A stretch of DNA of 64,000 bases, taken from assembly GCF_030063305.1 (NCBI RefSeq), contig NZ_JASISV010000001.1:744001-808000 (forward strand), read 5' to 3'. Under the pieces are notes generated by a model, which ran no database searches, had not been told where the DNA came from, and saw only the letters and a program-made list of their open reading frames with translations. Within the stretch, counting starts at the first letter, position 1. Each line of letters opens with the position of its first letter. The DNA comes from Salinibacterium sp. G-O1 (GTDB lineage Bacteria > Actinomycetota > Actinomycetes > Actinomycetales > Microbacteriaceae). Below, piece by piece: positions 1-64,000 of the stretch. The position numbers and the translations under genes are program-made.

Positions 1-944
1 CGGCGTGCCTCATCCCAGCCGTAATGCTCCTGGACCAGAGCGAACGCCGAAGGTGCAGCCAGGTATGGCGTGACGTCTATGGTGCCCTGCTGGTCGAAGC
101 GGGTCGGGTATGGTTCCGGGCTTCCCCAGGAGTCAATGACGGGAAAAAGCTTCTGAGTGTGCTCGCCGGAGGCGACGATGGCCGCAGTGCCGCGGGGGGC
201 GCATGCGAATTTGTGGAGGTTGCCGACCCAGAAATCTGCATCGATTCCGTCCACAGGGTCTGCGAAGAGGGCGGGCGAATGTGCGGCATCGACCAGCACT
301 GGGATGTTCAGTTGTCGCCCCAGAGCTGCAATCCGCCCCACCGGAAACTGTCGCGCCGTGGACGACGTGACGTGGTCGAGCACGATTAGCCCGACGTTGT
401 CGTTGAGCTCTGCGGCGAGCAGGTCGAACGCGTCGTCGTTACTGGCATTCAACGGGATGTGAACCGTGACAACTGTTCCATTCCAGCGGCGGGCGAGTCT
501 CTCAGCCCCCATCAGTACGGCGCCGTACGTGTGGTCGGTAGTAACGATCGTCATGCCGGACCAGGCCGGCACATTTGCATAGACAACGCTGACGCCCGCG
601 CTGACATTGGGAACGAGGGCCGTGGCATCGGCGTCGGTGTTCAGAAACGACGCGATCTCGAGTCGAGCCTGAGCAACCCTGCCGCCGAGATTCATGAACC
701 AGTCGCACGGGTTGGCATCCATGATCCGCTGGAAGTCCTGCTGAATGCGCTGTGCTGCGCGTGGGACCGCCCCGAAAGACCCGTGGTTGAGGTGTCGAAC
801 TCCGGAGTCGAGCGACCAGTCCGTGAGTGCGGGCTGTCCCTCCGGGGTCAGCAGCCCCGACGGTCTGCTGGGTATCTCGGTGGGAGTCGCCCGCAACGGA
901 GCCACAGTCGGCGTCGTCGCTGTCGAAAGCTGGTCCGGAAGCAT
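1..944 (-). CDS. PLP-dependent aminotransferase class V, isopenicillin N epimerase-like (3' end outside window)
   Basis: The reading frame is open from ATG at 944 to the window edge (314 codons), so the C-terminus is missing. Residues 52-60 read LNHGSFGAV, the typical entry motif of isopenicillin-N-epimerase-like fold-type I enzymes. The PLP aspartate is in VDAAH (Asp219), and the Schiff-base lysine is Lys245 in NLHKF. GAGGAA lies 4 nt before the ATG, which decides the start. The family includes epimerases, cysteine-desulfurase-like lyases and aminotransferases, so the substrate is unknown. It is divergent from a GntR regulator and close to an Lrp regulator and a 2-oxoacid dehydrogenase E1, so a role in amino-acid breakdown is a reasonable inference. 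Confidence 0.85.
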   Translation of the reverse strand, partial: MLPDQLSTATTPTVAPLRATPTEIPSRPSGLLTPEGQPALTDWSLDSGVRHLNHGSFGAVPRAAQRIQQDFQRIMDANPCDWFMNLGGRVAQARLEIASFLNTDADATALVPNVSAGVSVVYANVPAWSGMTIVTTDHTYGAVLMGAERLARRWNGTVVTVHIPLNASNDDAFDLLAAELNDNVGLIVLDHVTSSTARQFPVGRIAALGRQLNIPVLVDAAHSPALFADPVDGIDADFWVGNLHKFACAPRGTAAIVASGEHTQKLFPVIDSWGSPEPYPTRFDQQGTIDVTPYLAAPSAFALVQEHYGWDEAR

Positions 945-999
945 GGTTCCTCGTCATTGGGGTCATGGGGCGCCTGGTGTAGAGCGCAATACACAGCAT

Positions 1000-1084
1000 A
1001 GTCATGCGATGACTTTTGTCCAGAGGGGCGAAGTAGAATCCCATAAGATCGATTTTTGAGGGATCACATGCAAAGTCATATGAC
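1000..1084. promoter_or_regulatory. Candidate operator palindromes in the divergent aminotransferase/GntR region
   Basis: Positions 1000-1014 contain AGTCAT-GCG-ATGACT, a perfect 6-bp inverted repeat. Positions 1075-1084 contain GTCATATGAC, a perfect palindrome built from the same GTCAT/ATGAC half-site. Further single GTCAT copies lie at 953 and 962. Two related palindromes in the 289-base gap before a GntR gene suggest binding sites for that regulator. The rest of the gap shows no gene; TAGATT at 1165-1170 is a possible -10 box for the GntR gene. Confidence 0.5.
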
Positions 1085-1233
1085 CTCTTGTAGAATCAAG
1101 GCAATTCTCGATCGTCGATGGCGCGACTGCGGGCGCGCAGCACGATCGCCTCCGCGTGAGTCGCTAGATTAGGGATGCGGATTTCGGTCCTAAGAGTTCC
1201 GGTGCGGCGTTGATCGAGTGAGGGCGGTGTCAC

Positions 1234-1920
1234 ATGGCGGCAATGACGAAGGCTCTCGATGGCTTGCGCGAGATGATCTCCTCGGGCGAGTTGGCCAAAG
1301 AGCAGCGATTTCCGCCCGAGCCAGAACTGTGTGAACGGCTAGGCGTCTCGCGGGGCGCACTGCGCGAAGCATTGCGCACCCTGGGCGCCCTTGGAGTCAT
1401 CGAGGCCAGGCATGGGTCCGGAACCTACGTGTCGAAGCTCGATCCTGCAGATATCGTGCGGAGTTTTTCACTGACGGTGGACCTTCTGCCACTCGAGGGG
1501 TTGCTGCAGCTCTTCGAGATTCGGCGCGTCCTCGAGGCCCATGCCGCGGCTCAGGCGGCCGCTCGGTGTACGCCCGAAGAGTCCGAGCACCTAAATTCAC
1601 TGGTTGCGCAGATGGAAGCCGAGCCGGACCAGAGGGTAGCGGCGGATCTCGACAGACAGTTCCATGACCTCATCTGCAGGATCGCCGGCAACCCGACGAT
1701 TGCCTCCCTCATGGATGTCTTCCGCTCGCGCTCGAGTGATTACAACATTCTGGAGGGACCGGACGGCGAAGCCGCGCAAGCGGCGAGCGACTCGGGGCAC
1801 CGCAGCATGGCGTCGGCGATTACATCGCACGATCCCGTGGCGGCAGCGAGCGCCGCGGGATCGCACGTCGCGCAGACCGAGCACTGGCTGCGTAGGTTCA
1901 TGGATGCGACTGAACACTAG
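1234..1920 (+). CDS. GntR-family transcriptional regulator, FadR subfamily (FCD domain)
   Basis: A 228-aa protein with an N-terminal winged helix (about residues 5-70; the recognition segment includes CERLGVSRGALREALRTL and RHGSGTYV) and an all-helical FCD ligand domain (about 85-215). FadR-type FCD proteins bind carboxylic acids, often with a metal held by Asp/His residues, and repress nearby catabolic genes. The start ATG follows GAGGGCGG at a suitable distance; a second in-frame ATG four codons later is possible. It is divergent from the PLP aminotransferase, with two GTCAT-type palindromes in between, so that enzyme is its likely target. The ligand is not predictable. Confidence 0.88.
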   Translation: MAAMTKALDGLREMISSGELAKEQRFPPEPELCERLGVSRGALREALRTLGALGVIEARHGSGTYVSKLDPADIVRSFSLTVDLLPLEGLLQLFEIRRVLEAHAAAQAAARCTPEESEHLNSLVAQMEAEPDQRVAADLDRQFHDLICRIAGNPTIASLMDVFRSRSSDYNILEGPDGEAAQAASDSGHRSMASAITSHDPVAAASAAGSHVAQTEHWLRRFMDATEH

Positions 1921-1941
1921 CTGTGCATCCCTCCCGGCCAG

Positions 1942-2421
1942 CTAGGTGTCGATGAGTTGTTCGATGCGGTACCCCACCATTTCCCGCATCACCAGGCCGG
2001 TATTCGTGCGTTTGATTCCGTCGATATCCAGAATTCGTCCAGCGATGCGGTAGAGGTCGTCGGCATCCCTCGCGACCACGTGGATCAGCAGATCCGCAAT
2101 CCCCGTGAGTCCATTTACTTCGAGCACTTCGGGGATCGTTGACAGGTTCACGCCGACCGCGGCGAGCTTGCGCTGAGTGACCGTGGTGAGAATGTAGGCG
2201 CTCAGCGGATAGCCCAGGAATGCCGGGTCAATCCGGCGCTCGAACGTTCTTAGCGCTTTTCTCTGCGTGTACCGCGCCAGGCGCGACCGCACTGTATTCC
2301 GCGCCAGACCGGTTTGTTCAGCCAGGGAGACAACGGTTGCGTCCGGATCCCGGTTGAGCGCCCGGAGCAGCAGAGCGTCCATGGGATCCGCGGTGGTCTG
2401 TGTGGTCAATTTGTGCCCCAA
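1942..2421 (-). CDS. Lrp/AsnC-family transcriptional regulator
   Basis: A 159-aa protein with an N-terminal helix-turn-helix (VSLAEQTGLARNTVRSRLAR, about residues 35-54) and a C-terminal RAM ligand-binding domain (about 75-150). Members bind amino acids and control their metabolism. The start given is a TTG codon; the ATG at 2382 would remove 13 residues and is an alternative, since neither has a clear ribosome-binding site. It is divergent from the AceE-like E1 gene, which makes that gene the obvious target. The same arrangement of an Lrp-type regulator beside an AceE-like E1 is known from the mde (methionine gamma-lyase) locus of Pseudomonas putida. Here the ligand is unknown. Confidence 0.88.
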   Translation of the reverse strand: MGHKLTTQTTADPMDALLLRALNRDPDATVVSLAEQTGLARNTVRSRLARYTQRKALRTFERRIDPAFLGYPLSAYILTTVTQRKLAAVGVNLSTIPEVLEVNGLTGIADLLIHVVARDADDLYRIAGRILDIDGIKRTNTGLVMREMVGYRIEQLIDT

Positions 2422-2440
2422 TCACCATCGTGAAGACGAT

Positions 2441-2456
2441 CAATATGATCATTATG
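2441..2456. promoter_or_regulatory. Candidate Lrp-type operator between the regulator and the E1 gene
   Basis: An AT-rich imperfect palindrome is centred on ATGATCAT (2445-2452), with CA and TG at the outer ends, in the 139-base divergent gap. It is markedly more AT-rich than its surroundings, as Lrp/AsnC sites usually are. TTGCGC (2477-2482) and TGTGAT (2500-2505), 17 nt apart, could be a weak promoter for the E1 gene. Assignment is inferred from position only. Confidence 0.35.
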
Positions 2457-2560
2457 GTCAAAATAGCATAAGTCTGTTGCGCGTTTAGCGTCCAACTGCT
2501 GTGATGTGAGCGGAATATGTAGTACCCCGAATCGGTTTGACCTAGCCAGAAATACTCGCC

Positions 2561-4909
2561 ATGGAGAACACCATCACCAGCTACACCGCACTGGATGCAG
2601 TCGACGACACAGGAATACAGCTCGACACCCTTCAGGAGGTTGAACGGAAGATTCTGTGGTTGTCGACCGCGATGATTCATCATGCGAATCGAGTCAGGGA
2701 GAATGTCTCCGGAATGAAAGTCGGAGGACACCAGGCCTCAAGTGCGTCAATCGCGACGATAATGACGTCGCTGTGGTTCGGCGAGTTGAGGCCTGAGGAC
2801 CGGGTTTCGGTGAAGCCGCACGCATCCCCGGTCCTTCACGCGATCAACTACCTGCTGGGGAGCCTCGACGCGCGGTATCTGACCACCCTCCGGCAGTTCG
2901 GCGGGTTGCAGAGCTATCCGAGTCGTTCAAAGGACCCCGATCCCGTCGACTACTCCACCGGCTCGGTGGGGATCGGCGCGACTGCGACAATCTGGGGCGC
3001 GCTCTCGCGGCGCTACACCAGCTCCGTGACGGGTGTATCGAGCCGCGGCCGCCAATATGCGCTGGTCGGGGATGCTGAACTCGATGAAGGCGCCATCTGG
3101 GAAGCCGTGCTTGATCCGAACGTCGCTGATCTGGGCGAGCTTGTGTGGATCGTCGACCTCAATCGGCAGTCGCTGGACCGTGTCGTTCCCAATATTGCTG
3201 CGGGAAAAATTGAACAGCTTTTCCTGGCCGCCGGCTGGCAAGTTATCGTCGTTCGTTTCGGCGCCCTGTTGGAGAGCATCCTGGCCCAGCACGGGGGCGA
3301 AGCGCTACGCAAGCGAATAGTCGAGATGCCGAATGCCGAATATCAGCGGATACTGCGCTGCACCCCGGCAGAAGCGCGCGAACGACTGTCGAGCGGGAAT
3401 CTCGATATCCAGAACCTCCTCGCCGGACTGGACGACGACACCCTGGTGCGCGCGCTGCGCAACCTCGGCGGCCACGACCTGTCGGCTTTGCGGGCCGCGT
3501 ACGCCCAGATCGATGACACCAAGCCGACGGCCATCATCGCCTACACGATCAAGGGTCATGGATTGCCGACAGAGGGACACCCACAGAACCACTCATCCCT
3601 GCTCACCGTCGATCAATTCACTCAGCTCGCGGGGAAGCTCGGTGAAGATGAGCACAATCCATGGGCAACATTTGCGCCTGGATCAGCTGCGGCGGCACTG
3701 TGCTCCGCAACCGGCGCGCGCCTGACACGCGTCGGCGAAGCCGCGGCAGCGGTGCCGGCAGTGCCGACAGATTTTGGGAGGACGCCATCCGGTGCGGCAA
3801 CGACGCAGGCAGCTTTGGGTCGCACGCTTCTCGACCTGACGAGGTCGACGCCCGAGCTTGCTCGACGAGTGGTTACCGTTAGCCCCGACGTGAGCTCAAG
3901 CACGAACCTCGCTGGGTGGGTCAACAAGGTGGGAGTCTGGTCGAGCGAGGCACGCCAGAACTGGTTTGACGGCGACGGCGAGACCATCATGCATTGGCGG
4001 GAGAAGCCGGATGGTCAGCACATCGAACTGGGCATCGCTGAATCGAATCTGGTTGGCCTGCTCGGAGAACTCGGCTCAACGTGGAGTCGCTGGGGCCAGC
4101 CCCTCATCCCGATCGGCGTGCTGTACGACCCCTTCCTCGAACGTGCGTTGGAGCAATGGTCGTACGGTATTTATGCTGGCGGCCAGTCGATCATCGTGGG
4201 AACGCCGTCCGGAGTGACCCTCGCGGCCGAGGGCGGTGCCCACCAATCGATCAAGACGCCATCCATCGGTATGGAACAGCCCGGCTGCGTGAGTTACGAG
4301 CCCGCCTTTGCTCTCGATGTCGAATGGATACTGCTCGCAGCGATCGCAAACGTGGGTCGCCCTGACGGAACGTCTGCGTACCTGCGACTCTCCACAAAGT
4401 CTGTTGATCAGAAGCTCGCGGCAATTCCTGTAGAAGGGGCCGCGCGGGAGAGACGGCGACGCCAAACCGTTGCCGGTGGGTATTTTCTAAGGAAATCGAA
4501 CAACGCAAGGGCGACTCTCGTCGCCGCCGGCGCCGTCATCCCCGAGACGCTTGATGCCGCGGCCCAACTGGAGGCCTCAGGCGTCGCTGTCGACGTGGTG
4601 TGTATCACCAGCCCAGGATTGCTCTTTGAGGCAATGCAGGCGCGCAATGGCCAGGGAACCGCGCCAAGTTGGATCCTCGATCAGGTGTTTCCTGTTGAGC
4701 GCGCCCGTCCGATGGTGACGGTGCTGGATGGCCACCCGCACACGTTGTCGTTCCTCGCGGGGATTCACCGCGTCGCCAGTCGGCATCTCGGAGTGACCGG
4801 ATTCGGCCAGTCAGGTGACATGGCAGACGTGTACAAGTATCACGGCCTCGACGCGGACAGCATCACGCGCGCCGTGCTCGATGTGCTCGCGGTGGAGACG
4901 GCTGGGTAG
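2561..4909 (+). CDS. AceE-like homodimeric 2-oxoacid dehydrogenase E1 component (thiamine diphosphate enzyme)
   Basis: A 782-aa protein of the transketolase/AceE fold. GGHQ at residues 55-58 matches the GGH motif of AceE. GDAELDEG (170-177) through Asn201 is the ThDP/Mg binding motif, and ELGIAESN is in the second (pyrimidine) domain. AceE proteins are about 890-920 aa, so this one is shorter. No E2 (lipoyl acyltransferase) or E3 gene lies nearby. In Pseudomonas MdeB, an AceE homologue beside an Lrp-type regulator, the substrate is 2-oxobutyrate; the same type of role is an inference here. No ribosome-binding site precedes the ATG, and an in-frame stop 18 nt upstream excludes a longer N-terminus. 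A standalone transketolase-like enzyme is the alternative. Confidence 0.8.
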   Translation: MENTITSYTALDAVDDTGIQLDTLQEVERKILWLSTAMIHHANRVRENVSGMKVGGHQASSASIATIMTSLWFGELRPEDRVSVKPHASPVLHAINYLLGSLDARYLTTLRQFGGLQSYPSRSKDPDPVDYSTGSVGIGATATIWGALSRRYTSSVTGVSSRGRQYALVGDAELDEGAIWEAVLDPNVADLGELVWIVDLNRQSLDRVVPNIAAGKIEQLFLAAGWQVIVVRFGALLESILAQHGGEALRKRIVEMPNAEYQRILRCTPAEARERLSSGNLDIQNLLAGLDDDTLVRALRNLGGHDLSALRAAYAQIDDTKPTAIIAYTIKGHGLPTEGHPQNHSSLLTVDQFTQLAGKLGEDEHNPWATFAPGSAAAALCSATGARLTRVGEAAAAVPAVPTDFGRTPSGAATTQAALGRTLLDLTRSTPELARRVVTVSPDVSSSTNLAGWVNKVGVWSSEARQNWFDGDGETIMHWREKPDGQHIELGIAESNLVGLLGELGSTWSRWGQPLIPIGVLYDPFLERALEQWSYGIYAGGQSIIVGTPSGVTLAAEGGAHQSIKTPSIGMEQPGCVSYEPAFALDVEWILLAAIANVGRPDGTSAYLRLSTKSVDQKLAAIPVEGAARERRRRQTVAGGYFLRKSNNARATLVAAGAVIPETLDAAAQLEASGVAVDVVCITSPGLLFEAMQARNGQGTAPSWILDQVFPVERARPMVTVLDGHPHTLSFLAGIHRVASRHLGVTGFGQSGDMADVYKYHGLDADSITRAVLDVLAVETAG

Positions 4910-4945
4910 CCGGATTCATCGCTCTACGAGCGGCAACTGGGTCGG

Positions 4946-5626
4946 CTATTCGCGATCGGCGAGCATCCGCGTCATCAGCTCGATCTCGCTCGACTGGGCC
5001 TTCACGATGCTGCCCGCGAGGTCAAGCACGACGCGGTTCTCGCTGCGTTCGACGACCGCCTCGGCCATCTCGACGCCACCCGCGTGGTGCGCGATCATGA
5101 GCTCGAGGAAGAGCCGCTCGGCCGCGACCGAATCGCTCGCCGACAATTCCGTGATTTGCTCGCGGGTCGCGAGCCCGGGCATCTGCGACCCCGGCGCGTG
5201 GGCAGTCTCGGCGGCGTGATCGTGGCTGGTCTCGCCGAGCGGGGGCAGTGACATCCACGTCATGGAGGGGTCTGTCGCAGCCTGAGGGAGGCCCCATTGG
5301 GCGAGCCAGCCGAACATCTGGCCGGACTGCTGCGCCTGCGAGGTCGCGATGTCGTAGGCGAGCAGTCTGATGTCAGGGTCGGCTGTCACGTCACGCACGA
5401 TCATGGCCATCTCCACGGCCTGATTGTGATGCACCTGCATGTCCCGCGCGAAACCCGCCTCCGCGCTGGAGTCGACGGGGTCGCTGTCCCCCGGCGCGCT
5501 CAGGCGACCGATGACGAGGGAGACGGCGACCAACGCGATAGCCGTGAGCACTGCGGCGATCGCGAGCCGTCGACTGCGCCCTGGATCAGCGGTGACAGCG
5601 GGTTTAGGAGACGAGTCCGGGGCCAT
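4946..5626 (-). CDS. DUF305 family protein, membrane-anchored
   Basis: A 226-aa protein with a single N-terminal membrane segment (about residues 22-44) and an extracytoplasmic DUF305 domain. The family's histidine/methionine signatures are visible as MQVHHNQAVEMA near residue 65 and MIAHHAGGVEMAE near 175. Some DUF305/CopM proteins bind copper, so metal binding outside the cell is possible but unproven. A His-containing segment (SHDHAAETAH) separates the two halves. The ATG overlaps the end of the DUF3105 gene by 23 bases, so the two are co-transcribed. It converges on the E1 gene, 36 bases away, with no clear terminator. Confidence 0.85.
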   Translation of the reverse strand: MAPDSSPKPAVTADPGRSRRLAIAAVLTAIALVAVSLVIGRLSAPGDSDPVDSSAEAGFARDMQVHHNQAVEMAMIVRDVTADPDIRLLAYDIATSQAQQSGQMFGWLAQWGLPQAATDPSMTWMSLPPLGETSHDHAAETAHAPGSQMPGLATREQITELSASDSVAAERLFLELMIAHHAGGVEMAEAVVERSENRVVLDLAGSIVKAQSSEIELMTRMLADRE

Positions 5627-6275
5627 CTACAGCTCCCGTGCACAGGGCACCCGGCTCGGGTGCCGCCGCCGACTTCCAGTACTTCTGGATGAACGACTGC
5701 ATCCTCGGGTCATCGACGCCATCGAGCTGCACCTGTGCGCCCCAGGCCGAGATCACGACGGGAGCAGGCAGGCCCGGGTAGGGCGACAACACGGAATAGG
5801 TGCTCGGCACGGCGCTGCGCAGTGTCGAAACGTCGCTGTCGTCGAGCGCATCCGGATCGTAAGTGACCCAGACCGCCCCGTGTTCGAGCGAGTGGACCGC
5901 GTTCTCGTTGGCCTGGGGCTCGTCGTAGATCCCGCAGTTGAGCCAGGCGGCGAAGTGGTCACCTCCGGCCGGAGGGTTCATGTCGTATTTCGACTCGTAA
6001 TCGACGGTCTCAGGGCCGACGTGCACCGAGGTGAGCCCGGGGAACTCCGTCAGGCCGGCGATGTCGATGTCGTCCGGGGTTGGCTTCGGGGTCGCACCAA
6101 CCACAATGAAGCCAATGACGAGGGCAAGCACAGCAACACCGCCGAGCACGGCGGCGCCGATTCCGATGCGCTGGTTGCGCTTTTGGGTTGACACCCGCTT
6201 CTGCAGAGCAGCGACCTTGTCGGCTCTGCGCGCGTCGCGTTGTTGTTTTACGGTGGGTTTCGATGGATCGGGCAC
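5604..6275 (-). CDS. DUF3105 family membrane-anchored protein
   Basis: A cytoplasmic basic N-terminus and one membrane segment (about residues 40-62) precede an exported DUF3105 domain with the family motifs NPPAGGDHFAAW and VHSLEHGAVWVTY. The start chosen is GTG at 6275, preceded by AGGA; an in-frame ATG at 6311 lacks a ribosome-binding site. This gives 223 aa. The function is unknown. DUF3105 and DUF305 genes are frequently neighbours in actinomycetes, and here they overlap by 23 bases, so a joint envelope role is likely. The conserved Cys and His residues would allow metal binding or redox chemistry. Confidence 0.82.
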   Translation of the reverse strand: MPDPSKPTVKQQRDARRADKVAALQKRVSTQKRNQRIGIGAAVLGGVAVLALVIGFIVVGATPKPTPDDIDIAGLTEFPGLTSVHVGPETVDYESKYDMNPPAGGDHFAAWLNCGIYDEPQANENAVHSLEHGAVWVTYDPDALDDSDVSTLRSAVPSTYSVLSPYPGLPAPVVISAWGAQVQLDGVDDPRMQSFIQKYWKSAAAPEPGALCTGAVDGPGLVS

Positions 6276-6362
6276 GGCATCCTGTCGGCTCGGTGGTCTC
6301 GGTAACCACAACCGTACCGGGCGCTCATTGTGGAGACGATGTGGGTGACGGCACCGCCAGCG

Positions 6363-8468
6363 TTACACGGCAACCAGACGAATCAGGATGGCGTGTTCCG
6401 GATGCAGGCTCGGCATCGGCAATCCCACCTCGGCAAGATAGGCGCCGGTAGCCGTGATGCCCTTCGGCACCCACTCAGGGCCGTGCGCGTGGGCGTACGG
6501 GGAGCTGAGCGTGGGAAACACAACCCGAACCTCGTAGCGGGACGCGGCGTCCAGTCCCGGGAATCCGACCATTCCCGGTGTCTCATCGGACGAGGTGGAC
6601 AGGCTGGCAAAGGCGAACAGCGCCTCACTCCCGTCCTCCGCGACGACACCATTCAGCGAGCTCGACGGGTCGACGAGGTCGGCGTGCACCGATGTGCCGG
6701 AATGGATGAGGGCACGATGGGCCTTGTAGAGCGACACGGCCTGGGAGAGTTCGGCGACGGCCGCGTCATCCAGCTCACGCACGTCCCACTCGATTCCGAA
6801 ATGCCCGAACATGGCGACGATCGCCCGGAATGACAGCGAATGGGTGCGCTTTGTGGTGTGCGAGTGTGTGGGCCCGACGTGGGTGCCGACGAGTTCGGGG
6901 GGCAGCACGGACTGGGTCCAGCGTTGGATCGTGTGGCGTTCGAGGGCGTCGTTGCAGTCGGAGGCCCACACCCGGTCGGTGCGCTCGAGCACGCTGAGGT
7001 CGACGCGGGCTCCGCCCGATGAGCAGCTCTCGATCTCCACGTGCGGATGTGCGCGCTTCAGCTCATCCATCAGGCGGTACGCGGCCAGTGTCTGCGCGTG
7101 CGTCGACGGCGAGCCGGCGTGACCCATCTCGGTGAGATCCCGGTTCTGGTCCCACTTCAGGTAGGCGATGTCGTTGTCGGTCAGCAGGGCATTGAGCCTG
7201 TCGAAGACGTAGGTCCAGGCCTGCGGATTCACGAGGTCGATGCACTGCTGGTGGCGCCACTGCTCCGGGATGCGACTGAGGCCGGGCCCGCTGATCCAGT
7301 CGGGATGTTCGCGGATCACATCGGAGTCTTCGTTGACCATCTCCGGTTCGACCCACAGGCCGAAGTCCATACCGCGGGCGTGCACCTCGCTGATGAGGGG
7401 CGCGAGTCCGTGCGGCCACACGGCGTCGTCGACAACCCAGTCACCGAGACCGCGGGTGTCGTCGCGCCGGTTGAGGAACCAGCCGTCATCGAGCACGAAC
7501 CTTTCCACTCCGAGCAGCTGCGCGCGCTCCGCGAGTTGCAGGAGACCCTCGAGGTTGTGATCGAAGTAGACGGCCTCCCACGTGTTGAGTACGACGGGAC
7601 GGATGCTGCTCGGGTGATTCGGCCGCGATCGAAGGAAGCGGTGGAAGACCTCGGAAACTCCATCGATGCCGTTTGCTGAATAAGAGGCGTACGTCCACGG
7701 GGTGGTGTAGCTGCCGCCGGGTGCAAGGCTGAGTTCGCCCGGCGCGAAGAGCTCCGCGTTGCCGATGATGGGGGAGCCGAGCGGGGTCTTCTCGACCGAG
7801 GTGGCGCGGTTCCCGCTCGAGCCGAGGTGCGTAGCCCACACCTTGCCCGAGCGATCCGAGAATCCGCGCGAGCCGACAGCGGTGAGCACGGATGCGTCGT
7901 GCCCGGTTCTGCCGTGCCGGTACTCCCGCAGCCATGTGCCCTGGTGCACGGATTGCCGTTGGGGGTGCTGCTCGCGGCACCACCGCCCTGAGAGGTCGAG
8001 GATCTCGGCTGCGCCGAGACCGGCGGGCAGCGTCGTTGCGAGGGTGAGCAACGCGTAGTCCGTCTCGCCGTCGTTGTTCAGGGTGTGACGGATCCGCAGC
8101 ATCCCGTGCTCAGAGAGTGCGATCTCGATGTTGAGGCTCAGCCCTGCGGCGGCATCGGCCATCGTGATCTCGCAATGGCCCTGGTCAGCCACTGTCACGT
8201 CGGTTGTCACCAGCCGGGGTGAGAAGGCGATGCCGTCGGGGCGGTGGCCTTCGAGGGCCGGGCGGCCACGCCAGCCGCTGGAGGATTGCGGGAGCAGCTC
8301 CTGGCGGAACGGGAGATCGTTCGCCGAGTGCGCGATCGGGCCGACTTCGGCGAGCAGGTCGCCCTGGTCGCCCACATCGGCCCCCCAGTGCACGACGACA
8401 GGCGTCGACGCTGAGACATCGAGGATGAATGACACGCTTCCGCCGCGCATCGTGATACTGGGGTTCAT
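6363..8468 (-). CDS. Alpha-galactosidase, glycoside hydrolase family 36
   Basis: A cytoplasmic GH36 enzyme of 701 aa, the usual size (700-750). It would release galactose from melibiose, raffinose-type sugars or galactomannan fragments. The nucleophile is the Asp of YLKWDQNRD and the acid/base is the Asp of VWASDCNDALER; DDGWF and the SCSSGGARVDL loop are also typical. The ATG at 8468 has AGGGA nine bases upstream; a GTG at 8495 in the same frame is less likely. No signal peptide is present, so substrates must be imported, presumably by the ABC transporter in the same operon. It is the last gene of the galactoside operon, 64 bases after the beta-galactosidase. Confidence 0.93.
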   Translation of the reverse strand: MNPSITMRGGSVSFILDVSASTPVVVHWGADVGDQGDLLAEVGPIAHSANDLPFRQELLPQSSSGWRGRPALEGHRPDGIAFSPRLVTTDVTVADQGHCEITMADAAAGLSLNIEIALSEHGMLRIRHTLNNDGETDYALLTLATTLPAGLGAAEILDLSGRWCREQHPQRQSVHQGTWLREYRHGRTGHDASVLTAVGSRGFSDRSGKVWATHLGSSGNRATSVEKTPLGSPIIGNAELFAPGELSLAPGGSYTTPWTYASYSANGIDGVSEVFHRFLRSRPNHPSSIRPVVLNTWEAVYFDHNLEGLLQLAERAQLLGVERFVLDDGWFLNRRDDTRGLGDWVVDDAVWPHGLAPLISEVHARGMDFGLWVEPEMVNEDSDVIREHPDWISGPGLSRIPEQWRHQQCIDLVNPQAWTYVFDRLNALLTDNDIAYLKWDQNRDLTEMGHAGSPSTHAQTLAAYRLMDELKRAHPHVEIESCSSGGARVDLSVLERTDRVWASDCNDALERHTIQRWTQSVLPPELVGTHVGPTHSHTTKRTHSLSFRAIVAMFGHFGIEWDVRELDDAAVAELSQAVSLYKAHRALIHSGTSVHADLVDPSSSLNGVVAEDGSEALFAFASLSTSSDETPGMVGFPGLDAASRYEVRVVFPTLSSPYAHAHGPEWVPKGITATGAYLAEVGLPMPSLHPEHAILIRLVAV

Positions 8469-8532
8469 TGGTTCGATTCCCTGTTGCGTCCCCACTGCTG
8501 CGGTGTGGTGAATGGCAGCAGTGGGCGACTAT

Positions 8533-10560
8533 CTACTCGGTTGTTCGGTTTTCGCGGATGACGGCGACGCCGCCGCCTCGCAACTCGAGTCGGCCAGCTG
8601 TGGCCTCCCCGGTAAGCAGGTCGGTGCCGTTTGCGGTCACGGAGACCGCGGATGCGCCGTGGTTGATGGCGAAGAGCCAGGTGTCTTCCCCATTCGATCT
8701 GCGCACGATTTCGAGGTCACCCGCTGGGCTGTCGGCGATGGCGAGATCTGCGTCGATTGCGATGGTCTCGAGCAACTCGAGAACGCCGGTCTCGCTGAGC
8801 GAGGTGCCGACGTAGTACGCGAAGCCCGAACCGACGGCACGGCGGGTGACGGCGGGTGAGCCCGCGGTCGGTCCCTCCGCGTACTCCGCGAGTACCTCGG
8901 CGCCGGCGGAGCGACCGAGTTCGCTGAAGATGCGGCCGACCCCGAAGCGCGAGAGGGTGGTCGTCTCGTTTTCACGCAGTGGGTAGAACTCCTCGATGCG
9001 TACTCCGAGCAGGTCGGTGAAAGCTCCGGGGTAGCCGCCGAGGCGGACGTGGTTGTCCTCGTCGACGATCCCGGAGAAGTAGGTGACGACGACGGTGCCC
9101 CCGGCTTCGGCGAATGCGCGAATGTTGTCGGCGCCGGCATCCGTCATCAGGTACTGCATGGGCACGATCACGGCGCGGTACGACGAGAGGTCGTCGGTGG
9201 CTGCACGGAAATCGGTCGTGACCTGCGCGCGGTAGAGGGCGTCGTGCCACAGTCGCGTCTCGGCCATCATGCTGAGATCGGTGCTCGGGTGCGAGTCGAG
9301 CTCGCTCGCCCAGCGCGAATCTGCATCATGGATGATCGCCACCGGTGCGTCGCTGACCCTCGAGCCGACCAGCTCCGAGATGCTGCGAAGAGCGGCGCCG
9401 AGTTCGACGACCTCCCGCCACACCCTCGAGTCGGTGCCACTGTGCGGGAGCATCGCGGAGTGGAACTTCTCTGAACCCGCCTCGGCGGCTCGCCACTGGA
9501 AGAACAGCACGGCGTCGGCTCCGCGGGCGACGTGCTGCATCGCGTTGCGCAGCATCTCGCCGGGCACCTTCGCAATGTTGCGCGGCTGCCAGTTGACGGC
9601 CGACGTGGAGTGCTCCATCAGGATCCACGGTGCGCCGCCAGCCAGGCCGCGCACGTAGTCGGAGTTCATGGCGAGGTCCTGGAAGTTGCGCGGGTCTTCC
9701 GCGACCAGGTAGTGATCGTTGGAGACGACATCCATCTGCTCGGCCCAGGCCGCATAGTCGAGCGGCTTGTCGAGACCCATGAAGAAGCCCATGAAGTTCG
9801 TGGTCACGGGGTGCGGCGACCGGTCCCGGATGATCTTGGCCTCAGCTTCGAAGCAGGCGAGAAGCTCATCAGACGAGAACCGCGCAAAGTCGAGGGCGTG
9901 GGTCGGGTTGACGAACGTGCCAGACAGGCGCGGGGGAGTGATCTCGCTGAATGAGTAGTAGTGCTGCGACCAGAAGGCCGTGCCCCAGGCGGCGTTGAGG
10001 GCATCGAGGTTCTCGTAGCGGTGCTCGAGCCAACGCTGGAATGCGGCACCCGATTCGTCGCAGTAGCAGGGCTGGTTGTGGCAGCCGTACTCGTTGTGTA
10101 CGTGCCACATCACCACAGCGGGATGCGATGCATAGCGATCCACGATCGCGGTGGTGAGGGCTGCGGCGGCGCGGCGGTAGTCCGGGCTCGATGCGCAGAA
10201 CGCCTGCCTCGAGCCGTATCCGAGCCGAACGCCCGTGGCGGTCACCGGCAGTGACTGCGGGTATTTGTGCGAGAACCACGGTGGCGGCGACGCGCTCGCG
10301 TTGGCGAGATCGACGCGGATGCCCGAACTGTGGAGCAGGTCGAGGATGCTGTCGAGCCAGCCGAACTCGTACTCACCCTCGGACGGCTCCAGCAGCGCCC
10401 AGCTGAAGATGCCGACACTGACCAGGTTGACTCCGGCCTCCGCCATGAGGGCGACGTCCTCCACCCAGACGGAGGGGTCCCACTGTTCGGGGTTGTAGTC
10501 GCCGCCGAAGCCGAAGGCCGGAACACCGTCGTCAGACAGACGGCTCGAAATGTACTGCAC
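8533..10560 (-). CDS. Beta-galactosidase, glycoside hydrolase family 42
   Basis: A 675-aa GH42 enzyme: TIM barrel, then a trimerisation domain (about 390-600) and a small beta domain. The acid/base Glu is in WHVHNEYG and the nucleophile Glu in WILMEHSTSAVNW. Cysteines in QAFCAS and CHNQPCYCDE match the structural zinc site of the family. The start is taken as GTG at 10560, four bases after the permease stop and preceded by AAGGGG; a GTG at 10581 inside the permease is less likely. GH42 enzymes act on lactose and on beta-galacto-oligosaccharides from galactans. It is the fourth gene of the operon, so it is co-regulated with uptake. Confidence 0.93.
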   Translation of the reverse strand: MQYISSRLSDDGVPAFGFGGDYNPEQWDPSVWVEDVALMAEAGVNLVSVGIFSWALLEPSEGEYEFGWLDSILDLLHSSGIRVDLANASASPPPWFSHKYPQSLPVTATGVRLGYGSRQAFCASSPDYRRAAAALTTAIVDRYASHPAVVMWHVHNEYGCHNQPCYCDESGAAFQRWLEHRYENLDALNAAWGTAFWSQHYYSFSEITPPRLSGTFVNPTHALDFARFSSDELLACFEAEAKIIRDRSPHPVTTNFMGFFMGLDKPLDYAAWAEQMDVVSNDHYLVAEDPRNFQDLAMNSDYVRGLAGGAPWILMEHSTSAVNWQPRNIAKVPGEMLRNAMQHVARGADAVLFFQWRAAEAGSEKFHSAMLPHSGTDSRVWREVVELGAALRSISELVGSRVSDAPVAIIHDADSRWASELDSHPSTDLSMMAETRLWHDALYRAQVTTDFRAATDDLSSYRAVIVPMQYLMTDAGADNIRAFAEAGGTVVVTYFSGIVDEDNHVRLGGYPGAFTDLLGVRIEEFYPLRENETTTLSRFGVGRIFSELGRSAGAEVLAEYAEGPTAGSPAVTRRAVGSGFAYYVGTSLSETGVLELLETIAIDADLAIADSPAGDLEIVRRSNGEDTWLFAINHGASAVSVTANGTDLLTGEATAGRLELRGGGVAVIRENRTTE

Positions 10561-10564
10561 GAAG

Positions 10565-11488
10565 TTACCCCTTGCTCGCACCCAGGGTCAGTCCGGCAAC
10601 GAACTGGCGCTGTAGCGCGAGGTAAATGATGAGAGTCGGTATCACGGTGATGATGGCACCCGCAGCCATCAGGTTGTAATTCGAGAGGAATTGCCCTTGC
10701 AGGTTATTGAGGCCGGTCGTGACCGGCAGCAGGTTTCCGCTCTGGATGAACAGCAGAGGCCAGAAGAAGTCGTTGTAGATCCAGATGACCTCGAGGGTGC
10801 CGAGCGCGGCAAGTGCCGGGCGGGTGAGGGGCATGATGATCGCCCAGTACTGGCGCCAGACCCCGGCGCCATCGACAAACGCGGCCTCCGTGATGTCGTG
10901 CGGAAGTGCCTTCATGTAGTTCGAGAGCACAAAGGTGCAGAACCCGATCTGGAAAGCCGTGTCGACAGCGATGACGGCGAAATAGGTGTTCAGCAGGCTG
11001 CCGGACCCACTCACGCTGTATGGCAGTTCAAAGTTCTTGAACATCTGGAACAGCGGTGCGGCGAGAACCTGCGGTGGCAGCAGGTTGCCGGCGGTGAACA
11101 TGATCAGCAGAGTCACGTTGAACTTCCAGCTGAACCGGCTCACCGCGAACGCCATCATCGAGGCGAAGAGGAGAGTGAAGATCACGCTCGGGACCACGAT
11201 GATGAGTGAGTTGGTCAGCAGTGATGCGAACCCTCCCTGCGTCCAGGCCGTGGCGAAGTTGTCGAAGTTGAACGCTCCGCCGAAGCTGAAGTAGCCGAAC
11301 TTATCCGTGTCGGCCTTGGGGCGCAGTGCGGTGAACATCGCCCAGCCGAGCGGGATCAACCACAGCACCGACATGATGATGAGGAAGAGGTGGATTCCAT
11401 AGCGGGGACGGGCGAGCGAGCCGGGCTTGCCGCGCCGCGGGGTCGTGGCGCCGGCCGGAGCGGCAGCGCGGGTAGTTGTAGTTGACAT
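10565..11488 (-). CDS. Sugar ABC transporter permease, MalG/GanQ type
   Basis: A 307-aa inner-membrane protein with six predicted helices and the permease EAA loop, visible as EAAFVDGAGVWRQYWAIIMPLTRP minus its ends, near residues 200-223. This is a carbohydrate-uptake-1 (CUT1) permease that pairs with the MalF-type protein upstream. Its ATG overlaps the upstream stop by one base (ATGA), so the two are translationally coupled. No ATPase gene is in the cluster; CUT1 systems in actinomycetes commonly share an MsiK-type ATPase encoded elsewhere. A galactoside or galacto-oligosaccharide substrate is inferred from the two galactosidases. Confidence 0.9.
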   Translation of the reverse strand: MSTTTTRAAAPAGATTPRRGKPGSLARPRYGIHLFLIIMSVLWLIPLGWAMFTALRPKADTDKFGYFSFGGAFNFDNFATAWTQGGFASLLTNSLIIVVPSVIFTLLFASMMAFAVSRFSWKFNVTLLIMFTAGNLLPPQVLAAPLFQMFKNFELPYSVSGSGSLLNTYFAVIAVDTAFQIGFCTFVLSNYMKALPHDITEAAFVDGAGVWRQYWAIIMPLTRPALAALGTLEVIWIYNDFFWPLLFIQSGNLLPVTTGLNNLQGQFLSNYNLMAAGAIITVIPTLIIYLALQRQFVAGLTLGASKG

Positions 11489-12438
11489 CAGGCGTCCTTC
11501 TTGAAGGTGCGACTCAGGTAGATGACGATGGGCACGAGCGACACGACGAGAAGGATCGCGGCCAGCGCAGACCCGACGCCGATGACCTGGCCCTCACCCA
11601 CAAGGTTCTGGATGACGAGGGCGCTGATGAGCTCAAGCCCGTTCGTGCCCCTGTTGATGATGTAGACGATGTCGAAGGCCCTCAACGACTCGATGATCGT
11701 GATCACGACGATCACGATGTTGATGGGTCGCATGACGGGGAAGATGATCCTGAAGAAGGTCTGCACCGCGTTGGCGCCGTCGAGGGATGCTGCCTCGCGC
11801 AGCGAAGCGTCGACGCCCTTGAGGCCCGCCAGATACAGGATCATGACGTAACCGGCATGGCGCCAGGTCGCAGCGATCAGGGCGGCCCAGATGTTCACAT
11901 CCGGGTTTCCGAACCAGTCGACCGCCTGCGGGGTTCCCGAGGTGCCCAATAGGAAGTTGAGCAGCCCGTTGTTCTGGGAGTAGAACAACTGCCAGATGAC
12001 ACCAATCAGAACGAGAGACAACATCACGGGAGCAAAGAAGATGCTCTGGTAGATGCGGCTTCCACGAATGTTCTGATCGAGCAGGATCGCCAGCAGCAGC
12101 CCGAGAGGGGTAGCGATGACTGCGAGGAACACAAGCCACAGCACGTTGTGCTGCAGGGCGGGCCAGAAGGGCGGATAGTCCTGAAGGATGAAGGTGTAGT
12201 TCGCGAGACCGGCGGGGCGTATGTCGGAGAACGCGAGACCGTTCCAGCGGACGAACGAGAGAAGCACCGAAATGATGGTGGGGATCCAGATCAGGACGAG
12301 CTGGATGAGGGTGGGCACGAACACCATCGCCGCGAGGACGACCTTGTCGCGCCGTGTGAGGAGGCTGTAGCGGCGGCGGAGGCCGGAGGGCTTTGCCCCT
12401 CCGGCCTTCGCCTGTGCGTCACCCGTGATGACGGACAT
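11488..12438 (-). CDS. Sugar ABC transporter permease, MalF/GanP type
   Basis: A 316-aa permease with six predicted membrane helices and the EAA loop REAASLDGANAVQTFFRII near residues 215-235. It forms the membrane channel with the MalG-type protein downstream and receives sugar from the lipoprotein encoded just upstream (11-base gap). It has no large periplasmic P2 loop, unlike the MalF encoded at 19089, so the two CUT1 systems in this window are of different subtypes. The galactoside substrate is inferred from the operon. Confidence 0.9.
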   Translation of the reverse strand: MSVITGDAQAKAGGAKPSGLRRRYSLLTRRDKVVLAAMVFVPTLIQLVLIWIPTIISVLLSFVRWNGLAFSDIRPAGLANYTFILQDYPPFWPALQHNVLWLVFLAVIATPLGLLLAILLDQNIRGSRIYQSIFFAPVMLSLVLIGVIWQLFYSQNNGLLNFLLGTSGTPQAVDWFGNPDVNIWAALIAATWRHAGYVMILYLAGLKGVDASLREAASLDGANAVQTFFRIIFPVMRPINIVIVVITIIESLRAFDIVYIINRGTNGLELISALVIQNLVGEGQVIGVGSALAAILLVVSLVPIVIYLSRTFKKDA

Positions 12439-12449
12439 GGGGTTGAACC

Positions 12450-13760
12450 TTACTGGGCCGCGTACAGGGCGGTTGCCTGCGCTTCGAGGTTGGCGGTGTC
12501 GATCGTTCCATCCTTCAGGAAGCCCTGCAGCGCGGGGATCATAACGTTGTTCGCCATGGCGGGCAGTGCATCGCGGTCGAAGAACTGGCTGACCGATTTG
12601 GCGTCGGAAATGACACCGGCGAGCTTCTTGTTGAATTCGGTGTACGACGAGGTGTCGGCATCCTTCACCGTCATCAGGTTCGCTGTGTCGACGGAGAAGT
12701 ACGCCTCCTGGCCGGCCGCAGTTCCCATGAACGCAAGGAAGTCGCGTGCAGCCTGGTTCTCGCCGCCGCGCTTGGTCAGCATGAGTCCGTCGATCGGAGC
12801 CTCGACGGCCTCCCTGCCTTCAACCGCGATCTCGGGGAACGGGAAGAAGTCGATGTCGGCGAGCACGGCCGGGTCGGTGAACTGCTGGGTGACGAACGAG
12901 CCGAGCAGGTACATGCCGGCAGAGCCGTCACCAAGCGACTGCGCGCCTTCCTGCCACGTCATACCGAGGGCGTTCGTGGACTGGAACGGGAGCAGCTGCT
13001 TCCAGTTGTCGAACACGTCCTTGACCTTCTGCTGGTCCCACGACTCTTCGTGTGCGCAGAGGTCGACGTGGAACTGGTAGCCGTTGGTGCGCATGTTGAT
13101 GTAGTCGAATGTGCCCATCGCGGGCCATCCGTCTTTATCAGCGAACGCGATCGGGGTCATGCCGTCTGACTGCATCTGCTTCGACAGCGCGATGAGCTCG
13201 TCGAACGTGGTGGGCTCGGTGTAGCCCTTTTCGGCCCACACGCTCTTGCGGTAGAAGAAGCCCCAGGGGTAGTTGTAGTTCGGCACGAAGTACTTCTTGC
13301 CGTCGGCTGCTTCCGATGCGAGCGCGAGCCCCTCACCGTAGTTGCCACCGATTGTTTCCCACACGTCGTCGATGGGGGCTACGAGGCCCTTGTCGGCGTA
13401 GTAACGCATGCGGTAACCGGCGAACCACGTGAACATGTCGTCGGGAGCGCCCTGAAGGTAGGTGTTGATGTTGTTCTGGAAGTCGTTGTGGGCCACCGTG
13501 TTGGTGGTGATCTCGACACCGGACTGCTTCTGGAAGGCCTCGACGACTGCCGCGTATGCACGCTTTGGCACATCATCGGAAGAACCGGAGCCGAAGGTAG
13601 CGGTCTTCGACGCTGCTCCGCCTCCCGTGCTGCCGCCGGTCGGCGAGCATGCCGCGAGTGCGGTGATGGTCGCTGCGCTGAGTGCGCCGCCCATCAGTAC
13701 GCGGCGGCTGACCTGAGTTTCGGCGATCTTTCCGAAGGCACTGGCTTTGTCAAATGACAT
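12450..13760 (-). CDS. Extracellular sugar-binding lipoprotein of the galactoside ABC transporter
   Basis: A 436-aa solute-binding protein, first gene of the operon. The N-terminus has a possible twin-arginine motif (SRRVLMGG, residues 18-25) followed by a lipobox LAAC, with the lipidated Cys near residue 38, so it is anchored outside the membrane. The body is a family 1 binding protein with aromatic residues typical of sugar sites (for example MFTWFAGYRMRYY). AAAGGAG lies nine bases before the ATG. The preceding 166-base gap carries the TACACGTGTA palindrome and probably the operon promoter. The ligand (lactose, galactobiose or raffinose type) is not decidable from sequence. Confidence 0.9.
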   Translation of the reverse strand: MSFDKASAFGKIAETQVSRRVLMGGALSAATITALAACSPTGGSTGGGAASKTATFGSGSSDDVPKRAYAAVVEAFQKQSGVEITTNTVAHNDFQNNINTYLQGAPDDMFTWFAGYRMRYYADKGLVAPIDDVWETIGGNYGEGLALASEAADGKKYFVPNYNYPWGFFYRKSVWAEKGYTEPTTFDELIALSKQMQSDGMTPIAFADKDGWPAMGTFDYINMRTNGYQFHVDLCAHEESWDQQKVKDVFDNWKQLLPFQSTNALGMTWQEGAQSLGDGSAGMYLLGSFVTQQFTDPAVLADIDFFPFPEIAVEGREAVEAPIDGLMLTKRGGENQAARDFLAFMGTAAGQEAYFSVDTANLMTVKDADTSSYTEFNKKLAGVISDAKSVSQFFDRDALPAMANNVMIPALQGFLKDGTIDTANLEAQATALYAAQ

Positions 13761-13888
13761 CGTGAATTACTCCTTTGTAATGTGATTTTCTTCAGGATCG
13801 ATACAAGAAACCTGAACGTGCAGCGGCTTTCGAGTGGCCGTGATTCTCGATGTTGTGACGCGGCCGACCGAATGTCCACGGCTCAATA

Positions 13889-13898
13889 TACACGTGTA
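13889..13898. promoter_or_regulatory. Palindromic candidate operator of the galactoside operon
   Basis: TACACGTGTA is a perfect 10-bp palindrome with a central CG, as LacI-family operators have. It lies in the gap between the LacI gene (same strand, ending at 13927) and the binding-protein gene. Reading on the minus strand, TTGTTC lies 18-20 nt before TGTATA/TATATT, so the palindrome sits between a possible -35 and -10. The match is based on position and symmetry only. Confidence 0.45.
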
Positions 13899-13926
13899 GA
13901 TGTCCGGTGGGAACAACCAATAAAAA

Positions 13927-14946
13927 TCAGGTGGGAACGCATCCACACGACTCGCGAATCACCAGATCGGCAGTGAAAGAGATGTGGTGCAGGTCGACCT
14001 GCTCCCGTGCCGTGAGGGCGTCGATGGCCGCTGCTGCCATCTCGATGACGGGCTGATGCATTGCCGTCAGCGGTGGCCAGGTGAACTCCGATTCGACCGA
14101 CCCATCGAATGTGACTACCGCAACGTCCTCAGGTACTCGAACTCCGTGCTCGTGCAGAGCCCTGAGCAGCCCTACCGCCTGGAGGTCAGACGTGACGTAA
14201 ATGGCGGTCGGGACGACCGTCATGGCCATCATCGCTTTTCCGGCAATGTATCCACCCTCGCGGGTGTATTGCTCGAAGACAATCGGCCCCTTCTCGAGGT
14301 CCGCGGCCTCGAGTGCATCGGACCAGCCCGCCCTACGATCGGTCGTGGATACGCTTTCGGCGTCGCCGCAGATCAGGGCGACACTCTTATGGCCATGCCC
14401 GATGAGGTGTTCAACAGCCACCCGCGATGCTTCCCGGAAATTCACACCGAGGCTCGCGACACCCGGCATGGGTCGCGCGCGGTCCAGAAGCACAAGGGAG
14501 ATTCCCGCCGCCTGCACGCCGGCCACATCGGGATGATCCTCGTTGCTCGCCCACAACAGCCCGTCAACCTGGCGAGAGAGCATCTTGCCGACGAGTTCAT
14601 CTTCATGCTCATGCGTCCCGGCAGAGTTGATGAAAATGATGGACAGGCCTTTGGTGGCAGCAGCTCGCTCGATCGCGCGCGCGAACTCCGCGAAATAGGG
14701 GTTGGTGTTGTCTGAAATGACGAGCCCGATGATCTCGCTGACACCACGCTTGAGGGCACGAGCGGTGGCGTTGGGTCGGTACTGGAGTTCCTGGATGGCG
14801 TCCAGTACCCGATCGCGGGTCTCTGGCGCGACATTGCGCGGACCCGAATTGACGACATAGCTGACCACGGCGCTGCTCACCCCAGCGAGATCGGCGACAT
14901 CCTGGCGCGTGACCCCGGAACGCCGAGGGTGGGGCGAAGTCGCCAT
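13927..14946 (-). CDS. LacI-family repressor of the galactoside operon
   Basis: A 339-aa LacI/GalR protein. The helix-turn-helix and hinge are at residues 12-60 (TRQDVADLAGVSSAVVSYVV; YRPNATARALKRG), followed by a periplasmic-binding-protein-like ligand domain. The C-terminal end contains a Cys (ESCGCVPT). The gene lies directly upstream of, and on the same strand as, the galactoside ABC operon, so it probably represses that operon until a galactoside binds. An alternative is that it belongs to a larger regulon; the ligand cannot be read from the sequence. Confidence 0.9.
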   Translation of the reverse strand: MATSPHPRRSGVTRQDVADLAGVSSAVVSYVVNSGPRNVAPETRDRVLDAIQELQYRPNATARALKRGVSEIIGLVISDNTNPYFAEFARAIERAAATKGLSIIFINSAGTHEHEDELVGKMLSRQVDGLLWASNEDHPDVAGVQAAGISLVLLDRARPMPGVASLGVNFREASRVAVEHLIGHGHKSVALICGDAESVSTTDRRAGWSDALEAADLEKGPIVFEQYTREGGYIAGKAMMAMTVVPTAIYVTSDLQAVGLLRALHEHGVRVPEDVAVVTFDGSVESEFTWPPLTAMHQPVIEMAAAAIDALTAREQVDLHHISFTADLVIRESCGCVPT

Positions 14947-15060
14947 GGTCTTCTTTCTGGGAAGGATCCGTTGTGAGAGGGTGTCTCGAATCGTACAGGC
15001 ATGTCAGTTCGTGACGCTGGACCCCGCCCGACAGTAGCCCGCTGGTAGATTTGGGCCACC

Positions 15061-16425
15061 ATGAAGTACGCGAACAGCATCCTCGACCTTGTCGGCAACA
15101 CCCCACTTGTGCGCCTCAACAGCGTCACCGAGGGCATCGCCGCCACGGTGCTCGCCAAGATCGAATACCTGAATCCCGGGGGCTCGTCGAAAGACCGCAT
15201 CGCCACCCGCATCATCGACGACGCTGAAGCGAAGGGCCTGCTGAAGCCTGGCGGCACCATTGTGGAGCCGACCAGCGGCAACACGGGCGTCGGGCTCGCG
15301 CTTGTCGCGCAGCAGCGCGGGTACCACTGCATCTTCGTGCTGCCCGACAAGGTGGGCGAAGACAAGCGCAACGTGCTGACCGCCTACGGCGCGGAAATCG
15401 TGGTGACGCCCACAGCGGTTGCCCCCGACAGCCCCGAGTCGTACTACTCGGTGTCGGATCGACTCGCCCGCGACATCCCCGGTGCCTTCAAGCCGAACCA
15501 GTACGCGAACCCAAACGGGCCCCTGAGCCACTATGAGACCACCGGGCCCGAGATCTGGCGGGACACCGAGGGCAAGATCACCCACTTTGTCGCCGGAGTG
15601 GGCACGGGCGGCACGATCAGCGGAGTCGGGCGGTACCTCAAGGAGGTGTCCAACGGCGGCGTACACATCATCGGTGCCGACCCGGAAGGCTCGGTGTACT
15701 CCGGAGGAACTGGTCGGCCGTACCTCGTCGAGGGTGTGGGCGAAGACTTCTGGCCTGAGGCGTACGACCCGAGCGTCGTCGATGAGGTCATCGCGTCATC
15801 CGATGCCGAATCGTTTGACCTGACACGCAGGCTCGCTCGCGAGGAAGGCCTGCTCGTGGGCGGCTCGAGCGGGATGGCGGTCGCCTCTGCACTGAAGGCT
15901 GCCGCCTCGCTCAGCGCCGACGACGTCATGGTCATCCTGCTGCCGGATGGTGGGCGCGGATACCTCGGCAAGATTTTCAATGACAAGTGGATGCGGTCAT
16001 ACGGATTCGCGTCCGTCACCGACGAGAAGACAGTTGGCGACATCGTGCGCTCGAAAACCGGCCTGCTGCCCGAACTCGTGCACGTGCATCCCACCGACAC
16101 CGTGCGTGATGCCATCGAGATCATGACGAAGTACGAGGTGTCGCAGATGCCGGTGCTCACGGCAGAACCACCCGTGGTGATGGGCGAGGTGAGCGGCGCG
16201 GTCGACGAGCGCTCCCTCATGGACGCCGTGTTCACCGGCGGGGCGAAGATGACCGACGCCGTTCGGGAATTCGTGGGAGCGCCTCTGGGTTTGATCGGTG
16301 TGCATGAACCGGTAAGCGCGGCACGAACAGCACTGGCTAGCGCCGATGCTCTTCTTGTCACCGAGGGCGGAAAACCCGTCGCGGTGCTTACCCGGCATGA
16401 CCTGCTGACCTTCCTCAGCGCCTGA
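15061..16425 (+). CDS. cbs: Cystathionine beta-synthase
   Basis: A 454-aa PLP enzyme of fold type II that condenses serine and homocysteine to cystathionine, the first step of reverse transsulfuration. The Schiff-base lysine is Lys44 in GGSSKDRIA, and the phosphate-binding loop SGNTGVGLA is near residue 77. Two CBS domains follow (about 330-450), as in mammalian and actinobacterial enzymes. Domain content separates it from plain cysteine synthase, which is about 310 aa. The ATG has no good ribosome-binding site; TAGATT (15046-15051) lies nine bases before it. It forms an operon with the gamma-synthase gene 17 bases downstream. Confidence 0.93.
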   Translation: MKYANSILDLVGNTPLVRLNSVTEGIAATVLAKIEYLNPGGSSKDRIATRIIDDAEAKGLLKPGGTIVEPTSGNTGVGLALVAQQRGYHCIFVLPDKVGEDKRNVLTAYGAEIVVTPTAVAPDSPESYYSVSDRLARDIPGAFKPNQYANPNGPLSHYETTGPEIWRDTEGKITHFVAGVGTGGTISGVGRYLKEVSNGGVHIIGADPEGSVYSGGTGRPYLVEGVGEDFWPEAYDPSVVDEVIASSDAESFDLTRRLAREEGLLVGGSSGMAVASALKAAASLSADDVMVILLPDGGRGYLGKIFNDKWMRSYGFASVTDEKTVGDIVRSKTGLLPELVHVHPTDTVRDAIEIMTKYEVSQMPVLTAEPPVVMGEVSGAVDERSLMDAVFTGGAKMTDAVREFVGAPLGLIGVHEPVSAARTALASADALLVTEGGKPVAVLTRHDLLTFLSA

Positions 16426-16442
16426 ACTTCGAAAAGAGCCCC

Positions 16443-17597
16443 GTGAACGACGACTACTCCTTCTCTACCCGCGCGATTCACGCCGGCCAGGAATTCGACC
16501 CGACCACGGGAGCCGTTGTGCCTCCGATCTACATGACGTCGACCTTCGTGCAGGACGGCATCGGTGGATTCAGGGGCGGCTACGAGTACGCGCGCGGTGG
16601 TAACCCCACGCGAGACTCGCTGCAGACGCTTCTCGCCTCGCTCGAAGGTGCACGTCACGCCTACAGCTTCGCATCCGGTCTCGCCGCCGAAGACACCCTG
16701 CTGCGTGCGCTGCTGACGCCGGGCGATCACATCGTGATGGGCAACGACGTGTACGGCGGCACCCACCGTCTGGTCAATCGGGTGCACGTGCCGTGGGGCG
16801 TATCGCTCTCGACGGTCGACATGGGTGATCTGGATGCGGTGCGCGCGGCCATCCGCCCCGGCACCACAAAGGTGCTCTGGGTCGAGACCCCCAGCAACCC
16901 GCTGATGAAGATCAGTGACATCGCAGCTCTCTCTGCTGTTGCCCACGAACTCGACGTGATCGTTGTGGTCGACAACACCTTCGCGTCGCCCTACCTGCAG
17001 CAGCCGCTGTCGCTCGGCGCCGACGTGGTCGTGCACTCGACAACCAAGTACATCGGTGGCCATTCCGATGTGCTGGGTGGCGCCCTCGTGCTCAACGACG
17101 ACGAGATCGCCGAGAAGGTCGGATTCCTGCAGTTCGCCGTCGGCGCGGTGTCCAGCCCCATGGATGCCTGGCTCACCGTGCGAGGGATCAAGACCCTGGC
17201 CGTGCGATCCGAACGGCACTCGTTAAATGCTCAGACCATCGCAGAGGCTCTGGTGGGGCATCCGAAGCTCGACGCCGTCTACTACCCGGGCCTGACGACC
17301 CACCCCGGCCACAAGATCGCCGCGAAACAGATGAAAGCATTCGGCGGCATGCTGTCTGTCGCGCTCAGCGGCGGCTCGGCGGCGGCTCGCGCCTTCGCGG
17401 AAGCGACCACACTGTTCCAGCTGGCCGAATCGCTGGGAGGAGTCGAGTCGCTGATCGGGTACCCCTCCGAGATGACGCATGCGTCGGTTCGGGGCACCGA
17501 GCTCGAGGTACCGGAGAACGTCGTACGGCTCTCGGTCGGCATCGAGGATGTCGATGACCTACTAGCCGACGTGCTGGAATCGCTCGACCGTCTGTAG
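16443..17597 (+). CDS. metB: Cystathionine gamma-synthase / gamma-lyase
   Basis: A 384-aa fold-type I PLP enzyme of the Cys/Met metabolism family. The PLP lysine is Lys202 in STTKYIGGHSD; RGGNPTRDSL and the VDNTFASPYLQQP segment are conserved. The start is GTG at 16443. Gamma-synthase (forward transsulfuration) and gamma-lyase (reverse) cannot be separated reliably by sequence. Its operon with cbs favours a reverse path from homocysteine to cysteine, while databases usually label such actinobacterial proteins MetB. A hairpin follows the stop codon at 17612-17629. Confidence 0.88.
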   Translation: MNDDYSFSTRAIHAGQEFDPTTGAVVPPIYMTSTFVQDGIGGFRGGYEYARGGNPTRDSLQTLLASLEGARHAYSFASGLAAEDTLLRALLTPGDHIVMGNDVYGGTHRLVNRVHVPWGVSLSTVDMGDLDAVRAAIRPGTTKVLWVETPSNPLMKISDIAALSAVAHELDVIVVVDNTFASPYLQQPLSLGADVVVHSTTKYIGGHSDVLGGALVLNDDEIAEKVGFLQFAVGAVSSPMDAWLTVRGIKTLAVRSERHSLNAQTIAEALVGHPKLDAVYYPGLTTHPGHKIAAKQMKAFGGMLSVALSGGSAAARAFAEATTLFQLAESLGGVESLIGYPSEMTHASVRGTELEVPENVVRLSVGIEDVDDLLADVLESLDRL

Positions 17598-17611
17598 CTT
17601 TCCCTCGCAAA

Positions 17612-17629
17612 CCTGACACGACTGTCAGG
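17612..17629 (+). terminator. Hairpin after metB, possible terminator
   Basis: CCTGACA and TGTCAGG form a perfect 7-bp stem with a CGAC loop, 14 bases after the metB stop. No U-tract follows, so intrinsic termination is uncertain; it could instead be a protein-binding site upstream of the malE promoter. Confidence 0.4.
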
Positions 17630-17633
17630 AGGG

Positions 17634-17675
17634 TTGTCTACCCCCGCTCCAGAGGGTAGTGTCGCAAGCGCTTGC
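17634..17675 (+). promoter_or_regulatory. malE promoter with LacI-type operator
   Basis: TTGTCT (17634-17639) and TAGTGT (17657-17662) are separated by 17 bases. GCAAGCGCTTGC (17664-17675) is a perfect 12-bp palindrome where the transcript should start. Its central CG and AAGCGCTT core are typical of LacI-family sites controlling sugar operons. A repressor bound there would block initiation. The nearest candidate regulator is the LacI protein encoded at 21606. Confidence 0.65.
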
Positions 17676-17801
17676 ACAACGCGAGAACTTCGAAAGAACG
17701 GCCTTTCGGCGCATGACTGCCCACCCGGGCGCAGCACACCGGGTGATCCTGGCGATCATCGGCCCTGGCCGGTCGATCGACGACACAGGAAGGCAACACC
17801 A

Positions 17802-19022
17802 ATGACACTGCAGTCACGCGGTCGAATGGCCACAGGGGCAATTCTGCTCACGACGGCTTTGGCCCTCACCGCCTGCTCATCGGCAGGCTCGGAAGACAAG
17901 ACTCCCTCAGCGGGCTCCCTCACGGTCTGGGTCGACGCAGACCGCGCGGCCGTGCTGAAGGATGCCGCCGCCGAGTTCACCAAAGAATCGGGCGTAGAAG
18001 TCAAGCTAATCCAGAAGGACTTCGCAGACATCCAGGAGCAGTTCATCGCCCAGGTTCCCACCGGCAAGGGCCCTGACATCACCATCGGTGCCCACGACTG
18101 GCTCGGCAACTTCGTCACCAACGGTGTCGTTGCCCCGGTCGAGCTCGGCAACAAGGCCAGTGAGTTTCAGGAGGTCGCGGTAGCCGCAATGAGCTTCGAC
18201 GGCGTCACCTACGGCGTTCCGTACTCGATTGAGAACATCGCGATGCTGCGCAACACCGCGCTGGCGCCGTCCGCGCCGACCTCCTATGACGACATGATCG
18301 CCATGGGGAAGGCCGCCGGAACCGAGTTCCCGTTCATCGTGCAGGTCGGTCCTGAGTCTGACCCGTACCACCTGTACCCATTCCAGACCTCGTTCGGAGC
18401 TCCGGTGTTCGGAACCAACGCCGACGGCAGCTACAACGCGGACGAACTCACCATCGGTGACGCTGGCGGCGACGAATTTGCCACCTGGCTGGCTGCGCAG
18501 GGGGCTGAAGGCAACCTGAACATCTCGCTCACCGGTGACCTCGCCAAGGAGAAGTTCAACGCTGGTGCTTCGCCGTTCTTCATCACCGGCCCGTGGAATG
18601 TTGCGGACGCGCAGGCCGCAGGCATCGACGTCGCGGTCGACCCGATCCCAGCGCCAGGCCCGAACACGGCCCAGCCCTTCGTTGGTGTTCAGGGTTTCTA
18701 CGTGAGCGCTAAGAGCGAGAACACTCTCGCGGCCAGCGAGTTCCTCACGAACTACATCGCGACCGAAGAGGTGCAGACTGCCCTGTATGAGGTCGGTGGA
18801 CGAGCACCCGCTCTCACCGCATCGTTCGAGGCAGCATCGTCAGACCCGATCGTCGCCGGCTTCGGCGCGGTAGGTGCGACGGCCGTTCCGATGCCGAACA
18901 TCCCTGAAATGGGATCGGTGTGGCAGTACTGGGGCGTCACCGAGGCCGCGATCATCAGCGGTCAGGCTGACCCGGTTGGCCTCTGGCAGAAGATGGCCGC
19001 CGACGTGCAGGGCGCAATTTAG
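17802..19022 (+). CDS. malE: Maltose/maltodextrin-binding lipoprotein
   Basis: A 406-aa family 1 solute-binding protein that delivers maltose or maltodextrins to MalFG. The signal peptide ends in a lipobox with ALTACSS, lipidated Cys near residue 25. The start ATG has AGGAAGG about nine bases upstream; the same frame is open further upstream to 17634, but that stretch contains the promoter and operator and is not coding. Segments such as FGAPVFGTN, FFITGPWNVADAQ and PFVGVQGFYVS match MalE proteins. The pairing with a P2-loop MalF supports maltose as the substrate. The region up to 17801 is a transcribed leader. Confidence 0.9.
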   Translation: MTLQSRGRMATGAILLTTALALTACSSAGSEDKTPSAGSLTVWVDADRAAVLKDAAAEFTKESGVEVKLIQKDFADIQEQFIAQVPTGKGPDITIGAHDWLGNFVTNGVVAPVELGNKASEFQEVAVAAMSFDGVTYGVPYSIENIAMLRNTALAPSAPTSYDDMIAMGKAAGTEFPFIVQVGPESDPYHLYPFQTSFGAPVFGTNADGSYNADELTIGDAGGDEFATWLAAQGAEGNLNISLTGDLAKEKFNAGASPFFITGPWNVADAQAAGIDVAVDPIPAPGPNTAQPFVGVQGFYVSAKSENTLAASEFLTNYIATEEVQTALYEVGGRAPALTASFEAASSDPIVAGFGAVGATAVPMPNIPEMGSVWQYWGVTEAAIISGQADPVGLWQKMAADVQGAI

Positions 19023-19088
19023 CACTCGCCTCGTGAGGGGCCAGGGCGCTATGTGCCCTGGCCCTTCACCCGAGATCAGCAGGATGGC

Positions 19089-20681
19089 ATGAGCATCGAA
19101 ACACCCGCACGCACTAAACGTCCGTCGAGCGACCGAAAAATTGGCTCAACCGCGACCGGCACGAAGGTGCTGCTCGTTAAGATTGCGGCACTGGCGATCG
19201 TCGATGCCATCAGCCTGTATGCACTCTTCATCGTGTTTGCCCAGCGTGACTGGGTCGTGTTCGGGGCGATCCTGCTCGTCACGATCGTCGTCAACGTTGT
19301 GTACTTCAGCAAGAGGATGTTGCCGGCCAAGTACCTCGTGCCGGGCGTCATCTTCCTCGTCGTGTTCCAGGTCTTCATCATCGGGTACACGGCCTACATC
19401 GCCTTCACCAACTACGGCACCGGACACAACAGCACCAAGCAAGACGCTGTTGCCGCGCTGATCGGATCGTCCCAGGAGAGGGTCGAGGATTCCCCGGCCT
19501 ACGGTCTCACGGTCGTCGAGAGCCTCGGCACGTACAGCTTTCTCGTGACAGACCCCGATGGCGACGTGAGCATCGGCAACGAAAACAGCCCTCTCGCGGC
19601 GGTCGATAACGCCACGATTGAGGGAGGGAAGGCAGTCGGAGTCCCCGGCTACAACACCCTCAACTTCTCTCAGATCGTGGCGGCGCAGCAAACCATTGCC
19701 GCGCTCGCCGTGCAAATCAGCGACGACCCGAACGACGGGTCCCTGCGCACCCCGGACGGCAGCAGCGCGTTCGTCTACCGGTCGAACCTGCTGTACGACG
19801 AATCCGCCGGCACAATGACGAACACGAACACCGGGGTCGTGTACTCCGACACGGGTGTGGGCGCGTTCACCGCGAGCGATGGCACCGAATTGCGGCCGGG
19901 GTGGAAGATCGAGATCGGCTTTGCGAACTTCGCCAGGGCATTCGGCGACGAATCGATTCGCGGTCCGCTGTTCAGCGTCGCCCTGTGGACCTTCGCGTTC
20001 GCGTTCCTTTCTGTAGCCACGACATTCCTGCTCGGCCTGTTCCTCGCGGTGGTTTTCAACGATCGACGGATGCGTGGGCGCAAGGTCTACCGCGTGATGA
20101 TGATCCTTCCGTACGCTTTCCCCGCGTTCCTGTCAGCACTGGTCTGGGCGGGGATGCTGAACCGCGACTTCGGGTTCGTCAACCAGGTGTTGTTCGGGGG
20201 AGCCGACATCCCGTGGCTTACCAACGAGTGGCTGGCGAAGGTGAGCATCATCCTCGTGAACCTGTGGCTGGGCTTCCCCTACATGTTCCTCGTGTGTACC
20301 GGGGCACTGCAGTCGATCCCGGAGGAGCTGCAGGAGGCTGCGACGATGGATGGCGCCAAGCCGTGGGCGGTCTTCAGGTTCATCAAGATGCCACTGCTGC
20401 TGGTATCCATCGCCCCCCTGTTGATCTCGTCGTTCGCCTTCAACTTCAACAACTTCAACCTGATTTACATGCTCACCAACGGCGGGCCCCGGGATGTGGC
20501 GGCCGGCGTGAACGTCGGTGCCACCGACATCCTGATTTCGATGGTCTACAAGGTCGCCTTCGTCGGGGCGGGTCGAGATTACGGGCTCGCCAGCGCCTTC
20601 TCGATCATCATCTTTGTGCTCGTGGGTGTTATCGCGGCAGTGAGCTTCCGGGCTACGAAGTCGCTTGAGGAGCTGAACTAA
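19089..20681 (+). CDS. malF: Maltose ABC transporter permease MalF with large extracytoplasmic P2-like loop
   Basis: A 530-aa permease. Three N-terminal helices (about residues 20-105) are followed by an extracytoplasmic insert of roughly 180 residues, then the transport helices with the EAA loop EAATMDGAKPWAVFRFIKMP. The insert and its boundaries (AYIAFTNYGT, GTMTNTNTGVVY, GWKIEIGFANFARAF) resemble the P2 loop of enterobacterial MalF, which caps the binding protein. The start ATG at 19089 follows AGGA; an ATG at 19053 in the same frame lies in the malE-malF gap. It overlaps malG by one base (TAATG). Confidence 0.9.
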   Translation: MSIETPARTKRPSSDRKIGSTATGTKVLLVKIAALAIVDAISLYALFIVFAQRDWVVFGAILLVTIVVNVVYFSKRMLPAKYLVPGVIFLVVFQVFIIGYTAYIAFTNYGTGHNSTKQDAVAALIGSSQERVEDSPAYGLTVVESLGTYSFLVTDPDGDVSIGNENSPLAAVDNATIEGGKAVGVPGYNTLNFSQIVAAQQTIAALAVQISDDPNDGSLRTPDGSSAFVYRSNLLYDESAGTMTNTNTGVVYSDTGVGAFTASDGTELRPGWKIEIGFANFARAFGDESIRGPLFSVALWTFAFAFLSVATTFLLGLFLAVVFNDRRMRGRKVYRVMMILPYAFPAFLSALVWAGMLNRDFGFVNQVLFGGADIPWLTNEWLAKVSIILVNLWLGFPYMFLVCTGALQSIPEELQEAATMDGAKPWAVFRFIKMPLLLVSIAPLLISSFAFNFNNFNLIYMLTNGGPRDVAAGVNVGATDILISMVYKVAFVGAGRDYGLASAFSIIIFVLVGVIAAVSFRATKSLEELN

Positions 20682-21574
20682 TGACGACAGTCGACAAGGC
20701 GAAGTCCACCCAGCGCAGCTTCAACTTTGGCCGCTGGTTCGGGGCAACGGGATGGCGGCACCTCATCGGTGTGGTGATGTCGGTGTTCGCGATCTTCCCG
20801 CTGCTGTATGTGCTCTCGGCATCATTGAACCCGAGCGGCACACTGATCAGCGCCAACGCGCTGTTCAGCGTCTTCGACATCGGCAGCTACACCCAGCTGT
20901 TCGACCTTCCCCAGCAGCCCTATGCCGCGTGGTACGGAAATACCCTGGTGATCGGCATCACGACGTCGATCTGCACGGTATTCCTCGGCGCAATGGCGGC
21001 ATATTCCTTTTCACGTATGCGATTCACGGGACGTCGCGTTGGGCTTCTTGCCCTGCTGCTTGTGCAGATGTTCCCGCAGCTCCTCGCCGTGGTCGCGATC
21101 TTCCTGCTGCTCAACGGCATCAGCGACATCTTCCCGGCGATCGGGCTCGACACTCAGATCGGCCTGATCATGGTCTATCTCGGGGGCGCGCTCGGTGTGA
21201 ATACGTACCTCATGTACGGCTTCTTCAACACTGTGCCGACGTCGATCGATGAAGCGGCAAAGATCGACGGGGCGGGTCACGCGAGGATCTTCTTCACGAT
21301 CATCCTGAGGCTGGTCGCACCGATTCTCGCGGTCGTCGGGCTGCTCTCGTTCATCGGCACCACCAACGAGTTCGTTATCGCCTCGATCGTTTTGATCGAG
21401 CCGGAAAAGCAGACGCTCGCGGTGGGGCTCTACCAGTTCGTGTCAGACGAGTTCTCGAAGAACTACAGCATCTTCGCGGCGGGAGCCGTGCTCGCGGCGC
21501 TGCCGGTGATGGCGCTCTTCCTCTACCTGCAGAAGTACATCGTGAGCGGGTTGACCGCCGGTTCGGTGAAGTAG
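20681..21574 (+). CDS. malG: Maltose ABC transporter permease MalG
   Basis: A 297-aa six-helix permease with the EAA loop EAAKIDGAGHARIFFTIILR near residue 195. The start ATG shares its A with the malF stop codon, so the two subunits are coupled. No ATPase (MalK/MsiK) gene is near, so a shared ATPase elsewhere is expected. Only 31 bases separate it from the LacI gene, and a -10-like TAAGCT (21593-21598) lies in that gap; both read-through and a separate start are possible. Confidence 0.9.
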   Translation: MTTVDKAKSTQRSFNFGRWFGATGWRHLIGVVMSVFAIFPLLYVLSASLNPSGTLISANALFSVFDIGSYTQLFDLPQQPYAAWYGNTLVIGITTSICTVFLGAMAAYSFSRMRFTGRRVGLLALLLVQMFPQLLAVVAIFLLLNGISDIFPAIGLDTQIGLIMVYLGGALGVNTYLMYGFFNTVPTSIDEAAKIDGAGHARIFFTIILRLVAPILAVVGLLSFIGTTNEFVIASIVLIEPEKQTLAVGLYQFVSDEFSKNYSIFAAGAVLAALPVMALFLYLQKYIVSGLTAGSVK

Positions 21575-21592
21575 TCGCCGTTGCGCGCTAAC

Positions 21593-21598
21593 TAAGCT
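21593..21598 (+). promoter_or_regulatory. Possible -10 box for a leaderless lacI transcript
   Basis: TAAGCT is followed by seven bases and then the lacI ATG, the spacing expected when the transcript begins at the start codon. No convincing -35 is present. The gap also contains GTTGCGCGCTAAC (21580-21592), a nearly symmetric sequence that could be an autoregulatory site. Confidence 0.35.
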
Positions 21599-21605
21599 TC
21601 AGGGC

Positions 21606-22688
21606 ATGACTGCGCTGCGTGGCGGACCGAAAGCAAACATTCGCGACGTGGCGGCGCTCGCGGGTGTCTCGCACATGACGGTGTCGCGGGTGCTCAACGA
21701 GCATCCGAGCATCTCACCTGGCACACGCGAGCGGGTGCTGGAGGCTATCCGGGAGCTCAACTACCGCCCCAACAGCGCCGCTCGGGCATTGGCGAGCCGC
21801 AAGACGAGCAGGATCGGTGTCGTCGTCGACAGCGTCATGGAGTTCGGCCCGAGCAGCACACTTCGTGCGATCGAGGACGCCGCACACGATCGCGGGTACA
21901 CGGTGTCGTCTATCGCGGTGTCGGCGGACCGCGCGATCACCGCGCACGACGCCCTGATGAACCTCATGACCATCGGGATCGATGCGCTGTGCCTGATCAC
22001 CCCGCGCACGTCGTCGGTCGACCTGTTGCGAGAGGTCTCGAGCGGCATCCCGACGCTGGTCGTGAAGGCGGAGCCGGAAGACGACTTGCTCACGGTCTCG
22101 GTCGACCAGGGGATGGGAGCGTCGCTCGCGGCGCAGCATCTCATCGACCTGGGTCATCGGGAGATGCTGCACCTTGCCGGGCCGCTGGACTGGCTGGATG
22201 CCAGGGGCCGGGCTCATGAGTGGCGGCAGCACCTCGAACGCGAGGGGCTACCGGCGCGCGAGCCCGTGGTCGGCGACTGGACCTCGGACTTTGGCTACGC
22301 CTTCGGGAGCACCGTGGAGCCCGACTTTACGGCCGTCTTTTCGGCCAATGACCGGATGGCGCTCGGGCTCATTCACGCGTTCCACGAGCGAGGCATTCGC
22401 GTGCCGGAAGACGTGAGCGTCGTCGGCTTCGACGACGTCCCTGACGCGAGGCACTTTCTGCCGCCCCTCACAACGGTGCGACAGGATTTCGCCGCGCTCG
22501 GTCTGCTGAGCGTGGCAACGCTGCTCGCTGAGCTGGAGGGAAACGAGGTTCAGAGGCGTTCCATCATCGAGCCTGAGCTCATCGTGCGGGCCTCCACCGC
22601 ACCGCCGCGACGCTCGCTGGGCCCGCCCCAGACTCGCTTGCCAACCGCCAATGTGAACGGTAACATGAGCGCTCATGAAGAGCTTTAG
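21606..22688 (+). CDS. LacI-family regulator, probably controlling araDBA and possibly malEFG
   Basis: A 360-aa LacI/GalR repressor: helix-turn-helix at residues 10-32 (IRDVAALAGVSHMTVSRVLN), hinge YRPNSAARALASRKT, then a sugar-sensing domain. It sits between malG and araD, overlapping araD by 14 bases. The araD start codon lies within a 14-bp palindrome (22664-22677) and the malE promoter carries a 12-bp palindrome; both share the core AGCGCT, so one repressor could bind both. Control of arabinose genes by LacI-type proteins is known in actinobacteria. No ribosome-binding site of good quality precedes the ATG. Confidence 0.88.
   Translation: MTALRGGPKANIRDVAALAGVSHMTVSRVLNEHPSISPGTRERVLEAIRELNYRPNSAARALASRKTSRIGVVVDSVMEFGPSSTLRAIEDAAHDRGYTVSSIAVSADRAITAHDALMNLMTIGIDALCLITPRTSSVDLLREVSSGIPTLVVKAEPEDDLLTVSVDQGMGASLAAQHLIDLGHREMLHLAGPLDWLDARGRAHEWRQHLEREGLPAREPVVGDWTSDFGYAFGSTVEPDFTAVFSANDRMALGLIHAFHERGIRVPEDVSVVGFDDVPDARHFLPPLTTVRQDFAALGLLSVATLLAELEGNEVQRRSIIEPELIVRASTAPPRRSLGPPQTRLPTANVNGNMSAHEEL
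22638..22677 (+). promoter_or_regulatory. araDBA promoter and 14-bp operator inside the lacI 3' end
   Basis: TTGCCA (22638-22643), a 17-base spacer and TAACAT (22661-22666) form a good sigma-70-type promoter. The perfect palindrome CATGAGCGCTCATG (22664-22677) overlaps the -10 box, the expected start site and the araD ATG (22675). Its centre AGCGCT with CG in the middle is the LacI-family pattern. The araD transcript is predicted to be leaderless. The promoter is inside the coding end of lacI. Confidence 0.75.
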
Positions 22689-23382
22689 CCTCGATGTCGA
22701 GGCATCCATCGCCCACGCGAGGGCCGACGTCGCCGCGCTGCATGACGAACTCGTTCGATACGGCCTCGTGGTCTGGACGGGGGGCAACGTGTCCGGGCGA
22801 GTACCCGGTGCCGACCTCTTCGTGATCAAGCCTTCCGGTGTCTCCTACGCAGACCTCACGCCCGAGAACATGATCCTGTGTGACCTCGACGGCGATGTCG
22901 TGCCCGACAGCGCGGGCTCGGACCGCGCGCCGTCGAGCGACACCGCGGCTCACGCGTACGTCTACCGCAACATGCCTCACGTCGGCGGCGTTGTGCATAC
23001 TCACTCCACGTATGCGACGGCATGGGCAGCGCGCGGCCAGGAGATCCCGTGCGTGATCACTGCGATGGCCGACGAGTTTGGCGGACCCATCCCGATCGGA
23101 CCTTTCGCAATCATCGGTGACGACTCGATCGGGCGCGGCATCGTCGAGACGCTGGGCTCGCATCGCTCCCGCGCGGTGCTGATGCAAAACCATGGACCCT
23201 TCACCATCGGGTCGTCGGCCAAGGACGCGGTCAAGGCCGCTGTGATGGTGGAGGACGTCGCGCGCACCGTGCACATAGCGCGCGAGGGCGGCCCACTCAT
23301 CCCCATCCCGCAGGAGGCCATCGATCGTCTCTTTGACCGATACCAGAACGTTTACGGACAGAGCGAGGATGACGGTCGATGA
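22675..23382 (+). CDS. araD: L-ribulose-5-phosphate 4-epimerase
   Basis: A 235-aa class II aldolase-fold enzyme that converts L-ribulose 5-phosphate to D-xylulose 5-phosphate, the last step of arabinose entry into the pentose phosphate path. The zinc histidines are in VVHTHSTYAT and in a later His (QNHGPFTIG) of the family pattern; TGGNVSGR and KPSGVSY are phosphate-binding segments. Length is normal. It overlaps lacI upstream by 14 bases and araB downstream by four (ATGA). The gene has its own promoter and operator. Confidence 0.93.
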   Translation: MKSFSLDVEASIAHARADVAALHDELVRYGLVVWTGGNVSGRVPGADLFVIKPSGVSYADLTPENMILCDLDGDVVPDSAGSDRAPSSDTAAHAYVYRNMPHVGGVVHTHSTYATAWAARGQEIPCVITAMADEFGGPIPIGPFAIIGDDSIGRGIVETLGSHRSRAVLMQNHGPFTIGSSAKDAVKAAVMVEDVARTVHIAREGGPLIPIPQEAIDRLFDRYQNVYGQSEDDGR

Positions 23383-24962
23383 GTGCTGACGCAATCCGCC
23401 TGGGTCACACCGCCCTGGGAATCGAACTGGGCTCGACCCGGATCAAGGCGTGTCTGGTCGGCGACGACCCCTCGGTCATTCTGGGTGTCGGCGAATTCGA
23501 GTGGGAGAACCAGCTCGTCGATGGCCGCTGGAGCTACTCGCTCGAGGACGTGTGGACGGGAGTGCAGGCCGCTTACGCCGCCCTGGTGTCAGACGTCGAG
23601 CAGAACTTCGGGGTGCGCCCTGACACGTTTGGGGCCATCGGCGTCTCCGCGATGATGCACGGCTATCTCGCGTTCGATGCCGACGGTGAGCTCCTGGTGC
23701 CATTCCGCACGTGGCGCAACACCTCAACCGGACCCGCGGCGGCCGAACTCACGAGCACGTTCGGGGTCAACATCCCGTTGCGCTGGTCGATCGCCCATCT
23801 CTACCAGGCAGTGCTCGACGGCGAAGCGCATGTCGCGGCAACCCGCTTCCTGACGACTCTCGCCGGGTATGTGCATTGGCAGCTCACGGGGGAGCGAGTG
23901 CTCGGGATCGGCGACGCGTCAGGGATGTTCCCGATCGACGACGAGACCCGAGGGTATGACCCCGACATGGTCGCGCGCTTCGACGCCCTTGTCGCCGATG
24001 CCGCATCGCAGCTGCTGCTCGCTGACGTTCTCCCCAGGGTCCTGCTCGCCGGCGAGCCTGCCGGAGTGCTGTCGGCCGCGGGCGCGGCACTGCTCGATCC
24101 CAGTGGAAGCCTGCAACCGGGAATCCTGCTCTGCCCGCCCGAGGGCGATGCCGGAACCGGCATGGTCGCCACCAATTCCGTGGCACCGCGCGCCGGCAAC
24201 GTCAGCGCGGGCACGAGCATCTTTGCGATGGTGGTGCTCGAACGTCCGCTGGCGAAGGTGCACGACGAACTCGACGTCGTCACGACCCCGGCCGGCGACC
24301 CCGTGGCGATGGTGCACTGCAACAACGGGGCCAGCGAACTCGCCGCGTGGGTGTCGATCTTCCGGCGCTTTGCCGAGGCGGCGGGCACACCCATCGATGC
24401 GGATGCCGCATACTCCGCACTCTTCACCGAGGCGCTCGCCGGAGAGCCGGATGCCGGAGGCATCCTTGCCTACAACCAACTCGCCGGCGAACCGATTGCG
24501 GGCATCGCCGAGGGGCGGCCGCTTGTCGTGCGCGGCAACGACAGCCAGTTCACTCTGGCAAACCTCATGCGCGCCCAGCTCTACGGCGTTTTCGCCACCC
24601 TCAGTATGGGCATGGCGGTGCTCGACGACGAGGGTGTCGAGCTCGACCAGATGTTTGCGCATGGCGGCGTTTTCCGAACGGCCGGAGTGGCTCAGCGCTT
24701 TCTCGCCGCGGCACTTCGCACCCCGGTATCCGTCGCACAGACGGCCTCCGAGGGTGGCCCCTGGGGCATCGCCGTTCTCGCGTCCTATGCTGCGTCCGGA
24801 TCGCACGGGACTCTCGCCGACTACCTCAGTGCCCGCGTTTTCGGCGGCGCGAGTGTCACCGTTGTCGAACCGGACCCCGCGGATCTGAGCGGCTTTGCCT
24901 CGTACATCGAGCGCTATCGAGCCGGTCTCGCGATCGCGCGAATCGCCGCCGAATCCATCTGA
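23379..24962 (+). CDS. araB: Ribulokinase-type FGGY sugar kinase
   Basis: A 527-aa FGGY-family kinase that would phosphorylate L-ribulose with [17 protein letters not shown] near the N-terminus is the phosphate-1 motif, and [21 protein letters not shown] is the C-terminal FGGY signature region. It lies between araD and araA, which identifies it as the arabinose kinase although the FGGY family is broad. The ATG overlaps the araD stop (ATGA). It is followed 22 bases later by araA. Confidence 0.9.
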
Positions 24963-24984
24963 CCTTCGAATCAAGGACCCTCAT

Positions 24985-26502
24985 ATGACCAGCATCATCC
25001 CCGACCTCACGACGAAGACCGTCTGGTTTCTCACCGGCAGCCAGAGCCTGTACGGCGAGGAGACCCTGCGCCAGGTCGCCGAACAATCACAGGAGGTCGC
25101 GGCGACTCTCGGCGGTGCATCCGAGATCCCCGTGACGATCAAGTGGATGCCCGTGCTCACCAGCAGTGATGCGATCCGACGCGCGATGATCGACGCCTCG
25201 AGCGACGACTCGGTCATCGGCGTCATCACGTGGATGCACACCTTCAGCCCGTCCAAGATGTGGATCAACGGCCTCAGCGTGCTGACGAAGCCGCTGCTGC
25301 ACCTGCACACCCAGGCGAATGTCGCCCTGCCGTGGGACGAGATCGACTTCGACTTCATGAACCTCAATCAGGCTGCCCACGGCGACCGTGAGCACGGCTA
25401 CATCCTGAGCAGGATGAGCATCGCCCGCAAGACGGTCGTCGGCCACGTGTCGAACCCTGCCGTCATCGCGCAGGTGGCGGAGTGGACCCGCGCGGCAGCC
25501 GGCTGGAATGCTGCACAAAACATGAAGCTTGCACGCTTCGGCGACAACATGCGATTCGTTGCTGTGACTGAAGGCGACAAGACGGAGGCCGAGATCCGCT
25601 TCGGCGTTCAGGTCAACACGTGGGGTGTCAACGAGCTCGCGGATGCCGTGCACGCGGCATCAGACACCGACATCGATCAGCTTGTCGAGGTCTACCTCGA
25701 CAGCTATGACGTGGCTCCTGAACTGCTCAAGGGCGGGGAACGTCACGAGTCGCTGCGCTACGGGGCCGCGGTCGAACTGGGGTTGCGCTCATTCCTCGAA
25801 GCTGGCGGATTCTCCGCTTTCACCACGAGTTTCGAAGACTTGGGCGCACTCCGGCAGCTGCCCGGCCTCGCTGTGCAGCGGCTCATGGCCGACGGGTACG
25901 GCTTCGGCGCCGAGGGAGACTGGAAGACGGCGGTGCTCGTGCGGGTCGCCAGCGTCATGGGAGCCGGCCTGCCCGGGGGAGCGAGCCTCATGGAGGACTA
26001 CACCTACCACCTCACCCCCGGCGAGGAGAAAATTCTCGGCGCCCACATGCTCGAGGTCAGCCCGTCGCTCAGTTCCGAGAAAGCGAGCCTCGAGATCCAT
26101 CCGCTCGGCATCGGCGGCAAGGAGGATCCGGTGCGCCTTGTCTTCACGGCCGACGCTGGCCCTGCGGTCGTCGTCGCACTGAGCGACATGCGTGACCGTT
26201 TTCGACTGGTCGCGAACGTCGTCACGAATGTGCCGCTGGATGCGCCGATGCCGAACCTCCCCGTCGGCCGGGCCGTCTGGATTCCGAAGCCGGACTTTGC
26301 GACATCCGCGGCGGCCTGGCTGACCGCCGGGGCCGCCCACCACACCGTCATGACCACCCAGGTCAGCGTTGAGGTGTTCCGCGACTTCGCCGATATGGCC
26401 TCCACCGAGTTGCTCGTCATCGATGAAGACACCACTCTGCGCGGGTTCCAGAAGGAGGTGCGCTGGAACGCGGCGTACTACCGCCTCAACCAGACGCTCT
26501 GA
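24985..26502 (+). CDS. araA: L-arabinose isomerase
   Basis: A 505-aa isomerase converting L-arabinose to L-ribulose, Mn-dependent, cytoplasmic. Full length for the family (about 500). Recognisable segments are [28 protein letters not shown], and [11 protein letters not shown] with the metal-binding residues, ending in a typical YYRLNQTL-like tail. The start is the ATG preceded by AAGGA; the frame is open about 90 bases upstream, inside araB. It is the last gene of araDBA and ends 12 bases from the convergent ATPase gene, without an obvious terminator. Confidence 0.95.
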
Positions 26503-26514
26503 TCCGGGGCCGCG

Positions 26515-27288
26515 TCAGCGCGAATAAACGGAGGCGCCCGTGATGGCCGAGATCACGATCTCGTTGGTGACCTCGTCGGTGCGGAAATGCCCGTTGTTGC
26601 GACCGAGCCGCAGCACAACGATCCGGTCTGACACTGCCTGCACATCGGTGATGTTGTGGCTGATCACGATGACGCCGAGCCCGCGCTCGCGGAGGCGCTC
26701 GATCAGGTTCAGCACTTCTGCCGCCGCCGCCACACCGAGTGCTGCCGTCGGCTCGTCGAGGATCACGACGCTGGGTTCGCCGATGAGCGACCTCGCGATC
26801 GCGACGGTCTGACGCTGGCCACCCGAAAGGGTCGCCACCCGCGCACGCACCGACGGGATGCGCACACTGAGTTCGCGCAGCAGCGCCCACGAGCGGGTCT
26901 CCATCTCGACATGGTCGAGCACGCCCCGCACCGCCAGTTCGCGGCCAAGCCACAGATTGCTCACGACGTCGAGGTTGTCGCACAGCGCCAGATCCTGGAA
27001 CACAGTGGCAATGCCGAGGTCGTGGGCTTCAGCCGGGTTGCCGATACTCACCGGGGTTCCGGCGAAAGTGATGGAGCCGGCGTCAGGCTTAAACACCCCG
27101 GCGAGGATCTTCACGAGAGTGGATTTGCCGGCGCCGTTGTCTCCCACGAGGGCGACGACCTCGCCGGGATACACCTCGAGGTCCACTCCGGTGAGCGCGC
27201 GGACCGCTCCGAAGTTCTTGCTGATGCCACTCATGGAGACGAGCGGCACGACAGGCGCGAGCGGCAGTGCGGCCGGTGATGCCTGCAT
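26515..27288 (-). CDS. Single-domain sugar ABC ATPase (CUT2 type), no permease partner beside it
   Basis: A 257-aa ATPase with Walker A GDNGAGKST, signature LSGGQRQ, Walker B VVILDEPTA and a switch His in VIVISHN. The CUT2 family (RbsA/XylG) normally has two fused ATPase domains of about 500 aa; this protein has one, like FrcA. GAGGAG lies six bases before the ATG at 27288. An upstream in-frame ATG at 27357 overlaps the ROK stop (ATGA) and would give 280 aa. It is co-transcribed with the ROK repressor and divergent from the complete MmsAB-ChvE system, which has its own ATPase. It could serve a transporter elsewhere or be a regulator partner. Confidence 0.85.
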   Translation of the reverse strand: MQASPAALPLAPVVPLVSMSGISKNFGAVRALTGVDLEVYPGEVVALVGDNGAGKSTLVKILAGVFKPDAGSITFAGTPVSIGNPAEAHDLGIATVFQDLALCDNLDVVSNLWLGRELAVRGVLDHVEMETRSWALLRELSVRIPSVRARVATLSGGQRQTVAIARSLIGEPSVVILDEPTAALGVAAAAEVLNLIERLRERGLGVIVISHNITDVQAVSDRIVVLRLGRNNGHFRTDEVTNEIVISAITGASVYSR

Positions 27289-27353
27289 CGGTGTCTCCTC
27301 GGTGCGAATCTGCGCCGCCATTGTGTCGCTCTGGCCGTCGAATTGCCTGTTGG

Positions 27354-28544
27354 TCATCGTATCTGCGGCTTCCACTCTGCGGCTACGTTGTCGATGGCCG
27401 CGGCGAGGCAGCCGAGCACTGCTGCCCGGTCTCCCAGCATGCCGGTCACGACCGTTGGGGCGATAGTGCCGATGGTGGCTCGCTCGAGTTCGTGCCTGAG
27501 CGGTGCCAGCAGAAGTTCGCCGGCCTCGGCCAACTCGCCTCCGACCACGATCATTTCGGGGTCGAACATGGTGCTGATGATCGCGGCAGCCGCGCCGATG
27601 TGGCGACCGGCATCGGCCAGCGCCCGGGTAGCTCCGGAGTCGCCGGCCTCCGCCCGCAGCAGCACGTCGCGCAGGCGATGGATACCCGGATCGTCGCGGA
27701 ACAGCTCGAGAAGAGCGGGCCCTGCGGCGAAAACCTCGAGGCAGCCTTTGTTGCCGCAGGCACACAGCGGCCCACGCGGGTCAATCATCACGTGGCCGAT
27801 TTCGCCTGCCCTGCCGGTTGCCCCGCGATACGACGATCCGTTGATCAGCAGACTGCCGCCGATCGAATTGCCGACCCTGACGTAGACGCCGCTCGTGATG
27901 CCCCTGGCTGCTCCCGACCGCAACTCGGCGAGCCCGCCCATGTTCGCCTCCGTGTCGACAAAAACCGGAAGCTGGATGCGCTCGCTCATGGAGTCGGCCA
28001 TGGCGACGCCATCCCAGCCGCGCATCAGCCCCGGGGTGGAGATCATCCCGGTCAGCGGATCGACGGGGTGGGGCAGCGCCATCCCGAGCACGAGGATGTC
28101 GCTCACGGAGGCATCGAGTGCATCGACCATGTCGCCGAGGAGCAGTGCGGCGCGATCCATCTCCCTGTCATGGCGATGATCCGATGCCAGGGGGAGGTGG
28201 TTCTCTGCGACCACGGTGCGGTCGACGTCAGAGATCGCGACCCTCATGTGGCGCTTTGAGATGTGCAGCCCAGCTACGAGCCCCTGCCGTCGGGCGAGGG
28301 TCACCTCGACGGCGCGGCGGCCGCTGCGCGAGGTGCCCGCGGTATTCACGACGCCAGCAGCAGACAGTTCCTTGACGATGTTGGAGATGGTTGCGGCAGA
28401 AAGCCCCGTCGCGCCGGCAAGCTCCACCTGGGTCAAATGACCGTGGCGTTTGAGGGATTCGACGATTCGCGCGCGATTGGCTTCGCGTAGTGAAGTCTGC
28501 GAACCCGGCGTTGGGTGTCGGCTCTGCACATCGAAACCATACAC
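27354..28544 (-). CDS. ROK-family transcriptional repressor (XylR/NagC type)
   Basis: A 396-aa protein: winged helix at about 20-75 (LTQVELAGATGLSAATISNI), then a ROK sugar-kinase-like domain. The zinc motif CACGNKGCLE is intact, so the fold should be stable and sugar-responsive. Start is GTG at 28544 behind GGAAAA; TATAAA (28556-28561, minus strand) is a possible -10. It is divergent from the mmsA operon, whose leader carries a 21-bp inverted repeat, and its stop codon overlaps the alternative ATPase start. It most likely represses sugar uptake genes until a monosaccharide binds. Confidence 0.9.
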   Translation of the reverse strand: MYGFDVQSRHPTPGSQTSLREANRARIVESLKRHGHLTQVELAGATGLSAATISNIVKELSAAGVVNTAGTSRSGRRAVEVTLARRQGLVAGLHISKRHMRVAISDVDRTVVAENHLPLASDHRHDREMDRAALLLGDMVDALDASVSDILVLGMALPHPVDPLTGMISTPGLMRGWDGVAMADSMSERIQLPVFVDTEANMGGLAELRSGAARGITSGVYVRVGNSIGGSLLINGSSYRGATGRAGEIGHVMIDPRGPLCACGNKGCLEVFAAGPALLELFRDDPGIHRLRDVLLRAEAGDSGATRALADAGRHIGAAAAIISTMFDPEMIVVGGELAEAGELLLAPLRHELERATIGTIAPTVVTGMLGDRAAVLGCLAAAIDNVAAEWKPQIR

Positions 28545-28643
28545 TTTTCCGCGTGTTTATAGGCTTCCTGAGCTTTTTTGCTGGTCGTGGCTCGTGAGAT
28601 TCGGGCGGAAATATCACAGTTTGGTATTTCTTGAGTTCACTAA

Positions 28644-28705
28644 TTGACGCCAAGCCATCAGGGGGTTAGATTCTCGTAGGCGGATAGCACTGATTGCCAG
28701 TGCTA
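28644..28705 (+). promoter_or_regulatory. mmsA promoter and 21-bp inverted-repeat operator
   Basis: TTGACG (28644-28649) and TAGATT (28667-28672) are 17 bases apart. Downstream of the expected start site lies an inverted repeat with 8-bp arms TAGCACTG (28685-28692) and CAGTGCTA (28698-28705), spacer five. A repressor bound there would block elongation. The divergent ROK protein is the natural candidate. GGAGGT then precedes the mmsA GTG. Confidence 0.75.
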
Positions 28706-28728
28706 AACCATGACGCGGAGGTCAAGCT

Positions 28729-30291
28729 GTGGAGTTGGAAGGCAATTCTGAGCCGACGATCCTCGAGATGCGCAGCATCACCAAGGAGTTCCCGGGTGTC
28801 AAAGCCCTCGATGAGGTCTCCCTCACAGTCAAAGTCGGTGAGATCCACGCAATCTGCGGCGAGAACGGTGCCGGCAAGTCCACCCTCATGAAGGTGCTGT
28901 CTGGCGTGTACCCCTTCGGGACCTACGCCGGCGACATCGTCTACCAGGGCAAGACCGTCAAGTTCCGCGATATCAAGCAGAGTGAAGCCGACGGCATCGT
29001 CATCATCCATCAGGAACTCGCGCTCATCCCGCTGCTGTCGATCACCGAGAACCTCTTCCTCGGCAACGAGCCAACAAAGCGCGGTGTGATCGACTGGGTC
29101 TCCGCCCAGAAAATGGCGCGGGACCTGCTCGCACGGGTGGGGCTTTCGGATGACCCCGACACGCTCATCAAAGACATCGGCGTCGGCAAGCAGCAACTAG
29201 TGGAGATCGCCAAGGCGTTGCACAAATCGGTGAAGCTCCTGATTCTGGATGAGCCGACCGCGGCTCTCAACGAGTCAGACTCCCAGCATCTGCTCGACCT
29301 GCTTCGAGGCCTCAAGGGTCGCGGCATCACCTCGATCATCATCTCCCACAAGCTCAACGAGATTGAGGCGATCGCAGACGAGATCACGATCATCCGCGAC
29401 GGCAAGGCGATCGAGACCCTCAACGTCAGAGACGACGGCGTCGACGAGGATCGCATCATTCGCGGCATGGTCGGTCGCACGCTCGAGAACCGCTTTCCCC
29501 CGCGCATCGGTGACGTCGGGGAGGTGCTGTTCGAGGTGAAGAACTGGAACGTGCGCCACCCCCTGGTTGCTGACCGGATGGTGGTTAAGAACTCCAGCTT
29601 CACCGTAAGACGCGGTGAGGTCGTCGGCTTCGCAGGCCTCATGGGTGCTGGCCGCACGGAGCTCGCCATGAGCATCTTCGGGCGCTCATACGGCGTCTTC
29701 CAGTCTGGTGCCCTCTTCAAAGACGGCAAGGAAATCAAGGTCACGAACGTCCAGGACGCGATCGACAATGGCATCGCCTACGTGAGCGAAGACCGCAAGG
29801 CTCTCGGGCTGAACCTGCTCGACGACATCAAGCGGTCTGTCGTCTCGGCGAAGCTGTCCAAGATCTCGAAGGGCAGCGTGGTCGACAAGGTCGAGGAATA
29901 CCAGGCGTCCGAGAGATATCGCAAGAGCCTGAGGATCAAGACGCCGACCGTCTACGAGGGCGTGAACAAGTTGTCTGGGGGAAACCAGCAGAAGGTCGTG
30001 CTGGCGAAGTGGATGTTCACCGACCCCGACATCCTGATTCTGGATGAGCCGACCCGCGGCATCGATGTCGGCGCCAAGACCGAGATCTACGGCATCATCC
30101 GCGACCTGGCAGCTCAGGGCAAGGGAGTCATCATGATCTCGTCCGAACTGCCGGAGCTGCTGGGCGTCTCGGATCGCATTTATACGATCTTCGAAGGCGC
30201 CATCACCAACGAAATGTCGGCTGACGAGGCCGATCCGGAAACCCTGATGAAGAGCATGACGTCGACCGAGAAGAGAGCCCCGAAGCTATGA
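28729..30291 (+). CDS. mmsA: Monosaccharide ABC transporter ATP-binding protein (MmsA/XylG type)
   Basis: A 520-aa CUT2 ATPase with two fused nucleotide-binding domains. The first has [12 protein letters not shown] and [10 protein letters not shown]; the second has degenerate Walker A ([13 protein letters not shown]), LSGGNQQKV and [13 protein letters not shown]. This split is normal for RbsA/XylG/MmsA proteins. Start is GTG behind GGAGGT at a good distance. The stop overlaps the permease ATG (ATGA). The binding-protein partner downstream is ChvE-like, so MmsA is the best name; xylose, arabinose, galactose or glucose are the candidate substrates. Confidence 0.9.
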
Positions 30292-31679
30292 GCGAGACAG
30301 CCACCCGAGCCCCCGAGAAGTCCGGCGGCATCCGAGAACTTCGCAAACTGTTCGCCGGCGGAGGGCGCCAGTATGGCATCCTCGGCGCACTCGTGTTCAT
30401 CATCGTGTTCTTCCAGATATTCACTGATGGCAAGACACTCGACCCGATCAACCTGATCAACCTGATCAACGGCAACGCGTACGTGCTCGTGCTCGCCATC
30501 GGCATGGTCATGGTGATCGTCGCCGGTCACATCGACCTCTCGGTGGGTTCCGTGGCCGCGTTCGTCGGAATCGTCGTCGCCCAGGTGATGAAGGGTCTCA
30601 GCTTCCCCGGTCTTCCCGAAGGGATGAGCTCGTTCCTGACCGTGTTCATCGGCATCATCGTCGGATTGATCATCGGCGCGCTGGTGGGGGCATGGCAGGG
30701 ATGGTGGGTGGCCTATGTCGGAGTGCCAGCCTTCATCGTGACGCTTGCTGGCATGCTTCTGTTCCGCGGCGCCAACCAGTTCGTCGGCAACTCGACCTCC
30801 ATCCCGGTGCCGCAGGAGTTCAAATTCATCGGCGGTGGCTTCCTCAACGACTTCGGCCCCGACTTCGGATTCTCCAACCCCACCCTCATTCTCGGAGCAC
30901 TCGTGGTCGTCGCCGTGATCTGGCAGGAGCGTCGCTCGCGCGTCGCCCAGCGCAAGATGGGGGCAGACATCGCGCCGCTGTGGGTGAGCATCGTACGTCT
31001 CGTAGTTGTGCTGGCCGTCGTCGTCGGAGCGACCCTGCTGTTCGCGACCGGCCGTGTCGGAACGAGCTTCCCGATCGCGGGAATCATCCTCGGCGTTCTG
31101 GTGCTGGGATACTCCTTCCTCACCAACAACACGACGATCGGACGCCACATTTTCGCCGTCGGTGGCAACTGGCGAGCAGCCGAGCTGTCTGGCGTCAACA
31201 TCCGCAAAGTCAACTTCTTCGTCATGGCGAACATGTCCGTCATCGCAGCGCTGGCCGGCATGATCTGGATCGCCCGCTCAGCGGCATCCGGCCCCGGCGA
31301 CGGCGTCGGCTGGGAGCTTGACGCGATCTCGGCTGTCTTCATCGGAGGCGCAGCGGTGTCGGGCGGCATCGGAACCGTCGCCGGATCGATCATCGGCGGG
31401 CTCGTGATTGCGGTGCTGAACAACGGACTCCAACTGCTCAGCGTCGGCGCCGACCGCGTGCAGATGATCAAGGGCCTCGTGCTACTCATCGCCGTCGGGG
31501 TGGATGTGTACTCGAAGCGTCAGGGGCGTCCATCCATCATCGGCTTGCTCACCCGCAAGCGCGGCGGAGAACTCGATGTTTCCCCCGGCGCGAAGCCCGC
31601 CGGAACCCAGACTCCCACCCCCTCAGCGGGTGGAGCAGAAGAGACCGTTCGACCTCCGGACCAGCAGCCCAGAGGTTAA
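30288..31679 (+). CDS. mmsB: Monosaccharide ABC transporter permease (MmsB/XylH type)
   Basis: A 463-aa membrane protein, longer than RbsC-type permeases (about 320) but close to XylH/MmsB (390-430 or more). About 10-12 hydrophobic segments; [19 protein letters not shown] and [20 protein letters not shown] are conserved CUT2 permease motifs. A hydrophilic C-terminal tail rich in Pro, Gly and Thr covers the last 45 residues and may be disordered. It is coupled to mmsA by ATGA and followed 46 bases later by the binding protein gene. Confidence 0.9.
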
Positions 31680-31725
31680 CCCCAGCGGTCTCCACTTAAC
31701 AAACGCACCAGGAAAGAGAACAGCA

Positions 31726-32829
31726 ATGAAGAAGATCGTTATCGCGACGACCGCTTTCGCGGCTATCGCGGCATTGACGCTCGCGGGCTGCGCCAGCCGC
31801 GCTCCGGAATCGGGAACCGATTCGACTGCGGGAGCCTCCGGCTTCGCCGCCGACGCCACCATCGGCGTGGCCCTGCCCGACAAGACCTCGGAGAACTGGG
31901 TGCTCGCAGGCCAGCTCTTCACCGACGGCCTCACCGAGGCCGGGTTCAAGCCGGACGTACAGTACGCGCCCGCCACCGGAACCGTCCCCGAGCAGCAGAA
32001 CCAGATCAACTCGATGGTCACCAACGGTGCCAAGGTCATCATCATCGGCGCCAAGGACGGCTCGCAGCTCTCGACCCAGGTTGAGGCAGCCAACGCGGCT
32101 GGCGCAACCGTCATCGCCTACGACCGCCTCATCCTGAACACCGACGCGGTGGACTACTACCTCGCGTTCGACAACTTCAAGGTTGGCGAGCTGCAGGGTC
32201 AGGCCCTGCTCGACGGACTGAAGGCAAAGTTCGCGGACAAGGCCGCTTACAACATCGAGCTGTTCTCGGGCTCGCCCGACGACAACAACGCCGGTGTCTT
32301 CTTCGCCGGCGCGATGAGCGTTCTCCAGCCGAAGATCGACGACGGAACCCTCGTTGTGGTCTCAGGCCAGACCGCTGTCGCACAGACGGCAACCCAGGGA
32401 TGGCTTGCGCAGAACGCTCAGAGCCGCATGGACACGCTGCTCGCCGCGAACTACCAGGGCGTCGAGCTCGACGGAGTTCTCTCGCCGAACGACACCCTCG
32501 CCCGCGCGATCATCGAGTCGGTCAAGAGCGCCGGCAAGCCGCTGCCCGTCGTCACCGGCCAGGACTCAGAGGTTGAGTCGGTCAAGTCGATCATGGCTGG
32601 CGAGCAGTACATGACCATCTACAAGGACACCCGTGCGCTGGTTGCACAGGCCATCGTGATGGTTCAGGACCTGCAGAAGGGCAACGCGCCTGAGACGAAC
32701 GACACCGAGTCGTACGACAACGGCGTCAAGGTTGTTCCGTCGTACCTGCTCGCACCGCTCGTTGTGACCAAGGACACAGCTGCCGAGGTCTACGCAGGCA
32801 ACACCAGCCTCGAGCCGCTCACCAAGTAG
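31726..32829 (+). CDS. chvE: ChvE-like monosaccharide-binding lipoprotein
   Basis: A 367-aa solute-binding protein with signal peptide and lipobox LAGC (Cys near residue 18), so surface-anchored. YDRLILNTDAVDYYLAFDN and the GVALPDKTSENW opening match ChvE/MmsE proteins that bind several aldoses. AGGAAAGAGA precedes the ATG; the frame is open upstream into the permease gene but without initiation signals. It is the last gene of the mmsAB-chvE operon and is followed by a strong bidirectional terminator. The sugar is probably arabinose, xylose or galactose, given the neighbours. Confidence 0.92.
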   Translation: MKKIVIATTAFAAIAALTLAGCASRAPESGTDSTAGASGFAADATIGVALPDKTSENWVLAGQLFTDGLTEAGFKPDVQYAPATGTVPEQQNQINSMVTNGAKVIIIGAKDGSQLSTQVEAANAAGATVIAYDRLILNTDAVDYYLAFDNFKVGELQGQALLDGLKAKFADKAAYNIELFSGSPDDNNAGVFFAGAMSVLQPKIDDGTLVVVSGQTAVAQTATQGWLAQNAQSRMDTLLAANYQGVELDGVLSPNDTLARAIIESVKSAGKPLPVVTGQDSEVESVKSIMAGEQYMTIYKDTRALVAQAIVMVQDLQKGNAPETNDTESYDNGVKVVPSYLLAPLVVTKDTAAEVYAGNTSLEPLTK

Positions 32830-32845
32830 CAACTCGTAGCAAACA

Positions 32846-32881
32846 AAAAGGCCGGTCGGGGTTCGCCCCGGCCGGCCTTTT
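32846..32881. terminator. Strong bidirectional rho-independent terminator
   Basis: A 16-bp stem with one G-U pair and a TTCG tetraloop (32862-32865) lies between chvE and the convergent xylB. It has A-tracts on the left and T-tracts on the right, so it can stop transcription from both sides. Stem arms are AAAAGGCCGGTCGGGG and CCCCGGCCGGCCTTTT. Confidence 0.93.
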
Positions 32882-32894
32882 GCTGTGATCTTCG

Positions 32895-34331
32895 CTAGGC
32901 CCGGGCTGCGTACTGCTGCCGGATGATCGGGCGGAAGTCGCTCTGGGGCTCAGCCGCGACATCCATCGCCCAGTCCGGACGCGCGCCCGTCAGCGTCCAT
33001 GCCGCCTGAACGGCAGCGCCCCGCGCGACATACTCGCCGGGGGTGGGTACCACAACGGGAACGTCGAACACCTGCGCGGCGATGGCCGACACGGCGGGGT
33101 TCTGGGCGGCTCCGCCGACCAGAAGGATGCGCTGCGCCGTCACGCCCTGGCGCCTGAGTGCGTCGAGCCCGTCGGCGAGCCCACACAGCAGGCCCTCGAT
33201 CGCGGCCCGGGCGAGGTTGGGTCGGGACGTCGAGGCGAGGGTCATCCCGAAGAGGGATGCCGTGGCATCCGGCAGGTTCGGGGTGCGCTCGCCCTCGAAG
33301 TACGGCTGCAGCACGAGGCCGCCGGCGCCAGGCTCGGCCTGAAGCGCGAGCTCGCCGAGTTCGTCGTGGCTGACGCCGAGCAGCCCGGCGATCGAGTCGA
33401 GCACCCGCGCAGCATTGAGGGTGGCCACGAGTGGAAGGAAGAGACCGCTCGCGTCGGCGAACCCGGCCACGGTGCCCGTGTCGTCGCGCGACGGGGTCGC
33501 GGTGACCGCGAACACGGTGCCGCTGGTGCCGATCGACACGACGACATCGCCGTCGCGGGCGCCCAGCCCGAGCGCGGCCGCGGCGTTGTCGCCGGCACCG
33601 ACGCCGACCGCCGTCGCGGCACCCGCGCCCGCCTCCTTCGGAAATTCAGGAAGTGGGGGCACTGTGCCGGCCCGGCCGCCCGCAGCCACTACCCGCGGTA
33701 GCACCACGTGCGGCTGAACTCCTGAATTTCCGAAGGGACGGCGCAGGGCCGCCGCGAGCAGCTCGAGGTCGTACTCGCCCGTGGACGGATTGAAGTAGCC
33801 CGTGCCGCTCGCGTCTGACGCGTCGGTGGTGAGCGCGTCCAGCCGCGGATTCTCCGGACCGAAGCCGCGCAGCCGCCACGTCAGCCAGTCGTGGGGGAGT
33901 GCGACGGCCGCGACCAGCTCGGCATTCTGCGGCTCCTTGTCGCGCAGCCACCGCAACTTGGTGATGGTGAACGATGCGACGGGTACCGAGCCGGTGCGCG
34001 CGGCGATGTCGGAAAACTCGTCGGCCAGGTCGCGCGCAGCCTGAGCAGAGCGGGTGTCGTTCCACAGCAGGGCGTCGCGGATGACACGACCGCCGTGATC
34101 CAGCACGACCATGCCGTGCTGCTGGCCACCCACCGAGATCGCCTCGACGTCGTCGAGCCCTCCGGCGTCGGCGACCGCGAGGACCAGGGCGCTCCACCAG
34201 AGCTCAGGGTCGACCTCGGTGCCGGCGGGGTGCGCCGCGCGTCCGGAGCGCACGATGGCGCCGGTCGCGGCATCCACAATCACCACCTTGCAGCTCTGGG
34301 TGGAACTATCGATGCCAGCGATCAGCGTCAC
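32895..34331 (-). CDS. xylB: Xylulokinase
   Basis: A 478-aa FGGY kinase that phosphorylates D-xylulose. Phosphate motif [13 protein letters not shown] at the N-terminus, catalytic Asp in the [15 protein letters not shown] region, and [18 protein letters not shown] near the C-terminus. The start is GTG. It lies 23 bases after xylA in one operon. Oddity: codons about 200-232 include two inverted copies of a 17-bp repeat (33635-33651 and 33720-33736), encoding PFGNSG and LPEFPKE around an otherwise normal VVLPRV segment. The reading frame is intact, so the protein is probably active. Confidence 0.92.
33635..33736. repeat. 17-bp perfect inverted repeat inside the xylB coding sequence
   Basis: The arm CCTTCGGAAATTCAGGA (33635-33651) recurs as its exact reverse complement at 33720-33736, separated by 68 bases. 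Seventeen perfect pairs are not expected by chance. The intervening bases encode a normal-looking xylulokinase segment. The total length of 102 bases keeps the frame. Confidence 0.85.
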
Positions 34332-34354
34332 GTGCGTTGCCTCTCTGGCGTCGG

Positions 34355-35548
34355 TCAGCGAGCGCCGAGCAGGTGCTCGGTTGCGAGCTGCTGCAGGCGG
34401 ACGAAGCCGAAGCCCTTGCCGTTGAAGTACGCGTCGTGATCGAAGTCTTCGAACGCTGACTTGTCTGCGAGCAGGTCGTCGTAGGTTTCACCATCGGAGA
34501 GGGTGGTGACGGCGAGCTCGGTGACGCGCGACGCTTCGAGGGCCTCCTGCACTTCGGGGTCCGCGCGGAAGGCAGCGGCGCGCTCCTTCAGCATGAGGTA
34601 GTTCGACATGTTCGCGGCAGCGGAATCCCACACACCGTTTTCGTCCTCGGTGCGGCTGGGCTTGTAGTCGAAGTGGCGAGGTCCGTCGTAGGTGGGACCG
34701 CCCTGGGGCGAACCGTTCTCGAGCAGGTCGACGAGCGAGAAGGCGTTGTAGAGGTCGCCGTGGCCGAACACGAGGTCCTGGTCGTACTTGATGCCGCGCT
34801 GGCCGTTGAGGTCGATGTGGTACAGCTTGCCCTGGTAGAGCGCCTGAGCGATTCCGGAGGTGAAGTTGAGCCCGGCCATCTGCTCGTGACCGACCTCGGG
34901 GTTCACGCCGAACAGTTCGGGGCGCTCGAGGGTCTCGATGAACGCGATCGCGTGGCCGAGGGTCGGCAGCAGGATGTCGCCGCGGGGCTCGTTCGGCTTC
35001 GGTTCGATCGCGAACCGGATGTCGTATCCCTTGTCTGTAACGTACTGCGCGAAGACGTTGAGGGCTTCACGGTAACGCTCGAGGGCGCTCTGGATGTCCT
35101 TGGCCGAGTCGTACTCGGCGCCTTCGCGTCCACCCCACATGACGAAGGTCTTCGCCCCGAGCTCGACGCCGAGTTCGAGCTGGCGCATGGCCTTGCGCAT
35201 CGCGAACCTGCGGACGTCGCGGTCGTTGGAGGTGAATCCGCCGTCTTTGAACACGGGGGCGCTGAAGAGGTTGGTGGTGACCATCGGCACGATGATTCCG
35301 GTGTCTGCCATGGCCTGCTTGAGGCGGTCGATCTGCTTCTGGCGCTCGGCGTCGGTAGAGCCGAAGGCGAACAGGTCGTCGTCGTGGAAGGTGAGTCCGT
35401 ATGCACCGAGTTCCGCGAGCTTCTCGACGGCGTGAACGACGTCGAGGGGTGCGCGGGTCGGGCCACCGAACGGGTCGGCTCCGTTGTAGCCGACGGTCCA
35501 GAGGCCGAAGGAGAATTTGTCGTCACGGGTGGGGGTTAATGCTGGCAC
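34355..35548 (-). CDS. xylA: D-xylose isomerase
   Basis: A 397-aa TIM-barrel isomerase of the actinobacterial (class I) type converting xylose to xylulose. Metal and substrate residues are visible in [33 protein letters not shown] and [11 protein letters not shown], with the second metal site in [10 protein letters not shown]. The start chosen is GTG at 35548, preceded by AAAGGAG seven bases away; an in-frame ATG at 35590 lies across the promoter and is rejected. It is first in the xylAB operon, and its promoter and a candidate operator lie in the 78-base gap before it. Confidence 0.95.
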
Positions 35549-35578
35549 GAGGGCTCCTTTGCGGCGGACCGATAAAAT

Positions 35579-35619
35579 GTTGTCGTGCACAACCTATCCC
35601 GATAATGGTCGACCGTCAA
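35579..35619 (-). promoter_or_regulatory. xylA promoter and candidate operator
   Basis: On the minus strand TTGACG (35614-35619) and TAGGTT (35591-35596) are separated by exactly 17 bases. The inverted repeat GTTGT-CGTGC-ACAAC (35579-35593) overlaps the end of the -10 box and the expected start site. Either ROK protein of the window could bind here. Control of xylA by ROK-type XylR proteins is well known. Confidence 0.72.
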
Positions 35620-35626
35620 TGCTCGA

Positions 35627-36601
35627 CTATTGACGCGTGGGTGTGGTCTTCAGCCAACGCACCTGCCGCAACCACTGATGCCCCTGTCCGCCCTCGTGGT
35701 TGTTGTGGGGATATACCTCGATCTCGCTTTGACCGGCGTAAGAGTTGTACGCGGCGAAGACGGTGGAGGGCATCACAACCTCATCCATCAGCGCCACGGA
35801 GAACAGGGCAGGCGCAGTCGCGCGACGAGCGAAGTTCACGCCGTCAAAGTAGCTGAGGGTCGCGAGCACGGTGTCAGTCTGGTCGCGATGCACGGCGAGG
35901 TAGCGGGTGATTTCCGTGAAGGGAGGCATCGGAGTCACCTCGATTGCCCGGCGGAAGTGGCACAGGAACGGCACATCCGGCATCACCGCCCAGAGGTCAT
36001 CGCGCAGGCCAGCGACGGCGAGCGTGATGCCCCCACCCTGGCTGCCGCCGGTGGCGGCGATCCTGTCCACGTCGACGAATGGCAGCTCGCGCACGGCGTC
36101 CACCAGGCGAACGGCGTCGGTGAAGACGCGACGGTAATAGTAGTCGGCAGGGTCGAGGATGCCACGGGTCATCGATCCCGGAAACGCGGAACCCGCGCCG
36201 TGCGGGTCGGGGGTCTCTCCACCGGAGCCCCAGGCGCTGCCCTGGCCACGGGTATCCATGACCACATTGACGAAGCCGCTCGCCGCCCACCCCAGATGTT
36301 CGTGCGGAAGTCCGCGCCCTCCGCCGTATCCCACGAACTCGACCACCGTCGGCAGCGGGCCCTCGAGGTGGCGCGGTCGGATGACCCAGGCGCGCACCGG
36401 TTCACCCGCGAAACCGGGGAAGGTGAGGTCTTCGACGATCACTTCGCTCAGTGTGGATTCCACGGGGTCGAGCTGCACGTCGCCCCCGGCATCACGAGAC
36501 TCGGCGAGCGTCGACGCCCAGAACTCGTCGAAATCTGCGGGCTCGGTCACCTCGGGTGTGAAAGCCTTGAGTTGTTCCAGGGGAAGGTCTGTCAGCGGCA
36601 C
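35627..36601 (-). CDS. Acetyl xylan esterase / cephalosporin-C deacetylase, carbohydrate esterase family 7
   Basis: A 324-aa alpha/beta hydrolase that removes acetyl groups from xylo-oligosaccharides. With GTG 36601 as start (GAGGAG upstream), the catalytic triad falls at Ser187 (GGSQGG), Asp273 (ALMDEV) and His302 (NNHEGG), almost the same numbers as in Thermotoga and Bacillus CE7 enzymes. The N-terminus VPLTDLPLEQLKAF also matches the family start, so the in-frame ATG at 36700 is rejected. No signal peptide is present, so it acts on imported oligosaccharides. It precedes xylAB on the same strand and is divergent from a ROK regulator. Confidence 0.92.
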   Translation of the reverse strand: MPLTDLPLEQLKAFTPEVTEPADFDEFWASTLAESRDAGGDVQLDPVESTLSEVIVEDLTFPGFAGEPVRAWVIRPRHLEGPLPTVVEFVGYGGGRGLPHEHLGWAASGFVNVVMDTRGQGSAWGSGGETPDPHGAGSAFPGSMTRGILDPADYYYRRVFTDAVRLVDAVRELPFVDVDRIAATGGSQGGGITLAVAGLRDDLWAVMPDVPFLCHFRRAIEVTPMPPFTEITRYLAVHRDQTDTVLATLSYFDGVNFARRATAPALFSVALMDEVVMPSTVFAAYNSYAGQSEIEVYPHNNHEGGQGHQWLRQVRWLKTTPTRQ

Positions 36602-36681
36602 AGCGGGCTCCTCGAATGTTGTGGGTGATTCGAAAAAAGAGTCTGACACAGCGCCGTCGAGCCGGTCGCTCACTGGCCGCG

Positions 36682-36687
36682 TATGGT
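36682..36687 (+). promoter_or_regulatory. -10 box of a predicted leaderless ROK transcript
   Basis: TATGGT lies six bases before the GTG at 36694, so transcription probably starts at the start codon itself. No ribosome-binding site or clear -35 is visible. This favours 36694 over the ATG at 36616, which would overlap the esterase promoter region. Confidence 0.45.
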
Positions 36688-36693
36688 GTGGCT

Positions 36694-37902
36694 GTGACAA
36701 TCACCGAAGGCAAGGGAAGCCGCAACGAGTCGGTGCGGCGAGACAACCTCTCGACCGTGCTCGGTCTGGTGCACCGCAGCGGCGGGCTCGCCCGTTCCGC
36801 GCTGACCGTTGCGACGGGCCTGAATCGTTCGACGATAGCCGCGTTGGTGGCAGAGCTCGTGGCGCTCGAACTCGTCACCGAGGGCATCGCCGATCCCACC
36901 AGAAGGGTCGGTCGACCGTCGCCCCAGGTGCAGCCCGGGTCGCAGCCGGTGGCGGTGGCCGTGAATCCCGAGGTCGACGCCATCACGGTGGGCCTCGTGG
37001 GACTGTCGGCGCGGGTCGAGCATCGCGTGCGTCATGAGATGGATCATCCGGCGACTCCCGAAGAGACCGCCAGGATCATCGCTGACCTGCTGACGACTCT
37101 GGCCCCCGAGCTGCGCGGTCGTCGACTGCTCGGCATCGGACTCGCCGTGCCCGGCCTGGTGCGTGCGAGGGACGGTATCGTGCGATGGGCTCCGCACCTC
37201 GACTGGACCGACGCCCCGCTCGCCGAACTGGTCGAGTCGGAGACGGGTGTTCGTGCGTATGTCGGCAACGATGCGAGCCTGGGCGCGTTGGCCGAGCACC
37301 TCTTCGGGGTCGGTCGGGATGTCGACGATCTCGTCTACATCAATGGCGGCGCCAGCGGTATCGGTGGCGGCGTGATCGTTGGCGGGCAGCCGCTCGGAGG
37401 GGTCGGCGGCTATGCGGGGGAGTTCGGGCAGAACCGCCCCGGTGTGGGCAGGCAGGCAGATCGTGTCACGGCCGACGGCACGGTGGAGGTGGAGGTCAGC
37501 CGTGCACGGCTGCTCTCGGCGCTCGAAATGACGAAGGCGGACGAACCGGAACTGCACAGCGCGCTGCTCGCCTCGACGGATCACGCGGTGCACGATGAAC
37601 TGGCGCGTCAGCGCCGCATCCTGAGCGTCGCGATCAGCAACGCCATCAACGTTCTCAACCCGTCGCAGGTGGTGCTCGGCGGTTTTCTCGCCGACCTCCG
37701 GGCGATCGACGCCGAAGGGTTCGACGCCCTGGTTTCTGAGACCACGGTGCCTGCCGCATGGTCCGACGTGTCGATCCTCCCCGCCGAACTCGGCGCCGAC
37801 CTCCTTCTGATCGGCGCGGCCGAGCTCGTCTTCGCGCCGCTGCTGGCAAACCCCGCGGGCGATAGCTCCGCCGACGAACCCAGGTGGGCATCGTCGAAGT
37901 AG
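36694..37902 (+). CDS. ROK-family transcriptional regulator with degenerate zinc motif
   Basis: A 402-aa protein with an N-terminal winged helix (about residues 15-65: SGGLARSALTVATGLNRSTI) and a ROK domain. GIGLAVPGLVR and the glycine-rich GGASGIGGGVIVGG loop are typical. Unlike the ROK protein at 27354, it lacks the CXCGXXGC zinc cluster: after GYAGEFG the family His is Gln and the cysteines are absent, replaced by a stretch starting QNRPGVGRQ. It is divergent from the CE7 esterase by 92 bases and probably controls the xylan/xylose genes. Confidence 0.85.
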   Translation: MTITEGKGSRNESVRRDNLSTVLGLVHRSGGLARSALTVATGLNRSTIAALVAELVALELVTEGIADPTRRVGRPSPQVQPGSQPVAVAVNPEVDAITVGLVGLSARVEHRVRHEMDHPATPEETARIIADLLTTLAPELRGRRLLGIGLAVPGLVRARDGIVRWAPHLDWTDAPLAELVESETGVRAYVGNDASLGALAEHLFGVGRDVDDLVYINGGASGIGGGVIVGGQPLGGVGGYAGEFGQNRPGVGRQADRVTADGTVEVEVSRARLLSALEMTKADEPELHSALLASTDHAVHDELARQRRILSVAISNAINVLNPSQVVLGGFLADLRAIDAEGFDALVSETTVPAAWSDVSILPAELGADLLLIGAAELVFAPLLANPAGDSSADEPRWASSK

Positions 37903-38025
37903 CCTCAGTTCTCCGTTAGTCTTTAGGGCGGCAGGGCCGCAGCCGTCACCTGCTTTCTTCGCCGACCACCGTTTTGGGCTCGGTTATTGGGCGCTCTGTC
38001 TCGCCCTCCGTTTCAAGGATCATGC

Positions 38026-39255
38026 ATGTCCGTCGTAGTTCACCCCGGTGACTCCCTCCTGCCGCGCCAGCGGCTCGTTTACGTACTCGTTCTCGGTGCG
38101 TTGACCGCGCTCGGCCCGTTCACCATCGACCTCTACCTGCCGGCCTTCCCCATCATCGAAGCCGATCTGGATGTCACGACCGCCCTGATCCAGCTGACGC
38201 TGACGGCAACGACGCTGGGGTTCGCCTTCGGGCAACTGCTGGTCGGGCCGTGGAGTGACAACGTGGGCCGCCGACTTCCGCTGATCGTCGCAACCGCGGT
38301 GCATGTCTTCGCAAGCATCGGTGTTGCCATGGCGCCCGGCATCGAGTGGCTGTTGGTGTTCCGTGTGCTGCAGGGCGCGGGGGCGGCAGCCGGCGGTGTG
38401 GTCGCCATGGCTGTGGTGCGCGACCTGTTCGGCGGGCTTCCGCTGGTCAGGATGCTGTCGAGGCTGGCACTGGTGAACGGACTCGCGCCGATCCTCGCGC
38501 CCCTGATCGGCTCACAAATGCTGCTGCTCTTCCCGTGGCGTGGAATCTTCGTGGTCCTCGCTGGTTACGGGGTGTTTGTGGTGCTCGCCGCGGTGTTCTT
38601 CATCGTCGAAACGCTTCCCCCGGCCCGCCGGAAGGATCTCGGGCACAGCACCATCGGCCAGCGTTATGGGTCGCTTCTGAGAGACAGGGTGTTTATCGGG
38701 GTCGCCATCATCGGCGGAATGACATTCTCGGGGCTCTTCACCTACCTGTCGTCGTCATCATTTCTCTTCCAGGATGTCTACGGCCTCGACCCGCAGCAAT
38801 ACGGCCTGCTCTTCGCAGTCAACTCGCTGGGGATCGTCTCCGGGGTGCAGATCAGCGCCTTCCTGATGCGGTACATCGGGCCGCAGTGGATCCTCGCGGG
38901 AGCGGGGGTCGTGCTGCTGCTGACCTCCGCCATCATCGTGTTCGTCAACATCAATGGGGGAGGCCTGTTCGGCATCCTTGTGCCCCTGTTCTTCTTCATC
39001 ATGGCCTGTGGTTTCTCGTTCCCGGCCACCCAGGTGCTCGCGCTCAACGGCCACGGCAGTGAGGCAGGCACGGCGGCGTCGCTGCTGGGTGCGCTCAACT
39101 TCGGTCTCGCTGGGCTCATCTCGCCCATTGTCGGGCTCTTCGGCATCAACAACGCCATCGCCATGGGGTCGATCATGGGGCTGACCGCGGTGGTGTCCAT
39201 CGTCGTGATGTGGATCGTGGTGCGCCCTCGCACAGTGCCTGCACTATCGCGCTGA
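38026..39255 (+). CDS. MFS drug exporter, Bcr/CflA family
   Basis: A 409-aa transporter with 12 predicted membrane helices. The opening GPFTIDLYLPAFP and motif GQLLVGPWSDNVGRR between helices 2 and 3 are typical of Bcr/CflA proteins, which export bicyclomycin, chloramphenicol or sulfonamides by proton antiport. The start at 38026 follows AAGGA with six bases spacing; an earlier in-frame ATG at 37987 has no such signal. The 123-base gap upstream holds a small GC-rich inverted repeat and no gene. Substrate unknown. Confidence 0.88.
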   Translation: MSVVVHPGDSLLPRQRLVYVLVLGALTALGPFTIDLYLPAFPIIEADLDVTTALIQLTLTATTLGFAFGQLLVGPWSDNVGRRLPLIVATAVHVFASIGVAMAPGIEWLLVFRVLQGAGAAAGGVVAMAVVRDLFGGLPLVRMLSRLALVNGLAPILAPLIGSQMLLLFPWRGIFVVLAGYGVFVVLAAVFFIVETLPPARRKDLGHSTIGQRYGSLLRDRVFIGVAIIGGMTFSGLFTYLSSSSFLFQDVYGLDPQQYGLLFAVNSLGIVSGVQISAFLMRYIGPQWILAGAGVVLLLTSAIIVFVNINGGGLFGILVPLFFFIMACGFSFPATQVLALNGHGSEAGTAASLLGALNFGLAGLISPIVGLFGINNAIAMGSIMGLTAVVSIVVMWIVVRPRTVPALSR

Positions 39256-39304
39256 GCTGCGCAAGGGGGCACCTCTTCGCCGCACGCGGGGTTAGCGTGA
39301 TTTC

Positions 39305-39967
39305 ATGACCACCCCCATCACTCCAGAACGCGCGCGCAAGGTATCGCGACGCTGGCCCATCATCAGCGGCGGCACCGCTGTCGCGCTGGCCGTAACTCTT
39401 GGTCTGCTCGTCGCCTTCCGGGAGGGGCCATACGGTTTCGACACGGAATGGCTCGACGAGCTGGTCGAGCACCGAAACCCCTTTTGGGATGCTCCCGCGT
39501 TAGCGATGAATTTCCTCGGCGGGGGATGGTTCGGCATCTTCGTGGTGCCGATCGCGATCGCCGTGACCCTGCTGTTGATCAAGAGGCGTTGGTCCGCTCT
39601 CTACTTCGTGCTGGCGACGATCGTGAGCGCCGGGCTCGTGCAATTACTCAAGACGTTGTTCGGTCGCGACCGCCCGCTCGACATGCTCGTCAGCGCGGAC
39701 CCCGGGTCGTTCCCGTCTGGCCACGTGGCCAACGCCGCGACCATGGCGGTGGCGCTCGCCATCCTGTTTCAGCGCGTCTGGGTGTGGGCGGCCGGCGGCG
39801 CCTACGTCGTACTCATGATGCTCAGCCGCACGTACCTCGGAGTGCACTGGCTGAGCGACACGGTGGGTGGTCTGCTGCTGGGTGCCGCCGTGGCGATACT
39901 CCTGTGGGCGCCACTGGCGACGAGGCTGCAGCGGGAATGGAGTGCGCCCGCCGCGAAGGCGCGATAG
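39305..39967 (+). CDS. PAP2-family membrane phosphatase
   Basis: A 220-aa protein with about six membrane helices and the three phosphatase motifs: KTLFGRDRP, PSGHVANAA and SRTYLGVHWLSD, with catalytic His residues in the second and third. Such enzymes dephosphorylate phosphatidic acid or undecaprenyl pyrophosphate at the outer membrane face. TAGCGT (39293-39298) lies six bases before the ATG, so the mRNA may be leaderless. The exact lipid substrate is not predictable. Confidence 0.9.
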   Translation: MTTPITPERARKVSRRWPIISGGTAVALAVTLGLLVAFREGPYGFDTEWLDELVEHRNPFWDAPALAMNFLGGGWFGIFVVPIAIAVTLLLIKRRWSALYFVLATIVSAGLVQLLKTLFGRDRPLDMLVSADPGSFPSGHVANAATMAVALAILFQRVWVWAAGGAYVVLMMLSRTYLGVHWLSDTVGGLLLGAAVAILLWAPLATRLQREWSAPAAKAR

Positions 39968-39977
39968 CGTCACGAGT

Positions 39978-41249
39978 ATGAGAATCCTTCTGGTCGGTGC
40001 TGGCGGCGTCGGCGACGCTATTGCGAAGATCGCGGCCCGCCGCGACTTCTTCGAGACGATGATCGTGAGCGACTACGACATCTCCCGCGCCGAGCGCACC
40101 GTTGCGTGGATCACTGCCCGGCACGGCGACCAGGGTGCACGATTCGTGGCGGCACAGATCGACGCGTCTGACCCCGACAACGTGGCAACCGTCGCGCAGG
40201 AACACGGCGCCACGTACGTGATGAATGCGGTGGAGCCGAAGTTCGTGCCGACCATCTTCGCCGGCGCGCTTGCCGCTGGCGCGAACTACGTCGACATGGC
40301 GATGAGCCTGTCTGAGCCGCATCCCACCGACCCGCACAATGAGACCGGCGTGAAGCTCGGTGATGACCAGTTTGCCCAGGCCCCCGATTGGGAGACCGCG
40401 GGACGACTCGCACTCGTCGGGATGGGGGTCGAGCCCGGACTCAGCGACGTGTTCGCGCGCTACGCGGCAGACCATCTCTTCAGCGAGATCGACGAACTCG
40501 GCGTGCGTGACGGCGCAAACCTGGTGGTGCGCGATGAGGCAGGCAACGAGATTTTCGCGCCATCCTTCAGCATCTGGACCACCATCGAGGAGTGCCTGAA
40601 CCCGCCGGTGATCTGGGAGAAAGATCGCGGCTGGTACACGACGGCGCCGTTCAGCGAGCCGGAGGTGTTCGTTTTTCCGGAGGGCATCGGCGCGGTCGAG
40701 TGCGTCAACGTCGAGCACGAAGAGGTGCTGCTCATGCCCCGCTGGGTCGACGCGAAACGCGTCACCTTCAAGTACGGGCTCGGTGACGAATTCATCGGAA
40801 TCCTGAAGATGCTCAACCAGCTCGGACTCGACAAGACAGAACCCGTTCGCGTGCGATCGGCCGACGGCCCCGTGATGGTGGCCCCGCGAGACGTCGTGGC
40901 AGCGGGCCTACCCGACCCTGCGACGATCGGCCCCCGGATGACCGGCAAAACCTGCGCGGGCCTGTGGGTGACCGGAACCGGGGTGGCCGGCGAGCCGCGC
41001 GAGGTGTACCTGTACCACGTGAGCGACAACGAGTGGACGATGGCCGAGTATGAGGCGCAGTGCGTGGTGTGGCAGACCGCACTCAACCCGGTCATCGCGC
41101 TCGAGCTGCTGGCCACGGGCGCGTGGGAGGGCACGGGTGTGCTCGGCCCGGAGGCATTCGACGCCACACCGTTCCTCACGTTGATGGCGCGACCGGTCGA
41201 CGACGGCGGTTACGGTCAGGTCTGGGGCATGGAGGATCGACTGGCCTAG
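39978..41249 (+). CDS. Saccharopine dehydrogenase family protein
   Basis: A 423-aa protein with an N-terminal Rossmann fold (MRILLVGAGGVGDAIAKIAA) and a C-terminal saccharopine-reductase-like domain containing GVEPGLSDVFARYAAD. Members include lysine-degradation enzymes, carboxynorspermidine synthase and several uncharacterised reductases; no neighbour narrows the choice. The start ATG follows a possible -10 TAGCGT by seven bases and lacks a ribosome-binding site. The frame is open upstream within the PAP2 gene, but that part is not coding in this frame. Confidence 0.85.
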   Translation: MRILLVGAGGVGDAIAKIAARRDFFETMIVSDYDISRAERTVAWITARHGDQGARFVAAQIDASDPDNVATVAQEHGATYVMNAVEPKFVPTIFAGALAAGANYVDMAMSLSEPHPTDPHNETGVKLGDDQFAQAPDWETAGRLALVGMGVEPGLSDVFARYAADHLFSEIDELGVRDGANLVVRDEAGNEIFAPSFSIWTTIEECLNPPVIWEKDRGWYTTAPFSEPEVFVFPEGIGAVECVNVEHEEVLLMPRWVDAKRVTFKYGLGDEFIGILKMLNQLGLDKTEPVRVRSADGPVMVAPRDVVAAGLPDPATIGPRMTGKTCAGLWVTGTGVAGEPREVYLYHVSDNEWTMAEYEAQCVVWQTALNPVIALELLATGAWEGTGVLGPEAFDATPFLTLMARPVDDGGYGQVWGMEDRLA

Positions 41250-41287
41250 CCGCGCACGCTCTGTCGATGAGTCATAAGCTGGCCACC

Positions 41288-43015
41288 ATGACGGATGCAG
41301 CAGCACAGGTCGAAGCAGCGCGAAAAGCACTCGCCGATGCGGAGGCCGCACTGGCGGCCGAGCAGGCTGCCCCTCCCGCCGAGGAAGGCCCGCCGCCAGC
41401 CGGACCGCTGACCTCAACCGAGGTGGACGAGATTCGCGTCGGTTACACCTTTGACGCTCCCGCGCTGGAGATGGGCGCCCTCGTCAACGGCGACGCGCTC
41501 GCCGATGTGCCGATCCGCATCCCGATCTCCATGGTCAACCGTCACGGACTGGTCGCCGGTGCCACGGGTACCGGAAAGACGAAGACGCTGCAGGTGCTCG
41601 CCGAGCAGCTCTCCGCGGCGGGGGTGCCCGTGTTTGCGGCCGACATCAAGGGCGACCTCTCCGGGATCGCGAGCGAGGGCACGTCGAGCCCGAAGCTGCT
41701 GCAACGCACCGAGAGCATCGGCCAGCACTGGGCGGCCGCGGCCAGCCCCACGGAATACTTCACGCTCGGGGGCCTCGGCACCGGCATCCCGATTCGGGCG
41801 ACGGTCTCGAGTTTCGGTCCGCTGCTGCTCAGCAAAGTTCTGGGCCTCAACGACACCCAGGAGTCGAGCCTTGGGCTCGTGTTCCACTACGCCGATCGCG
41901 CGGGGCTCCCGCTGGTCGACCTCAGTGACCTTCGTGCCGTGCTCAAGTGGCTCACGAGCGAGGAGGGCAAACCCGAGTTGAAGGATCTCGGCGGGCTTTC
42001 GGGTGCGACGGCCGGCGTCATCCTGCGCGAACTGATCGGGTTCTCAAACCAGGGCGCCGATGTCTTTTTCGGCGAGCCAGAGATCGACACGAGCCTGTTC
42101 CTGCGCACCACGGCCGACGGCAAGGGCATCGTGAGCCTGCTCGAGGTTCCCAGCGTTCAGGATAAGCCCGCGGTCTTCTCGACCTTCCTGATGTGGCTGC
42201 TGGCCGACCTGTTCAACGACCTGCCCGAGGTCGGCGACATCGCCAAGCCGAAACTGGTGTTCTTCTTCGACGAGGCGCATCTGCTCTTCAACGGCGCATC
42301 CAAAGACTTCATCGCCTCGATCACCCAGACGGTGAGGCTCATCCGGTCGAAGGGCGTCGGCATTTTCTTCGTCACGCAGACGCCGAAGGATGTTCCGAGC
42401 GAAGTGCTCGCCCAGATCGGGTCTCGCGTGCAGCACCAGCTGCGGGCGCACACCCCGGATGACGCGAAGGCGCTCAGGGCGACGGTCTCGACGTACCCGA
42501 CCTCGGGCTACGACCTCAAAGAGGTGCTCACCACCCTGGCCACCGGTGAGGCGATCATCACGGTCATGAACGAGAAGGGAGCGCCGTCGCCCGTGTCATG
42601 GACGCGGCTTCGTGCGCCACAAGGCTCCATGTCGCCGACACCCCTCGCGGCAATGCAGGCGACGGTGGCGGCAAGCCCGCTGCTGGCGCAGTACGGCACC
42701 GCGGTCGACCGGGAGTCCGCCCGCGAAATCCTCGCGACCAAGATGAACGCGGCCGCTGCCGCAGAGGCCCAGGTGGATGCCCAGAAGGAGGCAGCGCAGA
42801 AAGCCAAAGACGCGGCGAAAGCACAGGCCGACTACGAGAAGGCTGTGCGAGACATGGCAAAAAGCTCGGCTCCGAAGTCGCGACCGCGCACCACCACACG
42901 CACGACGACGCGCAAAGACGACAACCCGATCGGCGACATTCTGGGCTCGCGCACCGGACAGACCGTCGTGCGGGAAGTGTTGCGCGGGATCTTCTCGACC
43001 CTGAAACGGCGCTAA
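41288..43015 (+). CDS. HerA-like ATPase (DUF853, helicase HerA C-terminal type)
   Basis: A 575-aa cytoplasmic ATPase. A short N-terminal coiled segment (AAAQVEAARKALADAEAALA) precedes Walker A GATGTGKTKTLQ (about residue 92) and Walker B LVFFFDEAHLL. The C-terminus is a charged Ala/Lys-rich coil and an Arg/Thr-rich tail. DUF853 proteins are related to the DNA-translocating HerA/FtsK ATPases; their cellular role is not established. ATG 41288 follows TAAGCT by seven bases (leaderless pattern); ATG 41267 in the same frame is the alternative. It converges on the next gene with a four-base overlap. Confidence 0.85.
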   Translation: MTDAAAQVEAARKALADAEAALAAEQAAPPAEEGPPPAGPLTSTEVDEIRVGYTFDAPALEMGALVNGDALADVPIRIPISMVNRHGLVAGATGTGKTKTLQVLAEQLSAAGVPVFAADIKGDLSGIASEGTSSPKLLQRTESIGQHWAAAASPTEYFTLGGLGTGIPIRATVSSFGPLLLSKVLGLNDTQESSLGLVFHYADRAGLPLVDLSDLRAVLKWLTSEEGKPELKDLGGLSGATAGVILRELIGFSNQGADVFFGEPEIDTSLFLRTTADGKGIVSLLEVPSVQDKPAVFSTFLMWLLADLFNDLPEVGDIAKPKLVFFFDEAHLLFNGASKDFIASITQTVRLIRSKGVGIFFVTQTPKDVPSEVLAQIGSRVQHQLRAHTPDDAKALRATVSTYPTSGYDLKEVLTTLATGEAIITVMNEKGAPSPVSWTRLRAPQGSMSPTPLAAMQATVAASPLLAQYGTAVDRESAREILATKMNAAAAAEAQVDAQKEAAQKAKDAAKAQADYEKAVRDMAKSSAPKSRPRTTTRTTTRKDDNPIGDILGSRTGQTVVREVLRGIFSTLKRR

Positions 43016-43626
43016 GGCCGGGGGAGGGTCCCCACGATTTCGTGCATCACGATCCCGGCAACGCCGGTCGCGACGATGGCGGCAAGAAATACCAGGACGC
43101 CCAAAATAGGGCGACGTTCGTACCAGTAGCCGAGGTCGGGGAACTCGTGAAGGATCTCCTTCGTCGACATGATCTCGGCTTTGGCGATGAGCGGCACATC
43201 GAGGGTGGCTGCGACGAGATCCATGTCGGTTCGCGTCCAGAATCGACCGCGCATCCTGACCAGAATTTTTCCGTCGTGACCGCGCACGAACAGCTGAGGA
43301 ACCCCCTCCGGCTGCGCGGCATACGACGTGTTCACGAGAACGGCAGAACCGATCTCGTCCTTGGTGAACGTCGTCAGGTTTCGGAAGAAAGCCCGCTCCG
43401 AGATGCTCGTCGGGTCGACCAGTACGAAGGCCCTCAGGTAGCGAACGATGGCGAGACCGACGATGAGTGTCGCCACGATCTGGGTACACAGCACCGCGGG
43501 CCATGGGCCCAAAGGAGAAGTGATGTAATACAACGCCCCGAAAACCGGGACAAAGAACACGGCGAGCGCGGCAAGTCCACGAGGTAACAGGTACGAATGC
43601 GGACGTAGGCGGATGCTGTCAGTCAA
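43012..43626 (-). CDS. Membrane protein of unknown function with PH-like middle part
   Basis: About 204 aa: two N-terminal membrane helices (roughly residues 12-60 from the TTG), a soluble beta-rich middle (FFRNLTTFTKDEIGSAVLV through FPDLGYW) that resembles bacterial PH-like domains, and one C-terminal helix. The start is uncertain. The frame is open upstream to an ATG at 43785, but that ATG is inside the tRNA-Ser gene, so it is not used. TTG 43626 and GTG 43707 are the candidates, neither with a clear ribosome-binding site. Function is unknown. Confidence 0.6.
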   Translation of the reverse strand: MTDSIRLRPHSYLLPRGLAALAVFFVPVFGALYYITSPLGPWPAVLCTQIVATLIVGLAIVRYLRAFVLVDPTSISERAFFRNLTTFTKDEIGSAVLVNTSYAAQPEGVPQLFVRGHDGKILVRMRGRFWTRTDMDLVAATLDVPLIAKAEIMSTKEILHEFPDLGYWYERRPILGVLVFLAAIVATGVAGIVMHEIVGTLPRP

Positions 43627-43714
43627 TCGTCGTACCGTCGCAACCGCTGACCACAGATTCCCCCAGTGTCTGTGACAGATGCCACTCAAATCGACAATTC
43701 GCGTCACACCAGAG

Positions 43715-43799
43715 CGGAGAATGGGGGATTCGAACCCCCGAGGGCTTGCACCCAACCAACTTTCCAAGCTGGCGCCATAGGCCACTAGGCGAATTCTCC
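43715..43799 (-). tRNA. tRNA-Ser (anticodon GGA)
   Basis: An 85-nt type II tRNA. Acceptor arms GGAGAAT/ATTCTCC, anticodon stem-loop with TTGGAAA giving anticodon GGA, a long variable arm and the TTCGAAT loop on a GGGGG/CCCCC stem are all present. The CCA end is not encoded. TATGAT (43836-43841, minus strand) is a likely -10 box, about 40 bases upstream of the mature 5' end. It is divergent from the SRP RNA gene. Confidence 0.96.
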
Positions 43800-43872
43800 T
43801 GGCCGGTCATCCAACTGTTGCAATGACCTCAAGGAATCATAGCCGTTGAATGCCGAGGCCGCGTGCACGGGC

Positions 43873-43878
43873 TACAAT
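43873..43878 (+). promoter_or_regulatory. -10 box of the SRP RNA gene
   Basis: TACAAT is followed by six bases and then the predicted 5' G of the SRP RNA at 43885, the correct spacing for the start site. No good -35 is present at 17 bases. Confidence 0.6.
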
Positions 43879-43884
43879 CGTTGT

Positions 43885-43972
43885 GGCTCCTCGCGTGGCG
43901 CCACCTTGGCCAACTCCCCCAGGACGGAAACGTAGCAAGGGTAACCGGGCTCTGGCGGGTGCGCGAGGGGTC
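43885..43972 (+). ncRNA. ffs: Signal recognition particle RNA, small bacterial (4.5S) type
   Basis: The RNA has the universally conserved helix 8 sequence: CCAGGACGGAAACGTAGCAA followed by GGGTAACCGG. The ends GGCTCCTCGCG and CGCGAGGGGTC pair along the whole outer stem. TTTT follows directly and may help release. It binds Ffh and directs membrane protein insertion. A nearby dnaX is common in actinomycetes; here pta-ackA lies between the two. Confidence 0.95.
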
Positions 43973-43987
43973 TTTTACGTTAAACTT

Positions 43988-44030
43988 TCGGCCAGGCGCT
44001 TCGCGCGGCCGACATCCCACTTCGTGGGAT
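43988..44030 (+). other. Two consecutive hairpins with UUCG-type loops between ffs and pta
   Basis: The first (43988-44012) has TCGGCC/GGCCGA plus GCG/CGC around a CTTCG loop; the second (44014-44030) has a 6-7 bp stem ATCCCAC/GTGGGAT around TTC. No U-tract follows either. They may finish or stabilise the 3' end of the ffs transcript. If pta starts at 44083 from TAGGCT (44070-44075), they are not in the pta mRNA. Confidence 0.5.
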
Positions 44031-44082
44031 CTTGTATGAGACTCCCATGGTGGGCGGGTTTCAGGCCTTTAGGCTGAGCAAC

Positions 44083-46170
44083 ATGGCTCGTTCGATTTAT
44101 GTCACGTCCGCTGAAGGTCACTCCGGTAAGTCATCAATAGCCCTCGGGGTGCTCGACACCCTCCTTCGAACGGTAGAGCGGGTGGGAGTCTTCCGGCCGG
44201 TCGCGCGGTCGACCGCCGAGCCCGACTACGTGCTCGAACTGCTGCTGGGGCGTGACGGCGTGAACCTCGACTACGACGAGTGCATCGGCACGACCTACGA
44301 GGCCGTGCACGAGGATCCGGATGCGGCGCTCTCGCGCATCGTCGAGCGGTTCAAGGCCGTCGAGAGCCAGTGCGACGCTGTCGTCATCGTCGGCTCCGAC
44401 TACACCGATGTGGCAACCCCCACCGAGCTCGGATTCAACGCCCGTGTTGCCGCAAACCTCGGCGCGCCCGTGCTGCTCGTGCTGACCGGGCGGGAGCCGA
44501 GCGAGTCTCGCGCGCGGACCGCCGACGAACTCCGGCAGGTGGCCGAGCTGAGCCTTCCCGAGCTGACCGCCGCCCACGCCAGCCTTCTCGCGGTGATAGC
44601 GAACCGGGCGGATCCGGAAGCCCTCGACGAGATAGTCGGGGCTCTGTTCAAGGCTGCTGCCGTGCCATCCTGGGCCATTCCCGAGGATCAGGTCCTGGTG
44701 GCGCCCACCGTCGAGGCGATCATGACTGCCGTCGACGGCACGCTACTGAAGGGCGACACGGCACTGCTCGCGCGAGAGTCGCTCGGCGTCGTGATTGCCG
44801 CGATGTCGATGGAGAACGTGCTTCCGAGGCTCATCGAGGGCAGCGTGGTGGTGATTCCCGGTGATCGAAGCGAAATGGTGCTCGCGGCCCTGATGGCGCA
44901 TGCATCCGGAACCTTCCCGTCGCTCGCGGGCATCGTGCTGAACGGCGGATTCGAGCTGTCACCGGTGATCGACAGGCTGATCGAGGGACTCGACGAGTCC
45001 CTGCCCATCATGGTCACCGAGTACGGCACGTACGCCACCGCGCAACGCATCGTGCAGACGCGCGGGCGGCTGACCGCGACATCCCAGCGCAAAATTGACA
45101 CGGCACTCGCGCTGTTCGAGAAGCACGTGGATTCTGACCTGCTGGCCAGCGAGCTGGGTGCCGGCCAGTCGAGCGCCGTCACACCGCTCATGTTCGAGTA
45201 CGCGATTCTCGAGCGAGCCAGATCGAACCGCAAGCACGTCGTACTGCCGGAAGGCACGGACGACCGCATCCTGCTGGCGGCGGGCACGCTCCTCAGCCGC
45301 GACGTCGTCGACCTGACCATCCTCGGCGATGAGGCGGACCTTCGTGCGCGGGCGGCAGGTCTCGGGGTCGATATCAGCGCAGCGACTGTCATCGACCCGA
45401 CCAGGTCTGACCTGCGCGAGCGTTTCGCGGAGGAGTACGCCCGGGCGCGCGCCCACAAGGGGATGACCGTCGAGACGGCCCGCGACATCGTCACGGATGT
45501 GTCGTACTTCGGCACCATGATGGTGCACCTTGGGCTTGCCGACGGCATGGTCTCCGGGGCGGCGCACACGACGGCGCACACCATCACCCCGGCGCTGCAG
45601 TTCATCAAGACCTCCGACGGCGTCGACGTGGTGTCGAGCGTGTTCTTCATGGCTCTGGAGGACCGCGTGCTGGTCTATGGCGACTGCGCTATCGTTCCCG
45701 ACCCTGACTCTGGGCAGCTCGCAGACATCGCGATCTCGTCGGCGGGAACGGCAGCACAGTTCGGCATCGACCCGAGGATCGCGATGCTCTCCTACTCGAC
45801 CGGGGAGTCCGGCTCCGGAGCCGACGTCGACAAGGTGCGTGCGGCCACCGCGCTGGTGCGTGAGCGTCGCCCCGACCTGCTCGTCGAAGGCCCGATCCAG
45901 TACGACGCGGCGGCAGACGTCGCCGTCGCGAAGACGAAGATGCCGGAATCCCAGGTCGCCGGGCGCGCGACGGTCTTCATCTTCCCCGACCTCAACACCG
46001 GCAACAACACCTACAAAGCCGTGCAGCGAAGCTCAGGGGCCGTCGCGATCGGCCCGGTGCTGCAGGGCCTGCGCAAGCCCGTGAACGACCTGTCGCGCGG
46101 CGCCCTCGTGCGCGACATCGTCAACACCGTCGCCATCACCGCGATCCAGGCCCAGGGGGTCACGGCATGA
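44083..46170 (+). CDS. pta: Phosphate acetyltransferase, long form
   Basis: A 695-aa enzyme that interconverts acetyl-CoA and acetyl phosphate. The N-terminal half is a dethiobiotin-synthase-like P-loop domain (SAEGHSGKSS at residues 8-17) plus a DRTGG domain; the C-terminal 330 residues are the catalytic PTA domain (NRKHVVLPEGTDDRIL, GMVSGAAHTTAHT, PDLNTGNNTYK). This is the usual actinobacterial and enterobacterial architecture. TAGGCT (44070-44075) precedes the ATG by seven bases, so the mRNA may be leaderless. It overlaps ackA by four bases. Confidence 0.95.
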   Translation: MARSIYVTSAEGHSGKSSIALGVLDTLLRTVERVGVFRPVARSTAEPDYVLELLLGRDGVNLDYDECIGTTYEAVHEDPDAALSRIVERFKAVESQCDAVVIVGSDYTDVATPTELGFNARVAANLGAPVLLVLTGREPSESRARTADELRQVAELSLPELTAAHASLLAVIANRADPEALDEIVGALFKAAAVPSWAIPEDQVLVAPTVEAIMTAVDGTLLKGDTALLARESLGVVIAAMSMENVLPRLIEGSVVVIPGDRSEMVLAALMAHASGTFPSLAGIVLNGGFELSPVIDRLIEGLDESLPIMVTEYGTYATAQRIVQTRGRLTATSQRKIDTALALFEKHVDSDLLASELGAGQSSAVTPLMFEYAILERARSNRKHVVLPEGTDDRILLAAGTLLSRDVVDLTILGDEADLRARAAGLGVDISAATVIDPTRSDLRERFAEEYARARAHKGMTVETARDIVTDVSYFGTMMVHLGLADGMVSGAAHTTAHTITPALQFIKTSDGVDVVSSVFFMALEDRVLVYGDCAIVPDPDSGQLADIAISSAGTAAQFGIDPRIAMLSYSTGESGSGADVDKVRAATALVRERRPDLLVEGPIQYDAAADVAVAKTKMPESQVAGRATVFIFPDLNTGNNTYKAVQRSSGAVAIGPVLQGLRKPVNDLSRGALVRDIVNTVAITAIQAQGVTA

Positions 46171-47282
46171 CCACCGCGTTCATCGTCAACTCCGGATCGT
46201 CGTCGATCAAGTGGGAGCTGGTTGACGTCGAAACCGAGCAGCGCCTGCGCGGGGGAATCGTCGAGCGCATCGGCGAGACGGGAGCCGCGGTCGATCATGA
46301 GCACGCGATGGAGAGCATTCTCGCCGAACTCGGGGACGAGCATCCTGTGGTCATCGGCCACCGCGTTGTGCACGGCGGCAGCGAATTCACCTCCGCAACG
46401 CTGGTGACGGATGAGGTCGAGGCTGCCATCGAGCGGCTGTCGGCCCTGGCCCCGCTGCACAACCCGGCGAACCTCGCCGGCATCAGGGCGGCGCGGGCGG
46501 CCTTCCCCGGAGTGCCGAACGTTGCCGTCTTCGACACGGCATTCCACCAGTCGCTGCAACCGGCCGCATACACCTACGCGATCGACGCAGAGGTGGCCGC
46601 CGAGCACCACGTGCGCCGCTACGGCTTTCACGGAACCTCGTACCACTATGTGTCGCGGCGGGCGGCAAAACTGCTCGGCCGGCCGCTCGAAGAGCTGAAG
46701 CTCATCGTGTTCCACCTCGGCAACGGGGCATCCGTCACCGCGATCGATGGTGGTCGTTCCGTCGACACCTCCATGGGGATGACGCCGCTCGAAGGTCTCA
46801 TGATGGGAACCCGTTCGGGCGACCTGGACGCCGGCATCCTGTTTCATCTGGGCAGGGCGGGATTCTCGTTGCCGGATCTCGACACGATGCTGAACCGCAG
46901 CAGCGGTCTGCTCGGGGTCGCCGGCAATGGCGACATGCGCGACGTGCAGGCTGCTGCGGCGGCGGGGGATGCCGCGGCCCGGCTTGCGCTCGACGTCTAC
47001 TATCACCGCCTCCGTCACTACCTTGGGGCGTACCTCGTTGCGCTCGGGGGAGCCGACGCCGTGGTGTTCACGGCGGGCGTCGGAGAGAACAGCGCACCCA
47101 CGCGGGCCGCGACGGTCGCGGGGCTGGGGTGGCTCGGCATCGAGCTGGATGCGTTCGCCAACAACCGCAACTCTCGCGATGCGAGGATCGTCTCCACCAA
47201 CGGTTCGCGCGTCGCGGTGCTCGTGATTCCCACGAACGAGGAGCTGGAGATCGCGCGGCAGTCCGTCGCCGCGATCGGTTAG
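46167..47282 (+). CDS. ackA: Acetate kinase
   Basis: A 371-aa ASKHA-fold kinase forming ATP and acetate from acetyl phosphate; slightly shorter than the common 395-400 aa. Motifs: VNSGSSSIKW (ATP), HRVVHGG, RRYGFHGTSYHYV, FHLGNGASVTAIDGGRSVDT and FTAGVGENSA. It is translationally coupled to pta (ATGA), so both enzymes are made together for overflow or acetate assimilation. An inverted repeat begins 59 bases after the stop. Confidence 0.95.
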   Translation: MTTAFIVNSGSSSIKWELVDVETEQRLRGGIVERIGETGAAVDHEHAMESILAELGDEHPVVIGHRVVHGGSEFTSATLVTDEVEAAIERLSALAPLHNPANLAGIRAARAAFPGVPNVAVFDTAFHQSLQPAAYTYAIDAEVAAEHHVRRYGFHGTSYHYVSRRAAKLLGRPLEELKLIVFHLGNGASVTAIDGGRSVDTSMGMTPLEGLMMGTRSGDLDAGILFHLGRAGFSLPDLDTMLNRSSGLLGVAGNGDMRDVQAAAAAGDAAARLALDVYYHRLRHYLGAYLVALGGADAVVFTAGVGENSAPTRAATVAGLGWLGIELDAFANNRNSRDARIVSTNGSRVAVLVIPTNEELEIARQSVAAIG

Positions 47283-47340
47283 CGCGGCCTTCCGCCGCGC
47301 GGCTGCCCGTGCGCCGGGCCCCACACGGGCACCCGTTTCG

Positions 47341-47429
47341 CGCATCCAAATGAAGGAGAATTCCGCACTTGGAGCGCCCGCGCGCGGAGATTCGGCCCAG
47401 TTCTCAGAAATCTCCTTCATTTGGATGCG
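47341..47429. repeat. 19-bp perfect inverted repeat with GC-rich centre between ackA and dnaX
   Basis: CGCATCCAAATGAAGGAGA (47341-47359) is exactly repeated in reverse complement at 47411-47429, with 51 bases between. The two arms are AT-richer than the surroundings. There is no T-tract, so it is not a standard terminator. It resembles a short mobile palindrome (REP- or MITE-like). The remaining bases of this 220-base gap hold no gene except the dnaX -10 (TACTGT, 47491-47496). Confidence 0.85.
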
Positions 47430-47502
47430 GGAGGCGCGCGACCCGGGCGGCCCAGGGCCCACCCGACTCCTGAAGGTCGGCGGTGGCGGCTACTGTTGAC
47501 TC

Positions 47503-49569
47503 GTGGTTGCAGCCCTGTATCGCCGTTACCGGCCAGAGACGTTCGCCGAGCTGATCGGCCAGTCTCAGGTGACCGATCCGCTGCGCACCGCGCTGCGCAC
47601 AGACCGCGTGAACCACGCCTACCTTTTCAGCGGACCCCGAGGGTGCGGCAAGACGACGTCGGCCCGCATCCTGGCCCGCTGCCTCAACTGTGTTGAGGGC
47701 CCCACAGACACCCCCTGCGGCGTGTGCCCCAGCTGTGTCGAGCTGGCCCGCGACGGCAGTGGTTCGCTCGATGTGGTCGAGATCGACGCCGCGTCGCACA
47801 ACGGCGTGGATGACGCACGCGACCTGCGCGAGCGTGCGGTGTTCGCACCGGCCCGCGACAGGTTCAAGATCTTCATCCTCGATGAGGCGCACATGGTCAC
47901 CCCGCAGGGCTTCAACGCCCTGCTCAAGATCGTGGAAGAGCCCCCGGAGCACGTGAAGTTCATCTTCGCGACGACCGAACCCGAGAAGGTCATCGGCACG
48001 ATCCGCTCGCGCACCCACCACTACCCCTTCCGGCTGGTTCCGCCCGCCCAAATGCTCGACTATGTGCAGCAGCTCTGCGAGAGCGAGAAGGTGCACGTCG
48101 AGGCCGGCGTGCTGCCGCTCGTCGTTCGCGCTGGCGGTGGCTCGGTGCGAGACACGCTGTCGCTGCTCGATCAGCTCATTGCCGGGTCCGAGAGCGACAC
48201 CGTCGACTACGAGCGCGCTGTCGCGCTGCTCGGCTACACCCACGGCGCGCTGCTCGACGAGGCCGTCGACGCCATCGGCTCGCGCGACGCTGCCGCCGCG
48301 TTCGGTGCTGTCGATCGCGTCATCCAGACCGGGCAAGACCCCCGCCGATTCGTCGAAGACCTGCTCGAACGACTTCGCGACCTCATCATCGTTGCGGCGA
48401 CCTCCGGTAACGCGGCGTCGGTACTCAGGGGTGTTCCGCAAGACCAGCTCGACCGCATGGCCGCCCAGTCTGCGGCCTTCGGCCAGGCTGAGCTTTCCAG
48501 GGCTGCGGATGCCGTCAACTCCGCCCTTACGGAGATGACCGGGGCCACCTCGCCGCGGCTCCATCTCGAGCTCATGGTCGCGCGCATCCTGGTCCCGGCC
48601 AGCGACGACACCCAGCGCGGAGCGCTCGCCAGGGTCGAGCGCCTCGAGCGCCGCGTCGGGGTCGAGGGTGCGGGTGGCACTGCGTCCGCGCCTGGTCCCG
48701 CAGCTCAGGCTCCGGCAGTTCAAGGGCCGGCAGTCGCTGCTCCGCGTGCCGCGGCCCCGGCGGTCCAGGCGCCTGCAGCCGAGAAGCCTCCGGCCGCAGC
48801 CGCAGCCGCGGCCGCAGCCGCACCTCCCGTCGCGACGCCCGCGGCGCAGCCCGTGCCGGAGATCCGGTCGATTGACCCGGTGATCTCTGTGCCGGTCGGC
48901 CCCGTCACCCTCGCGCAGGTCAAAGACGCGTGGACCGAAATTCTCGAGGTCGTCAAAGACGCGCGCCTCAACGCGTGGATGGTCGTCTTCACCGCGAAGC
49001 CGCTCGAACTTCGCGACAACAATGTGCTCGTGCTGTCGTTCGCGAGCCAGCGGGATGTCGACGCGCTCAAGCAGCAGGCGGCGCCCGGGCAGGGTGTCGG
49101 CGAGCTGCTCAAGAAGGCGTTCGTGCAGGTGCTCGGCTTCGAGCCCGCCTTCATCGCCAGAGTGGATGCCTCAGCAGCGCAACAGCATGCTGCACCGCCC
49201 GCGCTCTCCACCGAAGAACCCCCCGCCGACGATTTCCCTCCGACCGAGGGCGGCGGCTGGGCCGTCGCATCCATCCCGGATTCGGAGCCGATGCCGGAGC
49301 GCGCCGAGGTTTCGGGGCTCGGCGAGAAGAAGCCGTCGGCGGCTCCACAGAAGTCCGCGCGGCCGGAGGCGCGGGCCGATGCGCCCAAGACCCAGGCTGC
49401 GCAGCCCGCCACGCAGGCCACGCCACCCGCGCCGGCCGCCAAAACCACCGCCGCGCCATCCACGAACGCTCGCTACGGTGAGGCCGTGGTGCGCCAGCTG
49501 CTCGGAGCAACGTTCATCGAGGAGCAGGCTGTCGCCCCCCGCGTGGTGCCGATGCCGAGAGACGACTAA
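47503..49569 (+). CDS. dnaX: DNA polymerase III subunits gamma and tau
   Basis: A 688-aa clamp-loader ATPase. Walker A is GPRGCGKTTSA near residue 44; the zinc cysteines are CLNCVEGPTDTPCGVCPSC; Walker B is ILDEAHMV. After about residue 375 an Ala/Pro-rich linker leads to a C-terminal tau-like domain. TACTGT (47491-47496) lies six bases before the GTG start, so the transcript is predicted leaderless. A poly-Ala stretch lies around residues 425-445. It is followed by recR after three bases. Confidence 0.95.
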   Translation: MVAALYRRYRPETFAELIGQSQVTDPLRTALRTDRVNHAYLFSGPRGCGKTTSARILARCLNCVEGPTDTPCGVCPSCVELARDGSGSLDVVEIDAASHNGVDDARDLRERAVFAPARDRFKIFILDEAHMVTPQGFNALLKIVEEPPEHVKFIFATTEPEKVIGTIRSRTHHYPFRLVPPAQMLDYVQQLCESEKVHVEAGVLPLVVRAGGGSVRDTLSLLDQLIAGSESDTVDYERAVALLGYTHGALLDEAVDAIGSRDAAAAFGAVDRVIQTGQDPRRFVEDLLERLRDLIIVAATSGNAASVLRGVPQDQLDRMAAQSAAFGQAELSRAADAVNSALTEMTGATSPRLHLELMVARILVPASDDTQRGALARVERLERRVGVEGAGGTASAPGPAAQAPAVQGPAVAAPRAAAPAVQAPAAEKPPAAAAAAAAAAPPVATPAAQPVPEIRSIDPVISVPVGPVTLAQVKDAWTEILEVVKDARLNAWMVVFTAKPLELRDNNVLVLSFASQRDVDALKQQAAPGQGVGELLKKAFVQVLGFEPAFIARVDASAAQQHAAPPALSTEEPPADDFPPTEGGGWAVASIPDSEPMPERAEVSGLGEKKPSAAPQKSARPEARADAPKTQAAQPATQATPPAPAAKTTAAPSTNARYGEAVVRQLLGATFIEEQAVAPRVVPMPRDD

Positions 49570-49572
49570 ACC

Positions 49573-50172
49573 ATGTACGACGGAATCGTTCAGGAACTGA
49601 TCGACGAGCTCGGCCGGCTCCCCGGCATCGGGCCCAAGTCTGCCCAGCGCATCGCGTTCCACATCCTGCAGACGCAGAGCTTTGATGTCACGCGCCTGTC
49701 TGAGGTGCTGCGCGACGTTCGCGATAAGGTGCGGTTCTGCGACATCTGCGGCAACGTCACCGAAGAGCAGACCTGCTCGATCTGCCGCGATCCGCGCCGC
49801 TCGCACGTCACGATCTGTGTGGTCGAGGAGGCCAAGGATGTCGTGGCGATCGAGCGAACCCGCGAGTTCAAGGGGCTGTACCACGTGCTCGGCGGCGCGA
49901 TCAGCCCCATCGACGGCATCGGCCCCGACGACCTGCGGATCAAGCAGCTCGTCGGCCGGCTCGCGGACGGCTCGGTGACCGAGGTCATCATCGCCACGGA
50001 CCCCAATCTCGAGGGCGAAGCGACGGCGACCTATCTCACGCGGCTGCTGCAGTATCCGAACCTTCGCGTCACACGCCTCGCGTCCGGGCTGCCGGTGGGC
50101 GGCGACCTGGAGTACGCCGATGAGGTCACCCTCGGGCGCGCCTTCGAGGGACGCCGGGTTGTGCAGAACTAG
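49573..50172 (+). CDS. recR: Recombination protein RecR
   Basis: A 199-aa gap-repair protein of the RecFOR path. N-terminal helix-hairpin-helix ([14 protein letters not shown]), a C4 zinc finger ([16 protein letters not shown], residues 57-72), a Toprim domain ([13 protein letters not shown]) and a C-terminal Walker B-like segment ([10 protein letters not shown] region). Length is normal. It is in an operon with dnaX, only three bases apart, the widespread order. Confidence 0.96.
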
Positions 50173-50273
50173 AGCCCGAGCTTCCGGCACCGTGCGACCC
50201 AGCAACATGTGTCACCGCTAGAATCTACTTTTGGGCCGTCTACGAGGCCAAAACTTTTCCGCAGGAGAACCAC

Positions 50274-51539
50274 GTGAGCCTCATTGTCCAGAAGTTCGGG
50301 GGCTCGTCGGTCGCCGATGCCGAGAGCATCAAGCGCGTCGCCAAGCGCATCGTCGAGACCCGCAAGGCAGGCAACGAGGTTGTCGTCGTCGTCTCGGCGA
50401 TGGGCGACACCACCGACGAACTGCTCGACCTCGCCAAGCAGGTCGTGCCCATCCCTACCGGCCGCGAGCTCGACATGCTTCTCACCGCGGGGGAGCGCAT
50501 CGCCATGGCGCTGCTGGCGATGGCCATCCGCAGCCTCGGTATCGAGGCCCGCAGCTACACCGGCAGCCAGGCCGGCATGGTGACGGATGCCCAGCACGGG
50601 TCCGCGCGCATCGTGGAGGTGTCGCCGAAGCGGGTTCGCGAGGCCCTCGATGATGGTGCCGTGGCGATTGTTGCCGGGTTCCAGGGTTTCAACCGCGGCA
50701 CCGGGGATATCACTACCCTCGGCCGCGGCGGATCCGACACCACAGCCGTCGCCCTCGCCGCCGCCCTCAATGCCGACGTGTGCGAGATCTACACCGACGT
50801 GGATGGCATCTACACTGCCGACCCGCGAGTGGTGGCATCCGCCAGAAAACTCGACAGGATCACGAGCGAAGAGATGCTCGAGCTCGCGGCGACAGGCGCC
50901 AAGGTGTTGTACATACGCGCGGTGGAATATGCCCGCAGGCACGGTGTGACGCTGCACGTGCGGTCGTCGTTCAATAACAACGAGGGCACGCTGGTCGTGA
51001 ACCCGATCGAAGGAGAAAACGTGGAAGAGCCGATCGTCACCGGAGTCGCCGCAGACCTCAGCGAGGCCAAGATCACGGTCGTGGGCGTGCCCGACATGCC
51101 GGGTAAGGCCGCGCAGATCTTCACGCTCATTGCGCGCTCGAACGTCAACATCGACATGATCGTGCAGAACGTGTCATCCGCCAGCACCGGACTCACCGAC
51201 ATCTCGTTCACCTGCCCCAAGTCCGACGCCCAGGCCGCCATGGCCGCGCTCAACGAGCACAAGGAAGACATCGGCTTCACGTCGCTGCAGCACGACGACC
51301 AGATCGCGAAGCTCGCGGTCGTCGGCGCCGGCATGCGCACGAACGCCGGGGTGTCGGCGATGCTCTTCACCGCCCTGTTCGAGGCCGGCATCAACATCGA
51401 GATGATTTCGACCAGTGAGATCAGGATCTCGGTGGTCACCCGCGCAGATACCGTCAACGATGCCGTGCGCGTGGTTCACACGGCGTTCGGTCTCGACGGC
51501 GACGTGGAAGCTCTCGTGCACGGAGGAACCGGCCGCTAG
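50274..51539 (+). CDS. lysC: Aspartokinase, alpha subunit
   Basis: A 421-aa enzyme phosphorylating aspartate, the first step to lysine, threonine and methionine. KFGGSSVAD at residues 6-14 and the [15 protein letters not shown] catalytic loop define the kinase; two ACT domains (about 265-335 and 345-420) mediate feedback by lysine/threonine. GTG start behind AGGAGA. TAGAAT (50219-50224) is a possible -10 box, giving a 43-base leader. It is followed by asd after 45 bases. The C-terminal 172 residues can also be made separately. Confidence 0.95.
51021..51539 (+). CDS. lysC: Aspartokinase beta subunit from an internal in-frame start in lysC
   Basis: GTG at 51021 is codon 250 of lysC and is preceded by AAGGAG six bases upstream, a perfect ribosome-binding site. 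The product would be 172 aa ([20 protein letters not shown] onward) containing both ACT domains. Corynebacterium glutamicum and Bacillus make an alpha2-beta2 aspartokinase this way, with a beta subunit of the same length and nearly the same first residues. Expression here is inferred from the sequence. Confidence 0.85.
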
Positions 51540-52649
<1,110 letters not shown>

Positions 52650-52673
52650 GTCAGCCAGCCCGGTCGACCGTTT

Positions 52674-52880
52674 CTAGTCGTCGAGTACGAACGTCACTTC
52701 GAGCACGACATGCCATGCGGCAATCGCTCCGTCGGTGACTTCGACCTTCTGTTCCTTGACCCAAGCCCCGGTTACCCCGCGCAGCGTCTTGCCGGCTCGC
52801 GCGATTCCGGTGGCGACCGCGTCGTCGAATCCGACCTCTGAACGGACGTTGAGTGTGGTGATTCTCGCGACGGATGACAT
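52674..52880 (-). CDS. Dodecin, flavin-binding protein
   Basis: A 68-aa protein with the dodecin fold: VGFDDAVATGIARAGKTLRGVTGAWVKE minus ends, and VVLEVTFVLDD at the C-terminus. The Trp in the GAWV segment is the residue that stacks on flavin. Twelve subunits form a hollow sphere that stores or scavenges flavins. AGGAGGA lies before the ATG at good distance. It converges on asd, 24 bases from its stop. Confidence 0.93.
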   Translation of the reverse strand: MSSVARITTLNVRSEVGFDDAVATGIARAGKTLRGVTGAWVKEQKVEVTDGAIAAWHVVLEVTFVLDD

Positions 52881-52978
52881 AGTTTCCTCCTCGTTGACGG
52901 CACTATCAACGACGAGAGGTGATCGGCTGACCGCCGCTCATCGTCACCATCAAGCGTAACGCGCGCCCGTTTTCGGCG

Positions 52979-53848
52979 TCAGCGGAAGATGATCGTCCGC
53001 GCCCCATCGAGCAGCACGCGGTGTTCCGAGAACCATTTCACGGCCTGCGTGAGGGTGCGCGATTCTTCATCCTGACCGATCGCGACGAGCTCGCTCGCGT
53101 TGCGGGAGTGATCGACGCGCACCACGTTCTGCTCGATGATCGGCCCCTCGTCGAGGTCGCTCGTCACGAAGTGGGCGGTCGCCCCGATGAGTTTCACGCC
53201 GCGCGCATGCGCCTGCTTGTAGGGGTTGGCGCCCTTGAATCCGGGCAGGAACGAGTGATGGATGTTGATGGCCTTCCCGCCGAGCGCCGCACACAGTTCG
53301 GGGGAGACGATCTGCATGTAGCGCGCCAGCACGACGAGCTCGATGTTGTGCTCCTCCACCACCTCGAGCACGCGCTGCTCGAAGGCCAGCTTCTGGCCGG
53401 GGCTCGTGACGGGGTGTGCCTCGAATGGCACGTCGTAGAAGGTTGCCAGGCTGGACAGGTCGGGGTGGTTGCTCATCACCAGCGGCAGGTCGACCGCGAG
53501 CTGCCCGGCGCGTTCGCGGTAGAGCAGGTCGTTGAGGCAATGGCCGGCCTTCGAGACCAACACGAGGGTGCGCAGGGGGCGTCCGACGATGTCGAGCACC
53601 CAGGTCATCCCGTACCGCTCCGTCACCGGCGCCAACGCGGCCTCGAAGGTGGCCTTCGAGGCGTCTGACTCGACCTGCAGTCGCATGAAGAAGCGGCCGG
53701 TGTCTGCGCTGGAGAACTGCTGCGACTCGGTGATGTTGCCGCGCGCCGACACGATCGCGCCGCTGACGGCGTTGACGATTCCGGGCTGGTCGTCGCAAAC
53801 AAGGGTCAAAATCCAGTGGGTGGATGTCGCGGCAGAGGTTTCAGGCAC
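52979..53848 (-). CDS. purU: Formyltetrahydrofolate deformylase
   Basis: A 289-aa enzyme releasing formate from 10-formyltetrahydrofolate and regulating the one-carbon pool. N-terminal ACT domain (WILTLVCDDQPGIVNAVSG) and a formyltransferase-like catalytic domain with the conserved Asn-His-Asp set (INIHHSFLPGFKGANPY, ATAHFVTSDLDEGPII). The start is GTG; TAATCT (53855-53860, minus strand) lies six bases upstream, so the mRNA is predicted leaderless. It is divergent from an MFS gene. Confidence 0.94.
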   Translation of the reverse strand: MPETSAATSTHWILTLVCDDQPGIVNAVSGAIVSARGNITESQQFSSADTGRFFMRLQVESDASKATFEAALAPVTERYGMTWVLDIVGRPLRTLVLVSKAGHCLNDLLYRERAGQLAVDLPLVMSNHPDLSSLATFYDVPFEAHPVTSPGQKLAFEQRVLEVVEEHNIELVVLARYMQIVSPELCAALGGKAINIHHSFLPGFKGANPYKQAHARGVKLIGATAHFVTSDLDEGPIIEQNVVRVDHSRNASELVAIGQDEESRTLTQAVKWFSEHRVLLDGARTIIFR

Positions 53849-53972
53849 GAGGCAAGATTAGCGTCGCCGGGCCTCTACGCCGTCTGGCAAGTAGGCTTGT
53901 CGTGACGGCGCATGGCCCGCGTCGTCCCGCGGGCGGCGAACGCACCACTTCCACCGAACGGATTTCGCCTCT

Positions 53973-55181
53973 ATGGGCGCGCCACGAACTACTCCAACAA
54001 CCATTTTTCCCTGGGCAGGTCTGCTCACCCTTTCCGCGCTGATCTTCACCTCGGTGACCAGCGAGTTCCTTCCCACCGGGCTGCTTCCCGAGATCTCGGA
54101 AGAGCTGCGCGTGTCAGAGTCGCAGGTCGGACTGCTCGTGACGGTCTTCGCGGGCACGGTCGTGCTGAGTGCTGCACCGCTCAGCGTGCTCACCCGCCAG
54201 TATTCGCGCAAGTTCCTCATCATTGTCGTGCTGATCGTCTTCGCGGTGGCCAATGTGCTCGCGGCGCTCGCGCCGAACTACGAGATGCTCATCGGCGCGA
54301 GAGTGCTCGGCGGTCTCGCGCACGGGCTCTTCTGGGCGGTGGTGGGCGCGTACTCGGCGCACCTGGTTCCGAAGCATCAGCTCGGCCGCGCGATTGCGAT
54401 CACCGGCGGAGGGGGCACAGCAGCGTTCGTGCTGGGCGTGCCGCTCGGCACCGCGATCGGCCACGCCGTCGGCTGGAGGCTCGCGTTCGGCAGCATCGCC
54501 GCGATCGTCATCATCCTGACTCTCGTCACGATAAAGCTGCTGCCGGCGGTGTCGCACGGCGTCGTGCTGTCGACGGGCGAAATCGCGATCCCCATGCGCA
54601 AAGACCGCACGGTTCCTGCGGTCATCGCGGTCGGCATCATCCTGATTCTGATCGCGTTCGGACACAACCTCTTCTACACGTACATCGCGCCGTACCTGAT
54701 CGGCCCGGTCGGCATCGATCCCGGAGGTGTGGCCGGCGTGCTCTTCCTCTACGGCGTTGCTGGCGCCCTCGGACTCGTGCTCGCGGGAACGATCGGCGAC
54801 CGGTTCCCGCAGCTGGCCCTCATCGGTGCCGTGGCGCTGGTGATGGCGGCGGTGCTGGTGATCGGCACCTTCACGACAGCGACGGGCGTGGTTCTCGCGG
54901 CGATCTTCGTCTGGGGGATGGCGTTTGGCGCGCTGCCATCGCTGATGCAGGCGCGAATGATGCACACCGCGTCGGTGAGGGTCCGCGATGCAGCGGCCGC
55001 CTACTTCACGACGTCATTCAACGTGGCGATCGGTGGCGGGGCGCTGGTCGGCGGTGCGGTGCTCGACGGTTGGGGTATCGGCGTTCTTCCCTTTGTGGAT
55101 GTCGCGATTACCATCCTCGGATTCGCCCTCATCCTCGTGGTTGCCGTGTGGCTGCGGCGGCGGTCCCGCGCCGTCCGGTGA
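53973..55181 (+). CDS. MFS transporter, AraJ/NepI-like (DHA1)
   Basis: A 402-aa protein with 12 predicted membrane helices. The opening FTSVTSEFLPTGLLPEIS is typical of the sugar/drug efflux MFS branch (AraJ, NepI, PbuE). LSVLTRQYSRK takes the place of motif A between helices 2 and 3. Such proteins export sugars, nucleosides or drugs by proton antiport; the substrate is unknown. The last 168 bases overlap the 3' end of the convergent CPBP gene. Confidence 0.88.
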   Translation: MGAPRTTPTTIFPWAGLLTLSALIFTSVTSEFLPTGLLPEISEELRVSESQVGLLVTVFAGTVVLSAAPLSVLTRQYSRKFLIIVVLIVFAVANVLAALAPNYEMLIGARVLGGLAHGLFWAVVGAYSAHLVPKHQLGRAIAITGGGGTAAFVLGVPLGTAIGHAVGWRLAFGSIAAIVIILTLVTIKLLPAVSHGVVLSTGEIAIPMRKDRTVPAVIAVGIILILIAFGHNLFYTYIAPYLIGPVGIDPGGVAGVLFLYGVAGALGLVLAGTIGDRFPQLALIGAVALVMAAVLVIGTFTTATGVVLAAIFVWGMAFGALPSLMQARMMHTASVRVRDAAAAYFTTSFNVAIGGGALVGGAVLDGWGIGVLPFVDVAITILGFALILVVAVWLRRRSRAVR

Positions 55182-56003
55182 GGCCGGCGCACTAGCTGCG
55201 CGCGGCACGGCCGGCAGCCAGGGGTGCAGCCGGCCATCTACTGTGTGCACGCCCATCACCGCGATCGGGATGAGCACGAGCGAGCGCAGGTCGACGAGCA
55301 CGTGCAGCACGATGGGTGCCACGATGCTGCCGGTGATCACATAGAGCGCCATGAACAGCGCGCCGACGAGGGTGGTGCCGATGATGCCGATGGCGCCCTG
55401 GTAGAGGTGCAGACCGCCGAACAGCAGCGACGAGAAGACGACGGCCGCGATGGCGTTGCCGGTGGCGCCGAAAACGAGCGCGGGGACGGCGAGGCGAAAC
55501 GCGAGCTCCTCGACGATTCCGGCGTTGATCGACAGCAGTGCGCCGAGCCCCAGCTCCTGCCGGTTGCGGGGGAGCATCGCCTGGATGTCGCCGACCGAGA
55601 CGATGCGGTCGTTGTCACGTCGCGCGTCGCGGGCCGCTATCCACGTGAGTACTGCGACCGCGACGACCAGTCCGGTGATGACGCCACCGACCAGGCCTGG
55701 GCTGTCCGCAATGAAGCCCCGGATGCCAGGCACCCCCGGCCACGTCTGCAGCTGCGCCAGCAGGGGGCCGACGTATGTTCCCGCGAGCAGCAGCACGGCG
55801 AGCGAGATGCCGCCGAACGTGAACAGGGATTCGCGCAGCCACTTGCGGAACCTGGCCTGCCGTTTGACGGTCCCGCGGTAGCGCTTGAACTGCTGGTATT
55901 CGCGCCGGTCTTTGCGAACCGTGCGCACCACGAGCAGCGCGAGCATTGCGGCGAGCGCAAGCCACAGCAGGGGCGGGGTAAACGCCCAATTCGGGTCGAG
56001 CAT
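55014..56003 (-). CDS. CPBP-family intramembrane glutamic protease-like protein
   Basis: A 329-aa protein with about eight hydrophobic segments. The CPBP (Rce1-like) motifs are visible: EELAFRLAVPAL (EExxxR), FGGLHLYQG (FxxxH) and a later HVLVDL, with the catalytic Glu, Arg and His residues conserved. The last 55 residues are hydrophilic, rich in Pro, Glu, Asp and Lys, and are encoded on the opposite strand to the end of the MFS gene. ATG at 56003 has no strong ribosome-binding site. Confidence 0.85.
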   Translation of the reverse strand: MLDPNWAFTPPLLWLALAAMLALLVVRTVRKDRREYQQFKRYRGTVKRQARFRKWLRESLFTFGGISLAVLLLAGTYVGPLLAQLQTWPGVPGIRGFIADSPGLVGGVITGLVVAVAVLTWIAARDARRDNDRIVSVGDIQAMLPRNRQELGLGALLSINAGIVEELAFRLAVPALVFGATGNAIAAVVFSSLLFGGLHLYQGAIGIIGTTLVGALFMALYVITGSIVAPIVLHVLVDLRSLVLIPIAVMGVHTVDGRLHPWLPAVPRAASAPASPDGAGPPPQPHGNHEDEGESEDGNRDIHKGKNADTPTVEHRTADQRPATDRHVE

Positions 56004-56071
56004 GTGACCATGCTGTCACTTGCGGCTGGGAAGCGAACACCAACGAGCCGAGCCGGGTGGCGGTCGAAAGC

Positions 56072-56245
56072 TTAGCGCCGAAAAATGCGCTTCAATTTGG
56101 CGGCGATGCGGCTCGTCCAGGCGTCGGTGAACTCGTTCGACAGCTTGAGGGTTTCCTCGCCCAAATTTGCACCAGCGGCCAGCGCTTGCACCACTTCTTC
56201 CGCGCGTTTCCGGTGCGCATCCGCGGTGTCGTCAGGGGTGGGCAT
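56072..56245 (-). CDS. Small basic protein, unknown
   Basis: A 57-aa reading frame: ATG at 56245 to TAA at 56072. The composition is mixed, with an amphipathic helical centre (RKRAEEVVQALAAGANLGEE) and a basic C-terminus (KLKRIFRR). The bias toward G/C at third codon positions supports coding. It fills the gap between CPBP and the MFS gene and has no recognised domain. No good ribosome-binding site precedes it. Confidence 0.55.
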   Translation of the reverse strand: MPTPDDTADAHRKRAEEVVQALAAGANLGEETLKLSNEFTDAWTSRIAAKLKRIFRR

Positions 56246-56321
56246 TGCGCCACACTAACAGCGCGCTGGCGAGCGAGCTGGTCACGGGAATGTGTGGGCA
56301 TACCGCAGACTTATCCTCATA

Positions 56322-57731
56322 ATGACCGCCGACGTTGGATTCCGCTCCGAGCGCGGCCCCATCCTGATTTCCCTCATGGTGACGGCTGCCCTGGTGGCGA
56401 TCGACGCGACGGTTCTTGCCACCGCGATCCCGACCATCGTGAACGATCTGGGCGATTTCGCTCTGTTTCCGTGGCTGTTCAGCGTGTACCTGCTGGCGCA
56501 GGCCGTGACCGTGCCCATCTACGCGAAGCTGTCGGACGTGGTTGGGCGCAAGCCGATCATCCTGTTCGGTATTGCGGTGTTTCTGCTCGGGTCGATTCTG
56601 TGCGGTTTCGCGTGGAGTATGCCCGCCCTGATCGCGTTCCGCGCTGTGCAGGGGCTTGGTGCTGGCGCCGTGCAGCCAATGTCGATCACGATCGTCGGCG
56701 ACATCTATTCCCTGACCGAGCGCGCCAAGGTGCAGGGTTACCTCGCGAGCGTGTGGGGAATTTCGTCGGTGGTTGGCCCTCTGCTCGGGGGCACGTTCGC
56801 GCAGCTCGACGCGTGGCGCGGGGTCTTCTTCCTCAACGTTCCGCTGTGCATCATTGCGGGGTGGATGCTCATCCGCTTCTTTCACGAGAAGGTGGAGCCG
56901 CGCAAGCACAAGGTCGACTACCTCGGGGCCGTGCTGTTGACCGCCTCCCTGACCCTGATCATCCTCGCGGTGCTTCAGGGTGGGCAGACGTGGGCATGGG
57001 ATTCGCCGCAATCGTTCGCCGCGTTCGGTGTTGGCGGGCTGCTGCTCGCGGCGTTCGTTCTCGCCGAGACGAGGGCGGCCGAGCCGATCCTGCCACTGTG
57101 GGTGTTCTCGCGTCGCCTTCTGCTCACCACCACACTCGTGGGCCTCGGCGTCGGCGCGATCCTCATCGGGCTGACCTCGTATGTGCCGACCTACCTCGAG
57201 GGTTCGTTGGGTGCACCTCCCCTGCTGGCGGGCCTTGCCCTGGGTGCTCTCACCCTCGGCTGGCCGATCGCTGCGGCCTATTCCGGACGTTTCTACCTCC
57301 GCATCGGCTTCAAAAACACCAGCCTGATCGGCATCAGTCTCGTGGTGCTTGGCGCACTCACGCTCGCCGTTTTCGGCGCCACGCCCTCCGTCGTGATCGT
57401 GGCGATCAGCTGCTTCATCGTGGGCCTCGGCATGGGTCTGGTGGCGGTGCCGACACTGATCGCCGCACAGTCCAGCGTTCCCTGGAATGAGCGCGGCGTT
57501 GTCACCGGCACCAACATGTTCGCCCGCTCCGTCGGCAGCGCGATCGGCGTGGCCATCTTCGGCGCCATCGCCAACTCGATCTTCGGCGAGGGGGATGCTG
57601 CGTCGCTTTCGCCCGCGACCATCACCGCCGGTTCGACAGCGGTGTTCGTCGCGGTGCTGGTGGCGGCCGCGGCTGCTGTGGTCGCCGTCGTCGTGATGCC
57701 GCGCACACCGGTGGCCCGTTCCGCGGAGTAG
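56322..57731 (+). CDS. MFS multidrug exporter, DHA2 (EmrB/QacA) family
   Basis: A 469-aa protein with 14 predicted membrane helices, typical of DHA2. ATVLATAIPTIVNDLGD is the family opening; KLSDVVGRK is motif A; the antiporter motif region GLGAGAVQPMSITIVGD follows. The start ATG at 56322 replaces an ATG ten codons earlier with no support. The divergent small gene starts 76 bases away. Substrate not predictable (toxic compounds or peptides). Confidence 0.9.
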   Translation: MTADVGFRSERGPILISLMVTAALVAIDATVLATAIPTIVNDLGDFALFPWLFSVYLLAQAVTVPIYAKLSDVVGRKPIILFGIAVFLLGSILCGFAWSMPALIAFRAVQGLGAGAVQPMSITIVGDIYSLTERAKVQGYLASVWGISSVVGPLLGGTFAQLDAWRGVFFLNVPLCIIAGWMLIRFFHEKVEPRKHKVDYLGAVLLTASLTLIILAVLQGGQTWAWDSPQSFAAFGVGGLLLAAFVLAETRAAEPILPLWVFSRRLLLTTTLVGLGVGAILIGLTSYVPTYLEGSLGAPPLLAGLALGALTLGWPIAAAYSGRFYLRIGFKNTSLIGISLVVLGALTLAVFGATPSVVIVAISCFIVGLGMGLVAVPTLIAAQSSVPWNERGVVTGTNMFARSVGSAIGVAIFGAIANSIFGEGDAASLSPATITAGSTAVFVAVLVAAAAAVVAVVVMPRTPVARSAE

Positions 57732-57839
57732 CGCACGACTGGTTGACACCCTCGCAGGAGAGGAGAAGAGTGGGCCACGGGCGGCAACCCATCGCGCCCA
57801 TCCGGGGGGTCATTCGACCTAGCGGAAGGATCCCAGATC

Positions 57840-59223
57840 ATGGGAACGCCAGAGACTGTTGTCAGCGAATTAACGCCGAATTTCGCGGGACGCATCATCA
57901 CCGCGGTTGACGAAGACTACGACCAGGCACGCGCAATTTTCAATGCCATGATCGACAGGCATCCGGCCGTGATCGCGCAGTGCGCTTCGGTGAAGGATGT
58001 CGTCGCCGCCATCCAGGCCGCCCGAAATGCCGGGATGGAGATCTCGGTGCGGGGCGGCGGGCACGGTGTCGCCGGCGCGGCGCTCGTCGACGATGGCCTC
58101 GTCATCGACCTTCGCCTCCTGAACAGCGCGACGGTGGACGCGAAGATGTCCACGGTGACTGTGGGCGGCGGTGCCACGATGTCGGATCTCGACCAGGCGG
58201 GCAAGCCGTTCGGGCTGGCCACGACGGGCGGGCGCGTCTCGTCAACCGGCGTGGGCGGCCTCGTCTTCGGGGGTGGCGGCGGCTGGCTGGATCGTGCCTT
58301 CGGGCTCGCGTGCGACAACCTCGTTTCGGCCGATCTGGTCACCGCGAGCGGTGAGCGTGTGCACGCCAGCAACGAAGAAAATACCGAGCTCTTTTGGGCT
58401 CTGCACGGCGGAGGCGGCAACTTCGGTGTCGTCACCTCGCTGACCATGCGCCTTCACCCGCTGCCCAGTGCCACGCTCGCCATGCTGTTTTGGGATCCCG
58501 CCGAGGGGCCAGCGGTCGGACGTGCCTTCCGCGACTTCATGATGACCGCACCGAACGCGATCGGCGGGGGGGCTGATGTTCCTCACCGGACCCGATGAGG
58601 AGTTCGTTCCCGAGCACCTCCGCGGCCAGCTCGCGATAGTTGTCGTAATGGTGTTCACCGGGCCGGAGGCCGGCGCGCGCATCGCTATGGCCCCGATGAT
58701 GGGCCACGGGCACCTGGCAGAGATGATTGCGGAGATGCCCTATGCAGACCTCAATTCGTCATTCGACGATCCGGCTGGGATGCGCAACTACTACTCAGCC
58801 GAATACCTCTTCGACCTCCCCGATGAGGCGATCGACCGCGTCTGCGCTCGGGCGGGTGACATGGTGGTGCCGTCATCCTCGGCGATCGCGATGGCCCGTC
58901 AGGGTGGTGCCGTCGGCGACGGCCCGAGCGGGTACCCGGTGCCGTGGCGAGCAGCGTCGTGGATCATTCATCCATTAGGAATTTGGGATGACCCCGCCGA
59001 CGATGAGCGGATGATCACGTTCACCCACAATTTGTGCGGCGACGTGGCCGAATGGGCGACCGGATCCGTGTACCTCAACTTCATCGGCGACGAGGGCCGC
59101 GCGCGCACGATCGCCGGCTTCGGTGCCGACAACTACGAGCGTCTGGTTGCGGTGAAGGATCAGTACGATCCCGACAACGTGTTCCACCACAACCACAACA
59201 TCGAGCCGAGCCTGGCGCGCTAG
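57840..59223 (+). pseudogene. FAD-linked oxidoreductase (berberine bridge enzyme-like), frameshifted
   Basis: Two frames make one protein. The first (57840-58598) has the FAD domain with RGGGHGVAG, where the His is the covalent flavin residue, and GGGGGWLDRAFGLACD. The second (58576-59223) has the substrate domain and a BBE C-terminus (YDPDNVFHHNHNI). The change of frame occurs at a run of seven G at 58566-58572; six G would restore a continuous 460-aa protein reading AIGGGLMFLTGP. Enzymes of this family oxidise sugars or secondary metabolites. AAGGA precedes the ATG. A sequencing error, a recent mutation or slippage are all possible. Confidence 0.82.
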
Positions 59224-59259
59224 CGGACGCCCCGGATCGACGGCACCCCTAAGGGGGAT

Positions 59260-59310
59260 CGCGCGGCCACAACCGCGCGGGTACCGTGAAAAGTGTCTCT
59301 GCTGGAGACA
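59260..59310 (+). other. Hairpins after the oxidase and before the small membrane protein
   Basis: CGCGCGG/CCGCGCG (59260-59279) with a six-base loop is a strong stem without a T-tract. TGTCTC/GAGACA (59294-59310) follows with a five-base loop, ending just before the ribosome-binding site of the next gene. CCCCT-A-AGGGG lies immediately before. They may mark the end of the oxidase mRNA or a structured leader. Confidence 0.4.
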
Positions 59311-59326
59311 AATTTTGGGGGACGAA

Positions 59327-59524
59327 ATGTATGAATTCTTGACCGGGGGAACTTTCCTGCTGCTCGGTGTGCCGATCGTTGCCGCCATCATCGTGGGGCT
59401 CGTGTTCACGTTGTTCGCACGGAAGGTCAGCGCGCTGCCGTTGGCACCGGCGGCTGCTCTTCGCATGAACGACGACGGCAGCCTGAGCGAGGTTGTCGAG
59501 CAGCAGCACGCGCTCGCGGCGTAG
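59327..59524 (+). CDS. Small membrane protein, unknown
   Basis: A 65-aa protein with one strong membrane helix (LLLGVPIVAAIIVGLVFTLF, residues 12-31) and a short polar C-terminus. GGGGGA precedes the ATG at good distance. No family is recognised. A TTG four codons earlier in frame is possible but less likely. Confidence 0.6.
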   Translation: MYEFLTGGTFLLLGVPIVAAIIVGLVFTLFARKVSALPLAPAAALRMNDDGSLSEVVEQQHALAA

Positions 59525-59577
59525 GGAACCCGAACTGGGGTAGGCGGCGATTGCGCAACGGTCGCTAATATCGAGGA

Positions 59578-59805
59578 ATGTTCAGCCAGTACTCGCCTGA
59601 CGTTTCGGTAGTCCTTGGTGCGTTTCTGGCTGCGTTTGGGCTCTATTTGGCTGTGGTCGCCGGCGTTTTTGTCCTCTGCATTTTTCTCGTCTACACAATC
59701 ATCTGGCGATCAGTCCGTCGTGGGCTTCACGAGTTCTATTTCCCAGGAACAAAGATCGGGTCGCGACAGCCTCAGCAGTCCTCAGCTCCTCCGCGCGACT
59801 GGTAG
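59578..59805 (+). CDS. Small membrane protein, unknown
   Basis: A 75-aa protein with one or two membrane helices (about residues 10-42: VLGAFLAAFGLYLAVVAGV then VLCIFLVYTIIW) and a basic tail RSVRRGLHEFYF. TAATAT (59566-59571) lies six bases before the ATG, so translation is probably leaderless. Its base composition is lower in G/C than that of the genes to the left, like the region that follows. No family recognised. Confidence 0.55.
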   Translation: MFSQYSPDVSVVLGAFLAAFGLYLAVVAGVFVLCIFLVYTIIWRSVRRGLHEFYFPGTKIGSRQPQQSSAPPRDW

Positions 59806-59840
59806 TTGCTGAGGCCCATGAACTACTGGGCCGAGGCTCC

Positions 59841-62774
59841 TCATGCGCTGCCGCTGGTAAAGGTGCTGTGAAAGTAGTCGAACAGAGCTGGACTGACAGC
59901 TTCTTCGAACCCCAGATGCATCCTCACGACCGAGAGTGGCTTCCCGTCACTAGCAGGCATCGTTGTTTGTTCTGCATCCGCGGAGCGGGCTCGGCCCAAA
60001 TAATAGAAGTCGCTACCTTCGGCATCCGACTTCTTCGCGAAGACGTGCAGTTCTACGGCGTTCTGGACGATGGGCTGCACGTCGGGACTCGTGAGGGTGC
60101 GCTTGCTCTTTGAATACCAGAGGAAGGTACGAGGATCCAGCAATTCGTCCTCGTACGCTGTGCTGGCGGCCACTTCGTCCGATTTGTGAAGCGTGACAAA
60201 GATCGGACACGTGAAGGTCGACTGATCCACTCTGTATCCGTAGATCGTCGAGTACATGTTCGACGACCAGTTGAGTAGTCTGCTCGCGTCTTTTCGGGAG
60301 TATTGCATTCCCGGCGTGAACGGGCGGTCCGGGAGGTAGCGTTCGTTGATGAGGGCTAACCCTGTTTCGATCGCGTCGTCCACATTCCGCTGGAACGCCG
60401 CAGAATCGCGATAGTAGCGCGCGAATGTGTCGTCCAGGCGCGCACCTCCTTCGGCGTCGGCATAGGCGAGCCGGTCTATCCTAAATTGATGTTTTTCCGA
60501 GGCAGTATTGAAACTGAGCGCAAGACTTCGGATGGCGCTACTGACGGTTGAGTCGGACACTTGCAGTCCCGACCTGGACAACTCGTCGACGATCGACTCC
60601 CGGCTTTGAGTACCGCCGCTGATGAGCAGTTTTAGAAGAGCGAGTTCATGAGGGCGCTTAGCGGTGAGCAACTCCCTGGTGATGACTGAAAGGTAACTTG
60701 ATTGATCTGCGGATAGCCCCGACTCCTCTTTGAACAATTTGGAGACCAGCAGCGGGTAGTTACCGACTTTCGTAGCCAGAATTATCGGGTCCACCGTGTC
60801 GAAGCGCACGAAGTCGAGGAGCATCGGCGTCCGACCAACACGGTTTCGGATTGTTTCTATTGCCGCCTTGAGATTTTGAAAACTGTCGATCTTGGAGCTT
60901 GCTAGGGAACGGAGCACTCTCTCCTGGGCGACCCGGTCGAATCTCACGCTCGAAAGTCCGGCGATCACGCCTACCTCCTGAGCGGCAATGAGATTCTTTC
61001 GGAGCGATTCCTTATTCAAGGACTGGTCGCCGAAGAGCGCGATGGGAATGAGGTAGTTGTTCTCGTAATTGCCGATGAAATCGATGACGACGAGATATCT
61101 CTTACCCGGCGCATGTCGGAGGCCCCTACCAAGTTGTTGAACGAAGACAATGCTGGACTGGGTTTGGCGCAGCATCACAACCTGGTTGATGGACGGTATG
61201 TCGACGCCTTCATTGAAAATGTCGACGGTGAGGATGTAGTCGAGCTCTCCTTCCTCTAGGCGTTCGACGGCACGCTCGCGATCCTCAATCGAGTCATCAC
61301 CAGTTAGCGCGATGGTTCGCAACTGGGAGCCATGAAGGACGCGACGGTTTAGCTCGGAGGAGAGTTCGTGTGCTTCTTCTTTCCTGCTGCAGAAGATCAG
61401 ACCTCGGGGTGCTACGCCCGCTTGTCCATAAGTGTTCAGCGCACCCAGGATGTGCTCAACCCGTTCCGCGCCGACAAGTCGAGCGAGAGAGGTGCCGTCG
61501 GTCGTGGTTTGGCCATCCACGAAAGTTACGTCGGCCACCCCGTAGTAATGGAAGGGCGACAACATGTTGAGTTCCAAGGCGCTCTTGAGTCTGATCTCAT
61601 AGGGCACGTTGTAGTCAAAAAGCTCAAATATGTTGACGCCGTCAGGGCGCTCGGGGGTGGCAGTCATTCCAAGAAGGAACTTCGGCCGGAAGTGATTAAG
61701 TACACGATCAAAACTCGCGGCGCCGGCACGGTGCACCTCATCAATGAGCACGTAATCGAACGCGTCCGGGTCTAGCTGATCAAGCACGTGTTGCTGCGAG
61801 AGGGTCTGGATCGTGGCGAACACGAACTGGCGATCACTTTGCCGAGTCGAGCCAGCAAGCTTTCCGAAGCGGTCGCTGTCGCCCCCGAGCACGCGGCGGA
61901 ATTCATGAATCGCACGGTCCAAAATCTGCTCACGGTGGGCGACGAAGAGCATTCGTTTCGGACCGACGGATCGCACGTCGAGCGCGGACAGAATTGTCTT
62001 GCCCGTCCCGGTTGCAGAAACAATAAGTGCTCTGCTCTTGCCTGTTTCGCGCACTCGCGCAATCGCCGTAAGCGCTTCTGTTTGCATCGCATTGGGCACA
62101 ATTTCCGTAGCTGGGGGCTCCGGGGCGCTGAGAGATTCGCGTCGAGCCCGATGCCGGGCAGTGTGCCGATTCGTTGTGACCGGAGGTGTGAATCGCGTGG
62201 CGTAGTCGTCGATCCACTGCTGCGTAAGTGGGCTGGATTGATCGAGTCCCTCATCAAGGAGGTTCGTGAACTGCTCCGCGAGATCGCTATCCCGCGAGGC
62301 AGAAACGCGTAAGTTCCATTCGTGATTGCGGGTAATTGCCCCGGCGGTCAAGTTCGCACTGCCGAGGATGGCGGTGACGCTTTGCGGGCGGTGAAAGACG
62401 TATCCTTTCGCGTGGAACGCCGGGTCCGAATGCATCCGAACGTCCACACCCAGCCGATTAAGGTTCAGCAGTTCCGCGAGCGCCTGGGGCGAATTGAAAC
62501 CTAGATAGTCAGACGTAATGATCCGACCGACCCCGGCGAAGTCGATCAAATCCTGCTTCAGCAGCGCGATCGCCGCCGTTGAGACGAACGCCACCGAAAA
62601 CGTGAACGACGAGGCGTGTTTGAGCTCGTAGCGTAGGGCTCGTAGCACTGAGTCATTGGCAGAGTTCAACACGAGGTTGGGTTGAAACTCCCGCGGCGAG
62701 TGCACGCTCTTGTCGAGATATCCGAAGCCGATGTCTCGCCCGAAGGGCTCGAGATCGTTGAGATCGACGGTCAC
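59841..62774 (-). CDS. PLD-nuclease / DEAD-like helicase / DUF3427 fusion protein
   Basis: A 977-aa protein. Residues about 50-170 are a phospholipase-D-like nuclease domain with HAKGY near 121 and GSANLT near 139. A superfamily 2 helicase follows: Walker A SATGTGKT near 253, DEVH near 345, motif III GMTATPERPD and motif VI QLGRGLRHAPGK. The C-terminal 300 residues match DUF3427. The start is GTG at 62774, overlapping the Nudix stop as GTGA, so the two are coupled. Codon use is less G/C-biased than neighbours, hinting at transfer. Related helicase-PLD proteins act in anti-phage defence and repair; the role here is inferred. Confidence 0.88.
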   Translation of the reverse strand: MTVDLNDLEPFGRDIGFGYLDKSVHSPREFQPNLVLNSANDSVLRALRYELKHASSFTFSVAFVSTAAIALLKQDLIDFAGVGRIITSDYLGFNSPQALAELLNLNRLGVDVRMHSDPAFHAKGYVFHRPQSVTAILGSANLTAGAITRNHEWNLRVSASRDSDLAEQFTNLLDEGLDQSSPLTQQWIDDYATRFTPPVTTNRHTARHRARRESLSAPEPPATEIVPNAMQTEALTAIARVRETGKSRALIVSATGTGKTILSALDVRSVGPKRMLFVAHREQILDRAIHEFRRVLGGDSDRFGKLAGSTRQSDRQFVFATIQTLSQQHVLDQLDPDAFDYVLIDEVHRAGAASFDRVLNHFRPKFLLGMTATPERPDGVNIFELFDYNVPYEIRLKSALELNMLSPFHYYGVADVTFVDGQTTTDGTSLARLVGAERVEHILGALNTYGQAGVAPRGLIFCSRKEEAHELSSELNRRVLHGSQLRTIALTGDDSIEDRERAVERLEEGELDYILTVDIFNEGVDIPSINQVVMLRQTQSSIVFVQQLGRGLRHAPGKRYLVVIDFIGNYENNYLIPIALFGDQSLNKESLRKNLIAAQEVGVIAGLSSVRFDRVAQERVLRSLASSKIDSFQNLKAAIETIRNRVGRTPMLLDFVRFDTVDPIILATKVGNYPLLVSKLFKEESGLSADQSSYLSVITRELLTAKRPHELALLKLLISGGTQSRESIVDELSRSGLQVSDSTVSSAIRSLALSFNTASEKHQFRIDRLAYADAEGGARLDDTFARYYRDSAAFQRNVDDAIETGLALINERYLPDRPFTPGMQYSRKDASRLLNWSSNMYSTIYGYRVDQSTFTCPIFVTLHKSDEVAASTAYEDELLDPRTFLWYSKSKRTLTSPDVQPIVQNAVELHVFAKKSDAEGSDFYYLGRARSADAEQTTMPASDGKPLSVVRMHLGFEEAVSPALFDYFHSTFTSGSA

Positions 62775-63172
62775 AGGGAATTGAACTTGAGCTCGATAGC
62801 CTCGACGGCAGGGAGGTCGGCGGGTGCCCATTCCAGGGAACGAAGTTGGGGCGGCAGTAGCCAGACCATATCCTCGTGTTCCGAAAGCTCGGGATCGCCT
62901 TCCTCCAACTCGCAGTAGAAAGTCGTGAGCGTCACGATCCCAAAGTCATATTCGTGGGTTGTGACGGCGACTTCCTCCCCGACAGCTACCGTGCAACCAA
63001 GCTCTTCCACGATCTCGCGCTGGAGGGCCTCACAAGGTGATTCGCCCACCTCAATTTTTCCGCCGGGGAACTCCCACATCCCTGCAAGGGCACCGGCTTG
63101 GCCGCGTTGAGCGCAGAGGATCCGACCGTCGCGCACAACTACCGCTCCGACGACGTCAATCTGCTTTTTCAC
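62771..63172 (-). CDS. Nudix hydrolase, MutT-like (deoxy)nucleoside triphosphate pyrophosphohydrolase
   Basis: A 133-aa Nudix enzyme. The Nudix box G-x5-E-x7-REUxEExGU is complete: it starts GGKIEVGESP and ends REIVEELGC. FEPGGK-like entry WEFPGGK and the C-terminal WLLPPQL segment match the CTP/dNTP pyrophosphohydrolase branch. GTG at 63172 follows AAAAGGAG; the frame is open upstream to 63229. It overlaps the helicase start by four bases. In several bacteria Nudix and DUF3427 helicases are neighbours, which suggests a joint function. Confidence 0.9.
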   Translation of the reverse strand: MKKQIDVVGAVVVRDGRILCAQRGQAGALAGMWEFPGGKIEVGESPCEALQREIVEELGCTVAVGEEVAVTTHEYDFGIVTLTTFYCELEEGDPELSEHEDMVWLLPPQLRSLEWAPADLPAVEAIELKFNSL

Positions 63173-63266
63173 GTGGCTCCTTTTTGCATATGAGGGCAGG
63201 GCGAGAAACATGGCCTGTTCTCCGGCCAAGACTATTGGGGGTCACGCGAATAGCCAGTGAACCGCG

Positions 63267-64000
63267 CTAGGCCACCCCCACCCACAGTCCATCCCGCGCT
63301 CGCGTCATCGCGACATACAGTTCTCGCCGATCGAGCTCGCGCTTCTCGAAGTCCGAGGTGTCCACGTTGCCGGTGGCTGCGTCGAGAAGATGTCTTGCTG
63401 TGCGCACGACCAGTACCTGCTTGAACTCCAGACCTTTGGCGCGTTTGATGGTACCCACCTTCACCGCGTCGCTGGATCGTCCGGTGTACTCGAGAAGGTC
63501 GATTGACCGCACCCCTGCGGCGGCGAGGGCCTTCGACATCTCCTGCGCGACCCAGTTGGTTGCGGCCAGTACTCCGATATCTCCGGGGGATGTGCCCGAG
63601 TCGATCAGGTGGCGAACATGCTGCACGACCGAAACGTCGTGGAGTGACCGTGATACGAAGTGGTTAATCGATGGCGTTGCGCCATGACGAACGATTTCAC
63701 CGTGCTTATCGCCAATGGAGCTGGCGCCCTCAATGTCCAGAAATTCATCACCGGCCACGAGGCTCGCTGCGAACTCCACAATCTCGCAGGTGTTGCGGTA
63801 ATTCTTCGTCATGATGACGCCGCGACCAGCGATGGAGACGTTCGCCTCCGCCAGCGTGAACCCACCCGGGTAGATAGTTTGTTGCCCGTCGCCGATGAGA
63901 TTCAGGCCGTCTGGCCGGTCCCCGACAATGGAATGAAGCATCCGGATCATCGCGCATGTTAGATCTTGTGCTTCGTCGATCACGATCGCGCTGTATCCCT
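63267..64000 (-). CDS. UvrD/Rep-like superfamily 1 helicase, C-terminal part (5' end outside window)
   Basis: The frame is open from the window edge to the stop at 63267, so the N-terminus is missing. Visible motifs: Walker B VIDEAQDL, motif III GDGQQTIY, motif IV NYRNTCEIVEF, motif V IKRAKGLEFKQV and motif VI YVAMTRAR. This is the C-terminal half of a UvrD-like helicase. It is on the same strand as the Nudix-helicase pair, 94 bases upstream of the Nudix start. The N-terminus could carry a nuclease (for example NERD) domain, but that cannot be seen here. Confidence 0.88.
   Translation of the reverse strand, partial: GYSAIVIDEAQDLTCAMIRMLHSIVGDRPDGLNLIGDGQQTIYPGGFTLAEANVSIAGRGVIMTKNYRNTCEIVEFAASLVAGDEFLDIEGASSIGDKHGEIVRHGATPSINHFVSRSLHDVSVVQHVRHLIDSGTSPGDIGVLAATNWVAQEMSKALAAAGVRSIDLLEYTGRSSDAVKVGTIKRAKGLEFKQVLVVRTARHLLDAATGNVDTSDFEKRELDRRELYVAMTRARDGLWVGVA

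What the first reader, a model, noticed from the sequence alone, without database searches (positions are those of the whole stretch)
59841..64000. Candidate defence or repair island: UvrD-like helicase, Nudix hydrolase and PLD-helicase-DUF3427
Three same-strand genes for nucleic-acid enzymes, with the Nudix and helicase genes coupled by GTGA. Codon use is less G/C-rich than in the rest of the window. A PLD nuclease fused to an SF2 helicase recalls known anti-phage systems (for example Mokosh type II), but the DUF3427 tail and the Nudix partner are different. A nucleotide-cleaving Nudix enzyme beside a nuclease-helicase could sense or degrade modified nucleotides.
Basis: partly seen in the sequence, partly recalled or inferred. 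Interest (0 to 1): 0.78.

Follow-up and report, generated by a model that had tools for sequence, protein, structure and literature searches.

The report
Restriction enzyme with nucleotide-pool guard
The region encodes a known kind of enzyme that cuts DNA carrying modified cytosine, coupled to a small enzyme that probably destroys the matching modified building block, so that the cell does not mark its own DNA for cutting; the pairing is widespread and suggests a way that such enzymes avoid self-harm.

Summary
It is a full-length SauUSI-type (type IV, modified-cytosine-dependent) restriction enzyme (720 bits to structure 7clg) with conserved catalytic and 5mC-pocket residues. [quoted passage not shown] The NERD-UvrD helicase is not core. 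The interest lies in the pairing. The Nudix is adjacent in 69 of the 80 best SauUSI loci. In 81 Staphylococcus genomes: 33 both, 1 DUF3427 only, 3 Nudix only, 44 neither. In 301 lactobacillus-family genomes all 52 with this Nudix have DUF3427. Of 630 testable enzyme positions, the one most associated with having a Nudix is the predicted modified-base-reading residue (window D876): Asp/Glu copies nearly always have it, Asn copies mostly lack it. Where Asn copies keep a Nudix, its base-contact residue has often changed too (12 of 19; 0 of 108 with Asp/Glu). Best reading: the Nudix clears the cognate modified dNTP, preventing self-restriction. The mechanism is inferred, not shown. Adjacency alone is already in print.

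The parts
59841..62774 (-). SauUSI-type restriction enzyme, 977 aa from GTG 62774: PLD nuclease, SF2 ATPase, coupler, C-terminal SRA-type modified-base reader (Pfam DUF3427)
   Evidence: PADLOC mREase_IV PDLC03658 E 7.5e-218 over 28-987 of 996; phmmer 720 bits to 7clg_A over 8-968; Pfam
62412..62414 (-). Predicted PLD catalytic His121 (SauUSI His119)
   Evidence: H in 14 of 14 rows of alignment A1 and in all 79 rows of the larger alignment; H119A is the inactive nuclease mutant used in PMC7913695 (section 25)
61995..62018 (-). Walker A motif SATGTGKT (Lys259)
   Evidence: K in 14 of 14
60147..60149 (-). Asp876 = SauUSI Asp858, predicted reader of the flipped 5mC
   Evidence: alignments; role modelled in PMC7913695 section 25; first of 630 columns for association with Nudix presence
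62771..62774 (-). GTGA overlap joining Nudix stop and SauUSI-like start
62771..63172 (-). Nudix hydrolase (PDC-S07 family, NudG/MutT2-like), likely start GTG 63172 with AAAGGAG upstream; ORF extends to 63229
   Evidence: PDLC04899 E 2.9e-51; NUDIX Pfam; start site and Nudix box
62816..62818 (-). Nudix base-contact Asp (NudG Asp118; MutT has Asn119)
   Evidence: alignment; the role of this position in NudG and MutT is recalled
63267..64000 (-). NERD-UvrD helicase gene (complete 688 aa to window-equivalent 65333); neighbour, not core of the module
   Evidence: matched in 1 of 80 SauUSI loci and in L063

Best explanation
A two-gene restriction module. The SauUSI-type enzyme reads a modified base in DNA (Asp type: 5-methyl/5-hydroxymethylcytosine) with its SRA domain, translocates and cuts. 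Such an enzyme has no modification that protects the host: the host must keep the base out of its own DNA. Any modified dNTP that reaches the pool (recycled from digested foreign DNA, or made by a phage) could be built into the chromosome and make it a target. The Nudix, translationally coupled here by GTGA, hydrolyses that modified dNTP (5-methyl-dCTP/5-hydroxymethyl-dCTP) to the monophosphate. Inferred: Nudix substrate, direction of benefit (host protection), and all in-vivo steps.
For: Identity. Solved relatives of the Nudix: 5x1x 138 bits, NudG 2rrk 89, MutT2 5zrc 88; the 5x1x stretch printed reads identical, by eye, to the Nudix next to SauUSI in an S. aureus record. NudG substrates CTP, dCTP, 5-methyl-dCTP: reference title in PMC5389931 and rate quoted in PMC3744803 (passages). 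Linkage: 69 of 80 loci within 1 kb; 10 of 10 strong DUF3427 genomes of the window's family; Staphylococcus 33 both, 1 DUF3427 only (35-bit fragment), 3 Nudix only, 44 neither, Fisher 4e-18. Of the Asp/Glu-type copies scored, only L158, L169 and L173 lack an adjacent Nudix, and those three genomes hold one of 176-182 bits elsewhere. Reader residue first of 630 columns; 11 independent pairs: 7.3 same way, 0 opposite, median p 0.016. Eight lactobacillus-family genomes with an Asp and an Asn copy at separate places have the Nudix at the Asp copy only, none the reverse, 3 at both, 3 are tandems. Nudix base-contact residue: Asp in 108 of 108 with Asp/Glu readers, non-Asp in 12 of 19 with Asn readers. 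No PF00145 (C5-methylase) match in the window's genome.
Against: No biochemistry. NCBIfam's NudG model is not met (113 bits, cut-off 156). NudG also takes dCTP and CTP, so the target may be canonical; and MutT, with Asn at the base-contact position, has weak 5-methyl-dCTP activity too (PMC3744803 passages), so Asn does not exclude that substrate. The role of Asp858 is a model in the source paper. Leaving the SRA domain out of the tree, or using the lactobacillus family alone, weakens the independent-pair test to median p 0.06 (5.0-5.5 same, 0 opposite). The Nudix-residue co-switch is few events (4 and 3 changes) and not significant by independent pairs; the pair ranks 421 of 101,118 in an all-pairs scan; 7 of 19 Asn-type pairs keep Asp. 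Nudix of this family is common without SauUSI: 37 of 47 carriers in the window's family have no strong DUF3427 match (one of them, G170, has SauUSI cut by a contig end and one, G092, a distant DUF3427 protein). Three of the 10 SauUSI genomes (G078, G136, G186) do have PF00145 matches. Whether bacteria re-phosphorylate 5-methyl-dCMP well is unclear (recall).
Confidence: 0.6

Rival explanations
1. Pincer on the phage pool: the Nudix destroys 5hm-dCTP/5m-dCTP made by an infecting phage, so that unmodified phage DNA falls to other systems while SauUSI cuts modified DNA.
For: Same substrate prediction as the best explanation; same linkage and residue data.
Against: It would remove the mark that its own partner needs. 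Asp/Glu-type SauUSI is almost never found without the Nudix, while the Nudix is often found without SauUSI in the window's family and sometimes in Staphylococcus, an asymmetry expected of a protector; in the lactobacillus family the Nudix was not found without DUF3427, which is neutral here.
Confidence: 0.18
2. dCTP depletion: the Nudix is a dCTP/CTP hydrolase that starves phage replication, as dCTP deaminase and dGTPase defences do (recall), and simply travels with the restriction gene.
For: NudG acts on CTP and dCTP (PMC5389931 reference title).
Against: Does not predict that Nudix presence follows the modified-base-reading residue of the partner.
Confidence: 0.1
3. Incidental housekeeping MutT: a pool-cleaning gene that sits beside a restriction gene by shared mobility, without functional coupling.
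For: 37 of 47 Nudix-bearing genomes of the family lack a strong DUF3427 match; three same-genus relatives keep a 69-73% identical Nudix near a RecQ-like gene without SauUSI.
Against: 69 of 80 loci across phyla and two arrangements (58 upstream, 11 downstream); in 205 lactobacillus-family genomes without DUF3427 none has the Nudix at E 1e-20; reader-residue dependence.
Confidence: 0.08
4. One reading: UvrD helicase, Nudix and PLD-helicase act together as a new defence or repair system.
For: Same strand; same three genes in G170 (L063: 71% SauUSI over the part on the contig, 67% Nudix, 66% UvrD).
Against: UvrD-like gene matched in 1 of 80 SauUSI loci, there on the other strand, while the Nudix is in 69.
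Confidence: 0.04

Closest known systems
SauUSI (type IV restriction enzyme; PDB 7clg; PADLOC mREase_IV)
   Same: Full-length homology, PLD-ATPase-coupler-SRA order, His/Lys of HxK, Walker Lys, pocket Tyr/Phe/Asp/Trp
   Different: SauUSI Met829 is Tyr and Glu126 is His in the window protein. PMC7913695 does not mention a Nudix (term search, 0 hits), although one lies before SauUSI in an S. aureus record
NudG/Orf135 and mycobacterial MutT2 (dCTP/5-methyl-dCTP diphosphatases; MutT2 activity and species recalled)
   Same: Nudix box and base-contact Asp118
   Different: Below the NudG model cut-off; nudG of E. coli K-12 has no restriction gene in the 4 kb shown around it
PADLOC PDC-S07 (candidate single-gene defence)
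   Same: Nudix matches it, E 2.9e-51; in S. suis co-localised with type IV RM in 23 of 23 occurrences (PMC12813430 passages)
   Different: Not a stand-alone system here: its presence tracks the restriction enzyme's base reader
SauUSI-MutT neighbours in Streptococcus (PMC7641849 Fig. 9 legend)
   Same: Adjacency noted as small 'DNA repair' MutT homologues (section 11)
   Different: No mechanism, substrate or reader-residue link in the section and passages read

Membership tests
SauUSI-type type IV restriction enzyme | PLD nuclease with HxK motif | tested here: met
   His121, Lys123 invariant in 14 of 14; the motif's later Glu126 is His in the window and variable in the 14
SauUSI-type type IV restriction enzyme | SF2 ATPase with Walker A | tested here: met
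   SATGTGKT at 253; ResIII and Helicase_C
SauUSI-type type IV restriction enzyme | C-terminal SRA reader with 5mC pocket (Tyr831, Phe841, Asp858, Trp868) | tested here: met
   Tyr847, Phe859, Asp876, Trp886; DUF3427 over cut-off. By sequence only, no structure was predicted
SauUSI-type type IV restriction enzyme | Cuts only 5mC/5hmC DNA with ATP | not testable with these tools
   needs enzyme assay
NudG (NCBIfam NF007834) | Score over curated cut-off | tested here: not met
   113.1 bits, cut-off 156
NudG/MutT2-like cytosine Nudix | Nudix box and Asp at base-contact position | tested here: met
NudG/MutT2-like cytosine Nudix | Hydrolyses 5-methyl-dCTP | not testable with these tools
   needs enzyme assay
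PADLOC PDC-S07 | Match to PDLC04899 | tested here: met
   E 2.9e-51, profile positions 4-129 of 135
Mokosh type II | Match of the PLD-helicase protein to a Mokosh model | tested here: inconclusive
   no Mokosh model among the 20 PADLOC families at E 0.001; not checked whether the library holds one
Gabija (GajB UvrD helicase) | GajB together with GajA | tested here: inconclusive
   the cut UvrD part hits GajB models only distantly (68 bits); PADLOC was not run on the full 688 aa and no search for GajA was made

The most novel reading that the evidence does not exclude
Nucleotide-pool immunity: a modification-dependent restriction enzyme is made safe by a partner that destroys the triphosphate of the very base it reads, and the two base-reading residues change together. 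Asp/Asp pairs handle modified cytosine; Asn/Asn or Asn/Ser pairs and solitary Asn-type enzymes of lactobacilli read a different base (for example a modified uracil), for which the cytosine Nudix is useless or must be retuned. The partner's residue would then tell the specificity of uncharacterised type IV enzymes.
Probability: 0.45. Interest if true: 0.88.

Novelty: new variant of a known kind. Interest (0 to 1): 0.72.

Why it matters
Type IV enzymes are generally treated as single-gene systems that need no self-protection beyond the absence of a methylase (recall). If the reading is right, many of them, apparently including SauUSI itself, a major barrier to gene transfer in S. aureus, carry a metabolic antidote. 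That would explain a PADLOC candidate (PDC-S07), warn that studying SauUSI alone may miss half of the system, give a residue code for the modified base that is read, and link dNTP sanitation to restriction in a testable way.

Tried and rejected
New PLD-helicase fusion: rejected by full-length matches to SauUSI. UvrD as core: rejected. A general link of this Nudix to C5-cytosine methyltransferases looked promising in two same-genus loci (L061, L062), but a control found a PF00145 gene within 6 kb of the Nudix in only those 2 of 47 genomes, so it is not claimed. MazG-like second hydrolase beside SauUSI: in 3 of 80 loci (L111 directly downstream, L185 53 bases downstream, L129 2.6 kb upstream) plus two plasmid loci; a minor variant. 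Reader-residue co-switch in the Nudix: suggestive only, too few independent events. All-pairs covariation: the pair ranks 421 of 101,118.

Seven of the 11 loci without adjacent Nudix bear names of one family (Lactobacillaceae). The lactobacillus table has 109 rows, one copy twice (L217 and L334 are the same gene of G577; Asn, no adjacent Nudix); recounted as 108 copies. Near-identical rows (6 at 99%) were removed in a recount without change of conclusion. Rows left unscored: L143, L175 (SauUSI at or near a contig end), L203, L333 (fragments); L209 dropped as the same copy as L182; six weak or fragment DUF3427 hits (G427, G473, G586, second hits of G431, G481, G548) were not fetched, so 93 of 96 genomes are in the table; tandem second copies of L299, L302, L304 left out of the residue-pair count; L223 has no Nudix sequence in that count. 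For about 10 rows cut short at the enzyme's start the gap to the Nudix was estimated from the DUF3427 position ('near'). No structure prediction and no fold search was run.
Full report
WHAT IS THERE. The window ends inside a same-strand gene row: a NERD-UvrD helicase (688 aa, running to window-equivalent 65333), a Nudix hydrolase and a 977-aa PLD-helicase-DUF3427 protein that starts at a GTG sharing GTGA with the Nudix stop. The Nudix most likely starts at GTG 63172, behind AAAGGAG. G+C and GC3 are clearly lower than in nearby genes. The window is C1:744001-808000 of a 3.14-Mb genome.

IDENTITY. The large protein matches PADLOC's type IV restriction enzyme model PDLC03658 over its whole length (E 7.5e-218) and the solved structure of SauUSI, 7clg, with 720 bits over residues 8-968. 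The SauUSI paper (PMC7913695; section 25 read, passages) describes a PLD nuclease with HxK at 119, an SF2 ATPase, a coupler and an SRA-type reader in which Tyr831, Phe841, Ile842 and Trp868 line the pocket, Tyr831 is placed against the methyl group and Asp858 is placed to bond the flipped cytosine (a model). In the window protein these are His121/Lys123, Tyr847, Phe859, Val860, Trp886 and Asp876; Met829 is Tyr845 and Glu126 is His128. By every sequence test made it is a SauUSI-type enzyme; cleavage was not tested.

THE NUDIX. It matches PADLOC candidate PDC-S07 (E 2.9e-51). Its best NCBIfam model is NudG, below cut-off (113 against 156 bits). Best solved relatives are 5x1x (138 bits), NudG 2rrk (89) and MutT2 5zrc (88). 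The 5x1x stretch printed reads the same as the Nudix that lies directly before SauUSI in an S. aureus record (compared by eye); a paper search for 5X1X with MutT and S. aureus found none. [quoted passage not shown] At the base-contact position NudG has Asp118 and MutT Asn119 (alignment; roles recalled); the window Nudix has Asp.

LINKAGE. In 199 genomes of the window's family DUF3427 occurs in 14, 10 of them strong, and all 10 have the Nudix next to it on the same strand (2.07-2.26 kb from Nudix to the DUF3427 domain). The other 11 were read by eye. Of their 10 genomes that could be searched, 4 hold a strong Nudix elsewhere (167-182 bits) and 6 have at most a 53-bit match. In 81 genomes of the genus of Staphylococcus simulans (L176) the table is 33 both, 1 DUF3427 only (a 35-bit fragment), 3 Nudix only, 44 neither; all 33 lie on the same strand 2.06-2.46 kb from the DUF3427 hit. 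In G273 the DUF3427 stretches carry stops while the Nudix frame is open; in G217 both carry stops. Plasmid-collection records of lactobacilli and Hymenobacter show the same pair.

Comparing nine SauUSI positions across the loci, the seven lactobacillus-named loci without Nudix (six genomes without a strong match, and L175, whose genome is not held) all had Asn where SauUSI has Asp858, against 59 Asp, 6 Glu and 2 Asn among linked rows with a letter there and Asp in the 4 with an unlinked Nudix. I then took a mostly new sample: 301 genomes of the family of a Lactobacillus (G208), taken to be Lactobacillaceae. DUF3427 is in 96, the Nudix (E 1e-20) in 52, and all 52 are within the 96. Of 108 distinct readable SauUSI copies, 33 have Asp and 75 Asn. 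Nudix lies adjacent or near in 32 of 33 Asp copies (the exception, L203, is cut by a contig start) and in 21 of 75 Asn copies, three of which are the second gene of a Nudix-SauUSI(Asp)-SauUSI(Asn) tandem. Eight genomes carry an Asp and an Asn copy at different places with the Nudix only at the Asp copy; none has the reverse; three have a Nudix at both. Over the 197 rows of the joint set, scored Asp/Glu copies lacking an adjacent Nudix are L158, L169 and L173 only, and each of these genomes has a strong Nudix elsewhere.

CONTROLS. With the whole SRA domain left out it is 5.0-5.4 same, 0 opposite, median p 0.06; with the lactobacillus family alone 5.5, 0 and 0.06. Thinning rows at 99, 90 and 75% identity keeps the association.

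CO-SWITCH. In 128 linked pairs the Nudix base-contact residue is Asp in all 108 with an Asp or Glu reader, and Asn (7), Ser (5) or Asp (7) in the 19 with an Asn reader; one reader has a gap there. But this rests on about 4 and 3 changes on the tree, independent pairs are not significant, and the pair ranks 421 of 101,118 overall. In 38 Nudix loci of the window's family that lie away from SauUSI the residue is Asp in 34, Glu in 1 and unread in 3. I treat the co-switch as a lead.

MECHANISM. The simplest account: an enzyme that cuts DNA carrying 5mC/5hmC makes it dangerous for the cell to build those bases into its own DNA. The triphosphates can arise from recycled foreign DNA or from phage metabolism (established for phages with modified bases; recall). 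A Nudix that returns them to monophosphates protects the host. This explains why modified-cytosine readers are hardly ever found without it, why the Nudix can stand alone in some groups, and why Asn-type readers, which may read something else, often lack it or carry an altered one. The chemistry (Asp can only accept the cytosine amino group, Asn could face uracil-type bases as well as cytosine) is inference and does not prove a switch. The window's genome has no PF00145 match, as expected, but 3 of the 10 SauUSI genomes of the family do.

IN PRINT. Adjacency of MutT homologues to SauUSI homologues in Streptococcus is in a figure legend of PMC7641849 (section 11), and PDC-S07 with type IV RM in S. 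suis, 23 of 23, is in PMC12813430 (passages). A 2025 review (PMC12707154, passages) raises nucleotide-pool monitoring as a way of phage detection. The two hits and one (PMC8565348) were seen as listings only. The library lacks most subscription papers.

Noticed in passing
L060, L061, L062 (same-genus genomes G082, G197, G145): A 69-73% identical Nudix lies between Fpg/Lhr-like and RecQ-like genes (named by eye) with different defence-like neighbours: HNH_2 nuclease; C5-methyltransferase plus HNH_2; GmrSD_N, NaeI and C5-methyltransferase. The RecQ-like gene at window-equivalent 65555-67630 suggests a hotspot.
   Followed up: partly
L104:3885-5348 (Paenibacillus polymyxa plasmid NZ_CP010270.1): One protein joins an HNH nuclease domain (303-353) directly to a Nudix domain (361-477) related to this one.
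   Followed up: no
L103:4938-9938 (Lactobacillus amylolyticus plasmid NZ_CP020458.1): A related Nudix (43% identity) stands before an Eco57I-type restriction-modification protein and a restriction endonuclease, without SauUSI in the stretch.
   Followed up: no
L101, L102, L020, L111, L185: SauUSI row extended by a MazG-like nucleotide pyrophosphohydrolase and, in L101 and L020, a Schlafen-group-3 helicase protein.
   Followed up: partly
L299, L302, L304 (lactobacillus family): Tandem Nudix - SauUSI (Asp reader) - SauUSI (Asn reader).
   Followed up: no
L106 (Fusobacterium vincentii): SauUSI homologue with Asn reader and no Nudix match in the about 4 kb on each side, in line with the pattern outside lactobacilli.
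   Followed up: partly
L025 (G027): Asn reader with an adjacent Nudix that keeps Asp, against the pattern.
   Followed up: no
   Followed up: no
L029 (G092): A distant, 1048-aa DUF3427 protein also has a PDC-S07 Nudix close upstream on the same strand.
   Followed up: no
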